In this document: positions 1 through 64,000 of the stretch, piece after piece | How the letters are laid out: each line of letters begins with the position of its first letter | Numbering within the stretch: position 1 is the first letter of the stretch | Assembly (NCBI RefSeq): GCF_002931235.1 | Contig: NZ_PSTT01000009.1 | Span: 62,001 to 126,000, forward strand | Direction: 5' to 3' | Length of the DNA stretch: 64,000 nucleotides | From: Subtercola sp. Z020 | GTDB taxonomy: Bacteria > Actinomycetota > Actinomycetes > Actinomycetales > Microbacteriaceae | The notes under the pieces: generated by a model | What the model saw: the letters and a program-made list of their open reading frames with translations, nothing else | Told to the model about the DNA's origin: nothing | Databases searched by the model: none | Program-made: the position numbers and the translations under genes

Positions 1-882
1 GCCCAGAGGGTAGCTCTGCCGCGTGAGACGGTTGGTGAGCACGCGGTTGCTCTCGTTCTCTTCGCACTCCGCATCCCACTGCACGCTGTGCGCGCTGCCC
101 CAGTCGCCGCCCCTGGCGGCCCCGACGTCGAGGGCGGCCTGCAGCACGGCCCCGGTGTTGTAGGGCGTACCGCGAACGATCGCGTTCTCCCAGCCGTCGC
201 CGAGGTACTGCTTTCGCCACTCGGGGTTCGACTCGAATCCGCCGGCGGCGAGAACCACCGACTCGGCGCGGAGCTCCTCGGTGCCATCCGCCGTCTCGGC
301 GGTGACGCCGACGACCCGGCCGCCCTCCGTGACCAGCCCGGTGACGGAGACGCCGTAGCGCACCGTGGTGCCGAGCCGTTCAGCGACCGCCGTGTGGTCG
401 CGGATGAGCCCTTCGCCGCCGTCGACGTTGCCGACGTGCAGCCCGCCCCAGAACAGGTACGACCCGTCGGCCCGCTCATAGGCCTGGCGTTCGTACATCA
501 GCCGGTACCGAACGCCGAGGGACTGCAGCCACCGCACGGCGGCCTGGCTCTCGTGCACGAGTACGTCGGTGAGGGCGGGGTCGTTCCGGCCCTGGGTGAC
601 CTTCGCGAGGTCGGCGGCGTACTCTTCGGGCGAGTACGGCGGCACCACGGTGCGGGCCTGGCGTTCGTCGGGCTCGACGAAGTCGCGCACGTCGTCGAGC
701 CCGTTGTGGTTGATGCGGGTCGCACCCGCCGTGTAGAAGCTGTTGCCGCCGGCCATGTCGGGCAGGCCCTTCTCGAGCAGCAGCACCCGCCGGCCGCGGG
801 TCGCGGCCGCATGGGCGGCACTGAATCCGGCGTTGCCGCCGCCGACGACGATGACGTCGTATTCGTCAGAGGTGTTCTGCAT
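1..882 (-). CDS. FAD-dependent fumarate reductase/tricarballylate dehydrogenase-like flavoprotein (partial, 3' end off window)
   Basis: The protein begins MQNTSDEYDVIVVGGGNAG, a dinucleotide-binding fold with GxGxxG, followed by an acidic residue (LLLEKG) and a GGNS segment where FAD is expected. An LAAGGFESN segment further on is typical of the FAD_binding_2 family (succinate dehydrogenase/fumarate reductase flavoprotein, tricarballylate dehydrogenase, 3-ketosteroid dehydrogenase). Only 294 codons are present; the frame is open to the left edge, so the substrate-binding domain is incomplete. An AGGAAGGA ribosome site precedes the ATG by 8 nt. It is the last visible gene of a minus-strand operon and overlaps the upstream MBL gene by 17 nt. 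A role oxidising a carboxylic-acid intermediate is inferred; the substrate is unknown. Confidence 0.85.
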   Translation of the reverse strand, partial: MQNTSDEYDVIVVGGGNAGFSAAHAAATRGRRVLLLEKGLPDMAGGNSFYTAGATRINHNGLDDVRDFVEPDERQARTVVPPYSPEEYAADLAKVTQGRNDPALTDVLVHESQAAVRWLQSLGVRYRLMYERQAYERADGSYLFWGGLHVGNVDGGEGLIRDHTAVAERLGTTVRYGVSVTGLVTEGGRVVGVTAETADGTEELRAESVVLAAGGFESNPEWRKQYLGDGWENAIVRGTPYNTGAVLQAALDVGAARGGDWGSAHSVQWDAECEENESNRVLTNRLTRQSYPLG

Positions 883-1732
883 GGGGGAGGTCCTTCCTGG
901 GGACGGGAGAGAGCTCGGTCCGGGTGAGGACGGAGTCGGGGGAGAGGGAGAAGATAAGGTCGTCCGTGCCCGGTACGGCAGGGTGGCGATCGGCGACCCG
1001 AGGATCGTGCCCGGGCACGATGACACCGTCTGCGCCGGCGAGCTCGACGAGTGTGTCGAAGGCGGCGTGCATCGCCGGCAGGGTGTGCACGATCGAGTAG
1101 GGCCGGTCGGTTTCGATGTTCTCGTAGAAGTGGCTGGCGTCTGCGGCGAGCACGACCACGCCGGCGGGAGTGTCGGCGCTGACGACCTGAAGCCCCGGGG
1201 TGTGGCCGCCGACCCGGCGCACACGCACGCCATCACCGACCGTGAAGTCACCGTCGTGCAGCACCAGCCGCCCCTCGGTGAGCAGCCCGGCGAGAGTGTC
1301 GAGGTCGTCGGGTTCGATCAGGTGGGGATTGGTGCCCCTGAGGGCGGCGGGGCTCATCCAGAAGTCGTACTCGCTCTGCTGCAGGTGCACCTGGGCGTTC
1401 GGAAAGTCGGTGACGGTTCCCGAGTGGTCGTAGTGCAGGTGCGAGAGCACGATGTGCTGCACCTCGTCGCGGTTGCGGCCGAGGCGCTCGACCAACTCGG
1501 CGGGCGAAGCGTGGTAGCTCCTCGCGCCGCGCTTCTCGGCGGTCGCGCGCGAGAAGCCGGTGTCGAACAGAACGACGTCGCCAGGCCGCCCGATCGCCCA
1601 CACGAAGTAGTCGATCGGGTAGTTCTCGTGGCAGGCGGCGTCATGGCCGTAGAAGTGTTCTCCGCGCTCCGACTGGGTGCGGCTGGCGTAACGCAAAGCG
1701 AAGACCCCCTGCGCCGGGTGCGGCATGCTCAC
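866..1732 (-). CDS. MBL-fold metallo-hydrolase, AHL-lactonase-like
   Basis: This 288-residue protein has the metallo-beta-lactamase signature HLHYDH at residues 98-103, plus later metal-site candidates in GGHTPG, AADASHF and VPGHDPR. The order matches the N-acyl homoserine lactonase (AiiA/AttM) subfamily. Zn-dependent hydrolysis of a lactone or ester is therefore likely. In this catabolic operon it is more probably a pathway lactonase than a quorum-quenching enzyme. The start is a GTG whose last bases form the TGA of the upstream dehydrogenase gene (GTGA, 4-nt overlap), so the two are translationally coupled. An internal ATG two codons later is an alternative start. Confidence 0.85.
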   Translation of the reverse strand: MSMPHPAQGVFALRYASRTQSERGEHFYGHDAACHENYPIDYFVWAIGRPGDVVLFDTGFSRATAEKRGARSYHASPAELVERLGRNRDEVQHIVLSHLHYDHSGTVTDFPNAQVHLQQSEYDFWMSPAALRGTNPHLIEPDDLDTLAGLLTEGRLVLHDGDFTVGDGVRVRRVGGHTPGLQVVSADTPAGVVVLAADASHFYENIETDRPYSIVHTLPAMHAAFDTLVELAGADGVIVPGHDPRVADRHPAVPGTDDLIFSLSPDSVLTRTELSPVPRKDLPHAEHL

Positions 1733-2631
1733 TGCGGCTGCTCCGATGCGAAGTGCAACTCCCGCCCGGTCCAGTGCTCCCAGAGGGTGACGAGTGCGGA
1801 GTAGTCCTTGCGGGCGAGGCCGCTGCTCATCGCGATCTCGTAGACCGAGTGGGCGCCCTGCAGGGCGAAGAGCGGCACGCGGTGCTGCTGGGCGAGGCTC
1901 AGCGCGAGGGTCGAGTCCTTCCGGGCCGCGTCCAGCGGCATGCCGCCCTCGTAATCTCCGCGGGCGACCCGCTCGGTGAGCCGGTGGGTGAGGGGGCGCA
2001 TCAGTCCGCCGTCGGGAGCCGCGAGCATCTGCGTCAGCTGGTCGAGGTCGACTCCCGTCGCCGCGGCCAGGCTCGCCGCCTCGGCGAGCACGACCATCAC
2101 GGCGTGTGCGACACCGTTGTTGATCACCTTCGCCGCCATCCCTGTACCGAGTTCACCGAAGTATTCACGCCGCGGTGCGATGGCGTCGAGGATGTCTGTG
2201 ACCCGGTCGATCACGGTCGTGTCGCCGCCGAGGAGAAGGGTGGCGGTACCGGAACTCATCTGGCCGACGCCCGAGAGTATGGCGGCGTCGATGATGGCCA
2301 GCCCATGGCCCCCCAGGATGCTCTGGCAACTCTGGATCGCGTCGGGCGTCGTCGTGCTCGTCTCGATCACCACGGCGCCGGCGGGGAGAAGCGCCGCCAG
2401 CGCCTCGCACGTACTGAGCGAGATGGCGGGGGTCGGCAGAGACAACACGACGACCGTCAGTCCAGTGAGTTCTTCGAGCGTGTCGACGGCAGTGAGGTTG
2501 TCGATGCGGTCGGCGAGCGAACGGCGTTCCGGGCTCGGGTCGAACGCGACGACGGGAGAATGGGCGGCGAGGCGGCCGGCGACGGCGAGGCCCATCTGGC
2601 CGAGCCCGCAGAGGCCGATCGTGGTGGTCAT
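1729..2631 (-). CDS. NAD(P)-dependent beta-hydroxyacid dehydrogenase (3-hydroxyisobutyrate dehydrogenase family)
   Basis: The N-terminus MTTTIGLCGLGQMG is a Rossmann motif (GxGxxG). Lys168 in GMAAKVINNG aligns with the catalytic lysine of the 6-phosphogluconate/3-hydroxyisobutyrate/tartronate-semialdehyde reductase family. The usual DAPVSGG substrate motif is changed to DAAILSG, so the substrate may be unusual. The 300-residue length is normal. The ATG at 2631 is preferred over one 11 codons upstream because AAAGGA lies 9 nt before it. The gene lies 40 bp downstream of the aldehyde dehydrogenase gene, suggesting that both act on one hydroxy-acid/semialdehyde intermediate. Confidence 0.87.
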   Translation of the reverse strand: MTTTIGLCGLGQMGLAVAGRLAAHSPVVAFDPSPERRSLADRIDNLTAVDTLEELTGLTVVVLSLPTPAISLSTCEALAALLPAGAVVIETSTTTPDAIQSCQSILGGHGLAIIDAAILSGVGQMSSGTATLLLGGDTTVIDRVTDILDAIAPRREYFGELGTGMAAKVINNGVAHAVMVVLAEAASLAAATGVDLDQLTQMLAAPDGGLMRPLTHRLTERVARGDYEGGMPLDAARKDSTLALSLAQQHRVPLFALQGAHSVYEIAMSSGLARKDYSALVTLWEHWTGRELHFASEQPQ

Positions 2632-2671
2632 GGTGGTGGGTCCTTTCTGGGTGGCCGACGGCATCCGGCCC

Positions 2672-4150
2672 TCAGGCCTGAATGGAGAACGGGTCGCGAA
2701 CCGAATCGGAGAGGTCGATCATCACGTTCTTGGTGCGCAGGTACTCTTCGATGGCCTCCACTCCCCGCTCGCGTCCGTAGCCGGACTTCTTGGTGCCGCC
2801 GAACGGTGCCTGGGCAGCGCTCGACCTGTAGGTGTTCACCCACACCGTGCCGGCGACGAGGCGCCGGGCGATCCGGTGCGCCCGGGAGAGGTCGTTCGTC
2901 CAGATGCCGGAGGCGAGGGCGAAGTCGGTGTTGTTGGCGATGCTGACGGCGTCGTCTTCGGTCTCGAATCGGATGATGCTCAGCACCGGCCCGAAGATCT
3001 CCTCCTGGGCGATCCGGGCCATCGGGTCGACGCCGGCGAAGACGGTGGGGCGCATGAACAGTCCCGGTGACAGGTCGGAGCCGGTCGGGCGTTCGCCGCC
3101 GCTCGTGATCGTCGCGCCGCTGTCGCGACCGGCGGCGATCATCGCTTCGATGCGTTCGAGCTGGGGCGCGTTCGCGACCGGACCCATCTGGGTCGTGTCG
3201 AGCGACGGGTCGCCGAGAACGATGTCGTCGGCCCGGGCGGACACCCGGGAGACCATCTCGTCGTACACGCCGGCCTGCACGAGGAGTCGGCTGCCGGCGA
3301 TACAGGTCTGCCCACCGGCTGCGAAGATTCCCGCGACCGCACCGATCACGGCCCTGTCGAGGTCGGCGTCGTCGAAGACGATGTTCGCCGACTTCCCGCC
3401 GAGCTCGAGCGTCACGGGAACCAGGGTTCTGGCGGCGGCCGCAGCGATGGCCTGGCCGGTGCCGACGCTGCCCGTGAAGCTGATCCGGCCGAGGCGCGGG
3501 TCGGAGGTGAGCGCCTCGCCGGCCTCCCTGCCCCCGGTGATGATGTTGACGACTCCGGGCGGGAAGCCGGCCTCTCTGACCAGGTCGCCGAGGCGCAGGG
3601 TGCTGCGGGGCGCGAGCTCTGAGGGCTTGATGACGACCGTGTTGCCCGCTGCGAGGGCGGGTGCCAGCTTGTTGGCCAGCAGCTGCAGGGGCGAGTTCCA
3701 GGCGGTGATCAGCGCGGCCACCCCGAGGGGTTCGCGCACGGTGTAGTCGAACGAGTCGTAGCTGTCGAGCGGAATGGTGTGCCCGAAGATCTTGTCGGCC
3801 ATGCCGGCGAAGAAGCGGTAGTTGCGGGCGGCGAAGTGCGCCTGGGTGCGGGTCTCCCGCAGCAGCTTGCCGTTGTCGTCGGTCTCGAGCTGGGCGAGCT
3901 CGTCGGCGTGGCCGTCGATGAGGTCGGCGAGCGCGTTCATCAACCGGGCGCGCTCGACGCCGGGAGTGCGTTGCCAGACCGTCGTGAAGGCGTTCTCGGC
4001 CGCAGTGACTGCGTCGTGCACCTGCTCGGCGGTGGCGTCTGAGACCATCGCGTTCGTCTGCCCGGTGAGGGGGTTCACCACGCTCAGTGCGTGGGCAGGA
4101 TCGAGGGCGGGCTTCTGCCCGTCGATCAGCATGCGGTAGTGCTCGGTCAT
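2672..4150 (-). CDS. NAD(P)+-dependent aldehyde dehydrogenase
   Basis: The 492-residue protein has every hallmark of a classical ALDH: Asn152 in AWNSP, Lys175 in IKPSE, the NAD site FTGSVGTG, the general base Glu249 in ELGGKS and the nucleophile Cys283 in GQTC. It oxidises an aldehyde or semialdehyde to the acid; the substrate cannot be read from the sequence. It overlaps the upstream hydrolase gene by 4 nt (ATGA), indicating co-translation. Family relatives include 5-carboxymethyl-2-hydroxymuconate semialdehyde and betaine aldehyde dehydrogenases. Confidence 0.93.
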   Translation of the reverse strand: MTEHYRMLIDGQKPALDPAHALSVVNPLTGQTNAMVSDATAEQVHDAVTAAENAFTTVWQRTPGVERARLMNALADLIDGHADELAQLETDDNGKLLRETRTQAHFAARNYRFFAGMADKIFGHTIPLDSYDSFDYTVREPLGVAALITAWNSPLQLLANKLAPALAAGNTVVIKPSELAPRSTLRLGDLVREAGFPPGVVNIITGGREAGEALTSDPRLGRISFTGSVGTGQAIAAAAARTLVPVTLELGGKSANIVFDDADLDRAVIGAVAGIFAAGGQTCIAGSRLLVQAGVYDEMVSRVSARADDIVLGDPSLDTTQMGPVANAPQLERIEAMIAAGRDSGATITSGGERPTGSDLSPGLFMRPTVFAGVDPMARIAQEEIFGPVLSIIRFETEDDAVSIANNTDFALASGIWTNDLSRAHRIARRLVAGTVWVNTYRSSAAQAPFGGTKKSGYGRERGVEAIEEYLRTKNVMIDLSDSVRDPFSIQA

Positions 4151-5445
4151 CGGTGTTCGATCTCCTTCAGTGCGCGCTCGAAGTGCCGAGCGAACAGCTC
4201 GGGGTTCTCGGCCATGGGAAAGTGGCCGAGTTGCGGCATGGGCCAGAAGGTGGCGCCGGGGATGCGGGCGGCGGTCGCCTCCGACATCGCCGGTGTGCAG
4301 GAGTAGTCGTACTCACCGGTCATCATCACGACCGGGCAGGCTGCCGTGTCGATGAGGGGAACCCGCTCGGTGCCGTCCCAGTCGCCGCTGTAGAAGTCGA
4401 TGTCGCCTGCGAAGGTCGAGAACCCGCCCTGCGAGTAACCCCACCAGACCTTGCGGCGGTACTGTTCGGGGCTCTGCGGTGCCATCAGGCCGTAGACCCA
4501 TTCGGGAACGAAGAGCGATTCGTTGACGAGCGGATGCTTCGCCCACGCCACCTTTCGACCGTTGACCTTCTCGCTGGCTTCGCAGGCGATGACGCCGCCC
4601 AGGATGTCGGAGGCACGGTAGGCCAGCTCGAGGCAGATCTCGCCGCCCATGGAGGAACCGCTGACGATCGGTGACGAGAGGCCGAGGGCGTCGACGACGG
4701 CGAGCACCGTGCTGGCGTAGAGCTCCGTCGTCAGCGAGTAGCCGCCGATGACCCGGTTCGGAAACGGGTCGGAACGGCCGTGGCCCGGCAGGTCGAAGGC
4801 GACCAGTCGGTGATCGGCGGTGAGCGCGTCGTTGCTCATCAGGTCGTGGTACTGCCGGCCGTCGGCACCCGCCGTGTGCAGCAGCAACACATCCCGGCCC
4901 TGGCCGCGTTCTTCGTAGTAGACGTCGACAGGCTCGCCCTCGATCTGCGCGGTCACATACCCGCCGCGGAGGGACGACTTCTTCGAGACCGCCGAGCCCG
5001 GCTCGACCGGGTCGGAGAGCTCGGCTGTCGTGACGCCGTTCGCCACGGCCCTACCGATCTCGAGAACCCGGCGGAACAGATGCGCGCTCTGCGCCATCGC
5101 CAGTTCACTGCCGACCACGCTCGCCGACGGTACCCGCATCAGCATGCCGAAGAAGTTCTGGTAGGCCGGCGGCGGGGGGAGGTGGAAGAAGCGGTTCCAG
5201 TCCGCGAGGTCTGCCGCCAGGCTGAAGGCCGCGGGGCCCTCCGGTGCAACGAGCGTGCCGCCCTCGAAGCGGAACGGTGCGCGCAGGTCATCGTCGGCGA
5301 CCACGATGTCGAAGCCGACGGTCGCAGAGGCGGCGAGTTGGCTGAGTTCGACGTCGTTCGCGCAGGCTGCCGACCACGCGCGCAGGTTCTCGGCGTCGAA
5401 GAGGTGGCGGGCGGGAGCTTCGCCGTTCACGGTCCGGTCAGGCAT
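4147..5445 (-). CDS. Alpha/beta hydrolase with N-terminal SCP2-like domain (fusion)
   Basis: Residues from about 175 form an alpha/beta hydrolase. The oxyanion strand is LLLHTAG, the nucleophile elbow is GSSMGG (Ser265), MMTGEYDYS probably supplies the acid, and LGHFPM supplies the histidine. The first ~140 residues are separate, with a FEGGTLVAPEGPAAFSL stretch and W/F-rich segments that resemble an SCP2/sterol-carrier fold. The fusion suggests a bulky or hydrophobic ester or ketone substrate. It overlaps the transporter gene by 8 nt and the ALDH gene by 4 nt. The hydrolase fold is certain; the SCP2 assignment is by eye. Confidence 0.85.
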   Translation of the reverse strand: MPDRTVNGEAPARHLFDAENLRAWSAACANDVELSQLAASATVGFDIVVADDDLRAPFRFEGGTLVAPEGPAAFSLAADLADWNRFFHLPPPPAYQNFFGMLMRVPSASVVGSELAMAQSAHLFRRVLEIGRAVANGVTTAELSDPVEPGSAVSKKSSLRGGYVTAQIEGEPVDVYYEERGQGRDVLLLHTAGADGRQYHDLMSNDALTADHRLVAFDLPGHGRSDPFPNRVIGGYSLTTELYASTVLAVVDALGLSSPIVSGSSMGGEICLELAYRASDILGGVIACEASEKVNGRKVAWAKHPLVNESLFVPEWVYGLMAPQSPEQYRRKVWWGYSQGGFSTFAGDIDFYSGDWDGTERVPLIDTAACPVVMMTGEYDYSCTPAMSEATAARIPGATFWPMPQLGHFPMAENPELFARHFERALKEIEHR

Positions 5446-6772
5446 GGGTCTTCGATTCGGTCGGGGTGGCCACCCATTTGCGGCCCGGGCGGGTCGCGAA
5501 GAAGACGGCGATGAAGGTGAGGATGCTGACGACGATCAGGTAGGGCGGCAGTACCGTCGCCGCGCCGAGCCCGGTGGCCAGCAGGGAGGTCAGAATGAGG
5601 GGGGCGAAGCCACCACCGAGAATGGCGCCGACCTGGTAGCCGAGGGAGGCGCCGCTGTATCGCACCTCGGGGGAGAACATCTCGGCGAACAGCGTTGCCA
5701 TCGGCCCGTACATCAGAGGATGGATGATCGAGAGCCCGATGAGGGAGGAGATCGCCAGCACCCAGATGGAGTGGTTGGCGTCGTTGATGATGAAGAACGG
5801 GTACGCGAACGCGGCGAAGAGCACCGCGCCGGTGAGGAAGACCTTTCGGCGCCCGATCCGGTCGGAGAGAGAGGCGGCGAGCGGGATGGTGCCCACCTCG
5901 ATCGCGCCGGCGACGGCCACGATGGCCAACACCGCTCCGCGGTCGAGCCCGAGCGTGACGGTGCCGTAGGTGAGGATGAAGGTCGCGAAGAGGTAGAAGT
6001 TCACGAACGGTGCCAGGCAGGAGCCGATCGCGAGCAGGATGTTCAGAGGGTGCTTGCGGATCGCATCGAGGATCGGCAGCTTCGACTGCTTGCCGGCCTC
6101 CTTCACCTCCTGGAACTCGGGCGACTCGATGATGCGCAGGCGGATCACCAGGCCGACGATCACCAGCACGGCGCTGAGCAGGAACGGGATGCGCCAGCCC
6201 CAGCTGAGGAACTGCTCCTGTGGGAGGGAGGCGAACGCACCGAAGGCGATGGTGGCCAGAACCAGCCCGGCGGGGGAGCCCGCCTGCGTCCAGCTGCCGG
6301 CGAGTCCGCGCTTGTTCTCGGGCGAGTGCTCGACAGACATCAGCACCGCTCCGCCCCACTCCCCGCCGACGGCGAAGCCCTGGATCAGGCGGAAGACCAC
6401 GAGCAGTATCGGCGCGAGCACGCCGACCTGCGCATAGCTCGGCAGCAGGCCGATCGCGACCGTCGCCGCGCCCATCCCCACGAGGCTGTAGATCAGCATC
6501 GACTTTCGGCCGACCTTGTCTCCGAAGTGGCCGAACACGATGCCGCCGATCGGCCGCGCGAGGAACCCGGCAGCGAAGGCGCCGAACGCCGCGATCGTGC
6601 CGGCGAGACTCGAGAAGCCGGGGAAGAAGAGCGTGTTGAACACCAGCGCGGAGGCGGTGCCGTAGAGGAAGAAGTCGTACCATTCCACGGTGGTGCCGAT
6701 GAAGCTGGCAAAGATCACTCGTCGGGCCATGGCTGGCGAATACGCCGGTGCGGCCGGAACGCTGCTCATCAT
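5438..6772 (-). CDS. MFS transporter, metabolite:H+ symporter (MHS) family
   Basis: The 444-residue, 12-helix membrane protein has the loop 2-3 motif FGDKVGRK, an acidic WYDFFLYG segment in helix 1 and the GGEWGGAVLM segment characteristic of the MHS family (shikimate, citrate, tricarballylate, proline/betaine symporters). It is the first gene of the operon and probably imports an organic acid for the downstream enzymes. GAAAGG lies 5 nt before the first ATG of an ATGATG pair (6772) and 8 nt before the second (6769). A longer upstream reading frame has no ribosome site and is rejected. Confidence 0.9.
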   Translation of the reverse strand: MMSSVPAAPAYSPAMARRVIFASFIGTTVEWYDFFLYGTASALVFNTLFFPGFSSLAGTIAAFGAFAAGFLARPIGGIVFGHFGDKVGRKSMLIYSLVGMGAATVAIGLLPSYAQVGVLAPILLVVFRLIQGFAVGGEWGGAVLMSVEHSPENKRGLAGSWTQAGSPAGLVLATIAFGAFASLPQEQFLSWGWRIPFLLSAVLVIVGLVIRLRIIESPEFQEVKEAGKQSKLPILDAIRKHPLNILLAIGSCLAPFVNFYLFATFILTYGTVTLGLDRGAVLAIVAVAGAIEVGTIPLAASLSDRIGRRKVFLTGAVLFAAFAYPFFIINDANHSIWVLAISSLIGLSIIHPLMYGPMATLFAEMFSPEVRYSGASLGYQVGAILGGGFAPLILTSLLATGLGAATVLPPYLIVVSILTFIAVFFATRPGRKWVATPTESKTHA

Positions 6773-7069
6773 TGAAACCTTTCGTCGTCGAAAGAACGTC
6801 GCTGTATAAATCTGTATACATCTGAACACAGACGGCGTGACAGCACAACCCCTATGTCGGGCACGTTTGCGAGGCCCCGCGGCGGCAAAGCGGCCCGCTG
6901 GCGGAACCCCGGCCCGTTCGGCGCCCCCGCACGCGTCGTCGGGGGTGCGGGGTGGCGCAACGAATCGTTCTCCCTCGGGAAACGGGCGCGCAATGGCGAT
7001 CGATGAGGCTGAAGAGGCTCCTGCACCTCTTTCCGCACCATTCGATGCTCTACGACAGTTGGAGAACCC
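6773..7069. other. Divergent intergenic region
   Basis: This gap separates the minus-strand MHS operon from the plus-strand lipoprotein gene. It contains the long palindrome at 6802-6831, close upstream of the transporter gene. From about 6840 to 7060 I see no conserved element or credible gene; short plus-strand frames lack ribosome sites. Both promoters must lie here, but no clean consensus promoter could be fixed. Confidence 0.6.
6802..6831. promoter_or_regulatory. 30-bp palindrome centred on TGTATACA (candidate GntR/HutC-type operator)
   Basis: The core TGTATACA (6813-6820) is a perfect palindrome. The flanks extend it symmetrically, with CTGT at the left end and ACAG at the right end, giving 30 bp with one shared centre at 6816.5. 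CTGTATA also recurs with a 10-bp period (6802 and 6812). The GT-AT-AC core fits operators of HutC/UTRA-type GntR proteins, one of which is encoded at 8251-9051. It lies 30 bp upstream of the transporter start. Assignment to that regulator is inferred. Confidence 0.6.
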
Positions 7070-8248
7070 ATGCCCACCCACCCCCGGCGCATCGCCGCCT
7101 CGGTCAGCGCTCTCGCCGCGACCGCCCTGCTGCTCAGTGCCTGTTCGACCGGATCATCGTCGTCTGCCGAGACGCCGGCGGCATCCCTCACCGTCGGTGA
7201 CGTCGACCTCGCGGCAGCGGGCTGCCCGGCGAACGTGGTCATCCAGACCGGTTGGAACCCCGAAGCCGAGCACGGGCACCTGTACGAACTGCTCGGCGAC
7301 GACTACACGGTCGACGCGGGGAAGAAGGTCGTGTCAGGCCCGCTGATGTCGAAGGGCTCGTACACCGGCGTGAACGTCGAGATCCGCGCGGGCGGCCCGG
7401 CCACGGGGTACCAGACGGTGACGAGCCTGCTGTACTCCGACCCGAGTATCACGCTCGGCTATGTGTCGACAGACGAGTCGATCTCGCAGTCCGGCACGAT
7501 GCCGACCACCGCGGTGTTCGCGTCGCACGACATCAGCCCGCTGATGATCATGTGGGACCCGGCGACCTACCCCGACGTGAAGGACATCGACGGCCTGGTC
7601 AAGGCGGGGGCGATCATCCGCTACTTCGGCGGTACCGCGTACATGTCGTATCTCACTTCTGCAGGCATCATCCCCGTCGACCAGACCGACGGCTCGTACG
7701 ACGGCACGCCGGCCGCCTACGTCGCGTCGGGCGGCAAGGATGCCCAGCAGGGCTATGCCTCCGCCGAGCCCTACGTGTACCAGAACGAGGTGCAGGCCTG
7801 GCAGAAGCCGGTCGCCTACCAGTTGGTGGACGACCTCGGCTTTCGGCCCTACCAGGACCCGGTCGTCGTTCGAAGCGCCGACATCGGTACGCAGTCGTCG
7901 TGCCTGAAGGCACTGGTGCCCGTGCTGCAGCAGGCCGAGGTCGACTACTTCGCCGCTCCGGATGCTGCCAACGCCCTCATCCTGGACCTGGTCGACCAGT
8001 ACGACACCGGCTGGGTCTACACGAAGGGTGTGGCCGACTACTCGGTGAAGACGATGGTCGACGAGAAGATCTCGGGCAACGGCGACAACGGCACCATCGG
8101 TGACTTCGACGAAGCCCGGGTGCAGGACCTGATCGACAAGGTGCTGCCGGTCTACCAGTCGCAGGGCATCACGCCTGCTGAGGGGCTCGCACCCGGCGAC
8201 CTCGTGACGAACGAGTTCATCGACACGTCGATCGGGATGGCCGGCTGA
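7070..8248 (+). CDS. Orphan ABC substrate-binding lipoprotein, NMT1/SsuA-like
   Basis: The signal peptide ends in the lipobox LLLSAC (Cys25), and the mature 367 residues follow the NMT1/THI5-like periplasmic-binding plan (nitrate, sulfonate or pyrimidine-precursor type). It should be anchored outside the membrane and bind a small organic ligand. No permease or ATPase gene is adjacent: the gene is followed after 2 bp by the convergent GntR gene. It is divergent from the MHS operon across the palindrome at 6802-6831, so the two are probably co-regulated. Without its own translocator it may serve a distant ABC system or act as a sensor. Confidence 0.85.
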   Translation: MPTHPRRIAASVSALAATALLLSACSTGSSSSAETPAASLTVGDVDLAAAGCPANVVIQTGWNPEAEHGHLYELLGDDYTVDAGKKVVSGPLMSKGSYTGVNVEIRAGGPATGYQTVTSLLYSDPSITLGYVSTDESISQSGTMPTTAVFASHDISPLMIMWDPATYPDVKDIDGLVKAGAIIRYFGGTAYMSYLTSAGIIPVDQTDGSYDGTPAAYVASGGKDAQQGYASAEPYVYQNEVQAWQKPVAYQLVDDLGFRPYQDPVVVRSADIGTQSSCLKALVPVLQQAEVDYFAAPDAANALILDLVDQYDTGWVYTKGVADYSVKTMVDEKISGNGDNGTIGDFDEARVQDLIDKVLPVYQSQGITPAEGLAPGDLVTNEFIDTSIGMAG

Positions 8249-8250
8249 CG

Positions 8251-9051
8251 CTAGAGGTCGCCCCGCGAGGGCGCCAGCGCCACCCGGACCCGGTCGGAGC
8301 GCTGGCGCCCGTGGTACAGCATGACCACGGTGCCGCCGGGCTCGCGCACGGTGGTCTCGATGAAGAGGAGCGGCGTGCCGACCTCGGTCGAGAGCAGTTC
8401 GGCGGCAGACAGGTCGGCCGAGATGGCACTGATCTGCCGGTCGGCCGTGAGGTTCTGGTGCCCGAAGCGGCTCTCGAGAATGTCGAACACGTCGTCGTTC
8501 GCGTCGGCGCGATCGAAGGCGTCGCCCGGGCGGAGGGGCAGGTAGTAGGTGCGCAGGGAGCCCGGGCGGCCCTTGTAGAGGATGACCCGCTCGAAGACGG
8601 CCATCCGGTCGACGCTCTCGTCGAATGAGGCCGCCATCGGGGTCGGCACCGCGCTCGTCTCCCGCCAGCCGATCAGCACGTAGTCGTGGTCGACCGGCGG
8701 CGGGTCGATCTTCAGCTGGTCGAGCAGGCGGTCCGTTCGCCAGGTCAGCGGCCGGGCGTTGGCGTAGGTGCCCTGGCCAGCGGTGCGGCCGATCGTGTTC
8801 TCCTGCACGAGCATCTGCATGGCGATGCGTGCGGTGTTGCGGGTGCAGGAGAACTCCCGGGCGATCTGCTCGTCGCTCGGCAGCCGCTCGCCGCTCGCGG
8901 CCGACGACAGCAGGAAGGCCGAGATCAGGTCGCGCAGGCGCCGCGCCTCATCCTGTCGCCGGTGCTGGCCGAGGTCGAGGATCTTGTCGTCGGTGAAACT
9001 GCGGCGGCGCGCGGGATGAGCGCGGTCTGCGCTGCGGTTCTCGGGGCTCAC
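8251..9051 (-). CDS. GntR-family transcriptional regulator, HutC/UTRA type
   Basis: Residues ~30-100 form a winged helix (LPSDEQIAREFSCTRNTARI, then a GQGTY wing). Residues ~115-266 resemble a UTRA ligand-binding domain (VFERVILYKGRPGSLRTYY, then TPLLFIETTVREPGG). The start is GTG. It is the last gene of the minus-strand operon with the two LLM monooxygenases, 12 bp downstream of the second. The likely ligand is a substrate or intermediate of that pathway, and the palindrome at 6802-6831 is its best candidate operator here. Confidence 0.88.
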   Translation of the reverse strand: MSPENRSADRAHPARRRSFTDDKILDLGQHRRQDEARRLRDLISAFLLSSAASGERLPSDEQIAREFSCTRNTARIAMQMLVQENTIGRTAGQGTYANARPLTWRTDRLLDQLKIDPPPVDHDYVLIGWRETSAVPTPMAASFDESVDRMAVFERVILYKGRPGSLRTYYLPLRPGDAFDRADANDDVFDILESRFGHQNLTADRQISAISADLSAAELLSTEVGTPLLFIETTVREPGGTVVMLYHGRQRSDRVRVALAPSRGDL

Positions 9052-9063
9052 GGTCTCAGGCTC

Positions 9064-10410
9064 TCATGCGAAGGCGGGCACTCCGAGGGTGTCGCGGAGC
9101 GTGGTGCCGTCGTACCGCGTGCGGAACCGGCCGCGCCGCTGCAGTTCGGGCACCAGCAGGCCGACCACGTCGATCAGGTCGCGCGGCGTCACCTGGGGGT
9201 GAGCGATCATGAACCCGCCCCGGCTGCCGGTGGACTCGTAGGACTCCTCGAGGTAGTCGGCCACCTCTGCCGCGCTGCCGGCGACGGTGTGTTCGTAGCC
9301 GGTGGCCACCTTCCAGAGCGCGTCGAAGAACTCCTCACGGCTGAGTTCGGTGTCGGCGCCGTGTTCGTTGACGAGGTCGCGAAAGCCCATCGGGCTGGCC
9401 TGCTTCGCGATGACCTCTGCCTGCAGTTCGGCGAGGGTGAAGCGGGCGGGCAGCTGGGCGAAGTCGTAGCCGGTGTTGTGGGCGAACTGCGCGGCCGACG
9501 CCTCCGGCGGCAGCAGGTCGGCGAGTTGCTCCTTGCGTCGGCGTGCGTCGTCGGGTGTGTCTCCCACGATGAGGTGCAGGTCCCACAGAATGCCCACCCG
9601 GGAGGGATCCCGGCCCGCGGCCAGCAGCTCCTGGTCGAGCAGAGTGCGGTGCCGCACGCGGTCGGCCTCTGCGAAGGCGCCGCCGAACACCACGTCGGCG
9701 AATCCTGCTGAGGCACGGATGCCGCGGGGCGACCCGCCGGCCTGGATGAGCACGGGCGCCTGCTGGGGGCTCGGCACGGAGTTCAGCGGCCCGGCGACGG
9801 TGAAGAACTCCCCCTGGTGGTCGATGGCCCGAATGCTGCCGGGCTCGGCCACCATTCCGGTCTCGCGGTCCCACACGAAGGCGTCGCGGTCGACGCTCCG
9901 CCAGAGCTCCTGGCACACGGCCACGAACTCCTCCATGCGGCGGTAGCGCGCATCGTGCTCCATCAGTTCGTCGAAACCGTAGTTCGCGGCATCCGCCCCC
10001 CGACTCGACGTGACGACGTTGAAGGCCATGCGCCCCGCTGTCACGATGTCGAGCGAGTTGAGCAACCGCGAGACGTAGAACGGATGCATGAAGGTCGACG
10101 AGTAGGTCAGCCCGAATCCGATGTGCTCGGTCTGCTGCGCGAGGGCCGCGATGAACGGGCTCATGTCCTGGCGGGGAAAGCCGATGCCCCACTCCACGGC
10201 GGGGTCGATCGATGCGCCGTAGGTGGAGGGGATGCCCGTGCCGTCGCCGAAGAACACCATGTCGAGGCACCCGCGCTCCGCTGCGAGCAGCAGTTCGCGG
10301 TACATGCGCAGGTCGGGGAAGTCCCGGCCCGACCACGACCCGGGCAGCCGCCAGCGGCCCTGGTGGTGTGAGAACGACAGATCGAGGGCGAGACTCATCT
10401 GGTAGGGCAC
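9064..10410 (-). CDS. LLM-class flavin-dependent monooxygenase (NtaA/SnaA/DszA-like)
   Basis: This 448-residue protein is a bacterial-luciferase TIM barrel of the NtaA subfamily. It has the FFGDGTG strand, the AALAQQTEHIGFG segment, GRMAFNVVTS and the GGSPRGIRASAGFADVVF phosphate-binding stretch. Such enzymes use reduced FMN from a separate reductase to oxygenate C-N or C-S substrates such as nitrilotriacetate or dibenzothiophene sulfone. GTG at 10410 is chosen because GAAGAG lies 6 nt before it and it follows the upstream stop by 2 nt. No flavin reductase gene is seen in the window. Confidence 0.88.
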   Translation of the reverse strand: MPYQMSLALDLSFSHHQGRWRLPGSWSGRDFPDLRMYRELLLAAERGCLDMVFFGDGTGIPSTYGASIDPAVEWGIGFPRQDMSPFIAALAQQTEHIGFGLTYSSTFMHPFYVSRLLNSLDIVTAGRMAFNVVTSSRGADAANYGFDELMEHDARYRRMEEFVAVCQELWRSVDRDAFVWDRETGMVAEPGSIRAIDHQGEFFTVAGPLNSVPSPQQAPVLIQAGGSPRGIRASAGFADVVFGGAFAEADRVRHRTLLDQELLAAGRDPSRVGILWDLHLIVGDTPDDARRRKEQLADLLPPEASAAQFAHNTGYDFAQLPARFTLAELQAEVIAKQASPMGFRDLVNEHGADTELSREEFFDALWKVATGYEHTVAGSAAEVADYLEESYESTGSRGGFMIAHPQVTPRDLIDVVGLLVPELQRRGRFRTRYDGTTLRDTLGVPAFA

Positions 10411-10412
10411 GG

Positions 10413-11486
10413 TCAGCTCTTCTCTGGAATGGCCACGTGGTCGAGCAGGGGCATGACCTCGGTGCCGAAACGCTCCAGGCCCTCGGTGAAGTCGTCGAAG
10501 GTCAACATGATGCCGGCGGTGCCGTCGACGGCGGCGATCGCATTGAGGTGATCGGCAATGGTCTGCGGTGAACCGACCAGCGCACTGCCGCCGTAGAACG
10601 GCGAGACATCGGCGCGGTGGCTCTCGGCGACGGCGGCGCTCGAGCCGTCTTTCGCCGTGTCGTTGGAGTACTCGCCCACCATGGTGGCGACAGCCTGCAG
10701 GTCGGTGCCCGCCTGGTAGAGCTCGGCCTTGCGTCTCGCGTCGGCATCCGTGTCGCCGATCACCAGCAGCGAGGTCGCGAACGAGCCGGGAACGCGGCCG
10801 AGGTTCTCGCTCTCTGCGGCCAGGTGAGCGTTCGACCGTGCGACGGATGCCGCGTCGCCACCGGCGCCGAAGTGGTAGTCGGCGAACTCGGCGACGAAAC
10901 GGCGACCGCGCGGCGACGAACCGGCGGAGATGAGGTCGATGTGACCGACCGGGGTGGGCAGCACTTCGCAGTCCTCGATGTCGAAGTGCTCGCCGTGGAA
11001 CGTGACCCGGCCCGTCTCCCACGCGGTGAGCAGAATCTGCGTGAACTCGGTGAGGTAGTCGTAGCGGTAGCCGTAGTACGCATCCCCGGGCCACGCGCCC
11101 ATCTGCGCGTATTCGCTGCGGTTCCAGCCCGCGATGAGGTTCAGGCCGAAGCGACCGCCCGACATCTCGTCGATGAGCTGCGCCATCTTGGCCACGACGA
11201 TCGGGTTGTAGCTCAGCGGCGACACCGTGGCGTAGAGCTTGATGCGCGAGGTGAGCGGTGCGAGCCCGGCCATCAGGGTCATCGGGTCGATGGTGCTGTT
11301 CCAGTGCTGGGTCTCGCCGCCGAAGCCGCGGTACTTCAGCATCGCGAGGGCGAAGTCGAGGCCGTAGTGCTCGGCCCGCTCGACGATGCTGCGCTGCAGG
11401 GCGAACGTCGGCTCGTACTGCGGCGACGTCGTGGAGAGAATCCAGCCGTTGTTGCCGACCGGCAGAAAGACTCCGTAGCTGACCAT
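10413..11486 (-). CDS. LLM-class flavin-dependent monooxygenase (SsuD-like)
   Basis: The 357-residue luciferase-like protein has the N-terminal strand MVSYGVFLPVGNNGW, the GGETQHWNSTIDP segment, SGGRFGLNLIAGW and the AGSSPRGRRFVAEF cofactor region, as in alkanesulfonate or pyrimidine (RutA-like) monooxygenases. The start at 11486 has GGA 8 nt upstream and gives a normal family length; the open frame continues upstream but carries no family sequence. It is paired with a second, distant LLM enzyme, so two successive oxygenations or a two-substrate pathway are possible. Confidence 0.88.
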   Translation of the reverse strand: MVSYGVFLPVGNNGWILSTTSPQYEPTFALQRSIVERAEHYGLDFALAMLKYRGFGGETQHWNSTIDPMTLMAGLAPLTSRIKLYATVSPLSYNPIVVAKMAQLIDEMSGGRFGLNLIAGWNRSEYAQMGAWPGDAYYGYRYDYLTEFTQILLTAWETGRVTFHGEHFDIEDCEVLPTPVGHIDLISAGSSPRGRRFVAEFADYHFGAGGDAASVARSNAHLAAESENLGRVPGSFATSLLVIGDTDADARRKAELYQAGTDLQAVATMVGEYSNDTAKDGSSAAVAESHRADVSPFYGGSALVGSPQTIADHLNAIAAVDGTAGIMLTFDDFTEGLERFGTEVMPLLDHVAIPEKS

Positions 11487-11532
11487 GTGCTGTTCCGATC
11501 GAGAGAGGGTGGAGGGGGCGGACTCGCGAGCC

Positions 11533-13212
11533 CTAGTGGGTGTCGAAGACGCGCTGGTAGTCGGCGACCTTCGCGCGGATGGCGTCGAGCTCGACCGGAG
11601 TGGGCGCATCCGCGTCGACCGGAAGCGGGAGGGTGCCAAACTTCAGCAGGCTCGCCATCAGCAGGATGCGGGCCTTCGGCGCCGACAGGTTGCTGCCGCG
11701 GATGAGCAGGCCGCCCATCGTCGACTGCCCGAACGCGTATCCGCCGCCGCCCCGGCCGACCGCGACCACCGGCATGCCCCGGAACACGCCGCGGAGCAGG
11801 GCCGCCGCCATGGATTCGTAGACCCCGCCGTAGGGCGCCGACCCCTCGGCGACCATCCCGGCGAGGGGGTGGTCGCGGAGGTTCTTCTCGATGCGGGCGA
11901 GAATCTCGACCTCGCTGGCGGCGCTGTCGGTGAAGTCGTCCTGCCCGTAGTTCACGTAGCGGGCGATGGTCACCTTGGGCATCGACTCGGGTCGGAGGTG
12001 GCCGGCCTCTGTGAGTGTCTGCACCGGTTCGCCGCCGAGGCCGGGCACCGAGGAGGGCAGTGCTGAGAGGGTCAGCTCCGAGGTGTGCGTGTGCCGGGCC
12101 ACCGGGAGGAACGAGAGCACCGGCTGCTCGACGGTGTTGCCGACGATTCCGCCGTGGCCGCCGTAGGCGACGTATCCGCCCGGTCGCGCATCGGCCTTCT
12201 GCACCTCGCGGGCCGTGAAGACCTGGCCGTTCTGGATCATGACGGCGCCCACCCGGTCGTGACCCGAGGCATCCGCCCACACCCGGGAGGCGATGTACGT
12301 GGCGGACTGCACCAGGTTGTGGTCGCCGTCGTTGCCGAAGACCCCGTGGCCGTACTGCGAGCAGTTGCCGATCAGGGGCTTCGTGGTGCCAATCACGAGG
12401 TTCAGCCAGTAGATCGTCTCTTCGGTGGTCGGGCTGCCCTCCAGCCAGATCGCGCCGTCGTACTCCCCCGCGGCGAGGGTGTCTGCGACGATGTTGGTGA
12501 GCGCCGCGAGGGTCGGCAACGCCGGTTCCTGCCGCATCGGCATGTAGGGGAAGAAGTGCTCCCCGAGAACCTCGGCTGCGAGATCGCCGGGCTCGCCCCG
12601 GTGGCCGGGTGGGGTCGGGGTGTCGGTGCGCTCGGCGGCCGGCTGGCCCTGGGTGTAGCCACCGGATGGCGCGGCCCGCACGAAGTCGAAGTCGGCGAGG
12701 GACGAGAGCAGGTTGTTGCCGCCGTAACCGTCGAGCCCGAAGTGGTCGATCTCCTCGACGATGCGGGAGGCATCGGGGTAGAACAGCTGCCGTGCGTGGC
12801 CCGCATCGTCGAAGGGGCCGTTCCACGGCTCGCCGTTGGCCTGGGTCGCCGCGTAGGGCAGGGGGTACGGGCCGTTCGAGGGGTCGAGGGTCACCTCGTA
12901 GACGGGCGTGCCGCCGGGCACCTCCTCGGCGCTGAAGGCTCCGGTGTCGGGATGCAGCCAGCCGTCGACCGGGCCGTACAGCTCGCGCGCATCGCGTTCG
13001 AGGGGATGCGCGGAATAGGCCTCGACGAACGCGGTGACCGGGGCGGCGAGCCGCTGGGCCCGCAGCGACTCGGGGAGGGTCTCATCGGCCCCGGCGAGAT
13101 CGCGCTGCCGACGCACGGACTGGCTCGTGCAGAGCGCGGCACTGTTCTGGATCGTGGCCCGGGGGCCGGAGAAGACGACGATGCGGGCGCGCGGCGCGGG
13201 GAGGGAAGCCAT
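11533..13212 (-). CDS. Asparaginase/glutaminase-fold protein with altered catalytic motif
   Basis: Several type I/II L-asparaginase signatures are recognisable: the N-terminal strand with Thr20 (GPRATIQN, in place of TGGTI), GSPTTEET at 259-266 (in place of GTDTMEET), NDGDHNL, and FTAREVQK with the conserved lysine. The protein is 559 residues, against about 330 for the family, with roughly 170 extra residues between the first two motifs. The canonical Thr-Asp pair reads Ser-Pro, so the usual Thr-Lys-Asp triad is not intact. It heads the LLM operon. An amide- or imide-opening hydrolase is possible, but the reaction is not established. Confidence 0.75.
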   Translation of the reverse strand: MASLPAPRARIVVFSGPRATIQNSAALCTSQSVRRQRDLAGADETLPESLRAQRLAAPVTAFVEAYSAHPLERDARELYGPVDGWLHPDTGAFSAEEVPGGTPVYEVTLDPSNGPYPLPYAATQANGEPWNGPFDDAGHARQLFYPDASRIVEEIDHFGLDGYGGNNLLSSLADFDFVRAAPSGGYTQGQPAAERTDTPTPPGHRGEPGDLAAEVLGEHFFPYMPMRQEPALPTLAALTNIVADTLAAGEYDGAIWLEGSPTTEETIYWLNLVIGTTKPLIGNCSQYGHGVFGNDGDHNLVQSATYIASRVWADASGHDRVGAVMIQNGQVFTAREVQKADARPGGYVAYGGHGGIVGNTVEQPVLSFLPVARHTHTSELTLSALPSSVPGLGGEPVQTLTEAGHLRPESMPKVTIARYVNYGQDDFTDSAASEVEILARIEKNLRDHPLAGMVAEGSAPYGGVYESMAAALLRGVFRGMPVVAVGRGGGGYAFGQSTMGGLLIRGSNLSAPKARILLMASLLKFGTLPLPVDADAPTPVELDAIRAKVADYQRVFDTH

Positions 13213-13286
13213 GGGCCGAGCGTAGGTGGCGCCTGTTTCCCCCTCGTTGCGGCAATGTGATCACCGCGCTTCGCCACCACGGGCTG

Positions 13287-13316
13287 GCACAGAACCCCGG
13301 AACACCGGGGCTGTGC
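13287..13316. repeat. Strong hairpin between two divergent promoters
   Basis: Arms GCACAG and CCCCGG pair with CCGGGG and CTGTGC around an AACA loop, giving a 12-bp stem with a 2-nt bulge. The element lies between the asparaginase-like gene (minus) and the exporter promoter (plus). No T-run follows on either strand, so a simple terminator is not evident. Confidence 0.6.
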
Positions 13317-13353
13317 TCCTGGCCGCGCCGGTGCGCGCCGACGCGGCCGGTAC

Positions 13354-13382
13354 TTGACATCAGGCAAGTATCGGAGGATACT
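13354..13382 (+). promoter_or_regulatory. Consensus promoter of the DHA2 exporter gene
   Basis: A perfect -35 TTGACA (13354-13359) is followed by a 17-bp spacer and a -10 GATACT (13377-13382). Transcription would start near 13389, inside the adjacent palindrome. Within the promoter are two more inverted repeats: ACTTG/CAAGT (13352-13369) and AGTATC/GATACT (13367-13382). Confidence 0.75.
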
Positions 13383-13395
13383 TGACTTTAGTCAA
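13382..13395. promoter_or_regulatory. TTGAC-tttA-GTCAA operator (MarR-type)
   Basis: A perfect 5-bp inverted repeat with a 4-bp spacer overlaps the end of the -10 box and the predicted start site. Such CTTGAC..GTCAAG palindromes are typical targets of MarR-family repressors controlling drug exporters. No MarR gene is in the window, so the repressor would act from elsewhere. Confidence 0.65.
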
Positions 13396-13446
13396 CCATC
13401 TTCCCGGGTGCAGCGTGGCATCCCCTCTTCTCCCAGGAGACCCTCC

Positions 13447-15216
13447 ATGTCACACTCAGCGACCGATGTCGCCCCTCGCGCCGGCGACGCCGCCCCCGCT
13501 TCGATGACCCACCGGCAGGTACTCGAGGCGCTGTCGGGCCTGCTGCTCGGAATGTTCGTCGCGATCCTCGCCTCGACCGTCGTCAGCACCTCCCTGCCCC
13601 GCATCATCTCCGACCTCGGCGGCGACGAAGGCGCGTACACTTGGGTGGTCACGTCGACCCTGCTCGCCACGACGGTCTCCACGCCGATCTGGGGCAAGCT
13701 CGCCGACCTCTTCAACCGCAAGCTGCTCATCCAGCTCTCGCTGGTCATCTTCGTGCTCGGTTCCGCTGCGGCCGGCTTCTCGGAGAACACCGGCACCCTG
13801 ATCACCTTCCGGGTCGTGCAGGGCCTCGGTGCAGGCGGGCTCACGGCTCTCAGCCAGATCATCCTCGCCGACATCATCAGCCCGCGCGAGCGAGGCCGGT
13901 ACGGCGGGTACTTCGGTGCCGTCATGGCCGTCGGAACCGTGGGTGGCCCGCTGATCGGTGGGCTGCTCACCGACAGTCTCGGCTGGCGGTGGAACTTCTT
14001 CGTGGGCGTGCCGTTCGCGGTCGCTGCGATCATCCTGCTGCAGGTCACTCTGAAGCTGCGCACCCTTCGCAAGCGGAAGGTGTCGATCGACTATCTCGGC
14101 ATCGCCACCATCGGCGGCGGCGTCTCGCTGCTGCTGATCTGGGTCACCCTGGCGGGCAAGAACTTCGACTGGATCTCGCCGACGTCACTCATCATGGTGA
14201 TCGGCGCGGCCATTCTGCTGGTGGCGACGGTCTTCGTGGAGCTCCGGGCGAAAGAACCGATCATCCCGATGACGCTGTTCAAGAACCGCACCTTCACGTT
14301 CTCGGTCATCGGCTCGATCTCGGTCGGCATCGCGATGTTCGGGGCGACCGTCTACCTCGCCCAGTACATGCAGCTCGCCCGCGGTGCGACGCCGACGCAG
14401 TCGGGGCTGCTGACCATCCCGATGATCGCCGGCCTGCTGCTCTCGTCGACCTTCGGCGGCATTCTGATCACCCGCACCGGCAAGTGGAAGCCGATCATGC
14501 TCGTCGGCTCGATCGCCCTGGTCGTCGGCCTGGCCCTCATGGGAACCATCCAGTACGACACTCCCTACGGCCTCGTCGCGGTCTTCATGTTCGTCACGGG
14601 AGCCGGAGTCGGGTCGGTGATGCAGAACCTCGTGCTGGTGGTGCAGAACACCACGGAGCCCCGCAACATCGGTGCGGCCAGTGCCGGTATCGCGTTCTTC
14701 CGCTCCCTCGGCGGCGCACTCGGCGTCTCGGTGCTCGGCACGGTGCTCGGCAACCGGGTGACCACCCTGATCGGCGACCGGCAAATCGACCTGGGCAAGG
14801 CCATCGCCGCGCTCGGCGACAAGGGTGCGGCGGTCGCGAAGGAGCTCGCGAGCGGTACGATCCCGGCCGTCAGCAGCCTGCCCGACGGTGTTCGCCAGAT
14901 CATCGAGTCCGCCTATGGTCAGGCGGTGGCGAACATCTTCCTGATCGCCGCACCGATCGCCATCCTGCTCGTTCTCGCCGTCATCTTCATGCCCAACAAG
15001 CCCCTCACCACCAAGACCGTCGCCGAGCGCGACACCGACGGGGGAGCCCTCGGCGGGGCGGCGGAAGACGTCGCCGGTGTCGGCTCGGTCGACGTCAGAG
15101 GTGCCGCAGCGGGCGACGTCGCAGCCGGCGCGGCCGCAGCAGACGACGACGCGACCGCAGCAGACGCCGTCGGCGCGGGCCTCAGACGGCGCGGCCGCGA
15201 CGGAGTGCCGCGATGA
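13447..15216 (+). CDS. DHA2-family (EmrB/QacA) multidrug efflux MFS transporter
   Basis: The 589-residue protein has about 14 hydrophobic segments, the motif-C-like RVVQGLGAGGL, GWRWNFF after helix 6, and FFRSLGGALGVS late in the protein, all typical of the drug:H+ antiporter-2 family. It ends in a ~60-residue Ala/Asp-rich hydrophilic tail after VIFMPNKPL. AGGAG lies 8 nt upstream of the ATG at 13447; an earlier in-frame ATG at 13354 falls inside the promoter and is rejected. Its 3' end overlaps the convergent sugar-kinase gene by 35 bp. The exported compound is unknown. Confidence 0.92.
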   Translation: MSHSATDVAPRAGDAAPASMTHRQVLEALSGLLLGMFVAILASTVVSTSLPRIISDLGGDEGAYTWVVTSTLLATTVSTPIWGKLADLFNRKLLIQLSLVIFVLGSAAAGFSENTGTLITFRVVQGLGAGGLTALSQIILADIISPRERGRYGGYFGAVMAVGTVGGPLIGGLLTDSLGWRWNFFVGVPFAVAAIILLQVTLKLRTLRKRKVSIDYLGIATIGGGVSLLLIWVTLAGKNFDWISPTSLIMVIGAAILLVATVFVELRAKEPIIPMTLFKNRTFTFSVIGSISVGIAMFGATVYLAQYMQLARGATPTQSGLLTIPMIAGLLLSSTFGGILITRTGKWKPIMLVGSIALVVGLALMGTIQYDTPYGLVAVFMFVTGAGVGSVMQNLVLVVQNTTEPRNIGAASAGIAFFRSLGGALGVSVLGTVLGNRVTTLIGDRQIDLGKAIAALGDKGAAVAKELASGTIPAVSSLPDGVRQIIESAYGQAVANIFLIAAPIAILLVLAVIFMPNKPLTTKTVAERDTDGGALGGAAEDVAGVGSVDVRGAAAGDVAAGAAAADDDATAADAVGAGLRRRGRDGVPR

Positions 15217-16378
15217 ACCCACCCACGAACGAGTCGCCGAGACCGATCGTGGTGGGTGAGGTGTCGTCGAGCAGGAAGGCCGGGATGCAGACGGCGTCGG
15301 GCATCGAGAGGCGGAGCCCCGCCGCCACCCGGGCGCCCGCCGGGTTCAGGCGCTCGGCGGCCATCCCCTCGTAGTCGGCCAGCGTGAACCCGTCGCCGAA
15401 CCGGTAGCGGGTGCTGGCCATCAGGATGCCGCCGAGCAGCGCCTCGCGGTAGCGCCCGGCGTCGGGGCCCAGCACCACCGACCACAGCGAGGTGTGCACG
15501 ACCAGGTGGCGGGCCGGAACCAGCCGCCGGATGTCGGCCAGGGCCTGCTCGACGGCAGGGGTGTCGAGCAGGTCGACCGCCCTGCCGAGGTGGTTCTCGA
15601 GTTCGTCTTCGTTCATCGAGTAGACGTCGACACGCCCGAGCAGTGCCGCGAGCACCCGCGGCACGAACTCCGGCCGGTGGAAGCCCGAGTCTTCGTAGAA
15701 CACGGTCGCCCCGGGCGGCAGGCAGTCGAGGGCGTCGCACAACTGGTGCAGGCGCTCGTCGAGGGCCCGGGCATCCTGCATCGAATTGAAACCCGAGACG
15801 AGAAAGAGCGACGCCGATGCCAGCGCCGCGGGCAGCTCGGGGCTCAGCTGCAACATCTGGTTGGGCGGGTCGTTCGAGTAGATCAACCGGTTGGCGTGCG
15901 CGGCGGTCAGCAGCACGTCGCCGACCCGCACCGTCGCCCCGACGGGGAACTGGATGATCAGGTGCGGGTCTGTGGTGTCGTGCGGTGCGCTGCTGATGTG
16001 GCTGCTGCCGGGCGGCAGGAGCCGGCGCACGTGGTCGTCGATGCTCACCAGGTGCAGCGTGCTCGTCACGCCGAGCACCTCCATGGCCAGGGCCGCCCGA
16101 ACCCCCGTGCCCCCCAGCGTGATGCGGCTGGTGAAGCGGGCGGCGAAGGCCTCGACGATGCCGGAGGAGGCGACGAAGCGCTCCCCTCCGGCACCGGTGC
16201 TGAGAAAGCCCAGCACCGAGACCACCAGGTCCCGTTCGGTGGCGATCGGATGCCGCGTGCTGAGCTCCGAGACCGCGATGCCGTAGTGCGCGGCGAGGTC
16301 TTCGAGCACGGTCGAGTCCCAGTCGATCTCGTAGTCGACGGTGCCGCCGAGGCCCAGCACGGTTTCGGAGTTCAGCAT
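15182..16378 (-). CDS. ADP-dependent sugar kinase (ADP-phosphofructokinase/glucokinase family)
   Basis: The 398-residue protein has the ADP-GK/PFK family landmarks: GLGGTVDYEI at the N-terminus, the ANRLIYSNDPPNQML segment, LVSGFNSMQD, SMNEDELENHLG and the catalytic GLGDSF (Asp382). These enzymes phosphorylate a sugar or sugar phosphate using ADP as donor, and are best known from archaea. It sits 4 bp downstream of the class II aldolase gene, so its product probably feeds the aldolase. The ATG at 16378 has only a weak ribosome site. ADP use is known for the family and not proved by the sequence; ATP-using members could exist. Confidence 0.85.
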   Translation of the reverse strand: MLNSETVLGLGGTVDYEIDWDSTVLEDLAAHYGIAVSELSTRHPIATERDLVVSVLGFLSTGAGGERFVASSGIVEAFAARFTSRITLGGTGVRAALAMEVLGVTSTLHLVSIDDHVRRLLPPGSSHISSAPHDTTDPHLIIQFPVGATVRVGDVLLTAAHANRLIYSNDPPNQMLQLSPELPAALASASLFLVSGFNSMQDARALDERLHQLCDALDCLPPGATVFYEDSGFHRPEFVPRVLAALLGRVDVYSMNEDELENHLGRAVDLLDTPAVEQALADIRRLVPARHLVVHTSLWSVVLGPDAGRYREALLGGILMASTRYRFGDGFTLADYEGMAAERLNPAGARVAAGLRLSMPDAVCIPAFLLDDTSPTTIGLGDSFVGGFIAALRRGRAV

Positions 16379-16382
16379 GGGA

Positions 16383-17240
16383 TCAGTACAGGTCGGCTTT
16401 ACCGGCGGCTTCGAACAGGTCGATCTTGTGGGCGGCGACCTTCTTCATCGCCGCGATGGCGGGCGGCTGAATGGTGTTCGGTTCGCGAAGACCCTTGTTC
16501 TCCAGCTCTGTGCGCATGGCGTCATGGTAGGCCGCCTTGATGTCGCTCGAGATGTTGATCTTGTTGATGCCGTACTTCACGGCCTCGGCGATCTCGGAGT
16601 CGGGGTTGTTCGAGCCGCCGTGCAGCACGAGCGGAATGGGCAGCAGCGCCTTGATCTCCTGCAGCAGGTCGATGCGCAGCTTCGGCTCCAGATCCTGCGG
16701 GTAGAGGCCGTGGCTGGTGCCGATGGCGATGGCCAGGCTGTCGACGCCGGTCTGCTCCACGAAGTCGACGGCCTCAGAGGGCACCGTGTAGATGATCTCC
16801 CCGCCCTCCTCTGCTTCTTCGTCGAGCTTGCCGATGGTGCCGAGCTCGCCCTCTACCGACAGGCCGACGTCGTGGGCGGTGTCGACGACGCGCTTGGTGA
16901 CGGCGACGTTCTCGTCGAACGGGCGCATCGACATGTCGATCATCACCGAGGTGAAGCCGGCCTGGATCGCCGTCAGCATCTGCTCGTACGATCCGCCGTG
17001 GTCCCAGTGGATCGCCACGGGGATGCTCGATTTGTGAGCGCGCTCGCGGATCGCGAGGATGGCCTCGACGCCCAGGTGGCTCACCTCATCCGGGTGGATC
17101 GCGACGATCATCGGCGCGTTCTTCTCTTCGCTGATCTCGAAGAGGCCGTTCATCATGGCGTAGTCACTGACGTTGAACGCCGGGATCGCGAAGTTGTGTT
17201 CGTTCGCGACGGCGAGCAGGTCTTTACCGGTCATCAGCAT
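16383..17240 (-). CDS. Class II (zinc) fructose/tagatose-bisphosphate aldolase family (GatY/KbaY-like)
   Basis: The 285-residue TIM barrel carries the catalytic Asp80 and the zinc ligand His81 (HWDHGG), Glu132 (VEGELG), His177 (GTSHG) and His207 (LHGGSN). The reaction is retro-aldol cleavage of a ketose (bis)phosphate to DHAP plus an aldehyde. Pairing with a kinase and ABC importer points to a tagatose- or fructose-like substrate, but the exact sugar is open. AAGGAG lies 10 nt before the ATG. It is 67 bp downstream of the permease genes. Confidence 0.93.
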   Translation of the reverse strand: MLMTGKDLLAVANEHNFAIPAFNVSDYAMMNGLFEISEEKNAPMIVAIHPDEVSHLGVEAILAIRERAHKSSIPVAIHWDHGGSYEQMLTAIQAGFTSVMIDMSMRPFDENVAVTKRVVDTAHDVGLSVEGELGTIGKLDEEAEEGGEIIYTVPSEAVDFVEQTGVDSLAIAIGTSHGLYPQDLEPKLRIDLLQEIKALLPIPLVLHGGSNNPDSEIAEAVKYGINKINISSDIKAAYHDAMRTELENKGLREPNTIQPPAIAAMKKVAAHKIDLFEAAGKADLY

Positions 17241-17307
17241 GGTTGGTTGTTCTCCTTGTTGTGGTGGTGCGGGCGGTGGGTCGAAGGGCGCGAGGGATGT
17301 CGCGGGG

Positions 17308-18153
17308 TCAGCTCTTCACGGAACCGGAGGTCAGACCGCCGATGAAGTAGCGCTGGAAGATGAGGAAGAGCAGCAGCACGGGGATGCTGCCCATGATCGA
17401 GATGGCCATCATCTGGTTCCACTCGTAGGAGTTCTGCCCGATCAGGAGCTGGATGCCGACCGGCACCGTGCGCAGGTCGTTGGTTCGGGTCAGCGTCAGG
17501 GCGAACAGGTACTCGTTCCACGAGATCATGAACGTGTAGACGGCCACCGAGACGATGCCGGGCACGGAGATCGGCACCAGGATTCGCCAGAGCGCGGTCC
17601 AGGCTCCCGCGCCGTCGACCTTGACCGCCTCGTCGAGCTCTTTGGGCAGGGTGTTGAAGTACGCCGTCATCATGATGATCGCGTAGGGCAGCGTGAACAC
17701 GATGTAGGTCAGAATGAGGCCCGCGTAGGTGTTGTAGAGCCCGAGCGAGACCATCAGGCCGAAGAACGGAATGATGAGCGCGATCGGCGGCACCGCCTGG
17801 GTGCCGATGATGATGACGTTCATCACCCGCTTGCCGCGGAACTCGTACCGGCTGAAGGCGTAGGCCGCCATGATGGCGAACAGCACGGTCAGTGCGGTCA
17901 CCGAGAGGGCGACCACGTAGCTGTTGATGAAGAAGCGGATCTCCTCCGGGTCGTTCAGGACCGCGAGGTAGGCGTCGAAGCTGAAACCCTGGGTGATGAT
18001 CTGCGGCGGGTAGGCGAAGATCTCGGTGTTCGTCTTGAAACTGCTGATGAGCATCCAGAACACCGGAAAGCCGGCGAAGACCGCGCCGACCAGCAGGCCG
18101 ACGAGCAGCGCGACGCGGAGCCCGACCTTGCGGGGGGTGGTGATGGTGGACAT
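17308..18153 (-). CDS. CUT1 sugar ABC transporter permease (MalG-type)
   Basis: This 281-residue protein has six hydrophobic segments and the cytoplasmic EAA-loop sequence LDEAVKVDGAGAWTALWRI. The ending GLTSGSVKS is typical of MalG-type subunits. The start at 18153 lies 2 nt past the stop of the partner permease; an earlier in-frame start would run into that gene. It forms the inner-membrane channel with its partner for the sugar bound by the SBP at 19175-20464. Confidence 0.92.
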   Translation of the reverse strand: MSTITTPRKVGLRVALLVGLLVGAVFAGFPVFWMLISSFKTNTEIFAYPPQIITQGFSFDAYLAVLNDPEEIRFFINSYVVALSVTALTVLFAIMAAYAFSRYEFRGKRVMNVIIIGTQAVPPIALIIPFFGLMVSLGLYNTYAGLILTYIVFTLPYAIIMMTAYFNTLPKELDEAVKVDGAGAWTALWRILVPISVPGIVSVAVYTFMISWNEYLFALTLTRTNDLRTVPVGIQLLIGQNSYEWNQMMAISIMGSIPVLLLFLIFQRYFIGGLTSGSVKS

Positions 18154-18155
18154 GG

Positions 18156-19076
18156 TCAGCTCTCCGATCGTTGCGAGCGCACGTAGAAGACAGCGACGAT
18201 GAGCGAGAAGACGAGCACGATCACCGCGCTCGCCGAGGCTGCCGAGAAGTCGAAGCCCGTGAACGCGAGCTTGTAGGTGAAGGTGCTCAGCATCTCGGTG
18301 ACGCTGATCGGGCCGCCACCGGTCGTGAGCCAGATGAGGGCGAACTGCTGCGTCGTCCACAGAACGTCGAGCATGGCCATCGAGATGATGATCGGGCGCA
18401 GTTGGGGCAGCGTCACGTTCAGAAACTGCTGGAACCCGGATGCGCCGTCGACGCGCGCTGCCTCATAGAGGTCGGCGGGTACGCCCTGCAGGCCCGCGAG
18501 GAGGCTGATCATGAAGAACGGGTAGCCGGCCCAGATGTTCATCACGGTCACGGCGAACAGGGCAGAGGCCGGGTCGCCGAACCAGGCGATCGGGCTGCCG
18601 GTGAGGTGCACCGCCTGCAGCAGGTAGTTGATGACGCCCTGCGGGTCGAGCAGCAGTCGCCAGAGCACCGCGATGATGGCGGCCGTGAACAGCCACGGCA
18701 GAATGTAGATGACGCGGAAGACCGCTCGCGGCACCGCACCGATCAGCTTCGAGTTCAGCATCAGCGAGAAGCCGAGCCCGATGAGCAGATGGGCGACGAC
18801 GCTCGTGACGGTGAAGACGAGCGTGTTGAGGGCGGCGTTCCAGAACTCGGGGTCGGTGAGCAGGGTCACATAGTTGGTCAGGCCTGCGAACGACGCGTTC
18901 TTGGTGGTGATGGCCCCGTCTGACACGGAGTAGCTGACGACCAGGATGATCGGAACGACCATCAGGGCGATCAGGAGGATCGCGGTGGGGGCGACGAAGC
19001 CGTAGGGCGCGGTCTTGCCCGCGAGGCGCGCCGACCCGAATCGGGACGAGGTTCGTTTCGCACGCAGAGCTGTCAT
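18156..19076 (-). CDS. CUT1 sugar ABC transporter permease (MalF-type)
   Basis: The 306-residue permease has six predicted helices and the EAA loop YEAARVDGASGFQQFLNVT. MTALRAKR at 19076 is chosen because GGAAAGAAG lies 8 nt upstream; an ATG 11 codons earlier has no such site. The gene is separated from the SBP gene by 98 bp containing a stem-loop at 19107-19145, which probably lowers permease expression relative to the SBP. Confidence 0.92.
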   Translation of the reverse strand: MTALRAKRTSSRFGSARLAGKTAPYGFVAPTAILLIALMVVPIILVVSYSVSDGAITTKNASFAGLTNYVTLLTDPEFWNAALNTLVFTVTSVVAHLLIGLGFSLMLNSKLIGAVPRAVFRVIYILPWLFTAAIIAVLWRLLLDPQGVINYLLQAVHLTGSPIAWFGDPASALFAVTVMNIWAGYPFFMISLLAGLQGVPADLYEAARVDGASGFQQFLNVTLPQLRPIIISMAMLDVLWTTQQFALIWLTTGGGPISVTEMLSTFTYKLAFTGFDFSAASASAVIVLVFSLIVAVFYVRSQRSES

Positions 19077-19106
19077 GTGTGGTGCTTCTTTCCGAGAGGA
19101 GAGGGT

Positions 19107-19145
19107 CACGCCGCATCCGTCATGTGGGGTGGCAGATGCGGCGTG
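19107..19145 (-). repeat. 11-bp stem-loop between SBP and permease genes
   Basis: CACGCCGCATC (19107-19117) and GATGCGGCGTG (19135-19145) are perfect inverted repeats around a 17-nt loop, 30 nt downstream of the SBP stop. A small second hairpin, GGCCT-aga-AGGCC (19172-19184), overlaps that stop codon. Such elements usually stabilise or partly terminate the SBP transcript. Confidence 0.7.
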
Positions 19146-19174
19146 CCCGAACTACAGCGAGTTCTGGGAGGGGC

Positions 19175-20464
19175 CTAGAAGGCCTTCGTCCAGCTCTCCT
19201 GGGTGGTCTTGAGCATGTCGCCCACGCTCTCGTCGCCGTTCAGCGTCTTCTGGAACTCGGTGTCGAAGTCGCGCATCAGCTGGTCTGAGGTGGGCAGGCC
19301 GACGAACTCGTTCGCGGGGTAGCCGGCCTGGTAGATCTTGAACGCCTCCTCGTAGAGGGGGTCGCTGCCGGTGAAGTCGGGCGTCGCCGTGCTGTTGGCC
19401 GGGAAGCCGTGCGCAAGGCTCGAGATGTTCGCGTTGACGTCTTTGCTCATCAGGTACTGCACGAACTTCCACGACTCGGCCTTGTGCTCGGAGTTGTTCG
19501 ACACACCGATGCCCCACGAGGCGAAGGGGATGCCGCGCTTGCCGGTGTAACCGTCGGTCGCCGGGATGGCGGAGATGCTGAACTTCAGGTTGGGGTTGGC
19601 GTCGCGGATGGTGGTGATGTGCGCGAGGGAGTCGACCATCATCCCGACCTGCCCATTGGTGAACTGGGTCACCTTGTCGGGCTCCTGCAGGGTGAAGGTA
19701 CCGTCGGCGACCACCTTGGCGTCGTAGAGCGACTTCACGTAGTCGACGGCGCTCGTGACACCGTCGTTGGTGAGGTCGGGCTTGCCGTCTTTCAGCATGC
19801 TGCCGCCCGAGGCCCAGAGCCACGACATGACATCGTTCTGCACGCCGTTGGGGTTGGTGGTTCCGAGGGGGAGGATCCAGCCCTTCGCCGAGGTCTTCTC
19901 GGTGATCGCCTTCGCGTCGGCCAGGAACTCGTCGCGGGTGGCCGGGGGCGTAGTGACGCCGGCCTGGGCGAGCAGCTCGTCGTTCGTGAAGAGCGGGTAG
20001 ACGAAGTTGACCACGGGAATGGCGTAGGTCGAGCCCTCGATCTGCACCTGGCTCGAGAGCTGGCTGTCGTCGTAGTTCGACGACTTCATCTCGTCGCTGA
20101 GGTTGTCGAGGGCGCCCTGCTTGACCAGGTTGTTCACCCACGCCCCATCGAGGCCGACGACGTCGGCGAGGGTGCCGGAGACGCCGGCCGTCGTCGTCTG
20201 GTCCTGCAGGGAGGAATAGGGCTGGGTGAGGAGCTTGACGGTGATGTTCGGGTTCTCGGCCTGGAAGCCGTCGACGATCTTCTGGAGGTCGCCGTCGGGG
20301 AGCTCGGAGCCCCACCACTGCGAGAACTCGATCGTCACCTTGCCGTCTGCGCTGGTGGAGCTGCCGCTGCTGCTGCAGCCGGCGGTGAGAAGGACTGCGG
20401 TCGTCGCGAGGGCCAGCCCTGCGAGCGTGACCCGACGGCCTCGAGCAACGTTGCTCATGTTCAT
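19175..20464 (-). CDS. CUT1 sugar-binding lipoprotein
   Basis: The signal peptide ends in a lipobox (LLTAGC, Cys30) followed by a Ser-rich linker and a ~390-residue family 1 solute-binding domain (VTIEFSQWWG at its start, SWKFVQYLMS near the C-terminus). It captures the sugar outside the cell for the two downstream permeases. The frame offers ATG at 20464 or two codons later; the second has GGA 5 nt upstream. It is the first gene of the aldolase/kinase operon and is divergent from the DeoR regulator. Confidence 0.92.
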   Translation of the reverse strand: MNMSNVARGRRVTLAGLALATTAVLLTAGCSSSGSSTSADGKVTIEFSQWWGSELPDGDLQKIVDGFQAENPNITVKLLTQPYSSLQDQTTTAGVSGTLADVVGLDGAWVNNLVKQGALDNLSDEMKSSNYDDSQLSSQVQIEGSTYAIPVVNFVYPLFTNDELLAQAGVTTPPATRDEFLADAKAITEKTSAKGWILPLGTTNPNGVQNDVMSWLWASGGSMLKDGKPDLTNDGVTSAVDYVKSLYDAKVVADGTFTLQEPDKVTQFTNGQVGMMVDSLAHITTIRDANPNLKFSISAIPATDGYTGKRGIPFASWGIGVSNNSEHKAESWKFVQYLMSKDVNANISSLAHGFPANSTATPDFTGSDPLYEEAFKIYQAGYPANEFVGLPTSDQLMRDFDTEFQKTLNGDESVGDMLKTTQESWTKAF

Positions 20465-20505
20465 CCAATCTTCGGTGATTGCTGAGTATTACGGGAATGT
20501 GCTGT

Positions 20506-20611
20506 TTTGTGCGCTTATGCGCGTGCTCAGATGCTAATACGCGGATGGTTTCGCGTCAATACGGAAAATCATGCACGATCGCTGATGCATTCGCGAAGAT
20601 AAGCGCAGAAA
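20506..20611. promoter_or_regulatory. Paired inverted operator elements (DeoR-type) flanking the divergent promoters
   Basis: TTTGTGCGCTT (20506-20516) and AAGCGCAGAAA (20601-20611) are inverted copies of each other (10 of 11 positions). One lies downstream of the SBP promoter and the other upstream of the DeoR gene. The left copy also continues into a local palindrome, GCGC-ttat-GCGC. The spacing would suit looping by a DeoR tetramer or octamer. Confidence 0.55.
20531..20559 (-). promoter_or_regulatory. Promoter of the sugar/aldolase operon
   Basis: Read on the minus strand, a -35 TTGACG (20559-20554) and a -10 TAGCAT (20536-20531) are 17 bp apart. Transcription would start near 20524 and run through the downstream operator half at 20506-20516. 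Confidence 0.7.
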
Positions 20612-20648
20612 GACGCGGCGCCCGTGCCCCGTCTGGTAGAAATGAGCC

Positions 20649-21488
20649 GTGGGTGATGATGGAGAACTGGGGAACACGGCGCAGCCGGTGCGGCTGCCGG
20701 CCGGGCGGAAGGCCGAGATAGCCGCCTATGTGGCCGAGGTCGAGCAGGTCACGGTCGCCGTGCTCTCCCGGCGGTTCGGGGTCTCTTCAGACACCGTGCG
20801 CCGCGATCTCGACCAACTGGCGGCCGACGGAATCCTGGTGCGCACCCACGGCGGCGCCGTGAGCCGGTCGGCCATGATCGTCACCGAGAAGAAACTCGAC
20901 GTGCGCATGCAGCTGCACACCTCGGCCAAGGAGAAGATCGGTGCGCTCGCGGCGACCCTGGTCGACGATGCCTCGGTGATCATGCTGAACGCCGGCACGA
21001 CGTGCCTGGCGCTGGCCCGGCACCTCGGCAACCACCGCGAGCTCACCATCGCCACCAACAACCTGCGCATTCCCGCCGAGGTGTCGCCGAAGGCGGTCAA
21101 CGACCTCTACCTCTTCGGTGGCGCGGTGCGCCTGGCCGGCCAGTCGACGGTCGGCCCGGTGAGCTTTCGGGTGACGGGGCGAACGAGCGACCTCGAGCTG
21201 CGGTGCGACCTAGCCCTCATCTCGGTGGGCGCCGTCTCGGCCGACGGCGGCTACTCGACCAGCAACGTCAGTGAGGCGGTGATGATGGGGGAGATGATCG
21301 CCCGGGCGTCACGCGTGGCGATCCTGGCCGACTCGTCGAAGTTCGGCGCGCCCCTGTTCGCGCAGGTCGCAGCGCTCGGCGCCGCGGACTACCTGGTCAC
21401 CGACAAGGAGCCCCCGCCCGAGCTCGCCGACGCCCTGCAGCGCCACGGCGTGCGCGTGCTGCTTCCCTCGGCCGAGCCGCCGGCCTGA
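20649..21488 (+). CDS. DeoR-family transcriptional repressor
   Basis: Residues ~20-75 are the DeoR helix-turn-helix (VTVAVLSRRFGVSSDTVRRD, then LVRTHGGA). The C-terminal domain has the sugar-phosphate isomerase-like signatures MLNAGTTCLALARHL and ILADSSKFG. Proteins of this family repress sugar operons and respond to phosphorylated sugars. It is divergent from the ABC/aldolase/kinase operon and should control it, with the kinase product a natural inducer candidate. The start is GTG with a weak ribosome site. Confidence 0.92.
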   Translation: MGDDGELGNTAQPVRLPAGRKAEIAAYVAEVEQVTVAVLSRRFGVSSDTVRRDLDQLAADGILVRTHGGAVSRSAMIVTEKKLDVRMQLHTSAKEKIGALAATLVDDASVIMLNAGTTCLALARHLGNHRELTIATNNLRIPAEVSPKAVNDLYLFGGAVRLAGQSTVGPVSFRVTGRTSDLELRCDLALISVGAVSADGGYSTSNVSEAVMMGEMIARASRVAILADSSKFGAPLFAQVAALGAADYLVTDKEPPPELADALQRHGVRVLLPSAEPPA

Positions 21489-21532
21489 CGCGCTCGCGCT
21501 GACGCTCTCGCGCACATCTATTCCGTTGGCGG

Positions 21533-21538
21533 TATAGT
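21533..21538 (+). promoter_or_regulatory. -10 box for a probably leaderless transcript
   Basis: TATAGT is followed by 8 nt and then the GTG at 21547, so transcription would begin at or one base before the start codon. No ribosome site precedes the GTG. No good -35 is visible, as is common for leaderless actinobacterial promoters. Confidence 0.55.
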
Positions 21539-21546
21539 TGTGTACT

Positions 21547-22191
21547 GTGCCTGAGGAGAGTGTGGCGGACTATGCCGAGCGGGAGGGGATCTCCGAGCGC
21601 CGGGTGCGAGCGCTGATTCGCGACGGAAAACTCTCCGCGAGGCTGGTCGGCCGGCAGTGGCTCATCGATCAGGCCTCTGTGCACCGACCAGCGTCGAGTC
21701 GGCCACTCAGTGCACAGATGGGCATCGGCCTCATCGCCGCTCTCTCGGGTCAGTCCGTGCCCGGGATGTCAGCCCCCCAACGCCGTCGCCTGCGCATCTA
21801 CCTCTCGGAACTGCGCGGTGCCACTGATCCAGACCGCGTCCTCTCAGCCTGGATACCACAACGCCCTCCGCTGCAGTTGTCTGTGGCACCATCAGACCTC
21901 GACGACCTCGGCAGAGACGCGCGAATCACCAGGACCGGCTTCAGCGATCCGCGAGCCCGTGTCGCCGCGGCGGGGCAACTCGAAGTTCGTGTCGCCGAAG
22001 CCGACCTGAACGATCTGCAACGCGAATATCTTCTGCGTCCGTCTGACCGGCCCAATGTCTTCGTGCATGTCGACGACAGGGCGTCGTCGGCGCCGGTGCC
22101 CCTCGGACTGCTGCTCGTCGACCTCGCGCACCACCCTGGGGTGCGCGAGCGTTCGCGTGTCGCCGACCTTCTGAAGGAGATGTCGCCGTGA
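21547..22191 (+). CDS. Excisionase-type HTH protein, candidate antitoxin/regulator of the adjacent nucleotidyltransferase-like gene
   Basis: The first ~45 residues resemble a MerR/excisionase-type helix-turn-helix (VADYAEREGISERRVRALIR, then LVGRQWLID). The remaining ~165 residues match nothing I recognise. The stop codon overlaps the next start (GTGA), so the two genes are co-translated. A DNA-binding protein followed by a nucleotidyltransferase-fold protein is the layout of AbiE-type toxin-antitoxin pairs (AbiEi regulator, AbiEii toxin). Sequence similarity to AbiEi proper is not evident, so the antitoxin role rests on context. Confidence 0.65.
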   Translation: MPEESVADYAEREGISERRVRALIRDGKLSARLVGRQWLIDQASVHRPASSRPLSAQMGIGLIAALSGQSVPGMSAPQRRRLRIYLSELRGATDPDRVLSAWIPQRPPLQLSVAPSDLDDLGRDARITRTGFSDPRARVAAAGQLEVRVAEADLNDLQREYLLRPSDRPNVFVHVDDRASSAPVPLGLLLVDLAHHPGVRERSRVADLLKEMSP

Positions 22192-22934
22192 CGATCGTCG
22201 CGCCCGCCATGAGTGCGGCACAGGCCGAAGCGTGGTTCGCGCTCTTCGGAATCTACGAGACCCACCCGAGCGGCTGGGCTCTCGTGGGAGGGCAGATGGT
22301 GCACTGCCTCTGCTGGGAGCGCGGAGCGAATCCGCCGCGGCCGACAGAGGATGCCGACGCCGTGCTCGACGTGCGGGCTCACCCCACCATGCTCTACGAC
22401 TTCACTGCTGCACTCCAACGGCTGGGTTTCGAGTCCGCGGGGGAGGCGCCGTCGGTCACAGAGGGTGAGAAAGGGGTGCAGCACCGCTGGGTGAAGGGCA
22501 GTGCGCAGATCGATGTGCTCGTCCCCCGATTCCTGGGGGTGCGCGCCGACAACCGAGTCGGAGTGACCGGAGGCCGCACGATCGCGGCGCCCGGCGGCCA
22601 GGGTGCGCTGAATCGCGCGCAGCCGGTCGAGGTGCAGGTCGCGGGGAGGAGGGGAACGATCATCCGCCCCACCCTGCAGGGTGCCCTGGTCGCCAAATCG
22701 TCGGCGCTTCTCATCGGTGAAGGCGCGCGAGGCGACCGCCATCTCAACGATCTGGCCGTACTGGCTTCACTGGTCACCCGGCGGGATGCCGTCGGAAGGG
22801 GCCTCACGCGCACCGAAACGCTGCGGGTGCGCAAAGCTTTGGGCGCGGTTCTCGAACGGCCCGTACTCCATCTCGCTGTCGGCGTCGATGCGGCCACCGT
22901 CGAGGTGGTCCGCGGTCAGTTCGTCGTGGACTGA
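22188..22934 (+). CDS. Nucleotidyltransferase-fold protein, AbiEii-toxin-like
   Basis: The 248-residue protein has the NTase pattern: a glycine pair in ALVGGQMVHCLC, then RPTEDADAVLD (acidic D-x-D-like pair), and a third Asp in AQIDVLVPRF. This resembles minimal nucleotidyltransferases of the AbiEii/AbiGii toxin group. The GTG start overlaps the preceding stop. It is convergent with the NTF2-like gene, 4 bp away. Toxin activity (RNA or nucleotide modification) is inferred. It could also be a non-toxic nucleotidyltransferase. Confidence 0.65.
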   Translation: MTIVAPAMSAAQAEAWFALFGIYETHPSGWALVGGQMVHCLCWERGANPPRPTEDADAVLDVRAHPTMLYDFTAALQRLGFESAGEAPSVTEGEKGVQHRWVKGSAQIDVLVPRFLGVRADNRVGVTGGRTIAAPGGQGALNRAQPVEVQVAGRRGTIIRPTLQGALVAKSSALLIGEGARGDRHLNDLAVLASLVTRRDAVGRGLTRTETLRVRKALGAVLERPVLHLAVGVDAATVEVVRGQFVVD

Positions 22935-22938
22935 GGTG

Positions 22939-23298
22939 TCAGTCGGCGAGCAGCAGCGTGTAGACCTTGGCGATGCGGCCGTCGCGAATGAAGCAGGTGT
23001 CGAAGCCGCGCACGACGGGGGCCTCGCCCTCGGGGCCGAGGTTCCAAGCGAGATAGCCCATGTCGTGGTTTGCGTAGATGGGGCCGGCCGGCGAGAAGGT
23101 GAAGCCGGGGGCGCCGGCGAGCAGCCGGCCCGCCTTCGCGTCGAGCGCGTCGTAGCCCTCGACGACCTCGTCGGGGTCGAGGAAGACGACGTCTTCGGTG
23201 TAGGTGCGCTCGATGGCGGCGCGGCGGAGCGCCGGGTCGCGCTGGCCGAACACCTCGAGCAGGTTGGCGGTCATCAGGTCTTCTGTGCTGGCGGTCAT
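22939..23298 (-). CDS. SnoaL/NTF2-like small protein
   Basis: The 119-residue protein fits an NTF2-like cone fold: an N-terminal helix pair (LLEVFGQRDPALRRAAIERT), YTEDVVFLDPDEVVEGYDAL, and a C-terminal GFDTCFIRDGRIAKVYTLL strand pair. SnoaL-like members are isomerases, cyclases or ligand-binding proteins. GAAAGG lies 7 nt before the ATG at 23298. Five 14-bp tandem repeats lie immediately upstream. The function is unknown. Confidence 0.82.
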   Translation of the reverse strand: MTASTEDLMTANLLEVFGQRDPALRRAAIERTYTEDVVFLDPDEVVEGYDALDAKAGRLLAGAPGFTFSPAGPIYANHDMGYLAWNLGPEGEAPVVRGFDTCFIRDGRIAKVYTLLLAD

Positions 23299-23309
23299 CG
23301 GCGTGCCTT

Positions 23310-23379
23310 TCGTCGTGCACGGGTCGTCGTGCAGAGGTCGTCGTGCATAGGTCGTCGTGCAGGGGTCGTGATGCACAGT
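23310..23379. repeat. Five 14-bp tandem repeats
   Basis: The unit TCGTCGTGCANRGG occurs at 23310, 23324, 23338 and 23352, with a diverged fifth copy at 23366-23379. Fourteen bases is not a whole number of codons or helical turns. The array lies in the divergent region upstream of the NTF2-like gene and ends within the palindrome that follows. Regulatory binding array or slippage product are both possible. Confidence 0.85.
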
Positions 23380-23398
23380 ATGCCGCCTTGGCATACTG
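23376..23398. promoter_or_regulatory. Perfect 9-bp inverted repeat, candidate operator
   Basis: CAGTATGCC (23376-23384) and GGCATACTG (23390-23398) are exact inverted repeats with a 5-bp spacer. The right arm contains a -10-like CATACT, 6 bp before the ATG at 23404, so a bound repressor would block that promoter. No cognate regulator gene is adjacent. Confidence 0.7.
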
Positions 23399-23403
23399 GA
23401 TGG

Positions 23404-24081
23404 ATGATCTTCCGACCGGCATCCCGTTCCCTCCGCCCGGCTCCTGCACGAGGCGCCGGCCGGCGCGCGGCGGTGGTCGTGGCGCTCGCCGCGTCGGTCG
23501 TGGTGCTCGCCGGGTGCTCGTCGAGTGGACTGAGCGCCCGGGAGGAGTCCCTCGGCGGGCCGTCGCCGGCACCTGCGACGAACATGCCCGACGCCGCCGC
23601 GCTCACCCCGGCCGGCACGGTGGTTCCGGCCGGCGAGTGGGCCGTCGTGCAGATCACCGACTCCACCTCGACCCCTCCCGTCAGCACGATCGCCATCCGC
23701 TCGGGCGCGATGCGTCAGGGCGATGCGGATGATCTCGCCGACGTCAAGGTTCTGAACGGTACGAGCGACAGCACCGCCGGAACGCCCTTCTACGTGAACT
23801 ATTCCTGGGTGCTGCTGGAGGGCTCGGAGTTCTCCAGCCCGGTGCAGCGCGTCTCGACTCTCGACTCCGCGACCGGCGACACCGGCAGCACCCTGCTCGT
23901 TCCCGACGACTACGAGAAGTGCACCGACCCCACGACCGGCCAGTTCGACAACGACAACGTCATCAATGTGCTCTGCTCGGTCAGTGTCTACACCGGCGGG
24001 AATGTGCCCGACCGGCTGGTGATCGACGGTGACCCGAAGGACTACACGGGCGCCAAGGCCGTTCAGCTCGCGATCGGTTGA
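23404..24081 (+). CDS. Putative secreted lipoprotein of unknown function
   Basis: The signal peptide has an Arg-rich n-region, a hydrophobic core and a lipobox VVLAGC (Cys38). The mature ~188 residues are Ser/Thr/Asp-rich with beta-type patterning (WAVVQITDS, FYVNYSWVLLEGSEF, LLVPDDYEKC, VINVLCSVSVYTGG) and two spaced cysteines (EKCTD, VLCSV) that could pair. ATG at 23404 is preferred; translation may be leaderless from the -10-like CATACT. No family was recognised. Confidence 0.72.
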   Translation: MIFRPASRSLRPAPARGAGRRAAVVVALAASVVVLAGCSSSGLSAREESLGGPSPAPATNMPDAAALTPAGTVVPAGEWAVVQITDSTSTPPVSTIAIRSGAMRQGDADDLADVKVLNGTSDSTAGTPFYVNYSWVLLEGSEFSSPVQRVSTLDSATGDTGSTLLVPDDYEKCTDPTTGQFDNDNVINVLCSVSVYTGGNVPDRLVIDGDPKDYTGAKAVQLAIG

Positions 24082-24086
24082 GCGTC

Positions 24087-24947
24087 TCAGAGGGCGATGG
24101 CGGCGATCCCGGCCAGCACGATCGCCGCGCCGACGAGGCGCCGGGCGAGCTGCCCTTCGTGGAACAGTCGCCACGCCAGCAGTGATCCGATCACGATCGA
24201 TGACTCCCGGAGCGGCGCGACCAGCGCCACGGGGGCGGTCTGCAGTGCGGTCAGAACGAGAATGTACGAGACGGGCGAGAGCACCGCGACCGTGGTCACG
24301 GGTATGGCGTCCCGGCGCAGGTCGAGCCGCAGGCGGCCGCGGCGCCGGAGGGCCAGCGGCGCCAGCATCAGGCTCTGCGCCAGGAAGGTTCCCGTGAAGT
24401 ACGTGACGGGCGAGAGGTGCAGCGCCGAGACGGCGTAACTGTCCCACAGGGTGTAGGCCGCGATTGCGACGCCGGTGGCGGCGCCCCAGCCCAGCCCGCC
24501 CGCCGCCCCGGGCCTCGCCGCTCTCAGCGGGTTGCCCGTGACGACGAGGATGCCCGCCACGACGACGAGGGCGCCGACGATCGGAAGGGTGCCCAGCCGC
24601 TCGCCGAAGAAGACCACCGCGACCACCATCGTCAGCACGGGGCCGGTTCCCCGCGCCACGGGGTAGACCACTCCGAGGTCGTGACGGTCGTATCCCGTCT
24701 GCAGCGTCAACGAGTACAGCAGGTGGAACACCGCCGAGCCGAGCGACCCGACGAGAAGCGCGACCGACACCGGCTGGTCGCCGTCGATCAGCGGCACGAG
24801 TCCGAACGGCAGGCAGAGAAGGGTTGCGAGGCAGGTGTACGCCCAGACGAAGACGATCGTGTCGCCGCGCCGGTACTTCGACACGGTGTTCCAGATGGCG
24901 TGGGCGACCGCGGCCAGCAGAACGATCGCGACGGTGGCCGGTGCCAT
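24087..24947 (-). CDS. EamA/DMT-family transporter
   Basis: The 286-residue protein has ten hydrophobic segments in two EamA repeats (first from VAIVLLAAVAHAIWNTV, second from GVAIAAYTLWDSYAVSAL), with the usual PVARGTGPVL and APLRESSIVIGSLLAW segments. Members export or exchange small metabolites. The stop of the RpiR gene and this start share a base (TGATG), so the two are co-expressed. The substrate is unknown. Confidence 0.9.
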   Translation of the reverse strand: MAPATVAIVLLAAVAHAIWNTVSKYRRGDTIVFVWAYTCLATLLCLPFGLVPLIDGDQPVSVALLVGSLGSAVFHLLYSLTLQTGYDRHDLGVVYPVARGTGPVLTMVVAVVFFGERLGTLPIVGALVVVAGILVVTGNPLRAARPGAAGGLGWGAATGVAIAAYTLWDSYAVSALHLSPVTYFTGTFLAQSLMLAPLALRRRGRLRLDLRRDAIPVTTVAVLSPVSYILVLTALQTAPVALVAPLRESSIVIGSLLAWRLFHEGQLARRLVGAAIVLAGIAAIAL

Positions 24948-25831
24948 CAGGTGAGGTTGGGGAGATCCATTCCCGCGTGCTCGGCCCGGCGTCTCCTCTC
25001 CGGGTCACGGAGCGCCAGAACTGCGGCCAGGGCATCGATGACGACCAACTGCGCCAGCCGGCTCCCCGCCGCGGCCATCTGGCCGGGGAGCGCGGCGCCC
25101 CCGACGGCGAGGGCGATGTCGGCGAGTTCGGCGAGCGGGGTGTCGTAGTGGTTGGTGAGGGCGACGAGTGCCGCACCGGCCGAGGTGGCCGCGTCGGCGA
25201 CGGCGAGCGTCGACGCCGTTCTGCCCGTGGAGCTGACGGCGAGCACGACATCGCGCCCGTCGAGCAGCCGTGTCGCGATCATGGCCGATTCGTGGTCGGG
25301 GATGGTGAGGGCCCCGACGCCGAGCGCTCGCAGCCGGAAGACGGCATCGGCGGCGACTGCCGCCGATGTTCCCGCGCCCACGACGAGAACCTGGCGCGCA
25401 TCCCGAACGGCATCGACGGCCCGGTCGAGCGCCGCGGGGTCGAGCGACCCGGCCAGGGCTGTCAATGCCTCAATGCCGGTCCGCGTGGCGGATTCGAGCA
25501 CGTCGACGGTGGGGGCGTCGTCGGGAAGCGCAGGGGGAGGGCTGAAGAACTCGGTGGCGCCGCGTGCCCGGGCGATCTCGAACTTGAGGTCGGAGAACCC
25601 GGCGAAGCCGATCGCCCGTGCCGCGCGCACGACGCTCGGGGCAGAGACCCCCGCACGGGCGGCGACCTGGGCCGTGGTGCTCGTGCCGACGAACAGCGGG
25701 TCGGCCATCACGAGCGCGACCACCTTCGCCTCGCTCGCGGCCAGGTCGCCGCTCCGCCCCGCAACGGTTCCGAGCCAGCGCAGCAGCCCGGGGTGCTCAT
25801 CAGAAACGCGATTACCGTCTGTGTCATCCAT
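24947..25831 (-). CDS. RpiR/MurR-family transcriptional regulator with SIS domain
   Basis: Residues ~30-90 are the RpiR helix-turn-helix (ASEAKVVALVMADP, then TAQVAARAGVSAPSVVRAAR). Residues ~130-270 are a sugar isomerase (SIS) domain (VLVVGAGTSAAVAADA, VVLAVSSTGRTASTLAVADA). Such proteins bind phosphosugars. It is coupled to the EamA transporter gene and divergent from the reductase gene at 25856, so it may control both. Confidence 0.92.
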   Translation of the reverse strand: MDDTDGNRVSDEHPGLLRWLGTVAGRSGDLAASEAKVVALVMADPLFVGTSTTAQVAARAGVSAPSVVRAARAIGFAGFSDLKFEIARARGATEFFSPPPALPDDAPTVDVLESATRTGIEALTALAGSLDPAALDRAVDAVRDARQVLVVGAGTSAAVAADAVFRLRALGVGALTIPDHESAMIATRLLDGRDVVLAVSSTGRTASTLAVADAATSAGAALVALTNHYDTPLAELADIALAVGGAALPGQMAAAGSRLAQLVVIDALAAVLALRDPERRRRAEHAGMDLPNLT

Positions 25832-25842
25832 CGGTAACAGTG

Positions 25843-25848
25843 TAACGT
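25843..25848 (+). promoter_or_regulatory. -10-like TAACGT for a possible leaderless reductase transcript
   Basis: TAACGT is followed by 7 nt and then the ATG at 25856. No ribosome site is present upstream of the ATG. No convincing -35 was found, so this is a weak call. Confidence 0.4.
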
Positions 25849-25855
25849 GTCAGGC

Positions 25856-26788
25856 ATGGCAGAAAACCGCACTCCCCCCGGCGACCGGCGCTCCCCGTCG
25901 GGCCGGCCGCCGACGGTCGCCGTGGTCGGCCCGGGCGCGATCGGCACGACGATCGCCGCGCTGCTGCACCGGGCCGGACAGACACCGCTGCTCTACGGGC
26001 GAACGCCCCGGCCGTGTGTCACCCTGCACGACGACGAGGGTTCTGTCACGGTGCCGGGCCCCGTGCGTACCCGACCCGAGCAGGCGGAGGGGCCCGTCGA
26101 CCTCGTCTTCCTGGCCGTCAAGACGACGCAGGTCGAGGCCGCAGCTGTCTGGCTCGGTGCCCTCTGCCATCCGGGCACGGTCGTCTGCGTTCTGCAGAAC
26201 GGGGTGGAGCAGCTGGCCTCGGTCACTCCGCACGCCGCCGGTGCCGCGGTCGTACCGGCTGTGGTGTGGTTTCCGGCCACCACGCAGCCCGACGGCTCAG
26301 TGCGACTGCGGGCGAGCGCCCGCCTGACCCTCCCCGACCTGCCCGCCTCCCGGGTCGTCGTCGCGGCGCTCGAGCAGACCGCCTGTTCGGTCGAGCTCGC
26401 ACCGCACTTTCGGGCGGTGGCCTGGCGCAAGCTGCTGCAGAATGCGGTGGCCGGGTTGATGGTGCCGGCCCGGCGACGGTCGGGAATGTTCGTGCGCGAC
26501 GACATCGCGGAGCTCGCCGAGCGCTACCTCCGCGAGGGGTTGGCTGTCGCCCGGGCTGAGGGAGCCGAGCTCGGCGACGAGACGGTCGGGGAGATCATCC
26601 GGTACTTCCGGGCGAATCCGGCAGACCTCGGAACCTCCATCCTCACCGACAGCCAGGCGGGCCGACCCCTGGAATGGGACACCCGCAACGGCATCATTCG
26701 GCGCCGGGGCCTGGCCCACGGCATCCCGACCCCGGTGAGCGACGTGCTGGTGCCGCTTCTGGCCGCATCGAGCGACGGGCCGGGCTGA
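25856..26788 (+). CDS. 2-dehydropantoate 2-reductase family oxidoreductase (PanE/ApbA-like)
   Basis: A Rossmann motif GPGAIGTTIAALL follows a short proline-rich leader. Family signatures continue with FLAVKTTQ, LQNGVEQ and the C-terminal AWRKLLQNAVAGLM, where the catalytic lysine is expected, then EWDTRNGIIRRRGLAHGIPTP. True PanE makes pantoate for coenzyme A; many paralogues reduce other 2-keto acids. ATG at 25856 is taken as start; an in-frame GTG at 25847 is the alternative. Confidence 0.87.
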   Translation: MAENRTPPGDRRSPSGRPPTVAVVGPGAIGTTIAALLHRAGQTPLLYGRTPRPCVTLHDDEGSVTVPGPVRTRPEQAEGPVDLVFLAVKTTQVEAAAVWLGALCHPGTVVCVLQNGVEQLASVTPHAAGAAVVPAVVWFPATTQPDGSVRLRASARLTLPDLPASRVVVAALEQTACSVELAPHFRAVAWRKLLQNAVAGLMVPARRRSGMFVRDDIAELAERYLREGLAVARAEGAELGDETVGEIIRYFRANPADLGTSILTDSQAGRPLEWDTRNGIIRRRGLAHGIPTPVSDVLVPLLAASSDGPG

Positions 26789-26829
26789 CCGGGCGGCGTG
26801 CCGAACGCGGGCGGCGCGGGCTGGCCGAG

Positions 26830-26848
26830 CGGGCCCGGCGCCGGCCCG
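26830..26848. terminator. Possible bidirectional hairpin between convergent genes
   Basis: CGGGCC (26830-26835) pairs with GGCCCG (26843-26848) around a 7-nt loop that is itself GC-rich. It lies between the convergent reductase and GH63-like genes. No U-tract follows, so it is a weak terminator candidate. Confidence 0.4.
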
Positions 26849-26851
26849 GCC

Positions 26852-28561
26852 TCAGCCGCGCCGCTCCTCCGCCTCGCGGGCGAGCGTGAGGTAGCAGCTC
26901 GCCGTCCAGGTGTAGGCCCGGTCGCGAAGACCCTCCCCCGTCAGGGCGTCGAAGTTCTCGGCGAACCCCGACCGTTCGCAGAGCGCTCGGAAGCGGGCGC
27001 TGATGAGGTCGGCCAGCCCGGTCTCGCCCGCCTGGCGCAGACCGTCTTCGACGAGGGCGGTCGACGGCGCCCAGATGGGGCCGCGCCAGTAGCCGTCGGC
27101 CTCGTATTCCGGGGTGTCGACGAGCTGGGTCGCCGGGCCGAACTCGGTCAGGTGCAGCGAGATGCGTTCGGCCAGCAGGTGGCTGACCTCGGCAGGCAGG
27201 TGCGCGGCGGCGACGATCGGCAGGGTGGTCAGCAGAGACGTCGTCGTGCTGCGGCGACCCGTGGTCACGGCACGCGCGACGAAGGTGTCGGCATCCCAGA
27301 GCTCGAGGAGCGCCCCCCGCATCGACCGCAGTTCTGCCCGCCACTCGTCGGCGTCGCCGGCCAGGCCGAGCTCGTCGGCGAGTTCGGCGAGCACGTCGAA
27401 CTGCACCACCAGGAAGGCGGCGAGGTCGGGCGATTCGATCAGGCGGTCGTTGTCGAAGGTGGTCGAGTTGTCCCAGCCGCTGTCGTTCCCGTGCTGATAG
27501 TGGGCGAGTGGATGCCCGGGGGCCCGCCGGGAGTCGAGCCAGAACCGGGTCCACCGCACCAGGGAGCCGTACAGCTCGGCCACGACGTCACGGCTCAGCG
27601 GTTCGGCGAGACTCTGGCGCAGCTTGCGGAACGCCCAGCCGTGGATCGGCGGCTTGACGAAGTTGTAGAGCACTTCGGAATGGGTGACCGAGTCGGGCAG
27701 GGCGCCCGCGGCATCCTGGAAGTCGAAGACGACGCTGAACTGGTCGATCGCCTCGCGGGGCAGTCCGGGGGAGAGGGCGAGCGCGTTGAAGCAGTGGTCC
27801 CAGCTCCAGACCTTGTCCATCCAGTGTTTGGACATGAGGATCGCCTCGCGCGTGAGAAAGCCGCGCGCGGAGACGGTGGCCGACCACAGAACGTACGCCG
27901 CAGCGACGGCGCCGGGCGTGCGCTCGCTCCGCCACGGGGCGACCCTGTCGACGTAGTCGTCGAAGTCGAGGGCGACGGCGCGGGCTGCCTCGTCGAATGA
28001 GAGGGTGCCGGTGAATGGGGCCCTTGCCGTCTCGAACTCCTCGATGGCCACCTCCCACTCGTCACCGCCGATGGTCACGGCCCGCTCGCCGGAGCCCAGC
28101 AGCTCGGCACCAGCCACGGTCGCCGTTCCTCGGAGGGTGGTGATGCGGTAGCGGCGGCCCGTCTCGTACGACGTGAAGACCGCTGAACCGTCGATCGGAT
28201 CGTGAAAGAGATAGGTGCCGGTGAACGGGGTGAGTGCGGCGGCAGCGTCGGCGAGACGGAGGTCGAGCATCCGGCCGCGCAGCCGCAGTGTCGTGTCGTT
28301 CTCGAAGACGATCTCGATCTCCCCGCCCGCGCCGGCGAGCCGGAGCCTGCCCGGAGCGGCGTCGACGTCGACGGGCACGCGCTCGCCGCCCTGCAGGGGT
28401 TCGAGGGTGAAGATCGCGTGCATACCTGTCTGGTGGGAGACGAGGTGCAGGTCGTCGCGCACATCGTGCAGGGCGACCACGGGCGAGATGTCGAGCCATG
28501 AACCCCGCCGGCTGAACGGGATGCTGCGGATGTCGAAACCCGTCTCGGAGGGGGCGCTCAT
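26852..28561 (-). CDS. GH63-like (alpha/alpha)6 glycoside hydrolase
   Basis: The 569-residue protein has an N-terminal beta-rich domain (~1-190) and an (alpha/alpha)6 barrel. The barrel shows WSWDHCFNALAL (252-262), GNDSGWDNSTTFD with the probable general acid Asp364, YWRGPIWAPSTALVEDGL, and SGFAENFDALTGEG, where the general base is expected. This is the plan of GH63/GH37-type inverting glucosidases. With no signal peptide it should act in the cytoplasm on imported oligosaccharide. It overlaps the GH127 gene by 4 nt (28558-28561). The substrate is not determined. Confidence 0.85.
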   Translation of the reverse strand: MSAPSETGFDIRSIPFSRRGSWLDISPVVALHDVRDDLHLVSHQTGMHAIFTLEPLQGGERVPVDVDAAPGRLRLAGAGGEIEIVFENDTTLRLRGRMLDLRLADAAAALTPFTGTYLFHDPIDGSAVFTSYETGRRYRITTLRGTATVAGAELLGSGERAVTIGGDEWEVAIEEFETARAPFTGTLSFDEAARAVALDFDDYVDRVAPWRSERTPGAVAAAYVLWSATVSARGFLTREAILMSKHWMDKVWSWDHCFNALALSPGLPREAIDQFSVVFDFQDAAGALPDSVTHSEVLYNFVKPPIHGWAFRKLRQSLAEPLSRDVVAELYGSLVRWTRFWLDSRRAPGHPLAHYQHGNDSGWDNSTTFDNDRLIESPDLAAFLVVQFDVLAELADELGLAGDADEWRAELRSMRGALLELWDADTFVARAVTTGRRSTTTSLLTTLPIVAAAHLPAEVSHLLAERISLHLTEFGPATQLVDTPEYEADGYWRGPIWAPSTALVEDGLRQAGETGLADLISARFRALCERSGFAENFDALTGEGLRDRAYTWTASCYLTLAREAEERRG

Positions 28562-30483
28562 GCGGGCACGAAGACGCGCATCGTTGCCGGGCCGCGCTCT
28601 GCCCAGCGGTGGTAGGGCACGAACGCCAGGCCGAGCGCCGGGCGCCCGACCCGCTCGGAGGGCGGAGGGCCGTAGGGAAGACCGTCGTCGGCCGGGCCGT
28701 CGACGGCGGATCCGTGGGCGAGGGCTCCGTCACCGTGTTCTTCGAGGGCATGAGCGGTGTCGATACGGATGTTCTCCATGGTCACCCCTCGCGGCAGATC
28801 GGGCGATTCCAGACAGAGCACGAGGGGCCCGCGCTCGAGCGCGACCGTTCCGCGCAGGGCGTCGATGCGGGGGTCGGGCCAGGTGAACCGGGGCGCGACG
28901 GGCAGCAGCAGCGCCACCTCGTCTCCCGCAGAGAAGGTGCGGGTCACATCGGCCCAGCCCGGCCGCACAGGTGAGGCGTCGCCGCCGTTCACTCGCAGTG
29001 TCGCCCCCTCGGCCCAGCCCGGCACTCGGAGCCGGAGCCGGGCGTCGCCGGCCGGAGCCTCGTCGATGCGCACCGTGATCGCGCCCGCGTCGGGGTAGCG
29101 CGTCTGCACCGTGAGAACGAACCCGCCCGCGCGCACCTCGCCCGCCGCGTACTGCAGAAGGGCGATTCCGCGCTCGTCGACCGCGGCGGTGTACGACCCG
29201 AGCGAGGCGAGGGTGCGGGCGACGTTCGTCGGGCAGCACGACACGTCGAACCACGGGGCGCGCACGCCGCCCTCGGCGCGGCCGTTCACGCCGGCACCCG
29301 CCGGGGCACCGGCCTCGCGCTGGTGCAGGGGGTTCGCATAGAAGAAGGCACGGCCGTCGTCGCTCGGCGAGGTGGCGACGACGTTGAAGAGGGTGCGCTC
29401 GATGAGGTCGGGATAGCGCGCGTCGCCGGTGGCGAGGTAGAGCCGCCAGGCGAGCATGACGGAGCCGACTCCGGCGCAGGTCTCGCAGTACGCACGGTCG
29501 GCCGGGAGCTCCCAGTCGTCGCCGAACCCTTCGTCCTGGTGGCGCGAACCCATACCGCCGGTGAGGTAGGTGCGGCGCGCGACCGTGCGATCCCACTGCC
29601 GGGCGACGGCGTCGAACAGCGCATCGTCGCCGGTCTCCACCGCGACGTCGAGCGCGCCCGCTGAGAGGTAGAGAGCCCGCACCGCGTGGCCCCGGAGCGC
29701 GACCGCCTCTCTGACCGGCACGTCGTCCTGGAAGTACTCGGCCGACAGCAGGGGGCGCACGGCCAGGGTGCCGTGGCCGCGGCGCTCGATGAAGAGCCGG
29801 GCCTGCTCGAGGTAGCGACGCTCGCCGAAAGCGCGCCCCGCTTCGACGAGCGCCACCTCTATCTCGGGGTGACCGCAGACCGCGTCGCGGCCGCCCTCCC
29901 CGAATTCCTCGCAGACCTGGTCGGCCGCGCGCCGACCGATCCGCACGAGCTCGTCATCGTGGCCGGTGCGGTGTCGCGCGACGGCGGCCTGCAGCAGATG
30001 ACCGGTGTTGTACAGTTCGTGGCCCATCGCCAGGTCACTGTACCGGGGGGCCAGCCCCGCATGCCCATGGGCCGTGTTCAGGTAGCCGTCGGCATCCTGG
30101 GCGGCGCCGACCCGGGCCACCAGGGCCTCGAACGTCTCCTGGAGGGCGGGGTCGTCGGAGCGGCCGAGCTCCCACGCCATCGCCTCCAGCAGTTTGTAGA
30201 TCTCGGAGTCGGAGAACTGCCAGCCCGGGCGATCGGTGATCGTCTCGCCGCGCGCAACGCGGTCGAAGTTCGCGATCCAGCCGAGGCGTTCCATCCAGGC
30301 GAGGCAGTGGCCGAGGGTGGCTCGGGCATTGACGCCCTGGCGTCTGCCCCAGAAGCCCGCCGGGTCGAGGGTCACGTCGCCGACACCGACGCCTCTGCGA
30401 AGGCCCGTCGTGGGCGCGACGGGCACTCCGGTCGCTGCGCTCGTGCCGGGCGTGGTGCCGGCTGTCGTCGCGGAGAGGGTCAT
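28558..30483 (-). CDS. GH127 beta-L-arabinofuranosidase
   Basis: The 641-residue protein is a DUF1680/GH127 enzyme. The zinc/cysteine active site can be placed: Glu334 and Cys336 in YCETCAG, and Cys416-Cys417 in VSCCPTN. These match in order and spacing Glu338, Cys340, Cys417 and Cys418 of the Bifidobacterium enzyme HypBA1, in which Cys417 is the nucleophile. The barrel also has SDSEIYKLLEAMAW and MGHELYNTGHLL. It releases L-arabinose from beta-L-arabinofuranosides, as found on plant hydroxyproline-rich glycoproteins. No signal peptide is seen. It follows the permease genes by 4 bp. Confidence 0.93.
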   Translation of the reverse strand: MTLSATTAGTTPGTSAATGVPVAPTTGLRRGVGVGDVTLDPAGFWGRRQGVNARATLGHCLAWMERLGWIANFDRVARGETITDRPGWQFSDSEIYKLLEAMAWELGRSDDPALQETFEALVARVGAAQDADGYLNTAHGHAGLAPRYSDLAMGHELYNTGHLLQAAVARHRTGHDDELVRIGRRAADQVCEEFGEGGRDAVCGHPEIEVALVEAGRAFGERRYLEQARLFIERRGHGTLAVRPLLSAEYFQDDVPVREAVALRGHAVRALYLSAGALDVAVETGDDALFDAVARQWDRTVARRTYLTGGMGSRHQDEGFGDDWELPADRAYCETCAGVGSVMLAWRLYLATGDARYPDLIERTLFNVVATSPSDDGRAFFYANPLHQREAGAPAGAGVNGRAEGGVRAPWFDVSCCPTNVARTLASLGSYTAAVDERGIALLQYAAGEVRAGGFVLTVQTRYPDAGAITVRIDEAPAGDARLRLRVPGWAEGATLRVNGGDASPVRPGWADVTRTFSAGDEVALLLPVAPRFTWPDPRIDALRGTVALERGPLVLCLESPDLPRGVTMENIRIDTAHALEEHGDGALAHGSAVDGPADDGLPYGPPPSERVGRPALGLAFVPYHRWAERGPATMRVFVPA

Positions 30484-30487
30484 GGGG

Positions 30488-31306
30488 TCAGTCCTTCACT
30501 GCGCCGGCGGTGACGCCGGCCGCGACGTAGCGCTGTGCCACGATCAGCAGCACGGCCGCCGGGATGGATGCTACAACAGCGGTCGCCATGATCGCGTTCC
30601 ACTGGGTCGTGTTGTTGCCGATGTAGGAGTAGATGCCGAGGGTGACCGGCTTCAGCGGCGAGTTGCGGGCGAGCGTCGAGGCGAAGATGAAGTCCGACCA
30701 GGCCCAGAGAAAGGCGAACAGCGCGACCGTGAGCGCCGAGTTGCGGCTGAGCGGCAGCACGACCGACGTGAAGGTGCGCCAGGCGCTCGCCCCGTCCATC
30801 CGGGCCGCCTGAAGAAGCTCGGCCGGGAGGCCGCTCATGAACGCGGTGAACAGCAGCACGCCGAACGGAACGGCGATGGTCGAGTCGGCCAGGATGAGCC
30901 CGCCGACACCATTGAGCAGGCCGAGGCGAACGTAGATGGCGTAGAAGCCCATCGCCATCACGACACCGGGGATCATCTGCGCCACGAGGAGAACGAAGTT
31001 CAGCGTTCGCCCGCCCCGCAGGTTCAGAAGGGCGATGGCGTAACCCGCGGGGGTCGCGATGACGAGGGTGAGCGCGACGCAGCCCAGCCCGATCAGCAGA
31101 CTGGTGCCGAGGTTCGGCAGCTGCTGCCGCAGCACCTCGGTGTAGCCCTCGAGGGTGGCGTCGGTGGGGAAGAGGTGCGGTGGGCTCAGGCGCAGGTCTC
31201 GGGTCGGGGTGAACGAGACGTTCACCATCCAGTAGATGGGAAAGAGCATCAGCGCGGTGAAGACGATGCCGAGCGCGGTCTTCCACCAGTTTCTGCGGGC
31301 GGTCAT
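30488..31306 (-). CDS. CUT1 sugar ABC transporter permease (MalG-type)
   Basis: The 272-residue permease has six predicted helices, the EAA loop LQAARMDGASAWRTFTSVV and the C-terminus GVTAGAVKD. The start MTARRNWWKTA at 31306 overlaps the stop of the partner permease by 4 nt (ATGA). The long reading frame extending upstream is antisense-like shadow. It works with the MalF-type partner and SBP, probably importing arabinofuranosyl oligosaccharides. Confidence 0.92.
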   Translation of the reverse strand: MTARRNWWKTALGIVFTALMLFPIYWMVNVSFTPTRDLRLSPPHLFPTDATLEGYTEVLRQQLPNLGTSLLIGLGCVALTLVIATPAGYAIALLNLRGGRTLNFVLLVAQMIPGVVMAMGFYAIYVRLGLLNGVGGLILADSTIAVPFGVLLFTAFMSGLPAELLQAARMDGASAWRTFTSVVLPLSRNSALTVALFAFLWAWSDFIFASTLARNSPLKPVTLGIYSYIGNNTTQWNAIMATAVVASIPAAVLLIVAQRYVAAGVTAGAVKD

Positions 31307-32280
31307 GAGTTCTCCTGACGACGCTGCATCCGCAGGTACAGGAACCCGAAGATGAGGGCGATGATGATGAGGATGTTGCCCACCGCAGAGGCCGGTGAGA
31401 GGTCGGGCTGGCCGGTGCCGAAGGCTTCGCGGTACGACCAGGTGGCCAGGGTGGTGGTCGAGTTCGCCGGGCCGCCCTTGGTCATGATCCAGATGATGTC
31501 GACGACCTTCAGGGTGTAGACGAGCCCGAGCAGCAGGGTGATCGCCGAGACCGGGCGCAACAGCGGGAAGGTGATGCTCCAGAACTGGCGCCACGCCCCG
31601 GCGCCGTCGAGCGAGGCGGCCTCGTACACGTCGGCAGAGATGTTCTGCAGGCCGGAGTACAGAATGACGAGGTTGAACGGGATGCCCAGCCAGATGTTCG
31701 CGATGATGACCGCGATCATCGAGGTGTCGGGTGAGGTGAGCCAGTTGATCTGGCCGATGCCGACGGCCTGCAGAAAGGCGTTGACGATGCCGTTGTCGCT
31801 GTTGAGCATCCAGGCCCATACTGACCCCGAGACGATCAGGGGCAGCAGCCACGGCACGAGGAAGAGCGCGCGCAGCACGCCGCTCAGCCGGAAGTGGTTG
31901 CGGAAGAACACGGCCAGGGCGAGGCCGAAGACGTACTGGAAGACCAGGGAGGCGAACACGAAGACGGCCGTGTTCAGGAGCGCCTGGCTGAACAGCGGCG
32001 ACGACACCACGTCGGCGTAGTTCTTCAGCCCGACGAAGGCGGCGTTTCCCTGCACGAAGGCGCGCACGGTGTAGTCGTGCACACTCAGGTCGATGCTGCG
32101 GAACAGCGGATAGGCGTAGAACGCGGCGAGGTACACCAGAAGGGGAGCGGCGAAGGCCGCTGCCACCCAGCGCGATCCGCCGAGTCTCGAGCGCCGACGA
32201 CGGGCGGGTGGGCGGTCGTCGGCCGTGTCGCGGGGGTCACCCGGTACGGGCGTCGCCGGCGGTGCCATGGAGAGTGTCAT
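31303..32280 (-). CDS. CUT1 sugar ABC transporter permease (MalF-type)
   Basis: The 325-residue permease has a ~30-residue hydrophilic N-terminus rich in Pro and Arg, then six helices and the EAA loop YEAASLDGAGAWRQFWSIT. AAGGAT lies 5 nt before the ATG at 32280. The gene begins 21 bp past the stem-loop at 32301-32334 that separates it from the SBP gene. Confidence 0.92.
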   Translation of the reverse strand: MTLSMAPPATPVPGDPRDTADDRPPARRRRSRLGGSRWVAAAFAAPLLVYLAAFYAYPLFRSIDLSVHDYTVRAFVQGNAAFVGLKNYADVVSSPLFSQALLNTAVFVFASLVFQYVFGLALAVFFRNHFRLSGVLRALFLVPWLLPLIVSGSVWAWMLNSDNGIVNAFLQAVGIGQINWLTSPDTSMIAVIIANIWLGIPFNLVILYSGLQNISADVYEAASLDGAGAWRQFWSITFPLLRPVSAITLLLGLVYTLKVVDIIWIMTKGGPANSTTTLATWSYREAFGTGQPDLSPASAVGNILIIIALIFGFLYLRMQRRQENS

Positions 32281-32300
32281 CCCTGATCCTTCGTTGCGGG

Positions 32301-32334
32301 TTCCTGCCGGCGGGCGGGGGCCCGCCGGCAGGAA
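32301..32334 (-). repeat. 14-bp perfect stem-loop between SBP and permease genes
   Basis: TTCCTGCCGGCGGG (32301-32314) pairs perfectly with CCCGCCGGCAGGAA (32321-32334) around a 6-nt loop. It lies 10 nt downstream of the SBP stop and 21 nt upstream of the permease start. It is a likely transcript-stabilising or partial-termination element that makes binding protein more abundant than permease. Confidence 0.8.
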
Positions 32335-32343
32335 CGTCGAGTG

Positions 32344-33603
32344 CTACTTGCCGTCGGTGGCGGAGGCCGCCGCCGTCTGGGCTGCGGCGAGGGCATCCTG
32401 GGGGGATGACGCGCCGGAGAGGGCGCTCTGCACGGCCGTCCACAACTGCTCGGAGATCAGCGGGTAGTTCGTGCCGAGATTGTCGCTGGTGCGACCCTTC
32501 GCCGACTGCACCGCAGAGACCCAGGTCTTCAGGTCGGGGTGCTCGGTCAGGAGCTGTTCCTGGCCGGCGCTGGTCGGCGGGATGTAGTACGCGAAGGTGT
32601 CTGCCGTCTTGACGAAACCGTCGGGCGTCGTCATGCAGTCGACGATCTTCTTCGTGGTCTCGTACCGGGCGGTGTCCTTCTGAACCGGGGTGGTGATGAA
32701 CTCTCCACCGGTCGGCGCGGGGGCCACACCGGAGTCGACGGCCGGAATCTCGATGATGCCGGTCTTGAACGACTGCTTTGCGGCGTTGTCGACCTGCCAG
32801 GTCCCGTTCTCGCCGAAGGCGAAGTCACCCGTGATGAACTCCTCCCAGGTGGTGTTCTGCGAGTTGGTGATCACCGACTGCGGGGCGTACCCCTTGGTGA
32901 CCCAGTCGGTCCACAGCGACAGGGCGCTCACGGCCTGGGGTGAGTCGAGCTTCGTGAGATCGGCGCCCGATCCCCAGAACCAGGGCAGGAACTGGAATGA
33001 CCCCTCTTCGGTGTTGATGCCCGCGAAGGTGATGCCCTTGTGGCCGGCCGCGGTGACCTTGGCGAGCGCGTCGGTCAGACTGCTCCAGCTGGTGATCGTT
33101 GCGGGGTCGACACCGGCCGCCGACAGGATGTCGGCGTTGTAGTAGAGCGCGAGGGTGTTCGCGCCGATGGGCACACCGTAGTTCTTGCCGTCGATCTGGC
33201 CGGCGGCGAGCAGGTTGGCGTCGATTCCCGAGGTGTCGAGACCGAGTTCGTCTGTCGTGGTCAGCATTCCGGTGTCGGCCAGCGTCGAGACCGCCGGGTT
33301 GTCCAGCAGGATGACGTCGGGCGCCGTGCCCTCCTGGGCGGCGAGGAGCGCCTGGTTGGTGAGGGAGGTGGTGTCGTAGGCGGTGCGCTGGATGGTGACG
33401 CCGGCATCGGTGCCGCAGGCCTGGACGCGGTTCGCCCAGTCGGAGCCCTCAGCGTGCTGGGGGTACGGGTCCCACCAGGTGTAGGTGCCGCCGGCGGCGT
33501 CGGTCGACGAGCCGGTGCTCGATCCGGAGCAGCCGGCAAGGGCGCCCACAGCGAGGGCTGCGACGGCGATGACGACCGGCGCTCGGAATTTTCGGGTGAT
33601 CAT
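32344..33603 (-). CDS. CUT1 sugar-binding lipoprotein
   Basis: The signal peptide ends ALAGC (Cys25), and the mature protein starts with a Ser/Thr/Gly linker and GTYTWWDPYPQHAEGSDW. The body is a family 1 extracellular solute-binding domain (FLPWFWGSGADLTKL, then SALSLWTDWVTKGYAP). A strong ribosome site AAGGAGG lies 6 nt before the ATG at 33603. It is 40 bp downstream of the LacI gene and upstream of two permeases and two glycosidases, so an arabinose-containing oligosaccharide is the inferred ligand. Confidence 0.92.
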   Translation of the reverse strand: MITRKFRAPVVIAVAALAVGALAGCSGSSTGSSTDAAGGTYTWWDPYPQHAEGSDWANRVQACGTDAGVTIQRTAYDTTSLTNQALLAAQEGTAPDVILLDNPAVSTLADTGMLTTTDELGLDTSGIDANLLAAGQIDGKNYGVPIGANTLALYYNADILSAAGVDPATITSWSSLTDALAKVTAAGHKGITFAGINTEEGSFQFLPWFWGSGADLTKLDSPQAVSALSLWTDWVTKGYAPQSVITNSQNTTWEEFITGDFAFGENGTWQVDNAAKQSFKTGIIEIPAVDSGVAPAPTGGEFITTPVQKDTARYETTKKIVDCMTTPDGFVKTADTFAYYIPPTSAGQEQLLTEHPDLKTWVSAVQSAKGRTSDNLGTNYPLISEQLWTAVQSALSGASSPQDALAAAQTAAASATDGK

Positions 33604-33643
33604 GTGTTCCTCCTTGAACATGTCCGGGATGCCGGACGTCGGG

Positions 33644-34666
33644 TCAGTGACGGGTGGGTGGAACGGCTGTGCTGCCGCGGTCATCGATCTGCGGTGCGAT
33701 CAGATCGACGACGGTTTTCTCCGAATCAGACGTGCCTTCGATTCGGGAGACGAGGTGCTCGACAGCGCGGCGACCGAGCTCGGCGGCTGCGCTGTCGATG
33801 GCGGTGTAGGGCAGGGAGAAGGTTCGGGCGAAGTCGTCGGAGTACCGGCCGATCACCGAGATGTCGCGCGGGGCGGAGATGCCACGGCTCTGCAGAACGC
33901 TCGGGAGTGCGGCGGCGGCGGCCTCATTGTTCAGAAGCAGGCCGGTCGCGTTCGGATGCGCATCGAGGAGGTCGTCGAGCTCCCTCCCGATCTGCGGCTG
34001 GGTCGACGAGCCGAAGTGGTGGTGCAGGGTGACGCCGAGTTCGGCCGCCTGCTCCCGGGCAGCATTCGCGAGGCGCCACACGTAGGCTCCGCCGCGCTGC
34101 AGCACGTGTTCGGGTTGCGACACCAGCACCAGCTCGCGGTGCCCGAGCTCGGCGAGCGTCTCGACCATCAGGCGGCCGGTCGCGGCGAAGTCGAGGTCGA
34201 AGACGTCGATCTCCGACGGGTCACCGGGCAGCCCCACCAGGGAGCCGGGCTGCGGTGCCCGGCGGAGGGGGTCGAGACGGTCGTCGTTCTCGGCGACGTT
34301 CAGCAGAATGAACCCGTCGACCATGCGTGAGGCCGAGATGCGGGTGAGGGCGGAGACGCCGTCTTCTTCGGTCAGCAGCAGGGTGTCGTACCCGCAGTCG
34401 CGGGCACGGTTCGTGACGCCCAGGATGTACTGCAGCATCGCGGGGGCGAATTCGTCTTCGAAGAACTGGGCGAGGAGGCCGATGACCTTCGTCTGGGAGG
34501 TGGCCAGCGCCTTGGCCCCTGCGTTCGGCGTGTACCGGAGCTGCTGAACGGCCTGCTCGACCTTCTCCCGCACCTCGGCCGAGATCGATCGCTTGCCCGA
34601 CAGCGCGTACGAAGCGGTGCTGCGTGAGACGCCCGCTATCCGGGCCACGTCTCCGATTGTCGCCAT
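33644..34666 (-). CDS. LacI-family repressor of the arabinoside operon
   Basis: Residues 1-60 are the LacI helix-turn-helix and hinge (ATIGDVARIAGVSRSTASYA, then TPNAGAKALA). The rest is a periplasmic-binding-like effector domain (GLLAQFFEDEFAPAMLQYI, RDISVIGRYSDDF). GGAG lies 6 nt before the ATG. It heads the operon it probably controls, with two overlapping-symmetry operators covering its promoter (34684-34720), so autoregulation is expected. The inducer is presumably L-arabinose or an arabinoside. Confidence 0.93.
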   Translation of the reverse strand: MATIGDVARIAGVSRSTASYALSGKRSISAEVREKVEQAVQQLRYTPNAGAKALATSQTKVIGLLAQFFEDEFAPAMLQYILGVTNRARDCGYDTLLLTEEDGVSALTRISASRMVDGFILLNVAENDDRLDPLRRAPQPGSLVGLPGDPSEIDVFDLDFAATGRLMVETLAELGHRELVLVSQPEHVLQRGGAYVWRLANAAREQAAELGVTLHHHFGSSTQPQIGRELDDLLDAHPNATGLLLNNEAAAAALPSVLQSRGISAPRDISVIGRYSDDFARTFSLPYTAIDSAAAELGRRAVEHLVSRIEGTSDSEKTVVDLIAPQIDDRGSTAVPPTRH

Positions 34667-34683
34667 GCCTGTCTCCGTTGACT

Positions 34684-34720
34684 AGTGTCGAACCGGTTCG
34701 ATTCGAACCGGTTCGACACT
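34684..34720. promoter_or_regulatory. Double LacI operator (two TCGAACCGGTTCGA sites in a 37-bp perfect palindrome)
   Basis: TCGAACCGGTTCGA is present at 34688-34701 and again at 34703-34716, with centres 15 bp apart. The whole 37-bp element reads the same on both strands around the T at 34702. The central CG step is typical of LacI-family operators. It covers the -10 box and start site of the adjacent LacI gene promoter. Confidence 0.9.
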
Positions 34721-34744
34721 ACATCGACAGACATCCGACTGCAA
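34716..34744 (-). promoter_or_regulatory. Promoter of the lacI-SBP-permease-GH127-GH63 operon
   Basis: On the minus strand, a -35 TTGCAG (34744-34739) and a -10 TAGTGT (34721-34716) are separated by 17 bp. The -10 lies inside the double operator, so repressor binding should exclude RNA polymerase. Confidence 0.75.
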
Positions 34745-34757
34745 GAGGGAAATACGA

Positions 34758-35810
34758 TCAGGCGGTCGGGCGCCGATCGGTCGATGCGCGCACGATGAGC
34801 TCGGTGGGCATCAGGGTCACGAGAGGGGTCGGCTTGTTCTCGATCAGGCGCACCAGCACCTCGGCCATCTTCGCGCCCAGTTCGTGCGACGGCTGGTTGA
34901 TGGTGGTCAGCGACGGTGACGCCGTCGAGCCGAAGTAGTTGTTGTCGTAGCCGGCCACCATGATGTCGTCGGGGATGCGCAGACCGTGGTCCCTGATGAC
35001 CGAGTACGCGCCCGCGGCCATCTGGTCGTTGGCGGTGAAGAGCCCGTCGATCGGCCGGCCCCGCTCGAGCAGGCGTCGCATGGCCTCGGCACCCGACTCG
35101 GGCGTGAAGTCGCCCACTTCGACGAGGGAGTCGTCGAGCCCCCGGCTCTGCAGTGCACGGCTCCAGCCGGCGAGCCGGTCGAAGCCCGGAGGCATGTCCT
35201 GGGGGCCGGCGATCGTGGCGACGTGGCGGGCGCCGCGGTCGAGCAGGTGTTCGGTGGCCGTGGCCGCTCCCGCGACGTTGTCGACGTCGACGAAGTAGCT
35301 GTCTTCGTCGTTCTGGATGAGGGGCCGCCCGCCGAAGACGATGGGAAGGGTGGCGCCGAGGTGGCTGAAGTCGTGGTCACCGCTGTGGTGCGAGACGACG
35401 ATCGCCCCGTCGGCGTTGCCGCCAAGCAGGTAGCGCCTCGTCTTCTCCGAGCGCAGCTCAGAGGAGATCAGCATGTTCAGCGTGTACTCGGTCTCAGACA
35501 GCGCCATGGCGATGCCCTGCACGACGGTCGCGAAGAACGGGTCGCTGAACAGCTTCGCGGTCGTCTCGGGCACCACCAGGGCGATCACCTGGGTGCGGCG
35601 GCTCGCCAGGGATCGCGCGGCACGGTTCGGAACGTAGTTCAGCCGGGCGATCGCCTCGTTCACCGCCTGTACGACGTGCTCGGTGACCCGGGGCGAGTCA
35701 TTGACGACCCGGGAGACGGTGGCCCGCGAGACCCCTGCTTCTGCGGCGACCATCTCGAGAGTGGGCGTGCGGGGCGGCCCCTGGCGGGAGGGAGAGGTGT
35801 CTGTGGTCAC
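34758..35810 (-). CDS. LacI-family regulator (CebR-like) of the beta-glucoside operon
   Basis: The N-terminal domain has PTLEMVAAEAGVSRATVSRV and the hinge VPNRAARSLASRRT. The effector domain contains DGLFTANDQMAAGAYSVI, IMVAGYDNNYFG and LTTINQP. It is the last gene of the SBP-permease-permease-GH1 operon. The operon promoter carries palindromes close to the CebR target of cellulolytic actinomycetes. The start is GTG, with GAGAGG just upstream, 35 bp after the GH1 stop. The likely inducer is cellobiose or a related beta-glucoside. Confidence 0.92.
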   Translation of the reverse strand: MTTDTSPSRQGPPRTPTLEMVAAEAGVSRATVSRVVNDSPRVTEHVVQAVNEAIARLNYVPNRAARSLASRRTQVIALVVPETTAKLFSDPFFATVVQGIAMALSETEYTLNMLISSELRSEKTRRYLLGGNADGAIVVSHHSGDHDFSHLGATLPIVFGGRPLIQNDEDSYFVDVDNVAGAATATEHLLDRGARHVATIAGPQDMPPGFDRLAGWSRALQSRGLDDSLVEVGDFTPESGAEAMRRLLERGRPIDGLFTANDQMAAGAYSVIRDHGLRIPDDIMVAGYDNNYFGSTASPSLTTINQPSHELGAKMAEVLVRLIENKPTPLVTLMPTELIVRASTDRRPTA

Positions 35811-35845
35811 GGGCCCTCTCCCTCAGTCGTTCACGAATCGGCTCC

Positions 35846-37297
35846 TCAGCGAACTTCAGTGTAGAGCGTCGATCGGAGCTCTTCGATCAGTGCCGCGTAG
35901 GCGAGACCGCTGTCCTTGACGGTGCGCCTCTGGGTCTGGTAGTCGACCCTAACGATGCCGAATCGCTTCTCGTAGCCCCAGGCCCACTCGAAGTTGTCGA
36001 GCAACGACCAGACGAAGTACCCGCGAACATCGGCTCCGTCGGCGATCGCGCGCCCCACGGCATCGATGTGCGCGCGGATGTACGCCGTTCGCTCGACATC
36101 GTGCACGCCCCCATCCGGTGCCACCGTGTCGTCATAGGCCGCCCCGTTCTCTGTCACGTAGAGCGGAGGCAGATTCGGGTATTCGTGGCCCAGTCGAACG
36201 AGCAGCCGGGCGAGGCCCTCGGGATGCACCTCCCAGCCCATCGCAGTTCGCGGCAGGTCGCGCGGCGGGAAGGTGACGAACTCCGAACCGGGGAAGGGCG
36301 AACGCCGGGGCCGGGCCGACGGCGAAGGCGGAAGCGGCGACTCCCCCTCGGGGCGGGCGTGCGGATGCCCGCTGACGTTGTCGTCGTGGTAGTGGTTCAC
36401 CCCCAGAAAGTCGAGGGGAGCCGAGATGATGTCGAGGTCGCCCGGGTGGATGTGCTCCTCGAGCCCGAACTCCCGCACGTCGTTCAGCACGTCGTCGGGG
36501 TAGCTCCCGCAGAGCAGGGGGTTCAGGAACAGCCGGTTGAACAGGCCGTCGACACGGCGTGCCGCATCGAGGTCGACCGGGTCGTGCGGGTCGTTCGGCA
36601 CGGCGTTGGTCAGGTTCAGGGTGATTCCGAGCCGGGTCTCCCGGTCATCCCGCTCGCCGAGTCGGCGCAGGCGCCGAACGGCGAGACCGTGCGCGAGGTG
36701 CTGGTGGTGCGCGGCCGCGAGGCCGGCGCGCGGGTCGACGCGGCCGGGTGCATGCTCGCCGGAGACGTACCCGATGAGCGAGGAGCAGAGCGGCTCGTTG
36801 AAGGTGGTCCAGTGCGTGACGCGATCGCCGAGGGCGTCGTACACCGCCTCTGCGTAGTCGGCGAAGCGGTACGCCGTGTCCCTGTTCGCCCACCCGCCCC
36901 TGTCTTCGAGGGCCTGGGGCAGATCCCAGTGGTAGAGCGTGAGCCAGGGGAGGATGTCGGCGTCCAGCAGCTCGTCGACGAGCCGCGAGTAGAAGTCGAG
37001 CCCCTTCTGGTTGACGAAGCGGTCGCCGGGCTTGACCCGTGCCCAGCTCGTCGAGAAGCGGTACGACCCGAGGCCCAGCTGTTTCATCAGCTGCACGTCG
37101 GCGGGCATGCGGTGGTAGTGGTCGACCGCCGATTCCGGAGTGTCGTCGTGCGCGATCGCGCCGGGCTGTTGGGCGAAGTGGTCCCAGATGGAGTCCTCTT
37201 TGCCGTCTTCGTGGGCGGCCCCCTCGATCTGGGCCGCCGCGGTGGCGGAGCCCCAGATGAAGTCGGCGGGCCAGGGGTGCAGTGCGAGGTCGGTCAT
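35846..37297 (-). CDS. bglC: GH1 beta-glucosidase
   Basis: The 483-residue enzyme has the GH1 hallmarks: FIWGSATAAAQIEGA at the N-terminus, the acid/base Glu168 in TTFNEP, and the nucleophile Glu383 in VTENG. It also has LYHWDLPQAL and the aglycone-side DNFEWAWGYEKRFG. It is a retaining cytoplasmic glycosidase (no signal peptide), expected to split cellobiose or aryl/alkyl beta-glucosides imported by the adjacent ABC system. ATG at 37297 is preferred (GAAAGG 6 nt upstream); 37300 overlaps the permease stop. A Pro/Ser/Arg-rich insert is present at ~316-338. Confidence 0.94.
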   Translation of the reverse strand: MTDLALHPWPADFIWGSATAAAQIEGAAHEDGKEDSIWDHFAQQPGAIAHDDTPESAVDHYHRMPADVQLMKQLGLGSYRFSTSWARVKPGDRFVNQKGLDFYSRLVDELLDADILPWLTLYHWDLPQALEDRGGWANRDTAYRFADYAEAVYDALGDRVTHWTTFNEPLCSSLIGYVSGEHAPGRVDPRAGLAAAHHQHLAHGLAVRRLRRLGERDDRETRLGITLNLTNAVPNDPHDPVDLDAARRVDGLFNRLFLNPLLCGSYPDDVLNDVREFGLEEHIHPGDLDIISAPLDFLGVNHYHDDNVSGHPHARPEGESPLPPSPSARPRRSPFPGSEFVTFPPRDLPRTAMGWEVHPEGLARLLVRLGHEYPNLPPLYVTENGAAYDDTVAPDGGVHDVERTAYIRAHIDAVGRAIADGADVRGYFVWSLLDNFEWAWGYEKRFGIVRVDYQTQRRTVKDSGLAYAALIEELRSTLYTEVR

Positions 37298-37299
37298 CA

Positions 37300-38193
37300 T
37301 CAGCCTTTCACCGCGCCGGCCATGATGCCCGAGACCAGTTGGCGGCCGGCGAGCACGAAGAGAACGAGAAGGGGGATGGTCGCCAGCACGGCACCGGCGA
37401 GCACGATGCTGTAGTCGACGTACTTCGCCGACTGCAGCTGGCTCAGCGCCACCTGCAGGGTGGGGTTCTGCGGTACGACGAGAAGCGGCCAGAGGTAGTC
37501 GGTCCATGCGGTCATGAACGTGAAGAGGCCGAGGATCGCCATCGCGGGCCGGGCCGCCGGAATGCCGACGTGCCAGAACGTGGCGATCATGCTGGCGCCG
37601 TCGACGCGGGCGGCCTCGATCAGCTCCTCGGGAATGACGTCGACGAGGTACTGGCGCATGAAGAAGACCCCGAACGCCGTCACGAGGGTCGGCACGACCA
37701 CGGCTCCGAGCGAGCCGGTCCAGCCGAACTGCTTCATCACCATGAAGAGCGGGATGATGCCGAGCTGGGTCGGAACGGCGAGAGTCGCCACGACGAACAC
37801 CAGCAGCCCCTCACGGCCGCGGAACTTCAGTTTCGCGAAGGAGTAGCCCGCCAGCGTCGAGAAGAAGACGACGCTCACCGTGATGATCGCCGACACCACG
37901 ACGCTGTTCAGCAGCGACATCCAGAACGGAACGGTGTCCATCACGGCGCCGACGTTCTGCCAGAACAAGCCGCCCGGCAGCAGCGGCGGCCAGGTGTCGG
38001 TGAGCACCGAGCTCGGGCTCGAGCCGGCGACGAACGACCAGTAGAGCGGGTACGTGCCGCCGATGAAGAACGCGATCAGCAGGCCGTAGGTCAGAAACCC
38101 GGGCCGGCGGTCGATGCCGAGCGGCTTGCGGCTCTTCGGCTGCGGAGCCGCGGGGTCGGCTTCGGCGCGGGGGCGGGTGATGGTGGCAGTCAT
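37300..38193 (-). CDS. CUT1 sugar ABC transporter permease (MalG-type, CebG-like)
   Basis: The 297-residue permease has six helices, the EAA loop IEAARVDGASMIATFWHVG and a GIMAGAVKG C-terminus. Its start overlaps the upstream permease stop by 4 nt, and its stop overlaps the GH1 start region (TGATG). It forms the channel with its partner at 38190-39287. Confidence 0.93.
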   Translation of the reverse strand: MTATITRPRAEADPAAPQPKSRKPLGIDRRPGFLTYGLLIAFFIGGTYPLYWSFVAGSSPSSVLTDTWPPLLPGGLFWQNVGAVMDTVPFWMSLLNSVVVSAIITVSVVFFSTLAGYSFAKLKFRGREGLLVFVVATLAVPTQLGIIPLFMVMKQFGWTGSLGAVVVPTLVTAFGVFFMRQYLVDVIPEELIEAARVDGASMIATFWHVGIPAARPAMAILGLFTFMTAWTDYLWPLLVVPQNPTLQVALSQLQSAKYVDYSIVLAGAVLATIPLLVLFVLAGRQLVSGIMAGAVKG

Positions 38194-39287
38194 GAGCGTT
38201 TCTCCTCGGCCGCGGCGATGACGGCGAGCGAACCCTGGGCCGCCCGGTCGGTCTTCTGCTGGTTGTGGTCGTTCAAGAGCTTCGTCATTCGGCGCTTCGA
38301 CACGCGCGCCTCTGTCGACGCGATGCGCCGCGAGACCAAGAAGTTGAGCACGCCGAAGAGCACGATGATGAGAAAGAGCAGCCAGGCGACGGCCGAGGCC
38401 TTGCCGAAGTTCTGCCGGTTGAAGGCCAGGTCCCACAGGTAGAGAACGGTGGTCTGGTACTGGCGCTGGGGCCCGCCGGGCGTGGCGGTGGTGGGGTTGA
38501 ACAGCTTCGGCTCTGTGAAGATCTGCAGGCCGCCGACCGTCGCCGTGATGATGACGAAGATCATGGTGGGGCGGATGCTCGGCAGCGTCATCGAGAAGAA
38601 CCGACGCACGGCGCCCGCGCCGTCGAGGGCTGCGGACTCGTAGATGTCGCGCGGCACGGCCTGCATCGCGGCGAGCAGGATGAGGGCGTTGTACCCGGTC
38701 CAGCGCCAGTTCACCATGGTGGCGATCGCGACGTGCGAGGGGAACGTCTCGGTCTTCCACATCACGGGGTCGAGGTGGAACGACGCGAGCAGGTTGTTGA
38801 TCAGCCCGTACTTCTCGTCGAATGCGCTCGAGAAGATGAGCGTCACCGCCACCGGGGTGACGACGTAGGGAATCAGAACGCTCATGCGCCAGAAGGTCTT
38901 GGCCCTGATGTTCTGGTCGAGAACGGCCGCGATGAGCACGGCTCCGACGAGCTGCGGGATGGCCGAGAGCAGAAAGATGCTGACCGTGTTGAAGAGGCTG
39001 TTCCAGAAGAAGGGGTCATTCAGTTCGGCGACGTAGTTGTCGAGACCGATGAAGCCGGCCGGGCCGGTCAGCAGGTTCCACTTGTTGAGCGAGACGACGA
39101 AGGTGTAGCCGAGGGGAAAGAGGCCGACGAGGCCGAACAGAATGAAGAAAGGGGCGATGTAGATATAGGGGGAAGCCTTCACGTCGAACCGGCTGAGGCG
39201 GTGGCGGAAGGGCTGCTTGTCTTTCGGCGCCCGTCGGGGCGGTGGTGGTGTCGTGGTCGCCGGGGGTGGCGTGAGGGTGGCGGTCAT
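38190..39287 (-). CDS. CUT1 sugar ABC transporter permease (MalF-type, CebF-like)
   Basis: The 365-residue permease has a Pro/Thr-rich cytoplasmic N-terminus (~20 residues), six helices starting at YIYIAPFFILFGLVG, and the EAA loop YESAALDGAGAVRRFFSMT. A charged ~60-residue C-terminal tail (RIASTEARVSKRRMTKLL onward) is longer than usual. It is separated from the SBP gene by 143 bp containing three hairpins. Confidence 0.93.
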   Translation of the reverse strand: MTATLTPPPATTTPPPPRRAPKDKQPFRHRLSRFDVKASPYIYIAPFFILFGLVGLFPLGYTFVVSLNKWNLLTGPAGFIGLDNYVAELNDPFFWNSLFNTVSIFLLSAIPQLVGAVLIAAVLDQNIRAKTFWRMSVLIPYVVTPVAVTLIFSSAFDEKYGLINNLLASFHLDPVMWKTETFPSHVAIATMVNWRWTGYNALILLAAMQAVPRDIYESAALDGAGAVRRFFSMTLPSIRPTMIFVIITATVGGLQIFTEPKLFNPTTATPGGPQRQYQTTVLYLWDLAFNRQNFGKASAVAWLLFLIIVLFGVLNFLVSRRIASTEARVSKRRMTKLLNDHNQQKTDRAAQGSLAVIAAAEEKRS

Positions 39288-39321
39288 GAACCTTCTCCGA
39301 TGGATGCCTGGGTGGGGATGC

Positions 39322-39422
39322 GGCGGCGAGCTGCGCCGCCCTTGGGGGCGGACGGCCGTTCAGGCCGCCCGCCGCGTGAGATGCGCCGCGCTGGGGGCAA
39401 GCGGCTGTTCAAGCCGCTTGCC
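39322..39422 (-). repeat. Three consecutive hairpins, two of them a covarying 45-nt repeat
   Basis: In transcript order: hairpin B (39422-39396, 11-bp stem GGCAAGCGGCT/AGCCGCTTGCC), hairpin A (39373-39347, 11-bp stem GGCGGACGGCC/GGCCGCCCGCC with one G-U pair in RNA), and hairpin C (39340-39322, 7-bp stem). A and B share the loop GTTCA (plus-strand reading) and lie in direct repeats 39332-39376 and 39382-39425, 50 bp apart. The stems differ at three pairs, each compensated on the other arm. This argues for conserved RNA structure between SBP and permease genes. Confidence 0.8.
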
Positions 39423-39430
39423 GCGCTCGC

Positions 39431-40762
39431 TTATTTGTTGACGACGAGCTGGTTCAGCAGCGTGATCGCGTTGTTCCAGGCGGTCGGGCCGTCGGCCTTG
39501 CCGGAGTCGATCTCCTGGATCGACGGGCCGAAGACCTGCGACTGGATAACCGAGTCATCCGGACCCTTGTACTGGGCGACGACACCTTTCGAGCGGTCGG
39601 CGAGGATCTGGCCGACCGGCGCGTTGTTGAAGAACGTCGAGAGGTCGTTCGTTCCGGTCACCGCAGGCGAGGTCTGGGCCGCCGTGACGCTCGGGAACGT
39701 GCCGGCCACTCCGAAGGCCGCAGCCTCGGAGTCGGCGCTGGTCAGGAACGCGGCGAGGTCCGCAGCCTCCTGCGGGTGCTTCGACTGCGTCGGAACGGTC
39801 AGGAAGCTGCCGCCCCAGTTCGCCGCGCCGCCGGGGAAGACGTTGGCGAAGTCCCACCCGGTCGCGGCGCTGCCGCCCGCCGAGGTGACCTGGCCCTTGA
39901 CGACCCCGAGCATCCAGCCCGGGCAGACGAACGTCGAGAACGTTCCGTCGGTGAAGGCCTTGCCCTTGCCCCAGTCCCATGCGGTCTGGTTGGCCGAGAG
40001 GCCGGAGGTGGTGGCGGTCGACAGCTTGCCCCAGAGGGCCTTGAGGTCGGCGTTGCCGTCGACGTTCAGGCTGCCGTCGGTCTTGTAGTAGCCCTCCTTC
40101 TGCTGGTTCACCATGGCGTTCCAGAGAAAGCCGGACTGGTCGTAGAAGGCCTTGCCCGTGGCGGCGTGGTACTTCTGGCCGACGGCGAAGTAGTCGTCCC
40201 AGGTGGCGTTGTCTCCGCCGAACAGGGTGGCGACGGCGTCTCGGTCGGTCGGGAGGCCTGCTGCGGCGAATGCCGCGCTGTTGTAGCAGAGCCCCTCGGG
40301 GCCGATGTCGGAACCGTAGCCGATGATGCGGCCGTTCGAGTCGGTGGCCTGCTTCAGCTTCCAGTCGACCCAGCGGTCCTTGATGTCGTTGGCGCCGTAC
40401 TGGCTGAGGTCGTTGAACTGGTCGGAGACCTGCATCACCGCGCTCAGCCACCCCTCTTCGACGGCCTGCACGTCGGGGAGCCCCGCCCCGGCGGCCTGCT
40501 TCGTCTGCCAGTCCGTCTTGGCGTTGTCACCGGTGTCGATGTTGGTTGCCTTGATCGTGATGTTCGGGTGCGCCGCCTCGTACTGCTTGTAGAGGTCGTC
40601 GTAGCCCATCGTGTTGAAGGTCGTGACCGTCAGCGTGATGGGATCGGTCGAGCTGCCGGCGGCGGTGCTCGAACCGCCCCCTGAACATCCGGTGGCCAGC
40701 AGGGCGAAGGCGGCGGCGCTTGCAACGGCCGCCAGGCCCTTTGTTCGTCGTGAAAACTTCAC
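39431..40762 (-). CDS. CUT1 beta-glucoside-binding lipoprotein (CebE-like)
   Basis: The signal peptide ends in LLATGC (Cys26) followed by a Gly/Ser linker and a family 1 solute-binding domain (ITLTVTTFNTMGYDDLY, NITIKATNIDTGDNAKTDW, FVCPGWMLG). GTG at 40762 is the start, with AAGGAG 5 nt upstream; longer reading-frame starts fall in the operator. It is the first gene of the operon with permeases, GH1 and the CebR-like regulator, making a cello-oligosaccharide or other beta-glucoside the probable ligand. Confidence 0.93.
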   Translation of the reverse strand: MKFSRRTKGLAAVASAAAFALLATGCSGGGSSTAAGSSTDPITLTVTTFNTMGYDDLYKQYEAAHPNITIKATNIDTGDNAKTDWQTKQAAGAGLPDVQAVEEGWLSAVMQVSDQFNDLSQYGANDIKDRWVDWKLKQATDSNGRIIGYGSDIGPEGLCYNSAAFAAAGLPTDRDAVATLFGGDNATWDDYFAVGQKYHAATGKAFYDQSGFLWNAMVNQQKEGYYKTDGSLNVDGNADLKALWGKLSTATTSGLSANQTAWDWGKGKAFTDGTFSTFVCPGWMLGVVKGQVTSAGGSAATGWDFANVFPGGAANWGGSFLTVPTQSKHPQEAADLAAFLTSADSEAAAFGVAGTFPSVTAAQTSPAVTGTNDLSTFFNNAPVGQILADRSKGVVAQYKGPDDSVIQSQVFGPSIQEIDSGKADGPTAWNNAITLLNQLVVNK

Positions 40763-40783
40763 GGTCACTCCTTTGTGTGCGTT

Positions 40784-40832
40784 TGAGAGAGCGCTCTCAC
40801 GACGCGATGAACATCTCATGAGAGCGCTCTCA
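40784..40832. promoter_or_regulatory. Two CebR-like operators
   Basis: GAGAGCGCTCTC occurs at 40787-40798 and, as the full TGAGAGCGCTCTCA, at 40819-40832. The centres are 33 bp apart, close to three helical turns. The motif differs by one symmetric base pair from TGGGAGCGCTCCCA, the known CebR operator of Streptomyces. Both lie between the promoter and the SBP start. Confidence 0.88.
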
Positions 40833-40845
40833 ATGGGATGGGAGT

Positions 40846-40874
40846 AATCTAAATTCGATTCGGCCCGCTGTCAA
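40846..40874 (-). promoter_or_regulatory. Consensus promoter of the beta-glucoside operon
   Basis: On the minus strand a perfect -35 TTGACA (40874-40869) is 17 bp from the -10 TAGATT (40851-40846). The predicted start near 40839 is followed directly by the CebR-like operators, consistent with roadblock repression. Confidence 0.82.
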
Positions 40875-41017
40875 GCACCGGTTCTGTGACCGGGGGCAGG
40901 GAGGGCGCGGGGGCGGGTCTGCCCTCACCCTGTGAGATGCTCGAATGTCGACCCCGTCGGCCCACGCGCCGCGGTTCGACCGAACGCTGCGCCCATCCAT
41001 TCGAGGAGTTCCCGCCG

Positions 41018-42139
41018 TTGAGACGCAGCCCGTTCCGCATCACCACCCTGCTGGCTGTCGCCGCCGTCTCCGCCCTCGCGCTGGCGGGATGCGCGGGCAC
41101 GAGCACCTCGCCGGGCTCGTCGTCCGGCCCGACCGTCGGCTCGTCGGCCGGCTCGCAGACCATCTCGGCCGACCGCTGCGCGTCGAACAGGGCCGCCGGC
41201 ACGATCACCTACGTGACCGGGTTCCAGTACCAGTCGTCGGCGTCGATCCTCCCGTTCCTGGCGGCGAAGGAGCTGGGTTACTTCGATGCCCTGTGTCTCA
41301 CGGTGGAGGTGCAGCCCGGCAGTGGTGACACGGCCGGCAATGCCCAGCTCGTCGCCGCGGGAACGGCGACCGTGACCGATCTGGGGAGCGATTCCGACCT
41401 GCTGCTCGCGCAGGCGAACGGTGTCGGCGTGACGGCCGTGGCGACCTACGGCCAGGTGCCGATCACCACGCTGATGACGGGCACCGATGTCACCGACCTG
41501 AAGCAGCTGGAGGGCACCACGCTCGGCCAGAAGGGCCAGCTGCCGGCGGAGATCGCGGCGATGCTCGTCGCCGACGGTGTCGACGTCGCGAAGATCAACC
41601 AGGTCGTGGTGGGCTACGACCCGACCGTGCTGCCGCGCGGGCAGGTGCAGTCGCTGACGGGGTACAAGTCGAACGAGCCGCTGACCCTGAAGGCCGACGG
41701 TGACGCGATCACGGAGTGGAACCCGGAGGACTACGGCATTCCGGGAACGTTCGGCACGGTGGTGGTGAACCCGGCCTTCGCCCTGGCGAACCGCACGGCG
41801 ACCGAGGACTTTCTGCGGGCGGCCTTCCACGCCTACGGCCACTGCGAGTCGAATGCCGACGAGTGCGTCGGGCTGGCCGCGAAGCTGGCCGGCGGGGGAG
41901 ACTCGTACGACACCGCCCACAACGTGCAGGTCTGGCAGACCGAGACCGCTCTGGTGGCGGCATCCCGGCCCGCCGGCGCACCACTCGGCGCGCTGAACCC
42001 GGAGCTGATGGCGAAGGAGGTCGGCTTTCTCGTCGACAGCGGGCAGCTGGCCACCGCGCCAGACACCGCGACTTTCGTCGACCCGTCGTTCGTCGCCGCG
42101 ATCTCCTCCGGGTCGGAACTCATCTGGCCGGCGCCCTGA
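41018..42139 (+). CDS. Orphan ABC substrate-binding lipoprotein, NMT1-like
   Basis: The signal peptide ends ALALAGC (Cys25), with a Ser/Thr-rich linker. The mature domain has TGFQYQSSASILPFLAAKELGYFDA and a GTATVTDLGSDSDLLLA segment, typical of NMT1/SsuA-type binding proteins. TTG at 41018 is chosen because GAGGAG lies 9 nt upstream and the signal peptide starts there; the frame is open further upstream. No permease or ATPase gene is nearby. It is a second orphan of the same broad family as 7070-8248. The ligand is unknown. Confidence 0.83.
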   Translation: MRRSPFRITTLLAVAAVSALALAGCAGTSTSPGSSSGPTVGSSAGSQTISADRCASNRAAGTITYVTGFQYQSSASILPFLAAKELGYFDALCLTVEVQPGSGDTAGNAQLVAAGTATVTDLGSDSDLLLAQANGVGVTAVATYGQVPITTLMTGTDVTDLKQLEGTTLGQKGQLPAEIAAMLVADGVDVAKINQVVVGYDPTVLPRGQVQSLTGYKSNEPLTLKADGDAITEWNPEDYGIPGTFGTVVVNPAFALANRTATEDFLRAAFHAYGHCESNADECVGLAAKLAGGGDSYDTAHNVQVWQTETALVAASRPAGAPLGALNPELMAKEVGFLVDSGQLATAPDTATFVDPSFVAAISSGSELIWPAP

Positions 42140-42240
42140 CAGCCTGCGAGCCGGCGCCGCCATCGCCGCCTCGCGGGGGGCGCGCGGGCTCGTCGACGAC
42201 GTGGAGGGGATGATGCCCGGGCCGACGGGGCGCGGCGAAA

Positions 42241-42246
42241 TAGACT
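42241..42246 (+). promoter_or_regulatory. -10 box for a probably leaderless GntR transcript
   Basis: TAGACT is followed by exactly 6 nt (GGCGGC) and then the ATG at 42253, which puts the predicted +1 on the start codon. There is no ribosome site between. This is the clearest leaderless arrangement in the window. Confidence 0.65.
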
Positions 42247-42252
42247 GGCGGC

Positions 42253-43023
42253 ATGACGAACCAGAGCGAGAACGCACCGGCGGGCCTGCTGGTCTCGCAC
42301 CTGCCGACGCTCGAGGTCACGGCGCCGGCCGCGCGGCTGGGTGTCGCCGTCGTGAAGCAGCTGACCGACGTCATCGTGACCGGCGCGCTGGCGCCCGGTG
42401 ACCTGCTCCCGCCCGAAGCGCAGTTGACGGCCCAGTTCGGCGTGAGCCGAACCATCATCCGCGAGTCGATGAAACGTCTCGACGAGAAGGGCCTCGTCAC
42501 GGTGGCCCAGGGCTTCGGAACGCGGGTGACCGACCCGACGGAGTGGAACCTCCTCGACCCGGTCGTGCTCAGCGCCCTGATCGAGCACGACGGGGCGCTG
42601 CAGATTCTCGATGAGCTCACGCGGGTGCGCGCAGGCCTCGAATCGACGATGGCCGAAGATGCAGCCGCGCTGGCGACGGCCGGGCAGCTCGCCGAACTGC
42701 GGGGAGTACTCGACGAGATGCAGGATGCCCTCGACGACCATGAGCGCTTCGACGCGGCCGACCAGCGGTTCCACGCCGCCGTGATGGCGATGTCGGGCGA
42801 CCGACTGGCACCGAGCATCGCCCGCACCCTCTTCAACCGCGCGTCAGAGAGCGCACGCTTTCACGGGGTCGGCCCCGACGACGCCCGGCAGGTCACGCTC
42901 AGTGCGCACCAGCGCATCTTCGACGCGATCGGGCAGGGGGATGCGCCCGCGGCCCGGCGGGAGATGTTCGCGCACATCCAGGGCTCGTGGGAGAGCCGGC
43001 GGGCGCCCGACATCCGCCTCTGA
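42253..43023 (+). CDS. GntR-family regulator, FadR/FCD subfamily
   Basis: Residues ~30-100 are the winged helix (LLPPEAQLTAQFGVSRTIIR, then VTVAQGFGTRV). Residues ~115-250 are an all-helical FCD domain with the metal-site pattern (FDAADQRFHAAVM, then LSAHQRIFDAI). FCD regulators often sense sugar acids such as gluconate or hexuronates. It is convergent with the L-fucose-type operon and may be a second regulator for it, or belong with the orphan binding protein upstream. Confidence 0.9.
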   Translation: MTNQSENAPAGLLVSHLPTLEVTAPAARLGVAVVKQLTDVIVTGALAPGDLLPPEAQLTAQFGVSRTIIRESMKRLDEKGLVTVAQGFGTRVTDPTEWNLLDPVVLSALIEHDGALQILDELTRVRAGLESTMAEDAAALATAGQLAELRGVLDEMQDALDDHERFDAADQRFHAAVMAMSGDRLAPSIARTLFNRASESARFHGVGPDDARQVTLSAHQRIFDAIGQGDAPAARREMFAHIQGSWESRRAPDIRL

Positions 43024-43050
43024 TCCGGGAGCGAACCCAGACACCGACCC

Positions 43051-43075
43051 AGGCCGGGCCGGCCGGGCCCGGCCT
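43051..43075. terminator. Bidirectional terminator hairpin
   Basis: AGGCCGGGCC (43051-43060) and GGCCCGGCCT (43066-43075) form a perfect 10-bp stem with a 5-nt loop. It lies between the convergent GntR and aldo/keto reductase genes and touches the reductase stop codon. It lacks a U-tract, as is common in high-GC actinomycetes. Confidence 0.65.
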
Positions 43076-44058
43076 CAGGCCACGGGAGCCGGCACTAGGC
43101 CCGCGTCGGCCAGGGCGACCCAGAGCGCAGCGGGCACCGTCGCCGCGGCCCGGCGCACGTTCGCTGCCGCCTCGGCCGGTGACCGCATCCCGAGCGCCAC
43201 CGCCTGCACCGCGGGGTGCAGCAGCGGATAGGCGATCGCCGCCGTCGGCAGATCGGTTCCGTGGGCCTCGCAGACGTCGGCGATGGCTTCGGCGCGCTCG
43301 ATCGCTGCGCGGTCTGCAGCGCGGTACTCCAGGCTCGCGCCCGCAACGGGCCGCGGTGTGGCGAGCAGCCCGGTACCGAACACGCCGACGGCCACGACGG
43401 CGACTCCGGCCCGTCGGGCGGGTTCGAGCACGGGCTCGAGTGCATCGTCGGTGAGCAGGCTGTACCGGTTCGCCAACATGATCACGTCGACGGTGCCGTC
43501 GTCGATGAACGTCTCGAGCCCGGCCGTGCTGTTGGTGCCGATGCCCACCGCGCCGACCCGGCCGTCGGCCTTCAGCCGGGCGAGAGAGTCGAGGCCCTCC
43601 CGGGCGGCACCCGGCCAGGCCTGGTCGGGGTCGTGCACGAGCAGAATGTCGATGTAGTCGAGGCCCAGGCGCTCGAGACTGGAGTCGAGCGAGCGCTCCA
43701 CCCCGGCGGCGCTGAAGTCCCACTGCCTCGTCTGGTCGCCGGGCACGATGAAGCCGTCGTCGTCGAACTCCCGGGGCTGTTCAGCGGGCACGATCAGCCG
43801 CCCGACCTTCGACGAGATGATGAATTCCTTCCGCGGCCGCCCGCGCAGGGCCTCGCCCAGGCGGCGTTCGGCCAGGCCGAGCCCGTAGTGCGGCGCTGTG
43901 TCGAAGTACCGGATCCCGAGATCCCAGGCCTCCCGAACGGTGGCCGCCGCATCGTCGTCGCTGATGGCGACACCGTGGTTGCCGAGCGGACCGCCACCGA
44001 GGCCGATCCGCGGGGTGTGGGGGCCGAGGCCGTCGAGCAGGGCAGTGAGGTCGGTCAC
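43075..44058 (-). CDS. Aldo/keto reductase, probable L-fucose (D-threo-aldose) 1-dehydrogenase
   Basis: The 327-residue AKR barrel shows the full catalytic tetrad: Asp53 (YFDTAP), Tyr58 (HYG), Lys84 (SSKVG) and His142 (LVHDP). The GLGGGPLGN start and DGFIVPGDQTRQWDFS region match the D-threo-aldose/L-fucose dehydrogenase group. It would oxidise L-fucose to L-fuconolactone with NAD(P)+. GTG at 44058 overlaps the lactonase stop (GTGA) and has GGGAG 6 nt upstream. It is the last gene of the operon. Specificity for fucose over galactose or arabinose is inferred. Confidence 0.87.
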   Translation of the reverse strand: MTDLTALLDGLGPHTPRIGLGGGPLGNHGVAISDDDAAATVREAWDLGIRYFDTAPHYGLGLAERRLGEALRGRPRKEFIISSKVGRLIVPAEQPREFDDDGFIVPGDQTRQWDFSAAGVERSLDSSLERLGLDYIDILLVHDPDQAWPGAAREGLDSLARLKADGRVGAVGIGTNSTAGLETFIDDGTVDVIMLANRYSLLTDDALEPVLEPARRAGVAVVAVGVFGTGLLATPRPVAGASLEYRAADRAAIERAEAIADVCEAHGTDLPTAAIAYPLLHPAVQAVALGMRSPAEAAANVRRAAATVPAALWVALADAGLVPAPVA

Positions 44059-44963
44059 CGGAGGCTCCCATCGGTCGTGTCGGTGTGGTGGTTCCGCAGG
44101 GTGCTGTCGGGGCGGTAGCTCCGCAGGGCGGTGCCTTCGAGCAGGTTCTGCCGGGCATCCGGAGCCCAGCCCCAGCCCTCGACCTGGCGGTCGACGATCT
44201 GCCGCCAGCCGGCGGCGCCTGCGGCGAGTTCGACGAGCGGCCAGTCCGACCCGAACATCAGGCGGTCGGCTCCGAACGCGTCGACGGCGATGTCGACGAG
44301 GCGATCGAGCTCGTCGCGACTCGTCCCCGCGTCGAGCAGGCCGCTCACCCCCGACACCTTCGCGACGGTGTTCGGCTGCCCGGCGAGGGCCCGCAGGCCG
44401 TCGCGCCAGGCCACCCTGTCGGGCTCGCCGGGTGCGCCGGTCTCGGCGGGTACGCCGCCGAGGTGGTCGAGCACGAAACGCACGCCGGGGTGCCGGGAGG
44501 CGGTCTTCGCGGCGAGCGGCAGCTGCCACCAGCGCACCACGAGATCGAACGCGAGACCGGCCTCACCGAGGTGGTCGAGGCCCACATTCACGTCGGCCCG
44601 GCCGAGCCATTCCTCGTCGTCGTCGATGTGCACCAGGTGCCGCACCCCGACGAGGTGCTCACGGTGCGCGGCAGGGATGCCGGCCAGCTGTGCGGGAACG
44701 TCCGCCGTCAGATCGAGCCACCCGACGACGCCGAGGATGCGCGGGTCGATTGCCGCCAGCTCCAGGAGCCGCAGGGTCTCAGCGAGGCTGTTCGACGACT
44801 GCACGACCACGGCCCGGCTCACGCCGGTCGCATCGAGCATTCCGGCGAGTTCGGCGAGGCCGAAGTCACGGTCGATCGCGCCCATCGTCAGCGGGTCGAT
44901 CCAGTCCTGCGGGTCGGTCGCGCGGTTCCAGAGGTGCACGTGCGCGTCGATCGCTCCGTTCAC
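44055..44963 (-). CDS. Amidohydrolase-2 family lactonase, probable L-fuconolactone hydrolase
   Basis: The 302-residue TIM barrel begins IDAHVHLW (the D-x-H-x-H-type motif of COG3618 lactonases). It continues with GVRHLVHIDDDEEWL, FVLDHLGG and MFGSDWPLVEL, where the catalytic Asp is expected. Relatives hydrolyse L-fucono- and L-rhamnono-lactones and 2-pyrone-4,6-dicarboxylate. It sits between the mutarotase and dehydrogenase genes with 4-nt GTGA overlaps on both sides, fitting step two of the oxidative L-fucose pathway. Confidence 0.87.
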   Translation of the reverse strand: MNGAIDAHVHLWNRATDPQDWIDPLTMGAIDRDFGLAELAGMLDATGVSRAVVVQSSNSLAETLRLLELAAIDPRILGVVGWLDLTADVPAQLAGIPAAHREHLVGVRHLVHIDDDEEWLGRADVNVGLDHLGEAGLAFDLVVRWWQLPLAAKTASRHPGVRFVLDHLGGVPAETGAPGEPDRVAWRDGLRALAGQPNTVAKVSGVSGLLDAGTSRDELDRLVDIAVDAFGADRLMFGSDWPLVELAAGAAGWRQIVDRQVEGWGWAPDARQNLLEGTALRSYRPDSTLRNHHTDTTDGSLR

Positions 44964-45295
44964 GCGAGGTGCCAGGCTTCTTCGAGCGGCTGCCAGAGCG
45001 CTCCGGGGTCGGTCTCGGGCACGATGCGCACCTGGCACGGGTCGGTCTTGGTCCACCATTCGCGGGTCACCGGGTCCTCGCCGATGCGCACGAGGTCGGC
45101 GGCGTGATCGTCGCCGGTGTACTCGTAGTACGCGAACAGCGTGTTCTCGACGACGAAGATCGAGTAGTTGGTGAAATGGCACTCGCGAAGAGTCTGCTCG
45201 ACCTGCGGCCAGACGGCCCTGTGCAGGGCGAGGTACTCCTCCCGCAGCTCGGGGCGGACCCCGACGACGAGGGCGTGCCGCTCGACGCCGCTCAC
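44960..45295 (-). CDS. L-rhamnose/L-fucose mutarotase (RhaM, DUF718)
   Basis: The 111-residue protein is a dimeric ferredoxin-like mutarotase. HRAVWPQVEQTLRE, NYSIFVVENTLFAYYEY and DPVTREWWTKTDPCQ contain the conserved His, Tyr and paired Trp of the family. It interconverts anomers of a 6-deoxyhexose, speeding supply to the dehydrogenase. GTG at 45295 overlaps the dehydratase stop (GTGA). It is the most specific hint in the operon that the sugar is a 6-deoxy-L-hexose. Confidence 0.92.
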   Translation of the reverse strand: MSGVERHALVVGVRPELREEYLALHRAVWPQVEQTLRECHFTNYSIFVVENTLFAYYEYTGDDHAADLVRIGEDPVTREWWTKTDPCQVRIVPETDPGALWQPLEEAWHLA

Positions 45296-46476
45296 CGTCC
45301 GGCTCCGGCGAGGTCGCGGTCGGCGACAGGGCGCTCGTCGTCGCGGTCGACCAGGCGGAGCCCCGCGCGCTCGGGGCGCACGTGGGGGCCGGTCAGCACG
45401 GCGGCCGGGTTCTCGGCCGTCACCACGCGGATGTGCGACTCGTCGACCTCGATTCCGAGGCCGGGCCTGTCGCCCAGCACGATGCCGCCGTCGGCGAACT
45501 CCTGGTCGACGCTGAGGCCGACGGGGAACGACAGATCCTGCACCTCCGACACCAGATGGTTCGGGATCGCGGTGGAGGCGTGGGCGAGCGGGTTGCAGTT
45601 GTAGGTCACCGGGCTCACCGGCAGATCGTGCGAGTGCGCGACAGCGGAGACCCGGAGGTAGTTCGTGATGCCCCAGACGTTGCCCACCTGCACGATGTCG
45701 AGCGCCTCGGCGTCGAGCAGCGGGCGGAACTGTTCGAGCCCGGTCAGGTTCTCGCCGCTCGCCACACCCGCGCGCACCGCATTGCGGATCGCGCGCATGC
45801 CCGCGGCATCCCACCGGCGCACAGGCTCCTCGATCCAGGTCAGGTCGAGGTGGGTCTCGAGTTCGGTGAGGTAGCGGATGGCCTGCGAGCGGTTCCACGA
45901 CTCGTTGACGTCGAGCATCATCGCGGGTCGCGGGGCATTCCGCCGCAGGATGTCGCGCACGCCGAGCAGGCGGGGGAGGTCGTGGTCGAGGTCGCGCCCG
46001 CCCTTGATCTTCGCCGACGAGAAGCCGCGGTCGGCGAACCGTTCGTAGAGGTCGATCAGGGCGGTGTCGTCGAGGGCTATCTCGAGGCCCGAGGCGTAGC
46101 CGCGCACGAAGCGGTCCCGCCCGCCGAGGGTTCGCCAGAGCGGTTCGTCTGCGAGCTTCGCCTTCAGGTCCCACAGGGCCATGTCGATCGCGCCGATGGC
46201 ACCGAACACCGAGCCGGCGTGACCGACCTTGAAGGTGCGGGCGAGCATCCGGTCGTAGAGAGCCGTGACGGCGCGCGGGTCTTCGCCCTCGACCGCCCCG
46301 AACACCCGGTCGATGTCACCGTGGGCGCCGAGGCCGACGCCTTCGATTCCCTCGTCGGTCTCGAGGATGAGCACGTGCACGGGGGTCTGGTGGCCGGGCA
46401 TCACGCCGTTGGCGTCGCCGGTGCGGCGTTCCCAGTTGTGCATCGTTACCAGGCTGCGGTAGCCGGTGATCTTCAT
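45292..46476 (-). CDS. Enolase-superfamily sugar-acid dehydratase (L-fuconate dehydratase-like) with atypical second half-site
   Basis: The 394-residue protein has the superfamily metal ligands Asp189 (MLDVNES), Glu216/217 (WIEEP) and Glu242 (ASGEN), and the KxK base motif Lys156-x-Lys158 (SAKIKGG). It probably dehydrates L-fuconate to 2-keto-3-deoxy-L-fuconate. The positions that normally carry the His-Asp dyad read VGNVWGIT and SPVTYNC, with neither His nor Asp in place. Either another residue (for example His299) substitutes, or the reaction differs. The last ~30 residues are a charged tail. Confidence 0.82.
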   Translation of the reverse strand: MKITGYRSLVTMHNWERRTGDANGVMPGHQTPVHVLILETDEGIEGVGLGAHGDIDRVFGAVEGEDPRAVTALYDRMLARTFKVGHAGSVFGAIGAIDMALWDLKAKLADEPLWRTLGGRDRFVRGYASGLEIALDDTALIDLYERFADRGFSSAKIKGGRDLDHDLPRLLGVRDILRRNAPRPAMMLDVNESWNRSQAIRYLTELETHLDLTWIEEPVRRWDAAGMRAIRNAVRAGVASGENLTGLEQFRPLLDAEALDIVQVGNVWGITNYLRVSAVAHSHDLPVSPVTYNCNPLAHASTAIPNHLVSEVQDLSFPVGLSVDQEFADGGIVLGDRPGLGIEVDESHIRVVTAENPAAVLTGPHVRPERAGLRLVDRDDERPVADRDLAGAGR

Positions 46477-46504
46477 GAAAACTCCTTCGGCGAACGGGTC
46501 GCGG

Positions 46505-47413
46505 TCATTCTTTGGTTCCGCCGGCCGTCATCCCCGAGACGAGGAAGCGCTGTGAGAACAGGAAGATGATCAGAACAGGCAGAACCGACACCACGGTCGC
46601 CAGGGCGAGAGTGGGCAGCTGCACCGACTGGGCACCCGCGGAGCTCGGGTTGAACGCCGGGGTCGATGCGAGCAGCGAGGTCAGGCCGACCTGGATCGGG
46701 TACGAGTTGCTCGAGGGCAGCATCACGAACGGCAGGAAGAAGTTGTTCCAGTTCTGCACGAAGCTGAAGAATCCCACGAGGGCGACGATCGGGGTGGCGA
46801 GCGGGAGGGCGATCCGGGTGAAGACCTGGAACTCGCCGCAGCCGTCGAGTCTCGCCGCAGCCAGCAGATCCTGCGGGATGCTCGTCGAGAAGTAGATGTA
46901 GGTGAGGTAGACGCCGAAGGGGAAGAACGACATCGGCAGAATCACACTCAGCGGGCTGCCGATCAGGCCGACGGTGTTGAGTTCGAGGAAGATCGGCAGA
47001 ACGAGCGCGGTGCTCGGCATCAGCATCAGCACGAGGGTCAGCACCAGCATCGCCCGGCGCAGCTTGAACTCCGTCAGGGCGAGGGCGTAGCCGGCCGGGA
47101 TGCTCGCGACCAGGGTGATGACGAGGGCGCCGACGGTGTAGACCGTCGAGTTGCCGATCCACGTCGCGACGGCTCCGTCCTGATAGCCGATCAGCTGAGT
47201 GACATTCGTCATCAGGCCGTCGAACGTGCCCGGCAGGAACGGGTTGATCGTGACGAGGTCGCGCCCGGTTTTGGTCGTCGCAAGCAGCAGCCAGATGATC
47301 GGGATGGCGAAGAAGAGCACGAAGGCGACGAGAACGACGCCGATGACGGTTCGCGCGGTCCAGCCGCGCGCTCCGACCTTGCGGCCGGGGCTCTGGAGGT
47401 TGGTGGCTGTCAT
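46505..47413 (-). CDS. CUT1 sugar ABC transporter permease (MalG-type)
   Basis: The 302-residue permease has six helices, the EAA loop LLAARLDGCGEFQVFTRIA and the C-terminus GMTAGGTKE. The ATG at 47413 lies 3 nt upstream of the partner gene's stop. Ribosome site and start are unremarkable. It would import the deoxy-sugar or its glycoside. Confidence 0.92.
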   Translation of the reverse strand: MTATNLQSPGRKVGARGWTARTVIGVVLVAFVLFFAIPIIWLLLATTKTGRDLVTINPFLPGTFDGLMTNVTQLIGYQDGAVATWIGNSTVYTVGALVITLVASIPAGYALALTEFKLRRAMLVLTLVLMLMPSTALVLPIFLELNTVGLIGSPLSVILPMSFFPFGVYLTYIYFSTSIPQDLLAAARLDGCGEFQVFTRIALPLATPIVALVGFFSFVQNWNNFFLPFVMLPSSNSYPIQVGLTSLLASTPAFNPSSAGAQSVQLPTLALATVVSVLPVLIIFLFSQRFLVSGMTAGGTKE

Positions 47414-47416
47414 GTC

Positions 47417-48373
47417 CTATTCCGTATCGAAGAGTCCGCCGCGCGTCACGAAGACGGTCGACAGCACGAGGGCCACCACGAGCAGCAGCAGGGAGATGGC
47501 GGCGGCGCCATTGAAGTTGTTCTGCTGGAACGCGTACTGGTAGGCGAGTTGGTTCAGCGAGTAGTCGTTGGGCACGACCGCATTGCTGGCCTGCGAGAGC
47601 AGCTGGGGCTCGACGAAGAGCTGCGTTCCGGCCGCCAGCGACATCACGCCCATGTAGGCGATCCACTTGCGCAGCAGGGGGATCTGGATGCGCGTGGCGA
47701 TCTGCAGCGTGCTCGCGCCGTCGATGCGCGCCGCCTCCATCACCTCGGCGCTGATGTTGTTCAGCGCGCCGTACATGATGACGATCCAGCCGCCCGCCCC
47801 CGTCCAGAAGGCGATGATGGCGAACACCGGCGGGAGGTTGCCCGGCACGATGACCTGCACGAAGCTTTGGAAGCCGAGGAGGTTCAGCAGCCCGCTGACC
47901 GGGCTCGACGTCGGGTCGAGCACGAACAGCCAGAGCAGAACGGAGGATGCCCCCGCCAGTGCGCCGGGCAGGTAGAACACGAAGCGCAGCGTCGTGCTCA
48001 GCCAGCGCACGCGGATCGCATGCACCACGATGGCGAGCAGGGTCACGAGCAGCACGAGCGAGACGAGCCAGATGACCAGGTACACCGCGACGTGCACGAC
48101 AGCCGGCCAGAACCGGAAGTCGGCGATCACCTGCGTGAAGTTGTCGACCCCCGCGAAGTCGCCCGCACCGTTCGTGAAGGCGAGAACCACGGCGTAGAGC
48201 GCCGGGAAGATTCCGAACGCCAGGGTGAGCAGGAGGTACGGCGAGAGAAAGACGTACGACATCGTCGAACGCTTCTTGCCGGGTCGTGCGGACTCAGGGG
48301 AGGCCCCGGCCGAAGCCCGCCGGCGCGTTGCCACGCCGGCGGGCTTCGGTGTCGAGAGGGCGGGAACCGTCAT
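47417..48373 (-). CDS. CUT1 sugar ABC transporter permease (MalF-type)
   Basis: The 318-residue permease has a ~35-residue basic N-terminus, six helices (from YVFLSPYLLLTLAFGIF) and the EAA loop MEAARIDGASTLQIATRIQ. The ATG at 48373 overlaps the SBP stop by 4 nt. This makes it the only one of the four importers here without an intervening hairpin, so permease and SBP are probably made in more equal amounts. Confidence 0.92.
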   Translation of the reverse strand: MTVPALSTPKPAGVATRRRASAGASPESARPGKKRSTMSYVFLSPYLLLTLAFGIFPALYAVVLAFTNGAGDFAGVDNFTQVIADFRFWPAVVHVAVYLVIWLVSLVLLVTLLAIVVHAIRVRWLSTTLRFVFYLPGALAGASSVLLWLFVLDPTSSPVSGLLNLLGFQSFVQVIVPGNLPPVFAIIAFWTGAGGWIVIMYGALNNISAEVMEAARIDGASTLQIATRIQIPLLRKWIAYMGVMSLAAGTQLFVEPQLLSQASNAVVPNDYSLNQLAYQYAFQQNNFNGAAAISLLLLVVALVLSTVFVTRGGLFDTE

Positions 48374-49743
48374 TTGACGGTGTACCCGTCGACCTGGGCC
48401 TGGTTCTTGATCGCATCCTGCCAGGTGGGCAGAAGGTCGGCGATCGACTGGCCGCCGGCGATCGCCGGTGTGATGGTCTTCGCCCAGATGGCCTCCTGGC
48501 TGAAGATTCCCGAACCCCAGCCGGTCCAGATCTGCGAGCCGGCCTCGACGAGCGGCTGCAGCGAGGTACCGAAGTAGCCGCTCGCCTCCTGCTTGGCGAC
48601 CCACTTCGTGGCTGCCGGAGCGTAGGCCGGGTAACCGGGTGCCTTTTCGACCTGGTAGTCATCGGCGGTCGTGGCGAACTCGGCAAAGGTGGCCGCTGCG
48701 GCGAGGTTGGCGGAGTGGCTGCTGATGAACCAGGTGCCACCGCCCACGTTGCCGGTCACCGCATCGGAACCCTGCCAGGGCAGCGGAGCGGCGACGCCGA
48801 GCTCACCGGCGGGAACGTTCAGGGAGTTGGGGTTGTTGAAGATCGCCCCGGCGTACCAGGCCGGGCCGGCCAGCATGAGCACCTTGCCGGTGTACTGCTG
48901 CAGGAACTCGGGCGTGAACACGCTCACGTTCGGAACGGTGCCGTTGGCGCGCAGGTCGTCGAGCATCTTGGCTGCGCGGGTGCACTCGTCGCTGCTGGTG
49001 TTGACGGTGACCTCGCGCGGGCCCGTCACGTCGTTGGCCTGGCACTGGCTCGCCCAGAAGTACACCTCGGGGGTCCAGGCGTCGCCGGCGGTGCCGATGA
49101 TGTAGCCCGGGTGCTCTGCGGCCACCTTCTTGCCGAGGGCCTCGTACTCCTCCCACGTGGTGGGCATGGTGTAGCCGAACTGCGTCATGAGGGACTGGTT
49201 GTACCAGAGCACGCTCTGCGCGAGGTCGTTGCGCAGGCAGTACACCTTGCCGTCGACCGTGCAGGGGTTCAACGACCCCTCGGTGAAGTTCGAGAGGGTG
49301 TCGGAGGGAACGAGCCCCTTGTCGAGCTGGGCTGCGAAGGCCTGCTTGCCGTTCGAGGCCTGGCTGGCCCACGACGCGTCGTTGTTCTGCGACGAGAAGA
49401 CGACATCGGGCCAGCCGCTGCCGGCACGGTCGAACAGCTGCATCTTGGTGCGGAAGGAGTTCGAGCCGTTGGCCGAGCCGTCGTAGGAGACGGCATCGAC
49501 GGCGATCTCGGGGTGTGCCGCCTCGAAGGCGTCGACGACGGCCTGGCGGTCGGAGTCGACCCACACCGTGATCTTGGCCGAGGTGTTCTGGGCGACCTGG
49601 GGAAAACCGAACTCGCCGTCGGCGGTCGACGACGAGGAGCCGCTGCACCCGGCGGTGCTGAGCACGACAGCGGTGATGGCCGTCGCTCCGAGTGTGAACA
49701 CGGCCCGTCGCCGGGTTCGGGTCTTACCAAACAGTGGGAACAT
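48370..49743 (-). CDS. CUT1 sugar-binding lipoprotein of the L-fucose-type operon
   Basis: A basic n-region (KTRTRRR) and hydrophobic core lead to the lipobox STAGC (Cys33). The mature family 1 solute-binding domain has SAKITVWVDSDRQAVVDAF, VFSSQNNDASWASQAS and WYNQSLMTQFGYTMPTTWEEYEALG. It is the first gene of the operon encoding mutarotase, dehydratase, lactonase and AKR. The ligand is inferred to be L-fucose or a fucosylated oligosaccharide. Confidence 0.92.
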   Translation of the reverse strand: MFPLFGKTRTRRRAVFTLGATAITAVVLSTAGCSGSSSSTADGEFGFPQVAQNTSAKITVWVDSDRQAVVDAFEAAHPEIAVDAVSYDGSANGSNSFRTKMQLFDRAGSGWPDVVFSSQNNDASWASQASNGKQAFAAQLDKGLVPSDTLSNFTEGSLNPCTVDGKVYCLRNDLAQSVLWYNQSLMTQFGYTMPTTWEEYEALGKKVAAEHPGYIIGTAGDAWTPEVYFWASQCQANDVTGPREVTVNTSSDECTRAAKMLDDLRANGTVPNVSVFTPEFLQQYTGKVLMLAGPAWYAGAIFNNPNSLNVPAGELGVAAPLPWQGSDAVTGNVGGGTWFISSHSANLAAAATFAEFATTADDYQVEKAPGYPAYAPAATKWVAKQEASGYFGTSLQPLVEAGSQIWTGWGSGIFSQEAIWAKTITPAIAGGQSIADLLPTWQDAIKNQAQVDGYTVK

Positions 49744-49744
49744 C

Positions 49745-49868
49745 GATGTCCTTCATTCTGTCGACTTCATTGACGACCATGCGCGTCAGAGCGACCATAA
49801 CCGATAGCTGGAGCGATATCAACCGCTTAGTGGAGCAAATGGCCGAAAAATGGATGTCATTCATTTTG
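49745..49868. promoter_or_regulatory. Direct-repeat pair flanking the divergent promoters (candidate GntR sites)
   Basis: GATGTCCTTCATTCTG (49745-49760) recurs as GATGTCATTCATTTTG (49853-49868), 14 of 16 identical, once at each side of the intergenic region. The second copy lies in an imperfect palindrome AATGGATG-T-CATTCATT (49849-49865). They are the best candidates for binding by the divergent GntR protein. Confidence 0.45.
49794..49822 (-). promoter_or_regulatory. Promoter of the L-fucose-type operon
   Basis: On the minus strand a -35 TTGATA (49822-49817) and a -10 TATGGT (49799-49794) are 17 bp apart, giving a ~45-nt leader to the SBP ATG at 49743. Confidence 0.7.
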
Positions 49869-49936
49869 GTGGGAAAAGAGCTCGTCCCCGACGCTCTGCG
49901 TGCGAGAATCTGTCTAGAGAGCTTGGAGGAGCAACT

Positions 49937-50668
49937 GTGGCATCTGGCCAGGACTATCGGCCCGCGTACGAGCGGGTGGTCGACGAGATCATCGTTCTCA
50001 TTTCGAGCCGCGACCTCAAGCCGGGCGATCGTCTGCCGACGGAATCCGAGCTCGCCGCCGAGCTCGGAACCAGCCAGCGCACCGTGCGCGACGCTCTGAA
50101 AATGCTCTCGGCCATCGGCCGGGTCAAGGCCGAACGCGGCCGAGGACTGTTCGTCGGCCGCGGTACCGAATCCCTGCGCGGAGCGCATCCCGTGCCGTTC
50201 CGCCCCACCGACATGGACCAGATCGCCGCCCTCTTCCGTTTTCGCGCGGTGCAGGAGCGGGAGGCGGCCAGGCTGGCCGCGTCGCACGCCGCGCCCATGG
50301 AGGTGCGCGCGCTCGAAGACGCGGTGGAACTCGGCCGGGAGTCGGCGGGGCGCCGCGACTGGACGGCGTTCACGCGCTCCGACGAGCGCTTCCACACCGC
50401 CCTCGCCGAGAGCTCCCACAACATCTTCTTCGTCGATGCGGTGGTGCGCATCCGCGAGCTGCAGGCCCAGGTGAGCTTTCTCGAACTGGGCCAGGACGTG
50501 ACAGACGCCGAGCGCGCCATCCGCGAGCACTCGGAGATTCTCGAGGCGATCCGTGACGGCGACTCCGAGCTGGCTGGCGAGCGGGCAGCGCACCACGTGC
50601 GCCGGTCGCTCGAGGACTACCGGTTCGAGATCGAACGCCGCCTGCTCGCACTGAACGAGACCGCCTGA
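49937..50668 (+). CDS. GntR-family regulator, FadR/FCD subfamily
   Basis: GTG at 49937 is preferred, with GGAGG about 7 nt upstream. Residues ~25-80 are the winged helix (RLPTESELAAELGTSQRTVR, then AERGRGLFV). The FCD helical domain follows, with FTRSDERFHTALAESSHN and REHSEILEAI, where metal-binding His residues are expected. It is divergent from the L-fucose-type operon and is its most likely local regulator, presumably responding to a sugar-acid intermediate. Confidence 0.91.
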   Translation: MASGQDYRPAYERVVDEIIVLISSRDLKPGDRLPTESELAAELGTSQRTVRDALKMLSAIGRVKAERGRGLFVGRGTESLRGAHPVPFRPTDMDQIAALFRFRAVQEREAARLAASHAAPMEVRALEDAVELGRESAGRRDWTAFTRSDERFHTALAESSHNIFFVDAVVRIRELQAQVSFLELGQDVTDAERAIREHSEILEAIRDGDSELAGERAAHHVRRSLEDYRFEIERRLLALNETA

Positions 50669-50693
50669 CCCGGGGTGGGCCAGACGGTCTCGT
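50655..50693. terminator. Terminator hairpin between convergent genes
   Basis: ACGAGACCG (50655-50663) and CGGTCTCGT (50685-50693) form a perfect 9-bp stem with a 21-nt loop. The left arm overlaps the GntR stop region. It separates the GntR gene from the convergent beta-helix gene and could serve both. Confidence 0.6.
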
Positions 50694-50709
50694 CTGCTTC
50701 AGTGAGGCG

Positions 50710-53700
50710 CTACTTCGAGCAACTCACCCCCGCGTACGCGAGCTGGTAGACGGTGTAGTACCCCTTACCGTTCACGTACTTGTAGGTGGCGACGGTGCCC
50801 GTGCCGGCGGCGAGTTCCGTTCCGGTTCCGGCGAAGGTGAGGTACTTCGACGCACCGGGCGCGAGCCCTGACACCTTCACCTCGCCGAGACCGGTGGTCA
50901 CCCGGGCATCCACCTTCACGGCTTCCTTGTTCATCACGTACACCGCCAGCGACGGTGCACCGTTGATGCACTGGGTCTTGGCGGAGACGGACACTCCCAC
51001 GTCGGAGCCGCCCGCGGGGAACCCGAGGGTGACCGGCGCGCTCGGAGCCGATGCCGCCGAGGTGCCGAAGGCGTTCTGCGCCGTCACCGTGAAGGTGTAG
51101 GCGCTGCCGTTCGTGAGCCCCTCGATGCGGCAGCTCGAGGCGGGAGCCGCCACCGTGCAGCTCGCGCCGCCCGGTGTTACGGTCGCCGTGTAGCCGGTGA
51201 TGGGCGAGCCACCGTCGGCGCCGGGCTGCCAGCTGACCTTGGCGGCCTTGTCGCCGAGCCCCACGGAGGGTGCCGCGGGCGCTGCCGGAGCAGTGGCTGC
51301 CGTCACGGCGAAGGCGTCGAACTGGTTGATCGCCGACTGGCTGACGTCGTGCGAGGTGGAGAAGATCCCCGCGTCCTGCGTGGCGGCAGCCGACGAGAGA
51401 GTGACCGGCGAGCCGATGGCGGTGTAGTTCGACCCGTCGTAGGAGTACGACGCGGTGAACGCGGTGCCTGCCCGGGCCAGCTTGACCCAGATCGGACGGT
51501 AGATGTCGACGTTCGCCTTGGCCTCGGATTCGAGGAACCCGTCACCGTTGGCATCCCACTCGAAGACGACGCCGTTGCGGGCGGTCACGGCGACGACCGC
51601 GTAGCCGGCGGAGGAGCCGGCCTTGGTCATGTCGTTCCGCACCATCACGCCGGACTTCGCCGAACCGTTGGCATCGTTCACCGAGACGACCCTGGTCGAC
51701 ACGCTCGAGAGCGCATTCACCGAGCCTGCCTTATAGATCGAGCCGAACTGGTCCGCCTTGGTCGATCCGGCGCTCCAGATGTCGGCGCCTGCCGCGGCGA
51801 TGCCGAAGCTGGTGCCGCTCTGCCGGAACACCGAGTTCACAGCCGACGCTCCCGTGGTGCTGAAGTCGCTGCTCACGGGCGCATCGGTCGGGCACTGGCT
51901 GAAGCCGAACTGGTTCGCGTTCAGCGAGGTGCGGTACTCCGGTGCCACACCCGAGGCGCAGATCACGTCGAGGGCGCCCTGCGGCCAGGCCGCACCCGTC
52001 ACCTTCACGTTGTTCGTGAGGGTGTTGTTGTGCGCTGCGGCGTTCGGGGCCGAGACCCCGCCGGAGTTGTACCAGTTGTTGCGGATCACGTTGTCGCTGG
52101 TGTTGTTGCGGTTGCTGTAGGCGTTCGTGAAGACGAACGACCCTCCCGACACCACATTGTTCTCGTAGACCATCGACCGCGAACCCTCGTCGAGGTAGAG
52201 CCCGACGCCCGAGATGTTGAACAGGTAGTTCTTGTCCACCACGCCACCCGGGTTCGCCGAGAGGTTGTAGACAGAGCCGCCGTCGGCGAAGCGCGCCTTC
52301 GTGTTGTGCACGAGGTTGCCCTCGACCTTCGTGTTCTTCAGCGTCGTCGGCGTCGTGTAGAGCGTGTTCCACTTGTAGTACCCGCGGTCGACGTAGTCGT
52401 TCGACCCGCCCGCGTCGTTCGTGCCCCAGCCGAAGCCGGTGTCGATGCCGTCGTAGGGAACGTTCGACACCTCGTTGTGCAGGATGCTCGCGTTCGTGAC
52501 GTACGTGCTCAGAATGCCGCTGTTGTCTTTGTAGTCGACAGCGACGCGGTTGATGGTGTTGTTCTGGATGAGGATGTCCTGGTTGGTCATCCGCGGGTCG
52601 CTCGGGTGGTGCGCGTCGGGCAGTACGCCGCCCACCGCGATGCCGTGGCCACTGGTCTCTGTGAACCGGTTGCCGACGATCTGCACGCTGCTCGCACCGA
52701 GACCGACACCCGTCGTCGTCGCGTTGGCGTCGTTGCCGACACCCAGCGCCGACTGGCCGAGGTTCGTGAAGGTGTTGCCGGTGAACGAGATGCGGCTGGC
52801 AGCCGACACCTGCACAGCGGCAGGCTCCTGGTACCACTGGGTGCGGGCCCGCTCGAAGGCCTCGCAGCCACGCGAGCAGCTGCTGAAGGCGTCTGCCGGG
52901 CGGTAGTCGTAGGTGCCCTTCAGAAAGGTGCCGTTCTGCTGGTCGGCGTACCCGTCGGTCGACGGGCCGAGCCACGATGTGCCCGAGAACTGCAGCCCCG
53001 AGAAGGCGAGTCCCGAGACCGGCTTGTCGTAGGTGCCGCCGATGTCGACGAGCGACTGCATGCGGGGCAGCTCGATGTCGAGCTGGTTCGGGTCGACGTT
53101 GTCGGCCGGCTTGTAGTACAGCTTGCCGCCGGTCGGGTCGATGTACCACTGGTTCGTCTGGGTCAGAAAGCTGAGCGAGTTGTCGAGATACCAGCTCGGC
53201 CCGGCGAGGAACGAGTTCTGAACCGTGTCGTAACCCCAGGTGTTGTTGTTCCAGATGGGTTGCACCATCGAGATGGCGGTGGCGCTGATGCTCTGCACCG
53301 GCGAATACCTGTTCGTGAAGTCGCCGAGCGACTCGAACTCGATGCGGCCCTGGTCGGGCAGGGTCGCGAGGTAGGCCAGGGAGGGGTTGTTGATGGTGAT
53401 GCCCGTGGCGGTCGGCGTGACATCCGCATTGTTCAGGCGGAGGGATGCGCGCGGCGCGATGACACCGTTGACGTAGAGCTGCCGGGTGTCGACGCCCGTG
53501 GGGGTGTCGGCGACCCAGATGCCGGCGCCCGCGTCGGACTTCGACCAGGTCGCGACATCCGACGAACCGGAGATGACGGGATGGGCGCCGGGAGCGGCCG
53601 CCCAGGTGACCGTGTGGCTGCCGCCGCCGTCGGTGTCGTCGAAGCGGAGCGGTGCGCTGAGGCGGTACGTTCCGTCGGCGAGTTGCACGGAGACGTCGCT

Positions 53701-53940
53701 CTGCTTTGCGTCGGCGCGCACGACCTGCTGCAGGTGTTCGAGCGAGCACGGCTGGGACTGGCTGCACTGGCCGGAACCGGAACCGGTGGGGGAGCCGTAG
53801 TAGGTCGGCGTCGATGCGGCCTGAGCGCTCAGAGGGGTGAGCGTTGCCGCGAGGAGGGCACTGCCGCCGAGCAGAGTGAGCAGCGCGCCTCGGCGCCTGC
53901 CCCTCCCGCTTGATGGCGATTCGTCGAGCTGGGATCTCAT
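50710..53940 (-). CDS. Secreted GH141-like parallel beta-helix protein (candidate alpha-L-fucosidase)
   Basis: The 1076-residue protein has a signal peptide (~1-42, ending AQAA), then a domain opening with TYYGSPTGSGSGQCSQSQPC. A right-handed beta-helix follows (~45-640), visible as repeated N-rich turns such as QDILIQNNTINRVAV and DNVIRNNWYNSGG. After it come a jelly-roll/LamG-like module (~690-880), a fibronectin-III domain (~884-972) and a C-terminal beta-sandwich (~973-1076). The N-terminal plan fits GH141 (alpha-L-fucosidase/xylanase). Location next to an L-fucose operon supports fucosidase. AAAGGA precedes the ATG by 7 nt. Confidence 0.8.
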   Translation of the reverse strand: MRSQLDESPSSGRGRRRGALLTLLGGSALLAATLTPLSAQAASTPTYYGSPTGSGSGQCSQSQPCSLEHLQQVVRADAKQSDVSVQLADGTYRLSAPLRFDDTDGGGSHTVTWAAAPGAHPVISGSSDVATWSKSDAGAGIWVADTPTGVDTRQLYVNGVIAPRASLRLNNADVTPTATGITINNPSLAYLATLPDQGRIEFESLGDFTNRYSPVQSISATAISMVQPIWNNNTWGYDTVQNSFLAGPSWYLDNSLSFLTQTNQWYIDPTGGKLYYKPADNVDPNQLDIELPRMQSLVDIGGTYDKPVSGLAFSGLQFSGTSWLGPSTDGYADQQNGTFLKGTYDYRPADAFSSCSRGCEAFERARTQWYQEPAAVQVSAASRISFTGNTFTNLGQSALGVGNDANATTTGVGLGASSVQIVGNRFTETSGHGIAVGGVLPDAHHPSDPRMTNQDILIQNNTINRVAVDYKDNSGILSTYVTNASILHNEVSNVPYDGIDTGFGWGTNDAGGSNDYVDRGYYKWNTLYTTPTTLKNTKVEGNLVHNTKARFADGGSVYNLSANPGGVVDKNYLFNISGVGLYLDEGSRSMVYENNVVSGGSFVFTNAYSNRNNTSDNVIRNNWYNSGGVSAPNAAAHNNTLTNNVKVTGAAWPQGALDVICASGVAPEYRTSLNANQFGFSQCPTDAPVSSDFSTTGASAVNSVFRQSGTSFGIAAAGADIWSAGSTKADQFGSIYKAGSVNALSSVSTRVVSVNDANGSAKSGVMVRNDMTKAGSSAGYAVVAVTARNGVVFEWDANGDGFLESEAKANVDIYRPIWVKLARAGTAFTASYSYDGSNYTAIGSPVTLSSAAATQDAGIFSTSHDVSQSAINQFDAFAVTAATAPAAPAAPSVGLGDKAAKVSWQPGADGGSPITGYTATVTPGGASCTVAAPASSCRIEGLTNGSAYTFTVTAQNAFGTSAASAPSAPVTLGFPAGGSDVGVSVSAKTQCINGAPSLAVYVMNKEAVKVDARVTTGLGEVKVSGLAPGASKYLTFAGTGTELAAGTGTVATYKYVNGKGYYTVYQLAYAGVSCSK

Positions 53941-53976
53941 CACTGCGTCCTTTCGGAGGGCACCGTTGCCCCCGAC

Positions 53977-53997
53977 AACCGGTTTAGCATACGTATG
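53977..53997. promoter_or_regulatory. Two palindromes upstream of the beta-helix gene
   Basis: AACCGGTT (53977-53984) and CATACGTATG (53988-53997) are perfect palindromes in the 61-bp gap between the ABC ATPase stop and the beta-helix gene. CATACGTATG has the central CG of LacI-type sites. AACCGGTT is the core of the LacI operator at 34684-34720. They suggest separate regulation of the secreted enzyme. Confidence 0.45.
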
Positions 53998-54001
53998 ATG
54001 T

Positions 54002-54706
54002 TTAAACCAACCCCCTTCCGTTCTGCAGAACGCCGTCTGCGAGGCGCAGTGTGACGTCCGCGCCGGCCTGCACCCGGGGGTCGTGCGTCGAGATGAGGGC
54101 GGTCGTGCCCTCCGTGCGCACGATGGTTCGCAGCAGGTCGAGAATCGCCTCGCCGTTCTCGGCATCGAGCTGGCCCGTCGGCTCGTCGGCGATGAGCAAC
54201 TGGGGCGTGTTCGCCAGGGCACGGGCGATCGCCACGCGCTGCTGCTGGCCGCCGGAGAGTTCGGCAGGGCGCTGGTCGGCGTGATCCGAGAGCCCGACCA
54301 GCTCGAGCAGGTGCCGCACGCGCGACTGCCGTTCGGCGGTGGTCCGGCGTTCCAAGCGCAGGGGCAGGCCGACGTTCTCGGCCGCCGAGAGCATCGGCAG
54401 CAGCCCGAAGGTCTGGAAGATGAACGAGATGCGCGTGCGCCGGAGACGGGTGCGCTCGGCCTCCGAGAGCGTCGTGATCTCGTCCCCGCCAATCTGCACC
54501 CGGCCGCTGGTGGGCAGGTCGAGCGCGCCGATGCAGTTGAGCAGGGTGGTCTTCCCCGACCCCGACCGCCCCGCCAGGGCCGCGAACGACCCGACGGGAA
54601 TGTCGAACGTGACGCCGCGCAGGGCGGGCACCTCTCCGGCGGGCGTGGGGTAGCTGCGACCGAGGTTCTGCACGGAGATCATGGCCGGGGTCGTCGCGTC
54701 GCTCAC
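54002..54706 (-). CDS. ABC exporter ATP-binding protein (LolD/MacB type)
   Basis: The 234-residue ATPase has Walker A GRSGSGKT (46-53), a Q-loop glutamine in FQTFGLLP, signature LSGGQ (150-154), Walker B LLIADE and switch His in STHDPR. GTG at 54706 overlaps the upstream ATPase stop (GTGA) and gives the normal family length; a longer frame is a poly-Ala/Gly shadow of the neighbour. It energises one or both FtsX-type permeases upstream in the operon. Confidence 0.92.
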   Translation of the reverse strand: MSDATTPAMISVQNLGRSYPTPAGEVPALRGVTFDIPVGSFAALAGRSGSGKTTLLNCIGALDLPTSGRVQIGGDEITTLSEAERTRLRRTRISFIFQTFGLLPMLSAAENVGLPLRLERRTTAERQSRVRHLLELVGLSDHADQRPAELSGGQQQRVAIARALANTPQLLIADEPTGQLDAENGEAILDLLRTIVRTEGTTALISTHDPRVQAGADVTLRLADGVLQNGRGLV

Positions 54707-55710
54707 CGGGCTCGCCTCGCCCTGCGCGCCGCCGGTCGGGCGGGCGGTCGCGGCGCTTCCGCTTCCGCTGCGGTTGGCGACGCCGCTGCCGGCGCCGAAC
54801 CGGATTCCGGCGGCGGCGCCACCGGCCACACCCCCAGGTGATCGGGCTCCAGCTCGAGTCGCACCCGACTGCCGAGCCCCAGGGCGCTGCGATACCCGTT
54901 CGGCAGTTGCAGCCGCCCGGCCCGGTCGAGCAGCGCGAACTCCTCGGCGACCACTCGCGTCGCTCCGTGCTCGTTCGTCTCCGTGCGCCTGGCCACTTCG
55001 CTCGCCGTGCGCCCGTCACGAATGGCGACGGTGCGCTGTACCTGCCCGGCGACCTCGGCATCGTGCGTCACGATCACGACGGTGGTGCCGAAGTTCTCGT
55101 TCGCCGAGCGCAACGCTGTGAACACCTCCTCGCCCGTTCGGGCATCCAGCTCGCCGGTGGGTTCGTCGGCGAGAAGCACCTGTGGCCGGTTCGCCAGGGC
55201 CACCCCGATGGCCACCCGCTGCTGCTCGCCGCCCGAGAGCTCGCCCGGCCGCCGGTCGGCTTTCGCGCCGAGACCGAGGGAGTGCAGGATGTCGCGGGCC
55301 CGCCGGGTGCGGGTTCGTGCGCGAACCCCGGCGTACGCCATCGGCAGCGCCACGTTCTCGGCGGCGGAGAGGTACGGCAGGAGGTTTCTCGCGGTCTGCT
55401 GCCAGACGAAGCCGACCGTCTCGCGACGGTAGGCCAGGCGGTCGGCGGCACTCAGCTGCAGCAGATCCCACGAGCCCACTCGCGCCCGCCCGGCCGTAGG
55501 GGTGTCGAGACCCGAGAGGATCGAGAGCAGCGTCGACTTCCCCGAGCCGGATGCGCCGACGATGGCGATCATCTCGCCCTCGTCGACGAGCAGATCGAGC
55601 CCCTGTAGCGCGAGTACCTCGATGTTCTCCACCTGGAAGATGCGCACGAGGTTGTCGCACACGATCAGGGCCGAGCGGCCGTACTCGGCCCGTTCGGTGA
55701 GTGTGGTCAT
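54703..55710 (-). CDS. ABC exporter ATP-binding protein with C-terminal AbrB-like extension
   Basis: Residues 1-240 are a MacB/LolD-type ATPase: Walker A GASGSGKS (52-59), Gln104, signature LSGGE (158-162), Walker B VLLADE (178-183) and His216. Residues ~252-296 (LLDRAGRLQLPNGYRSALGL and following) resemble a swapped-hairpin AbrB/SpoVT module, followed by a ~40-residue Pro/Ala/Arg-rich tail. ATG at 55710 overlaps the upstream permease stop. The tail is unusual and could dimerise the protein or bind nucleic acid. Confidence 0.9.
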   Translation of the reverse strand: MTTLTERAEYGRSALIVCDNLVRIFQVENIEVLALQGLDLLVDEGEMIAIVGASGSGKSTLLSILSGLDTPTAGRARVGSWDLLQLSAADRLAYRRETVGFVWQQTARNLLPYLSAAENVALPMAYAGVRARTRTRRARDILHSLGLGAKADRRPGELSGGEQQRVAIGVALANRPQVLLADEPTGELDARTGEEVFTALRSANENFGTTVVIVTHDAEVAGQVQRTVAIRDGRTASEVARRTETNEHGATRVVAEEFALLDRAGRLQLPNGYRSALGLGSRVRLELEPDHLGVWPVAPPPESGSAPAAASPTAAEAEAPRPPARPAARRARRAR

Positions 55711-58613
55711 ACCGTTCCTCCGATTCGAAGTACACCGATCATGGTGTTGCGGCGCTGGGCCAGCACCTCCGCCAGCACGGCGACCCCGAGCATCCCGAGC
55801 GCCGCCCCCGCGAGCAGCAGAACCGCGCCGGGGGAGACGACGAGCCCGGGGGCCGACCGCCCACCGGTCAGCGCGTCGAGGTCGAGGCCCGGGCCGAGCA
55901 GCAGCACGATGCCGAAGCCGACCCCTGCGCCGCCGACGATGCCGCCGAGCACCACGGGGAGCAGCTCGACGAAGGCCAGCCACCAGCCGAGGCCGGGCGA
56001 GAACCCGATCGTGCGCAGCAGCGACAGCTCCCGAGCACGATCCCTCGAACCGGCGAGAGACGTCGCGACGAGCGCGAGCAGGGCGAGCACTCCGAAGGCG
56101 CCGACGGAGGCGGCGAACAGGGTCTGCACGCCGCCCACCAGTGGCAGCGAACGCTGGGCCTCGATCCATCCCGCGCGGGTCTGCACGTCGGCGCCCGGTT
56201 CGAGCCCGGCCGTTGCCGCCCGGGCGCCGTTGCCGGTGACGAGCAGCACCGCGCTCGACGACGCCGCGTTCGACGACGCCGCGCCAACGCGCGCGGCCAG
56301 CTGGTCGAGATCGACGTAGATGCTGGTGCGGGCGCCGAGCGAGCCGGGAGCTGCCGGCCCCGTTCCGATCACCCGCAGCCGCACGTTCTGCCCTGCCACG
56401 TTCACGATGATGTCGTTCGACACGAGCGATTCGGCGAGCTGCGGGTCGACGAGCACGGGAAGCGGTGCGTCAGCGCCGGGGAGACTGGCGTCGGCGGGCG
56501 CTGCCGTTGCCAGATCGCCGAACTGCGCCCGCGTGTCGTCGGCGATCCCCCCGCCGCCGGTTCTCGCGCGCTCGACGGCGTCGAGCAGATTTACGTAGTT
56601 CTTGTCGACTGCGAGAACGTTCGCGGCCGTGGTCGATGTGCCGAGGTCGACCACGGCCCCCTCCTCGAGCTGCACCAGCGACGCCGCGCTCACCCCCGGC
56701 GACGCCGCTACGGCGTCTGCCTCCGCGGCGGAGACGGCGCCCCGGGCGACCACATCGGCGCCGACCGACTGCCACGACGCGTCGACCTGGCCGTCGGCGA
56801 TCGTCGCGGTGAGCAGCGAGCCGCTGGCCGCCAGCCCGAACCCGATGGTGAGGGCCAGCAACGGCAGCAGCGTGGCACCCCGCAGCGCGCGGGCCGCGCC
56901 TGCCGCACCGAGCACGCCGAGCACACCGGGGCTCCGCGCGCCGAGGCGCGCTGCGGCCCAGACGACCAGCGGCACCACCCGCAGCACCACGATGCTCACG
57001 CTGAGTCCCAGAAGCAGCGGCGCCGCCGAGATGATCCCGTCGGTCTCCGTCGGTCGGGGCAGCGCCGCGCTCACCCCGCGCCCGCGGAGCGAGGCCACGG
57101 CCGCTGCCGTCGCCGCGAGCACGGTGAGTTCCAGAACGAGGCGCCGGGCGGCTGCCTGGGCCGCGACCCGTCGCCTCGCGGCACGGTCGCGCGGTGGGCG
57201 GCGGCGGCGGCGGAACGCTCCGCCGAGCTGCAGCGCCTGCACCGGCGTCGCCAGCAGGCTGGCCGCTGCCACGACCACGAGGGGCAGGGTGGGGCTGACG
57301 GCGCCCGCGCCCAGGGTCGCTGCAGCGCCGACACCGAGGGCGGCAGCGACCACGGTGAGCAGGGCGCTCTCGACGAGGGCGACCGTTCCCACCGCTCTGA
57401 AGGATGCGCCGCGGGCTCGTTCGAGCTGCGTCTCGGGCCCGCGTCGGCGGGCGAGCAGCCGGCCCACGATGACGATGGCGGCCAGCCCCATCCCGACCAG
57501 CCCCGAGAGCACCAGCTGCATCTGCGCGTAGCTCGCCCGGAGTTGCCCGATGAACGGTTCGGAGACTCCCGGGAACCCGGAGAAGATTACGAACGGGTAG
57601 CCCGAGCCGCCGACGAGCGGCGTGTTGTTGGCCTTCAGCGACCGGATCGACGCATCGACCTCGCCGATCAGCGCCGACGTGAACCGGGAGGAGTCGAGGC
57701 GCACCCGCAGCTGCCCGTCGAAGGTCACCGGTGTCTGCAGGCCGAGTCGGCTGAGGGCTGAGGCGCTCGCGAGAACGGTGACCTCGGTGTTCGGTGTCGA
57801 ACCCGAGAGGGCGAGCGGGTTCTCGAAACCCGGCTCGTCGGCGAAGATGCTCTGCGGGGCGGATGCTCGGGGGTGCCCGACGGCCGCAACACGGATCGCG
57901 ACCGTCGGTGTCGGCGGTTGCGGCCCCTTCGACACGGCGGCCGGCGGGTTGCCCGAGATCTGCAGCACCGCTCCGGTGGGCAAGCCGGTGCTCGCCGACC
58001 CGCGATCGGAGATCACCACGTCGACGGGGCCGGATCCCTCCGGCTGTTCTGCGGTCGTCGGCAGCGTTCCGCCCGCGAGCTCTAGAGCGCCGGCCGCCTC
58101 GTCGGTGAGCAGCCCGAAACGGAGGCGGAACGCGGGTGCCGCGCCCGACGCCGCACCCTGGACAGCCACGACGGTCGTCGGCGAGCTCGTCACGGTCGCC
58201 GTCGTGCTCCCGAACACCGCGGCGAGCGGAGCGGGCAGCTTCGAGGCCAACCCGTCGGCTACGTCGGCGACGTCTCGTGGGTCGACCGCGGGCGACACCT
58301 GGTTCGGGGAGCGGGGCGCGACCGTTGTCGAGACCACCAGATCGGCCTTCGCCCCGCCGGCCGCGACGGCCTGCCGGGCGCCGGCATCTGCGGTGTCGTC
58401 GATGAAGCGGGGCGTTGCTCCGGTGAGGAAGAAGACCACCGCCGCGACCAGGGTGAAGGCGACGAGCGTCGGCCAGTCCCGCCGCGCCCGCCGGCGTGCC
58501 AGCAGCGGCGCGGCCGCGAGCAGCGACCGACAGCGTCTGCCCACAGCAGCCAGGAGCCCGGCGAGCACGGTCGGCGATGCGAGGTGCCCGAGCCGGGCAT
58601 CCGGAGCCCTCAT
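55707..58613 (-). CDS. FtsX-like ABC exporter permease
   Basis: The 968-residue protein starts MRAPDARLGHLASPTVLAG at 58613, overlapping the upstream permease stop (ATGA). About ten membrane segments are visible: one near residue 50, a long extracellular domain, a central cluster (from QLVLSGLVGMGLAAIVIV), a second extracellular domain, and a last set of three (from TLFAASVGAFGVLALLALV). This matches duplicated FtsX/MacB-type permeases that move lipids, lipoproteins or peptides. The frame runs on upstream as a low-complexity shadow, which I excluded. Confidence 0.88.
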   Translation of the reverse strand: MRAPDARLGHLASPTVLAGLLAAVGRRCRSLLAAAPLLARRRARRDWPTLVAFTLVAAVVFFLTGATPRFIDDTADAGARQAVAAGGAKADLVVSTTVAPRSPNQVSPAVDPRDVADVADGLASKLPAPLAAVFGSTTATVTSSPTTVVAVQGAASGAAPAFRLRFGLLTDEAAGALELAGGTLPTTAEQPEGSGPVDVVISDRGSASTGLPTGAVLQISGNPPAAVSKGPQPPTPTVAIRVAAVGHPRASAPQSIFADEPGFENPLALSGSTPNTEVTVLASASALSRLGLQTPVTFDGQLRVRLDSSRFTSALIGEVDASIRSLKANNTPLVGGSGYPFVIFSGFPGVSEPFIGQLRASYAQMQLVLSGLVGMGLAAIVIVGRLLARRRGPETQLERARGASFRAVGTVALVESALLTVVAAALGVGAAATLGAGAVSPTLPLVVVAAASLLATPVQALQLGGAFRRRRRPPRDRAARRRVAAQAAARRLVLELTVLAATAAAVASLRGRGVSAALPRPTETDGIISAAPLLLGLSVSIVVLRVVPLVVWAAARLGARSPGVLGVLGAAGAARALRGATLLPLLALTIGFGLAASGSLLTATIADGQVDASWQSVGADVVARGAVSAAEADAVAASPGVSAASLVQLEEGAVVDLGTSTTAANVLAVDKNYVNLLDAVERARTGGGGIADDTRAQFGDLATAAPADASLPGADAPLPVLVDPQLAESLVSNDIIVNVAGQNVRLRVIGTGPAAPGSLGARTSIYVDLDQLAARVGAASSNAASSSAVLLVTGNGARAATAGLEPGADVQTRAGWIEAQRSLPLVGGVQTLFAASVGAFGVLALLALVATSLAGSRDRARELSLLRTIGFSPGLGWWLAFVELLPVVLGGIVGGAGVGFGIVLLLGPGLDLDALTGGRSAPGLVVSPGAVLLLAGAALGMLGVAVLAEVLAQRRNTMIGVLRIGGTV

Positions 58614-61600
58614 TCGGCACCCCCGCGGAGAATGCGTGCCGGGTCGATGCCGCGGCTGAGGGCGGCGACCGTGACGACGACCAGGCCGATACCGGCGACG
58701 ACCCCCGCGGCCAGAAGGGCGATGCCCGCCCAGGGCAGCACGACGACGACGTCGGGCAGGGGCGGCGCACCGTTCGGCGAGACACCGATCAGCGGAGCGA
58801 CGAGAAGGCTGAGTGCCACGCCGAGCGCGCTCCCGAGCAGCACACCGAGCGCCGTGAGAATCGCGGATTCCGAGGCGATCAGCGCGACGATCTGCCACCG
58901 GGAGACACCGATGGCCCGCAGATGCGCGAGTTCCGAACGTCTGGTTCGAAGGGAGCCCGACGTCTGCAGGGCGAAACCGATCGCGGCGAACAGCACCCCG
59001 GCGAGCACGCTGATCTGCAGGGCCGCCGGCGAGGCGATGCGGAGCGGGCCCGTGCTGAGAGAGTCGACGAGGCCCTGGATGCTGCGGGTCGGCGCCAGCG
59101 AACCCGTCGCCGGGTGCGTCGCGACGAAAGCGACGGCCTCGTCGGCCGGAACGTCGAGCCACCATTCGTCGACCAGCGGGTCGGAGTACCCCGACTGCGC
59201 GAGCGACCGGGCGAGCGAGACCTCGTCGACGACGATGACCGCCGGCGGCCCCGCTGCGTCGCGCGACGGGCCGATGCCGGTGAGCAGGGCGCCACCCGTC
59301 GCTCCCGGCGCGAAGGGAACCGAGGCAGCGAGCCTCACCGGCACGGGAATGTTGTCGATCACGATCGTCGCGCCGGTGCCCGGGCCGGGTCGTACGGCGA
59401 GGTTCTGGGCGAGGGTGTCGGTGGCGACCGCGGTCACGGTCGTCTGCGGCTTCCAGCCGACGAGGGCGAACCGCGCGCCGCCGGGGTCGATCGCGGAAGG
59501 GAGGGAGACGTCGAGCGTCGCGGAGCCCGCCGCCGACGTGGCCGTCGGGGTCGTGCCCCGGGCGACGGAGGAGACGGCGTTCCACTCGGGCGCCTGCGGT
59601 TCGAGCGGCGACGAACCGAAGACGGTGGGGTCGGCGGTCGTGCTGAGGGCGGCGAGGCCGGTGACGGTGACGGATGCCGCGACATCCACCCTGACGACCG
59701 GCGCGCTGCCGGCCGCGGTCGAGCCGGCTGACTCGTCTGTGCCGGCTGCCCCGTCTGTACCGGTGGCCTCGTCCGGGCCGCCGGTCGGGGCGAACGTCGC
59801 CTGGAACCCGACGAAACGGGTCGACGGGCCGAAGCCCGAGCCGGTCGTCGTCGGCAGCAGTGCGCGCACCGGCTGGTCGGTGCCGTCGGCTGCCACAGAG
59901 CCGAAGTCGAGCACGCTGACCAGGCCGGCCGCGTCTTCGATGAGCGCCCGTACGCCCACCCCGATGCCCGGGAGGGGTGATGCGGTCGAGACCCGCACGC
60001 GGGCTTCGAGGCCCTGGCTGCCGGCGGGCAGGTCGATGCCGGCCGACGGCGGCGCGGCATCGCCGAGCGTCTGCGCAATGGTGCGCCCGCCGAGCGCGGC
60101 GAGCCGGTCGCGATCGATCACGCCGCGGGCGGCGTGCGGCAGGCCGAAGACGGTCGCCGGCGGGCCGACGAGCGGCTGGCCCGATGCGCCGGTGGCTCCT
60201 GGCCCCGCCACGAGTCCGGCCCGGCGGATGACCGGGAATGCCGCCTGCGCCCCGCCCTCGTCGAGCGCCCCGCCCTGGGCCGCCGCCCGCTCGGGGTCGG
60301 CCGTCACCACCACCGGCGCCCCGACAGCGAGTTGCGCCTGGTCGAGCTGGGAGCCGCGCCAGGTGGCGAGGTACGACAGGCTGAACGTGCCGACACCGAG
60401 GGTCAGGGCCAGCAGCAGAATGACGGTCGCTGCAGACTGGCTGCGCCTCGCCAGCTGCCAGGAGGCGAGTGCGACGTTCATGCCGCGGGCCGTTCGGGCC
60501 ACGCGCTCGAAACCCCGCGCGACCAGCGGCACGACGCGGGTGACGAGCAGTGCTCCGGCGAGCAGCACCACGGCGGGCCCGGCCACCAGAAGCGGGTCGA
60601 CGGCGAGAGAACCGACACCGCGCACGGGCGAACGGTAGAGCGACAACTGCCAGTAGAGCACCGCGGCCACCGCGACGATGCCCACGTCGACCCCGGAGCG
60701 CATGATGCTCGATGCTCGGGCCGGCCTCGCCCTCTCCCGTGGAGCATCGGCGAAATCCTGCGAGCGGCCGAACAGGGGCAGCAGCAGCACAGCCACGAAG
60801 AGCAGTGCGAGAGCCGACGAGACACCCCACACCGTTCCGTCGGCCGGGAGGGTCGAGCTGCTGCCCGCCGCCCCGCCCGGCACACCGGTGGTGCCGGCCA
60901 GTGCCAGGGGCAGCAGCAGTGCGGCGACCAGGGGCCCCGTGACGGCGGCCACGAGACCGATCGCCGCGGCTTCGATGCTCGCCACGGCGAACAGCCGGGG
61001 TGCAGAGGCGCCTCGCGCCCGGGCGAGCAGACGGTCGTCCGTGCGCGAGTCGGCGAACAGCCGGGCTGCCTGCCAGAGCGCTGCCACGGCCAGCAGGGTC
61101 AGCAGCACGGCGACCACGGCCACGGTCGAGCGGGTCACGGTGAGCCCCGTCGAGATCTGCCTGACCGCGGCCGGCAGGTCGGTCGAGGTGAAGACCTGGG
61201 CTGCGACATCCCCCACAGCAGTGGTGAGATCGGTGGTGGTGAGGCGTGCAGAGAGCGCACCGAGCTGCTCGGCTGTGGTGCTCGGGAAGCTCGGCACGAA
61301 GTCGAGGTCGAAGAACCGCACCGGGATGGCCGCGGCGTCGAGGGCGCCCGGAGCCACCAACAGCGGACCGATCGCGTCGACCGGAACGAAGAAGGTCACT
61401 CCCGGTTTCGGAAAGTCGATGATCTCCCCGGCGCCGTGCAGCGCGTCGTCGGCCCAGAAGTCGTCGGCCGGGTCATCGGCGCGATAGATCCCGGCGACGA
61501 CGGCGGTCACCGCGGTCGAGCCGACGACCTCGACGAAGGTGCTGCCCACGATCATCCCGTGCGACGCCGCTGCGTTCTGCGGCACGGCCACCGCAACCTG

Positions 61601-62056
61601 GGGCGGTGCGCCCGCTGTCGCGGGGGTCGGTGGCCCCGGCCACGCACCCGCCGTGAGGGTGGTCTTTCCGGAGATGTCGTCGAATTCGGCGAAGGCGGCG
61701 TAGGTGTCGCCGCCGTCGGCGGCAGACCCGGCGATCGTGCCGAAGTCCGACACGGCCGACCCTCGCGAGGCGACCGTTCCCGCGTCGCCGAGCACCCGCC
61801 CGACACTGCGCTCAGCCGCCGCACGGGCCTCCTGCAGCGAGACAGAGGGGCGCACCAGGTCGACATCGATGCGCGACTGCACCGCATCGAGCTGCCCGAG
61901 CGACGCGCGCACCCCGGTGGTCTCGGCGCTGCCCAGCAGGAGGACGAGCAGCGACATGACCGTGCACGAGAGCACCGCGATGGCGGTCACGACGGCCGCG
62001 AGACCCCAGCCGCGCGCGAGCCGGCGGAGAACAACGGTCGACGCCCAACCCCGCAT
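58610..62056 (-). CDS. Large FtsX-like ABC exporter permease
   Basis: The 1148-residue protein has an N-terminal membrane anchor (GLAAVVTAIAVLSCTVMSLL), a ~280-residue extracellular domain, a central helix group (from VAVVAVLLTLLAVAALWQA), a second long Gly/Ala/Thr-rich extracellular part, and three C-terminal helices with SRWQIVALIASESAILTALG, typical of FtsX domains. It is the first gene of the four-gene exporter operon. There is no recognisable ribosome site change; the ATG at 62056 begins MRGWASTVVLRR. The exported substrate is unknown. Confidence 0.88.
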   Translation of the reverse strand: MRGWASTVVLRRLARGWGLAAVVTAIAVLSCTVMSLLVLLLGSAETTGVRASLGQLDAVQSRIDVDLVRPSVSLQEARAAAERSVGRVLGDAGTVASRGSAVSDFGTIAGSAADGGDTYAAFAEFDDISGKTTLTAGAWPGPPTPATAGAPPQVAVAVPQNAAASHGMIVGSTFVEVVGSTAVTAVVAGIYRADDPADDFWADDALHGAGEIIDFPKPGVTFFVPVDAIGPLLVAPGALDAAAIPVRFFDLDFVPSFPSTTAEQLGALSARLTTTDLTTAVGDVAAQVFTSTDLPAAVRQISTGLTVTRSTVAVVAVLLTLLAVAALWQAARLFADSRTDDRLLARARGASAPRLFAVASIEAAAIGLVAAVTGPLVAALLLPLALAGTTGVPGGAAGSSSTLPADGTVWGVSSALALLFVAVLLLPLFGRSQDFADAPRERARPARASSIMRSGVDVGIVAVAAVLYWQLSLYRSPVRGVGSLAVDPLLVAGPAVVLLAGALLVTRVVPLVARGFERVARTARGMNVALASWQLARRSQSAATVILLLALTLGVGTFSLSYLATWRGSQLDQAQLAVGAPVVVTADPERAAAQGGALDEGGAQAAFPVIRRAGLVAGPGATGASGQPLVGPPATVFGLPHAARGVIDRDRLAALGGRTIAQTLGDAAPPSAGIDLPAGSQGLEARVRVSTASPLPGIGVGVRALIEDAAGLVSVLDFGSVAADGTDQPVRALLPTTTGSGFGPSTRFVGFQATFAPTGGPDEATGTDGAAGTDESAGSTAAGSAPVVRVDVAASVTVTGLAALSTTADPTVFGSSPLEPQAPEWNAVSSVARGTTPTATSAAGSATLDVSLPSAIDPGGARFALVGWKPQTTVTAVATDTLAQNLAVRPGPGTGATIVIDNIPVPVRLAASVPFAPGATGGALLTGIGPSRDAAGPPAVIVVDEVSLARSLAQSGYSDPLVDEWWLDVPADEAVAFVATHPATGSLAPTRSIQGLVDSLSTGPLRIASPAALQISVLAGVLFAAIGFALQTSGSLRTRRSELAHLRAIGVSRWQIVALIASESAILTALGVLLGSALGVALSLLVAPLIGVSPNGAPPLPDVVVVLPWAGIALLAAGVVAGIGLVVVTVAALSRGIDPARILRGGAE

Positions 62057-62143
62057 CCCCTGAACCAGCTTTCGTGAAACGTCGTCGGCGAGCGTTCCCC
62101 TCCGTCACCGCAGACGCCCCGCCGTCATGCTACCCGCACGCCC

Positions 62144-62185
62144 GGGGCGCACCCACCGGGGCGCACCCACCGGCGCGCACCCACT
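62144..62185. repeat. Three 14-bp tandem repeats
   Basis: GGGGCGCACCCACC is present twice (62144-62157, 62158-62171) with a third copy, GGCGCGCACCCACT, at 62172-62185. They lie between the hydroxylase stop and the exporter operon start. Nothing else recognisable is in this 141-bp gap. Confidence 0.8.
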
Positions 62186-62197
62186 GCGGCGCAGCCG

Positions 62198-63391
62198 TCA
62201 GGCCAGCGGCCACCCGGTGTACGCCTCGGCGAGGTACGTCTGGCCCGCCTCCGACTCGACGACGCTCCGCAGCTCGCCGAGCTGGCGGCGGTGGTCGAAG
62301 TCGCTGGCGTCGGGGGTGGAGTGCAGCATGCTGGTCATCCACCACGAGAAGTGCTGCGCCTTCCAGATGCGGGCGAGGGCGCGATCTGCATAGCCGTCGA
62401 TGAGCCGCTCATCCCGCTCGACCAGCAGCGCCCGCAGAGCCTCAGCCAGCAGCACGACGTCGGCGATCGCGAGATTCATGCCCTTCGCACCGGTCGGCGG
62501 CACGGTGTGAGCCGCATCGCCGACGAGCGCCACCCTGTCGCGGCGCAGTTCGTGTGCCACGAAGCTGCGAAAGCGGAGCACATCGCGCTGGATGATCGGG
62601 CCCTCGTTCAGCGTCGTGCCCGGCACCCGCGCCTGCAGTGCCTCCCAGACCTCGGCGTCGCTCGGCGCCGCGGGGTCGGCCGTCGGGTCGCACTGGTAGT
62701 ACATGCGCTGCACCTCCGGGCTCCGCTGGCTGATCAGGGCGAACCCTTCCGGCGAATTGCTGTAGATGAGCTCATCGGAGCTCGGGGGCGCCTCGCAGAG
62801 AATGCCGAACCAGGCGAACGGGTATTCGCGAAAGTACCCGCCGGCACTCGATCCGGTCACGACGGGGCGCACCACACTTCGGGAACCGTCGGCCCCCACC
62901 ACGAAGTCGGCGTCGATCACGAGCGGCGAGCCGTCGGCGTTCCGGCCCGCGACCAGTGGATGCCCGGATCCGTCGTCGTCGACACGCTCGACCGTCACGC
63001 CGAACCGCAGGTCCTGGCCCGCGCCGAGCCGCAGGGCGAGCAGGTCCTTCAGAACCTCGTGCTGCGGGTACAGCCACACGCTCCGGCCGACCAGCGAGGG
63101 GAAGTCGATGCGGTGCCCCTCGCCCCCGAACCACAGTTCGATGCCGTCGTGCCTGTGCCCCACCGTGTCGACGCGGGTCGCCGGATCGATGCGCCGCAGC
63201 AGGTCGGCGGTGTTCTGCTCGAGGATGCCGGCACGGATGGTCGATTCGATCTGCTCCCGCGAGCGGGAGTCGACGACGATCGAGTCGATGCCGGCTTCGG
63301 CCAGCAGGTGGGAGAGGATGAGGCCGGCCGGGCCGGCCCCCACGATGGCGACCCTGGTGCGTTCGGTGCGGGTGGAGGTGGTGTCGGTCAT
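62198..63391 (-). CDS. pobA: 4-hydroxybenzoate 3-monooxygenase
   Basis: The 397-residue flavoprotein hydroxylase has the FAD motif VAIVGAGPAGLILSHLLAEAG, the DSRSREQIESTIRAGILEQNT segment distinctive of PHBH, the DG fingerprint VVGADGSRSVVR, and GDAAHTVPPTGAKGMNLAIADV. MYYQCD and the C-terminal YTGWPL also match PHBH. It converts 4-hydroxybenzoate to protocatechuate with NAD(P)H and O2. AAGGAG lies 5 nt before the ATG. It is 84 bp downstream of an IclR-family gene, the usual PobR-type arrangement. Confidence 0.95.
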   Translation of the reverse strand: MTDTTSTRTERTRVAIVGAGPAGLILSHLLAEAGIDSIVVDSRSREQIESTIRAGILEQNTADLLRRIDPATRVDTVGHRHDGIELWFGGEGHRIDFPSLVGRSVWLYPQHEVLKDLLALRLGAGQDLRFGVTVERVDDDGSGHPLVAGRNADGSPLVIDADFVVGADGSRSVVRPVVTGSSAGGYFREYPFAWFGILCEAPPSSDELIYSNSPEGFALISQRSPEVQRMYYQCDPTADPAAPSDAEVWEALQARVPGTTLNEGPIIQRDVLRFRSFVAHELRRDRVALVGDAAHTVPPTGAKGMNLAIADVVLLAEALRALLVERDERLIDGYADRALARIWKAQHFSWWMTSMLHSTPDASDFDHRRQLGELRSVVESEAGQTYLAEAYTGWPLA

Positions 63392-63421
63392 GGCGTCTCC
63401 TTCGACGTGGCTGCTGCCAGT

Positions 63422-63466
63422 GTGCGAGCGCACGCCCCCTTCAGCTGAGCCATTCCCGATGAATGG
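63422..63466. promoter_or_regulatory. Inverted repeats upstream of pobA (candidate IclR-type sites)
   Basis: GTGCG-AG-CGCAC (63422-63433) and CCATTC-ccgat-GAATGG (63450-63466) lie in the 84-bp gap between the IclR gene and pobA. Either could be the operator of the IclR regulator or, for the second, an intergenic hairpin. Confidence 0.45.
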
Positions 63467-63475
63467 GAGCCGCTC

Positions 63476-64000
63476 TCAGGAGCGGTAGCCCAACGACCGG
63501 GCGATGTCGCCGGCCGCCCGGTGCAGCTCCACCACGGCGAAGTCGTGCTCGGCCCCGCGCGGCAGCACCACCGAGAGTGCTGCGATCACGCGCCCGGTCT
63601 CGTCGCGCACCGGCGCGGCGATGCCGGTCGAGACCTCCTCGATGTAGCCGGGCGCGATCGCGTGCCCGAGCTGGCGCACCTCGGCCAGCTTGCGGCGAAC
63701 GGCGGCCGGGTCGGAGAGCGTCGCCCGGGTGAGCGGGGCGAGCCGCGCCGACAGAACCCGCTCCTGCAGGTCGGGCGTGCCGAATGCCAGCAGTACAAGC
63801 CCGGAACTCGAGGCGTGCAGGGGAAGGCGACCGGCCACGCGGGTGATGTTCGCGCCGGAATCCGGGCTGCTGAGCCGCTCCAGGAAGAGCGCCTCATCCT
63901 GTTCGAGAATGGCGAGCTGGGTGTGTTCCCGCACCCGCGACTGCACGCGTTCCATGAACGGCATCGCGGCCTGCCGCAGGCGGAGCGCGTGCGACGAGCG
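63476..64000 (-). CDS. IclR-family regulator, C-terminal part (PobR/PcaU-like; 5' end off window)
   Basis: The last 175 codons are present and the frame is open to the right edge. They form the IclR effector domain: AILEQDEALFLERLSS, RLPLHASSSGLVLLAFG, GHAIAPGYIEEVSTGIAAPV and VIAALSVVLPRG. The DNA-binding domain is outside the window. Position directly upstream of pobA on the same strand suggests that it activates pobA in response to 4-hydroxybenzoate or protocatechuate. Confidence 0.9.
   Translation of the reverse strand, partial: RSSHALRLRQAAMPFMERVQSRVREHTQLAILEQDEALFLERLSSPDSGANITRVAGRLPLHASSSGLVLLAFGTPDLQERVLSARLAPLTRATLSDPAAVRRKLAEVRQLGHAIAPGYIEEVSTGIAAPVRDETGRVIAALSVVLPRGAEHDFAVVELHRAAGDIARSLGYRS

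Follow-up and report, generated by a model that had tools for sequence, protein, structure and literature searches.

The window, by which we mean the whole 64,000-nucleotide stretch of a Subtercola sp. Z020 contig that was analyzed, harbors a gene for an asparaginase-fold protein that stands at the head of a short run (Table 1). It is followed, after 46 bases, by a gene for a RutA-like flavin monooxygenase, then by an NtaA/DmoA-like gene whose GTG start lies directly after the rutA-like stop, and finally by a GntR/UTRA-type regulator, so that the two flavin monooxygenases that a preliminary description had placed in an operon with this gene are indeed present (11486..10413 and 10410..9064), ahead of the regulator. 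The RutA-like protein keeps Thr105, Asn134, and Trp139; the residue aligned with Glu292 differs, in a region where the alignment is uncertain (for the roles of these four residues in RutA, see the accessible part of PMC10005588). The putative lipoprotein gene beyond the regulator has no Pfam match, and similarly weak binding-protein matches occur at the corresponding place in several relatives. Elsewhere in the window (15182-20464) lies a sugar-type run that comprises a gene with weak similarity to ADP-dependent glucokinase, a class II aldolase family protein, and apparent ABC sugar transporter genes.

Table 1. Features of the asparaginase-fold locus, with positions in the window
Feature	Position	Strand	Evidence
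Asparaginase-fold protein, 559 aa, ATG start	11533..13212	-	Open reading frame; PF00710; alignment to class 1 asparaginases
Thr20 codon in GPRATIQN, inferred counterpart of the Thr12 nucleophile	13153..13155	-	Invariant in 17/17 family rows
Conserved insertion, about residues 73-232 (borders approximate)	12517..12996	-	27/160 positions invariant in 17 rows
Ser260-Pro261, replacing Thr89-Asp90	12430..12435	-	S-P in 17/17 family rows, T-D in 19/19 canonical rows
Lys339, counterpart of Lys162	12196..12198	-	K in 17/17 family and 19/19 canonical rows
RutA-like flavin monooxygenase	10413..11486	-	TIGR03612, 384.1 bits, below cut-off of 498.3; 44% identical to E. coli RutA
NtaA/DmoA-family FMN-dependent monooxygenase	9064..10410	-	TIGR03860, 350.3 bits, above cut-off of 279.7
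GntR/UTRA-type regulator, at the end of the run	8251..9051	-	PF07702 and PF00392 above cut-off
Putative ABC substrate-binding lipoprotein, system membership uncertain	7070..8248	+	Weak 37-bit match to the A. vitis cluster binding protein

Residues 233-525 of the 559-residue protein are alignable with canonical class 1 asparaginases (hhalign, 99% probability). The asparaginase N-terminal domain, PF00710, scores 36.2 bits over residues 235-342 against a Pfam cut-off of 22.5, and the C-terminal domain, PF17763, scores 21.7 bits, below its cut-off of 34.6, with the hhalign alignment extending through residue 525. The best PDB match of an 11-row family profile is an L-asparaginase (E 1.2e-19). The protein nevertheless falls far below the cut-off of the type II asparaginase model TIGR00520 (41.3 vs. 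314.3 bits).

One departure lies in the active site. Searched against the PDB with phmmer, GSPTTEET (residues 259-266) pairs with the GTDTMEET of solved asparaginases, and profile comparison places E. coli AnsB Thr89 on Ser260 and Asp90 on Pro261 with a posterior above 0.99 at the motif, and Lys162 on Lys339 at 0.98. The preliminary description had read the motif in this way, and its reading proves correct. The Thr89 column holds T in all 19 canonical rows and S in all 17 family rows, the Asp90 column D and P, respectively, and the Lys162 column K throughout (36/36). The REVQK and DGxxNL motifs are retained, as had been noted. Because Ser-Pro is found in every family row and Thr-Asp in every canonical one, the replacement is a subfamily trait rather than the oddity of a single sequence. 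As read from these alignments, the family keeps the hydroxyl (Ser)–Lys half of the triad and loses the Asp half. The family alignment of 17 rows omits repeat loci from the same or near-identical genomes, and one family alignment also leaves out the window itself (L001) and a gene in pieces (L024); the canonical set of 19 rows leaves out L004, whose start pattern did not match, and L058, which has a wrong start. L004 (1117-2316) is a canonical-looking actinobacterial asparaginase that reads GTNIMEE, with Asn where Asp90 would stand, a second way in which this site has changed.

One correction concerns the nucleophile. In the accessible part of PMC12951835, the primary nucleophile of class 1 enzymes is Thr12, not Thr89, so loss of the nucleophile does not follow from the change in the triad alone. 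The motif GP.AT[IV].N is invariant among the family rows, and from its position and spacing Thr20 appears to be the equivalent of Thr12, which in class 1 enzymes lies on the flexible N-terminal loop. Profile alignment lends this pairing no statistical support: the hhalign alignment did not cross the insertion to the N-terminus, and the N-terminal blocks of family and canonical rows, when aligned separately, gave a probability of 1%. With Thr20 taken as Thr12, 240 residues separate it from Ser260, compared with 77 between Thr12 and Thr89 of AnsB. The large insertion that had been described between the two motifs is therefore real, at about 160 residues rather than about 170. Pfam searches with two members matched no family in this segment, and the PDB gave only one chance-level match (E 1.6). 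With dN/dS inside it of about 0.14 and 0.18 (vs. the same-genus and Herbiconiux copies) and the invariant positions listed in Table 1, the insertion is constrained sequence.

The gene as a whole is under purifying selection, with dN/dS of about 0.10 against a same-genus copy (G001; dN 0.048, dS 0.474) and about 0.19 against a Herbiconiux copy (L018; dN 0.107, dS 0.564). Sequencing error or a pseudogene was considered and ruled out, given these ratios and the absence of internal stops in the window gene and in the counted relatives. Since Ser-Pro is fixed in the family, the insertion is conserved, and selection is purifying, the protein represents a genuine, patchily distributed subfamily, neither a misreading nor a decaying gene. 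Structure prediction for the window protein with four close relatives gave no reliable model (mean pLDDT 31.3, pTM 0.23). A search of the open-access literature, with subscription papers and preprints mostly outside its scope, found no recognizable account of an S-P asparaginase-fold subfamily, which is a real, conserved, and apparently uncharacterized variant of the fold.

The subfamily is rare. With the Subtercola genome itself counted, matches were found in 12 of 398 genomes at the family level (E <= 1e-20), in 3 of 396 at the order level and 3 of 394 at the class level (both at 1e-30), and in 2 of 396 at the phylum level (1e-15). A scan of genome contigs yielded four Herbiconiux loci; among 72,556 plasmid records there were four with a match, all from Rhizobiaceae and at 41-43% identity, and a scan of 26 viral-contig stretches found no relative. 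Such a rare and patchy distribution suggests horizontal spread. One genome (G218) carries two diverged copies (L029 and L034) in two different contexts, one with a RutA/NtaA-like pair and the other with a RutB-like hydrolase. On a plasmid of Neorhizobium sp. EC2-8 (L024, 8003-9681), the gene is split into open segments that differ in frame, so that either it is broken or the record contains an error; an intact RutA-like gene lies just upstream.

Of 21 distinct loci, 12 have a RutA-like gene, and 11 of these an NtaA-like gene as well; five loci have instead a RutB-like hydrolase and an NMT1-type binding protein, and two have formamidase-like and urease genes. One of these sets is therefore found at 19 of the 21 loci, the remaining two (L035 and L045) having none. 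In the 17-row tree, two separate branches carry the monooxygenase linkage, and two the RutB-like/NMT1 linkage. On the A. vitis plasmid, the order is flavin reductase, GntR regulator, ABC transporter, LLM oxidoreductase, NtaA/DmoA monooxygenase, hypothetical protein, asparaginase-fold gene, and a second hypothetical protein; the NtaA-like proteins of this cluster and of the window are 57% identical, and the RutA-like ones only 34%. On the R. tumorigenes plasmid, an ABC transporter and an acetamidase/formamidase precede the asparaginase-fold gene and urease genes follow it, with no monooxygenase nearby. Urease structural and accessory genes lie directly 3′ of the asparaginase-fold gene on both the R. 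tumorigenes (L023, 11048-18729) and R. rhododendri (L025) plasmids, a hint that the pathway in these two clusters yields urea or something akin to it. A parallel cluster on a plasmid of Rhodococcus sp. PD04 (L063, 10004-14955) has a RutA-like monooxygenase 47% identical to that of the window, together with an oligopeptide-type ABC transporter, a flavin reductase, an amidohydrolase, a formamidase-like protein, and an amidase, and has no asparaginase-fold gene.

We consider it reasonably probable that the protein is a hydrolase which retains the class 1 asparaginase fold, no longer acts on asparagine, and takes part in the catabolism of small nitrogen compounds. Its substrate is probably an amide, imide, or ureide arising in the breakdown of small N-heterocyclic compounds, given that the motif alignment holds, Ser-Pro is fixed in the subfamily, selection is purifying, and the neighbors are amide, ureide, and ring-opening enzymes. 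The earlier suggestion of a new amidase or imidase, or of a different use of the fold, thus agrees best with motif, selection, and neighbors, with the proviso that an imidase is indistinguishable here from an amidase or ureidase. Linkage at 19 of 21 loci, on separate branches of the tree, and the annotations of the A. vitis and R. tumorigenes plasmid clusters support this explanation, and the two loci that lack any partner gene count against it. As the partner sets differ between clades, a single common substrate is doubtful. Barbiturase/ureidomalonase was also weighed as a clue to what the substrate might be and dropped, as nothing links it to the S-P family.

In the scheme we propose, a transporter would import a small compound with a nitrogen-containing ring; oxygenation of a C–N bond by the RutA-like enzyme, together with its NtaA-like partner, would open the ring; and the asparaginase-fold protein would then hydrolyze the resulting amide, imide, or ureide, releasing nitrogen. 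In AnsB, according to the accessible part of PMC8256714, the leaving amine receives its proton from Thr89 and Lys162, which also activate water; the proton sink is formed by Asp90 and the substrate carboxylate. By analogy, Thr20 would be the nucleophile, Ser260–Lys339 could play the part of Thr89–Lys162, and another residue may have taken over the proton-sink role of Asp90, possibly an acidic residue within the insertion. With lower probability, the protein may represent an undescribed enzyme class, a Ser–Lys (or Thr plus Ser–Lys) amidohydrolase whose large insertion would remodel the catalytic site to fit a cyclic imide or ureide. It would operate in undescribed N-heterocycle pathways on mobile clusters of soil- and plant-associated bacteria, with RutA-like ring opening and final nitrogen release by this enzyme.

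How else might the same residues be read? The nucleophile may have moved, with Ser260, activated by Lys339, forming a Ser–Lys dyad that acts on an amide-type bond and Thr20 confined to a structural or oxyanion role. In favor of such a dyad are the pattern of Thr89 changed to Ser, Lys kept, and Asp lost in all family rows, and the example of the class 3 asparaginases, an unrelated group in which Ser–Lys tandems carry out catalysis (PMC12951835, accessible part). However, GP.AT[IV].N is likewise invariant, and it is Thr12 that serves class 1 enzymes as primary nucleophile; we regard a relocated nucleophile as rather improbable. Alternatively, the protein may be a catalytically dead homologue that serves the pathway by binding, by regulation, or as a subunit, the AnsB D90T/K162T double mutant being dead (PMC6667453, accessible part) and one of those two residues being changed here. 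Yet Lys, Ser, and Thr20 are invariant across proteins with about 41% identity, and the R. tumorigenes gene has hydrolases for neighbors and no monooxygenase in its vicinity, which makes a dead protein improbable in our view.

An ordinary L-asparaginase or glutaminase with an odd sequence would account for the PF00710 score above its gathering threshold and for the annotation of relatives as “asparaginase domain-containing protein”. Asp90 and Lys162, however, are described in the accessible part of PMC6667453 as invariant among L-asparaginases, with Asp90 critical for binding canonical substrates, and none of the 17 family rows retains Asp90. For this reason, as far as sequence can tell, ordinary asparaginase activity is unlikely in the S-P family, and with the low type II score and the ring-opening and amide/ureide neighbors weighed in as well, we hold this last reading to be very improbable. 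That the asparaginase fold can be turned to another substrate has a precedent in mammalian ASPG, discussed below.

A conserved natural family without Asp90 provides a direct test of what this residue does in L-asparaginases, and also of whether one half of the active site, that of Thr12 or that of Thr89, suffices without the other. The fold is also that of a cancer drug, and the gene clusters point to unassigned nitrogen-ring catabolism.

Among the closest known systems are the class 1 L-asparaginases themselves (AnsB/AnsA; PF00710, PF17763), with which the window protein is alignable over a stretch that spans the GSPTTEET region and the Lys motif and, in the hhalign alignment, takes in the C-terminal domain. 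It differs from them in the Asp90-to-Pro and Thr89-to-Ser changes, in its roughly 160 extra residues, and in scoring far below the NCBIfam asparaginase cut-offs. Mammalian ASPG, the 60-kDa lysophospholipase, resembles it by description rather than by sequence comparison, as an asparaginase-like domain serving another substrate (PMC12436650, accessible part); unlike ASPG, which has ankyrin repeats, the window protein has none detectable by Pfam. The E. coli Rut pathway, finally, recalls the neighborhoods, in which a RutA-like monooxygenase, or at other loci a RutB-like hydrolase, lies beside the asparaginase-fold gene. Both fall below their NCBIfam cut-offs, however (384.1 vs. 498.3 for the RutA-like protein, 117.2 vs. 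377.95 for the RutB-like one), and the E. coli rut operon itself has no asparaginase-fold gene.

Follow-up and report, generated by a model that had tools for sequence, protein, structure and literature searches.

A stop-codon-anchored, REP-like repeat of Subtercola as a possible 3' barrier behind a sugar-binding-protein gene

Most of what is known about REP-like hairpins comes from Gram-negative bacteria, where the best-studied class is linked to RAYT transposases. Elsewhere among bacteria, hairpins at gene ends protect the mRNA upstream of them or tune it. Among the ABC operons of Escherichia coli that are regulated by decay, the segment encoding the binding protein is the stabilised one (PMC5927463). 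E. coli REPs no more than 15 nt from a stop codon have been reported to lower translation of the gene that precedes them (PMC12306157), and stem-loops behind binding-protein genes serve as internal terminators in Ruminiclostridium (PMC9045158). GTAG-tagged REPs often supply TAG stop codons through their GTAG termini (PMC3733652).

Here we describe hairpins between a binding-protein and a permease gene in a 64,000-nt stretch of the genome of Subtercola sp. Z020 (hereafter the window), which are two copies, in one array, of a structured repeat of about 50 nt that is dispersed in the genus Subtercola. Like the malE-malF REP of E. coli, the repeat places a hairpin after the gene for the binding protein in a sugar ABC operon and belongs to a dispersed extragenic family, and by analogy the binding-protein mRNA would be expected to be the stabilised segment (PMC5927463); unlike that REP, it is actinobacterial, unrelated in sequence, built as a three-helix unit of about 50 nt with a UGAAC loop, and starts at the stop codon itself. 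With the GTAG/CGTC REPs (PMC3733652), it shares short dispersed palindromes downstream of genes, G.U pairs in the stems, some copies inside genes and restriction of families to a genus. It differs from them in the missing GTAG tag on the first unit, in TAA as the commonest stop, in head-to-tail arrays with few inverted (HH/TT) dimers, and in the absence of a Y1 (RAYT) transposase from 12 Subtercola genomes. Actinobacteria are not named among the phyla with GTAG/CGTC REPs in the available part of PMC3733652. CGTC occurs between some tandem Subtercola units. The stop-proximal E. coli REPs (PMC12306157) resemble the repeat in lying at most 15 nt from the stop, a distance that is exactly 0 nt in half of the Subtercola arrays. 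Clostridial stem-loops acting as internal terminators or in selective RNA processing (PMC9045158, PMC8219983) also stand behind binding-protein genes of ABC operons, but they are locus-specific, whereas the Subtercola repeat forms a family and has no U-rich tract.

The operon lies on the minus strand and includes an ORF for an extracellular sugar-binding protein (39431-40819; SBP_bac_8/SBP_bac_1, Pfam SBP_bac_8), whose true start codon is probably further inside than the start of the ORF. Two UgpA/UgpE-like permeases follow, one of the MalF/UgpA type (38190-39287) and one of the MalG/UgpE type (37300-38196) that overlaps the end of the first, and then a GH1 beta-glucosidase (35846-37306; TIGR03356, 556 bits against a cut-off of 478.5). 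The beta-glucosidase together with the permeases makes a role in beta-glucoside or cello-oligosaccharide use likely, and the label cebE/cebF for the binding-protein/permease pair is plausible rather than proven. A preliminary description of this DNA had placed the hairpins between binding-protein and permease genes, and the domain assignments (Pfam SBP_bac_8; UgpA/UgpE-like permeases) give the same order. The spacer from the TAA of the binding protein (39433-39431) to the first permease (39287) measures 143 nt.

Two covariance models were used: R1, built from four units without the stop codon, which matches many copies across the genus, and R2, a 52-column model of the complete unit including the stop. 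The unit folds into three helices, P1 of 3 bp, P2 of 4 bp and an 11-bp P3 closed by the UGAAC loop; a bulged A, an unpaired GG of 2 nt and an internal loop of 4 nt complete the structure. Unit a is complete (39382-39433, minus strand; R2 match of 76.6 bits, E 3.5e-15), and its columns 1-3 are the TAA stop of the binding protein (39431-39433). The minimum free energy (MFE) fold contains the same helices, P1 at 39430-39428/39385-39383, P2 at 39426-39423/39391-39388 and P3 at 39422-39412/39406-39396, around the loop at 39411-39407. Unit b is a second copy placed head to tail on the same strand (39333-39377; R1 match of 62 bits, with its stem in the fold); its P3 (39373-39363/39357-39347) and UGAAC loop (39362-39358) are clear, its outer helices are weak, and R2 matches the P3 part alone (36.3 bits). 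These units correspond to the direct repeats first described (a, 39425-39382; b, 39376-39332), with their 11-bp stems and a GTTCA loop that reads UGAAC on the minus strand, and the three stem pairs said to differ on both arms do so (pairs 4, 5 and 11; A-U/G-C, A-U/G-C and U-A/C-G). That account lacked a fourth, one-sided difference between the copies, G-C to G.U, and drew copy a too small: with outer helices of 3 and 4 bp, the unit spans 39433-39382 and starts at the stop codon. The third hairpin it reported is present with 7 bp in the fold (39340-39322, minus strand) and ends 34 nt before the first permease, but it does not belong to the repeated unit; it has the GGCGGCG tail in common with unit b.

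The 161-nt stretch folds at -78.8 kcal/mol, compared with -65.5 (sd 3.7) for shuffled sequences (z = -3.6), and none of 200 shuffles reached so low a value. A repeat search of 39200-39500 reported no repeats, as the copies have only short exact seeds in common, and a loose pattern allowing 3 mismatches was uninformative, with 514/526 matches in the genome of origin against about 945 for the reversed control. Rfam covariance models found no match above chance in the window region and 12 further loci, by which a known RNA family was rejected. An intrinsic terminator was likewise rejected for this array: no minus-strand site of the type GC stem plus U tract was found in 39200-39500, and the stems are followed by CCCCC, with no U-rich tail.

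Across the genus, both models detect the repeat in 11 of 12 Subtercola genomes; R2 counts about 114 copies, ranging from none in G003 through the two of the window's own genome (its single array) to 31 in G007, the maximum (G-numbers denote genomes and L-numbers loci in the repeat and junction comparisons). In the retrieved loci, 118 matches fall into 78 arrays, most of them arranged head to tail with a spacing of about 49-51 bp; the consensus of the unit is TAR-GYGAGCGC-GGCGGGCGSCC-UGAAC-GGSCGCTCGC-YCCA-GCGC-GG-CRC-G. In a search of 199 genomes of the bacterial family (85 genera), Subtercola alone gave convincing matches, next to one weak match without the loop; this search scored few candidates per genome and may have overlooked weak relatives. 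A strict exact pattern matched four times among 84,980 species, each time in Subtercola boreus, and a literature search found nothing on Subtercola repeats. As a short palindrome (20-60 nt) in many dispersed extragenic copies, the element is a REP in the broad sense. At four loci (L041, L042, L043 and L068), an unrelated second inverted repeat (TCGACTSGGGAGTTTCAGTCG...CGACTGAAACTCCC), which is often found just downstream of the stop-anchored one, is possibly a transcription terminator or another repeat family.

In an alignment of all 118 copies (A4), which was fitted to the structure, 95.3% of cells are paired, both partners have changed at 16 of 18 pairs in a compensatory way, and double-change cells number 180 against 44 +/- 6 in shuffles, with no shuffle out of 500 matching; the gap-free 22-row alignment A3 gives the same picture, and sliding the arms against each other makes the signal collapse. 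Compared between species, copies that follow the same gene, some of which may be older duplicates rather than orthologues, retain 26 doubly changed and 13 one-sided pairs, with 25 pairs broken. Read on the mRNA strand, wobble pairs comprise 148 G.U/U.G against 47 A.C/C.A, and therefore the sense strand folds best. The compensated changes after insertion and this strand bias suggest in-place selection on the transcribed strand. Selection for structure and a conserved loop, both proposed earlier from the two window copies, thus hold for the family: copies in different species differ by compensated pairs, and the loop is exactly UGAAC in 88 of 112 distinct copies.

The repeat is anchored to stop codons. 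With R2, the stop of the upstream gene falls exactly on columns 1-3 in 41 of 78 first-in-array units (22 TAA, 13 TAG and 6 TGA). Since R2 had been trained with the stop included, the anchoring was retested with the stop-free R1, and 29 of 58 arrays shared one identical offset (0), the next commonest being 3. The preference of REPs for 3' ends is also seen, 43 of the 58 R1 arrays lying within -15 to +40 of an ORF end. First units open with TAA, TAG, TGA or TGG and have no fixed G before them. The coding-like ORFs of the window show the opposite stop usage (27 TGA, 5 TAG and 1 TAA), and the preference of the repeat for TAA may reflect its target or high expression of the host genes. Where the stop is missing at columns 1-3, the gene often reads into the repeat and terminates inside it: PepP has a VEAWIAR-like end in species lacking the repeat and ends as VEAWVSAAGA... 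where the repeat encodes the tail and stop. In five such read-in genes (L118, L109, L144, L126 and L142), the stop lies within the hairpin loop, which is altered at L109 (UAUAAC) and L144 (UAUGAC) to give an in-frame stop.

The repeat follows housekeeping genes and some genes for binding proteins. Among forty host proteins that were scanned are guaB, GMP synthase (guaA), prfB, rplY, typA, RNase J (rnj), Dps, glpX, pepP, a CCA-adding-type enzyme and CoaE, as well as six types of binding protein (SBP_bac_8, SBP_bac_1, SBP_bac_5, PstS-like, NMT1 and Peripla_BP_6). At L153, the copy stands directly behind the gene of RNase J, itself an mRNA-decay enzyme. Binding-protein genes look over-represented, in a post hoc comparison with small numbers and with cebE as the seed: a genome has on average about 20 genes of the SBP_bac_8 and SBP_bac_5 types combined, and these types account for 3 of 41 host ortholog groups. 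Most hosts are not binding-protein genes, and the repeat is therefore without a dedicated ratio function. The original proposal of an element of the cebE-cebF operon dedicated to the binding-protein:permease ratio fails on its occurrence behind guaB, guaA, prfB, rplY, typA, rnj and dps, and an operon-specific regulatory RNA was rejected on the dozens of unrelated genes that it follows. By analogy with known REPs, an effect on the ratio through mRNA protection is plausible.

Presence at orthologous sites is patchy. The repeat follows pstS in G006, G010 and G004, with the site empty in nine other genomes that encode an identical C-terminus, and follows dps in G010, G007 and G004 but in none of the other nine. 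Behind guaB, it occurs as a sense copy in G004 and as inverted copies in G007 (L229), G008 (L238) and G002 (L239), and nowhere else in the genus set. After the inverted copies, roughly the final 12 bases of guaB (TACCGCCGYTAG) are repeated, a duplicated end that occurs twice in G008; this looks like insertion with target duplication, seen at guaB alone. Because the pstS, dps, guaB and cebE sites are free of the repeat in most species whose proteins end identically, the copies appear to insert at gene ends. A RAYT-driven REP was rejected, as the Y1 transposase PF01797 was detected in none of the 12 Subtercola genomes although the controls were positive, and no mobilising enzyme linked to the repeat was found, Y1_Tnp being the sole type tested.

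We compared the junction itself between the window and 17 relatives in which binding protein and permease could be aligned in a whole-genome search. The unit of the window recurs only in G004 (two copies) and G010 (one copy), and sister genomes differ, G007 lacking it beside G004, and G006 and G002 beside G010. Nevertheless, 15 of the 17 junctions with a spacer carry a strong hairpin, defined as one outdone by no more than a single shuffle in 100 (L016 and L027 fail this threshold, and L010 has no spacer), and the hairpin sequences are unrelated between genera. Junctions lacking the stems had been named as evidence against a role at this place. The outcome is divided: most relatives lack the Subtercola repeat, but nearly all have another strong hairpin, and therefore the site tends to hold a hairpin, yet the Subtercola repeat is not conserved there. 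A counterpoint to a function at the junction is G003, the closest relative by protein identity, which has no spacer. Its binding-protein TAG abuts the permease ATG (L010, around 1498-1500) with no obvious ribosome-binding site, repeat copies are absent genome-wide, and the junction may be a real deletion or an assembly artefact. The cebE-cebF spacers of L012 and L014 contain hairpins with GGTTGAGTA...TACTCAACC arms; at L100, L102 and L106, GTTGAG stands directly 5' of the TAR of the repeat, as if this family and the stop-anchored one had been joined.

Several other explanations must be weighed. A selfish REP/MITE-like repeat would bring no benefit here, target TAR/TRR gene ends because they are harmless, and keep its hairpin for spread, as a DNA hairpin recognised by an enzyme. 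The patchy presence, tandem amplification, diversity of host genes, copies overlapping coding ends, strong TAA/TAG preference against the TGA bias of the window, and guaB copies in both orientations with a duplicated gene end all fit such an origin; the compensated differences between orthologous copies, the sense-strand G.U bias and the lack of a linked transposase (Y1_Tnp tested) do not, and we consider a purely selfish repeat possible but doubtful. The compensated differences could themselves be a product of DNA template switching inside the palindrome, since quasipalindrome correction makes the arms match without any selection on RNA. However, P1 and P2 covary too, although conserved asymmetric internal loops separate them, and frequent G.U pairs stay uncorrected on one strand, which makes this explanation rather improbable.

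Two further alternatives grant the hairpin a function of another kind. Acting at translation termination, the structure would be positioned beneath the terminating ribosome, or just ahead of it, and lower upstream output or stall ribosomes. Such an effect would suit the zero distance from the stop in half of the arrays and has been reported for E. coli REPs within 15 nt of stops (PMC12306157); this opposite direction counts against a stabilising role. We regard it as unlikely, as the hosts include genes expected to be strongly expressed (guaB, rplY, typA, dps and pstS), for which lowered output would be odd. The position between binding protein and permease and the Ruminiclostridium stem-loops (PMC9045158) would also be compatible with a transcription attenuator, in which part of the transcription would end at the array, past the binding protein. 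Numerous copies stand between convergent genes, a setting that would allow either role, and the stems run into CCCCC rather than a U-rich tail, so that we judge attenuation distinctly unlikely.

With a probability of roughly 0.6, we favour the reading that this REP-like Subtercola repeat, placed at stop codons, acts in the present operon as an intercistronic 3' barrier shielding the binding-protein mRNA. We propose a hypothetical sequence of steps in which (i) a unit would insert directly behind, or overlapping, a stop codon; (ii) the inserted unit could amplify head to tail; (iii) transcription of the upstream gene would place it at the start of the 3' UTR, where it would fold as RNA; (iv) in this operon, the array would form a barrier that keeps 3'-5' exonucleases away from the binding-protein mRNA, and it may slow termination or readthrough into the permeases; and (v) the shielded mRNA would allow the binding protein to be made in excess. 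By analogy with malE-malF, for which such protection has been shown, the array probably stabilises the binding-protein mRNA, and in related genera the unrelated hairpins at the same junction would fill the same role. More tentatively, the element may be specific to the genus and insert precisely at stop codons, or itself provide the stop, as a ready-made structured 3' UTR; it would spread by a non-RAYT route and then be kept as a functional RNA with the conserved UGAAC loop as a recognition site.

In summary, the Subtercola repeat is best read as a REP-like 3'-UTR element new to the Actinobacteria. Compact, exactly anchored at stops, strongly covarying and without a RAYT, this actinobacterial family constitutes a natural experiment: the same gene occurs with and without the element in sister species, and the role of REPs at gene ends, as well as their spread, is therefore directly testable.
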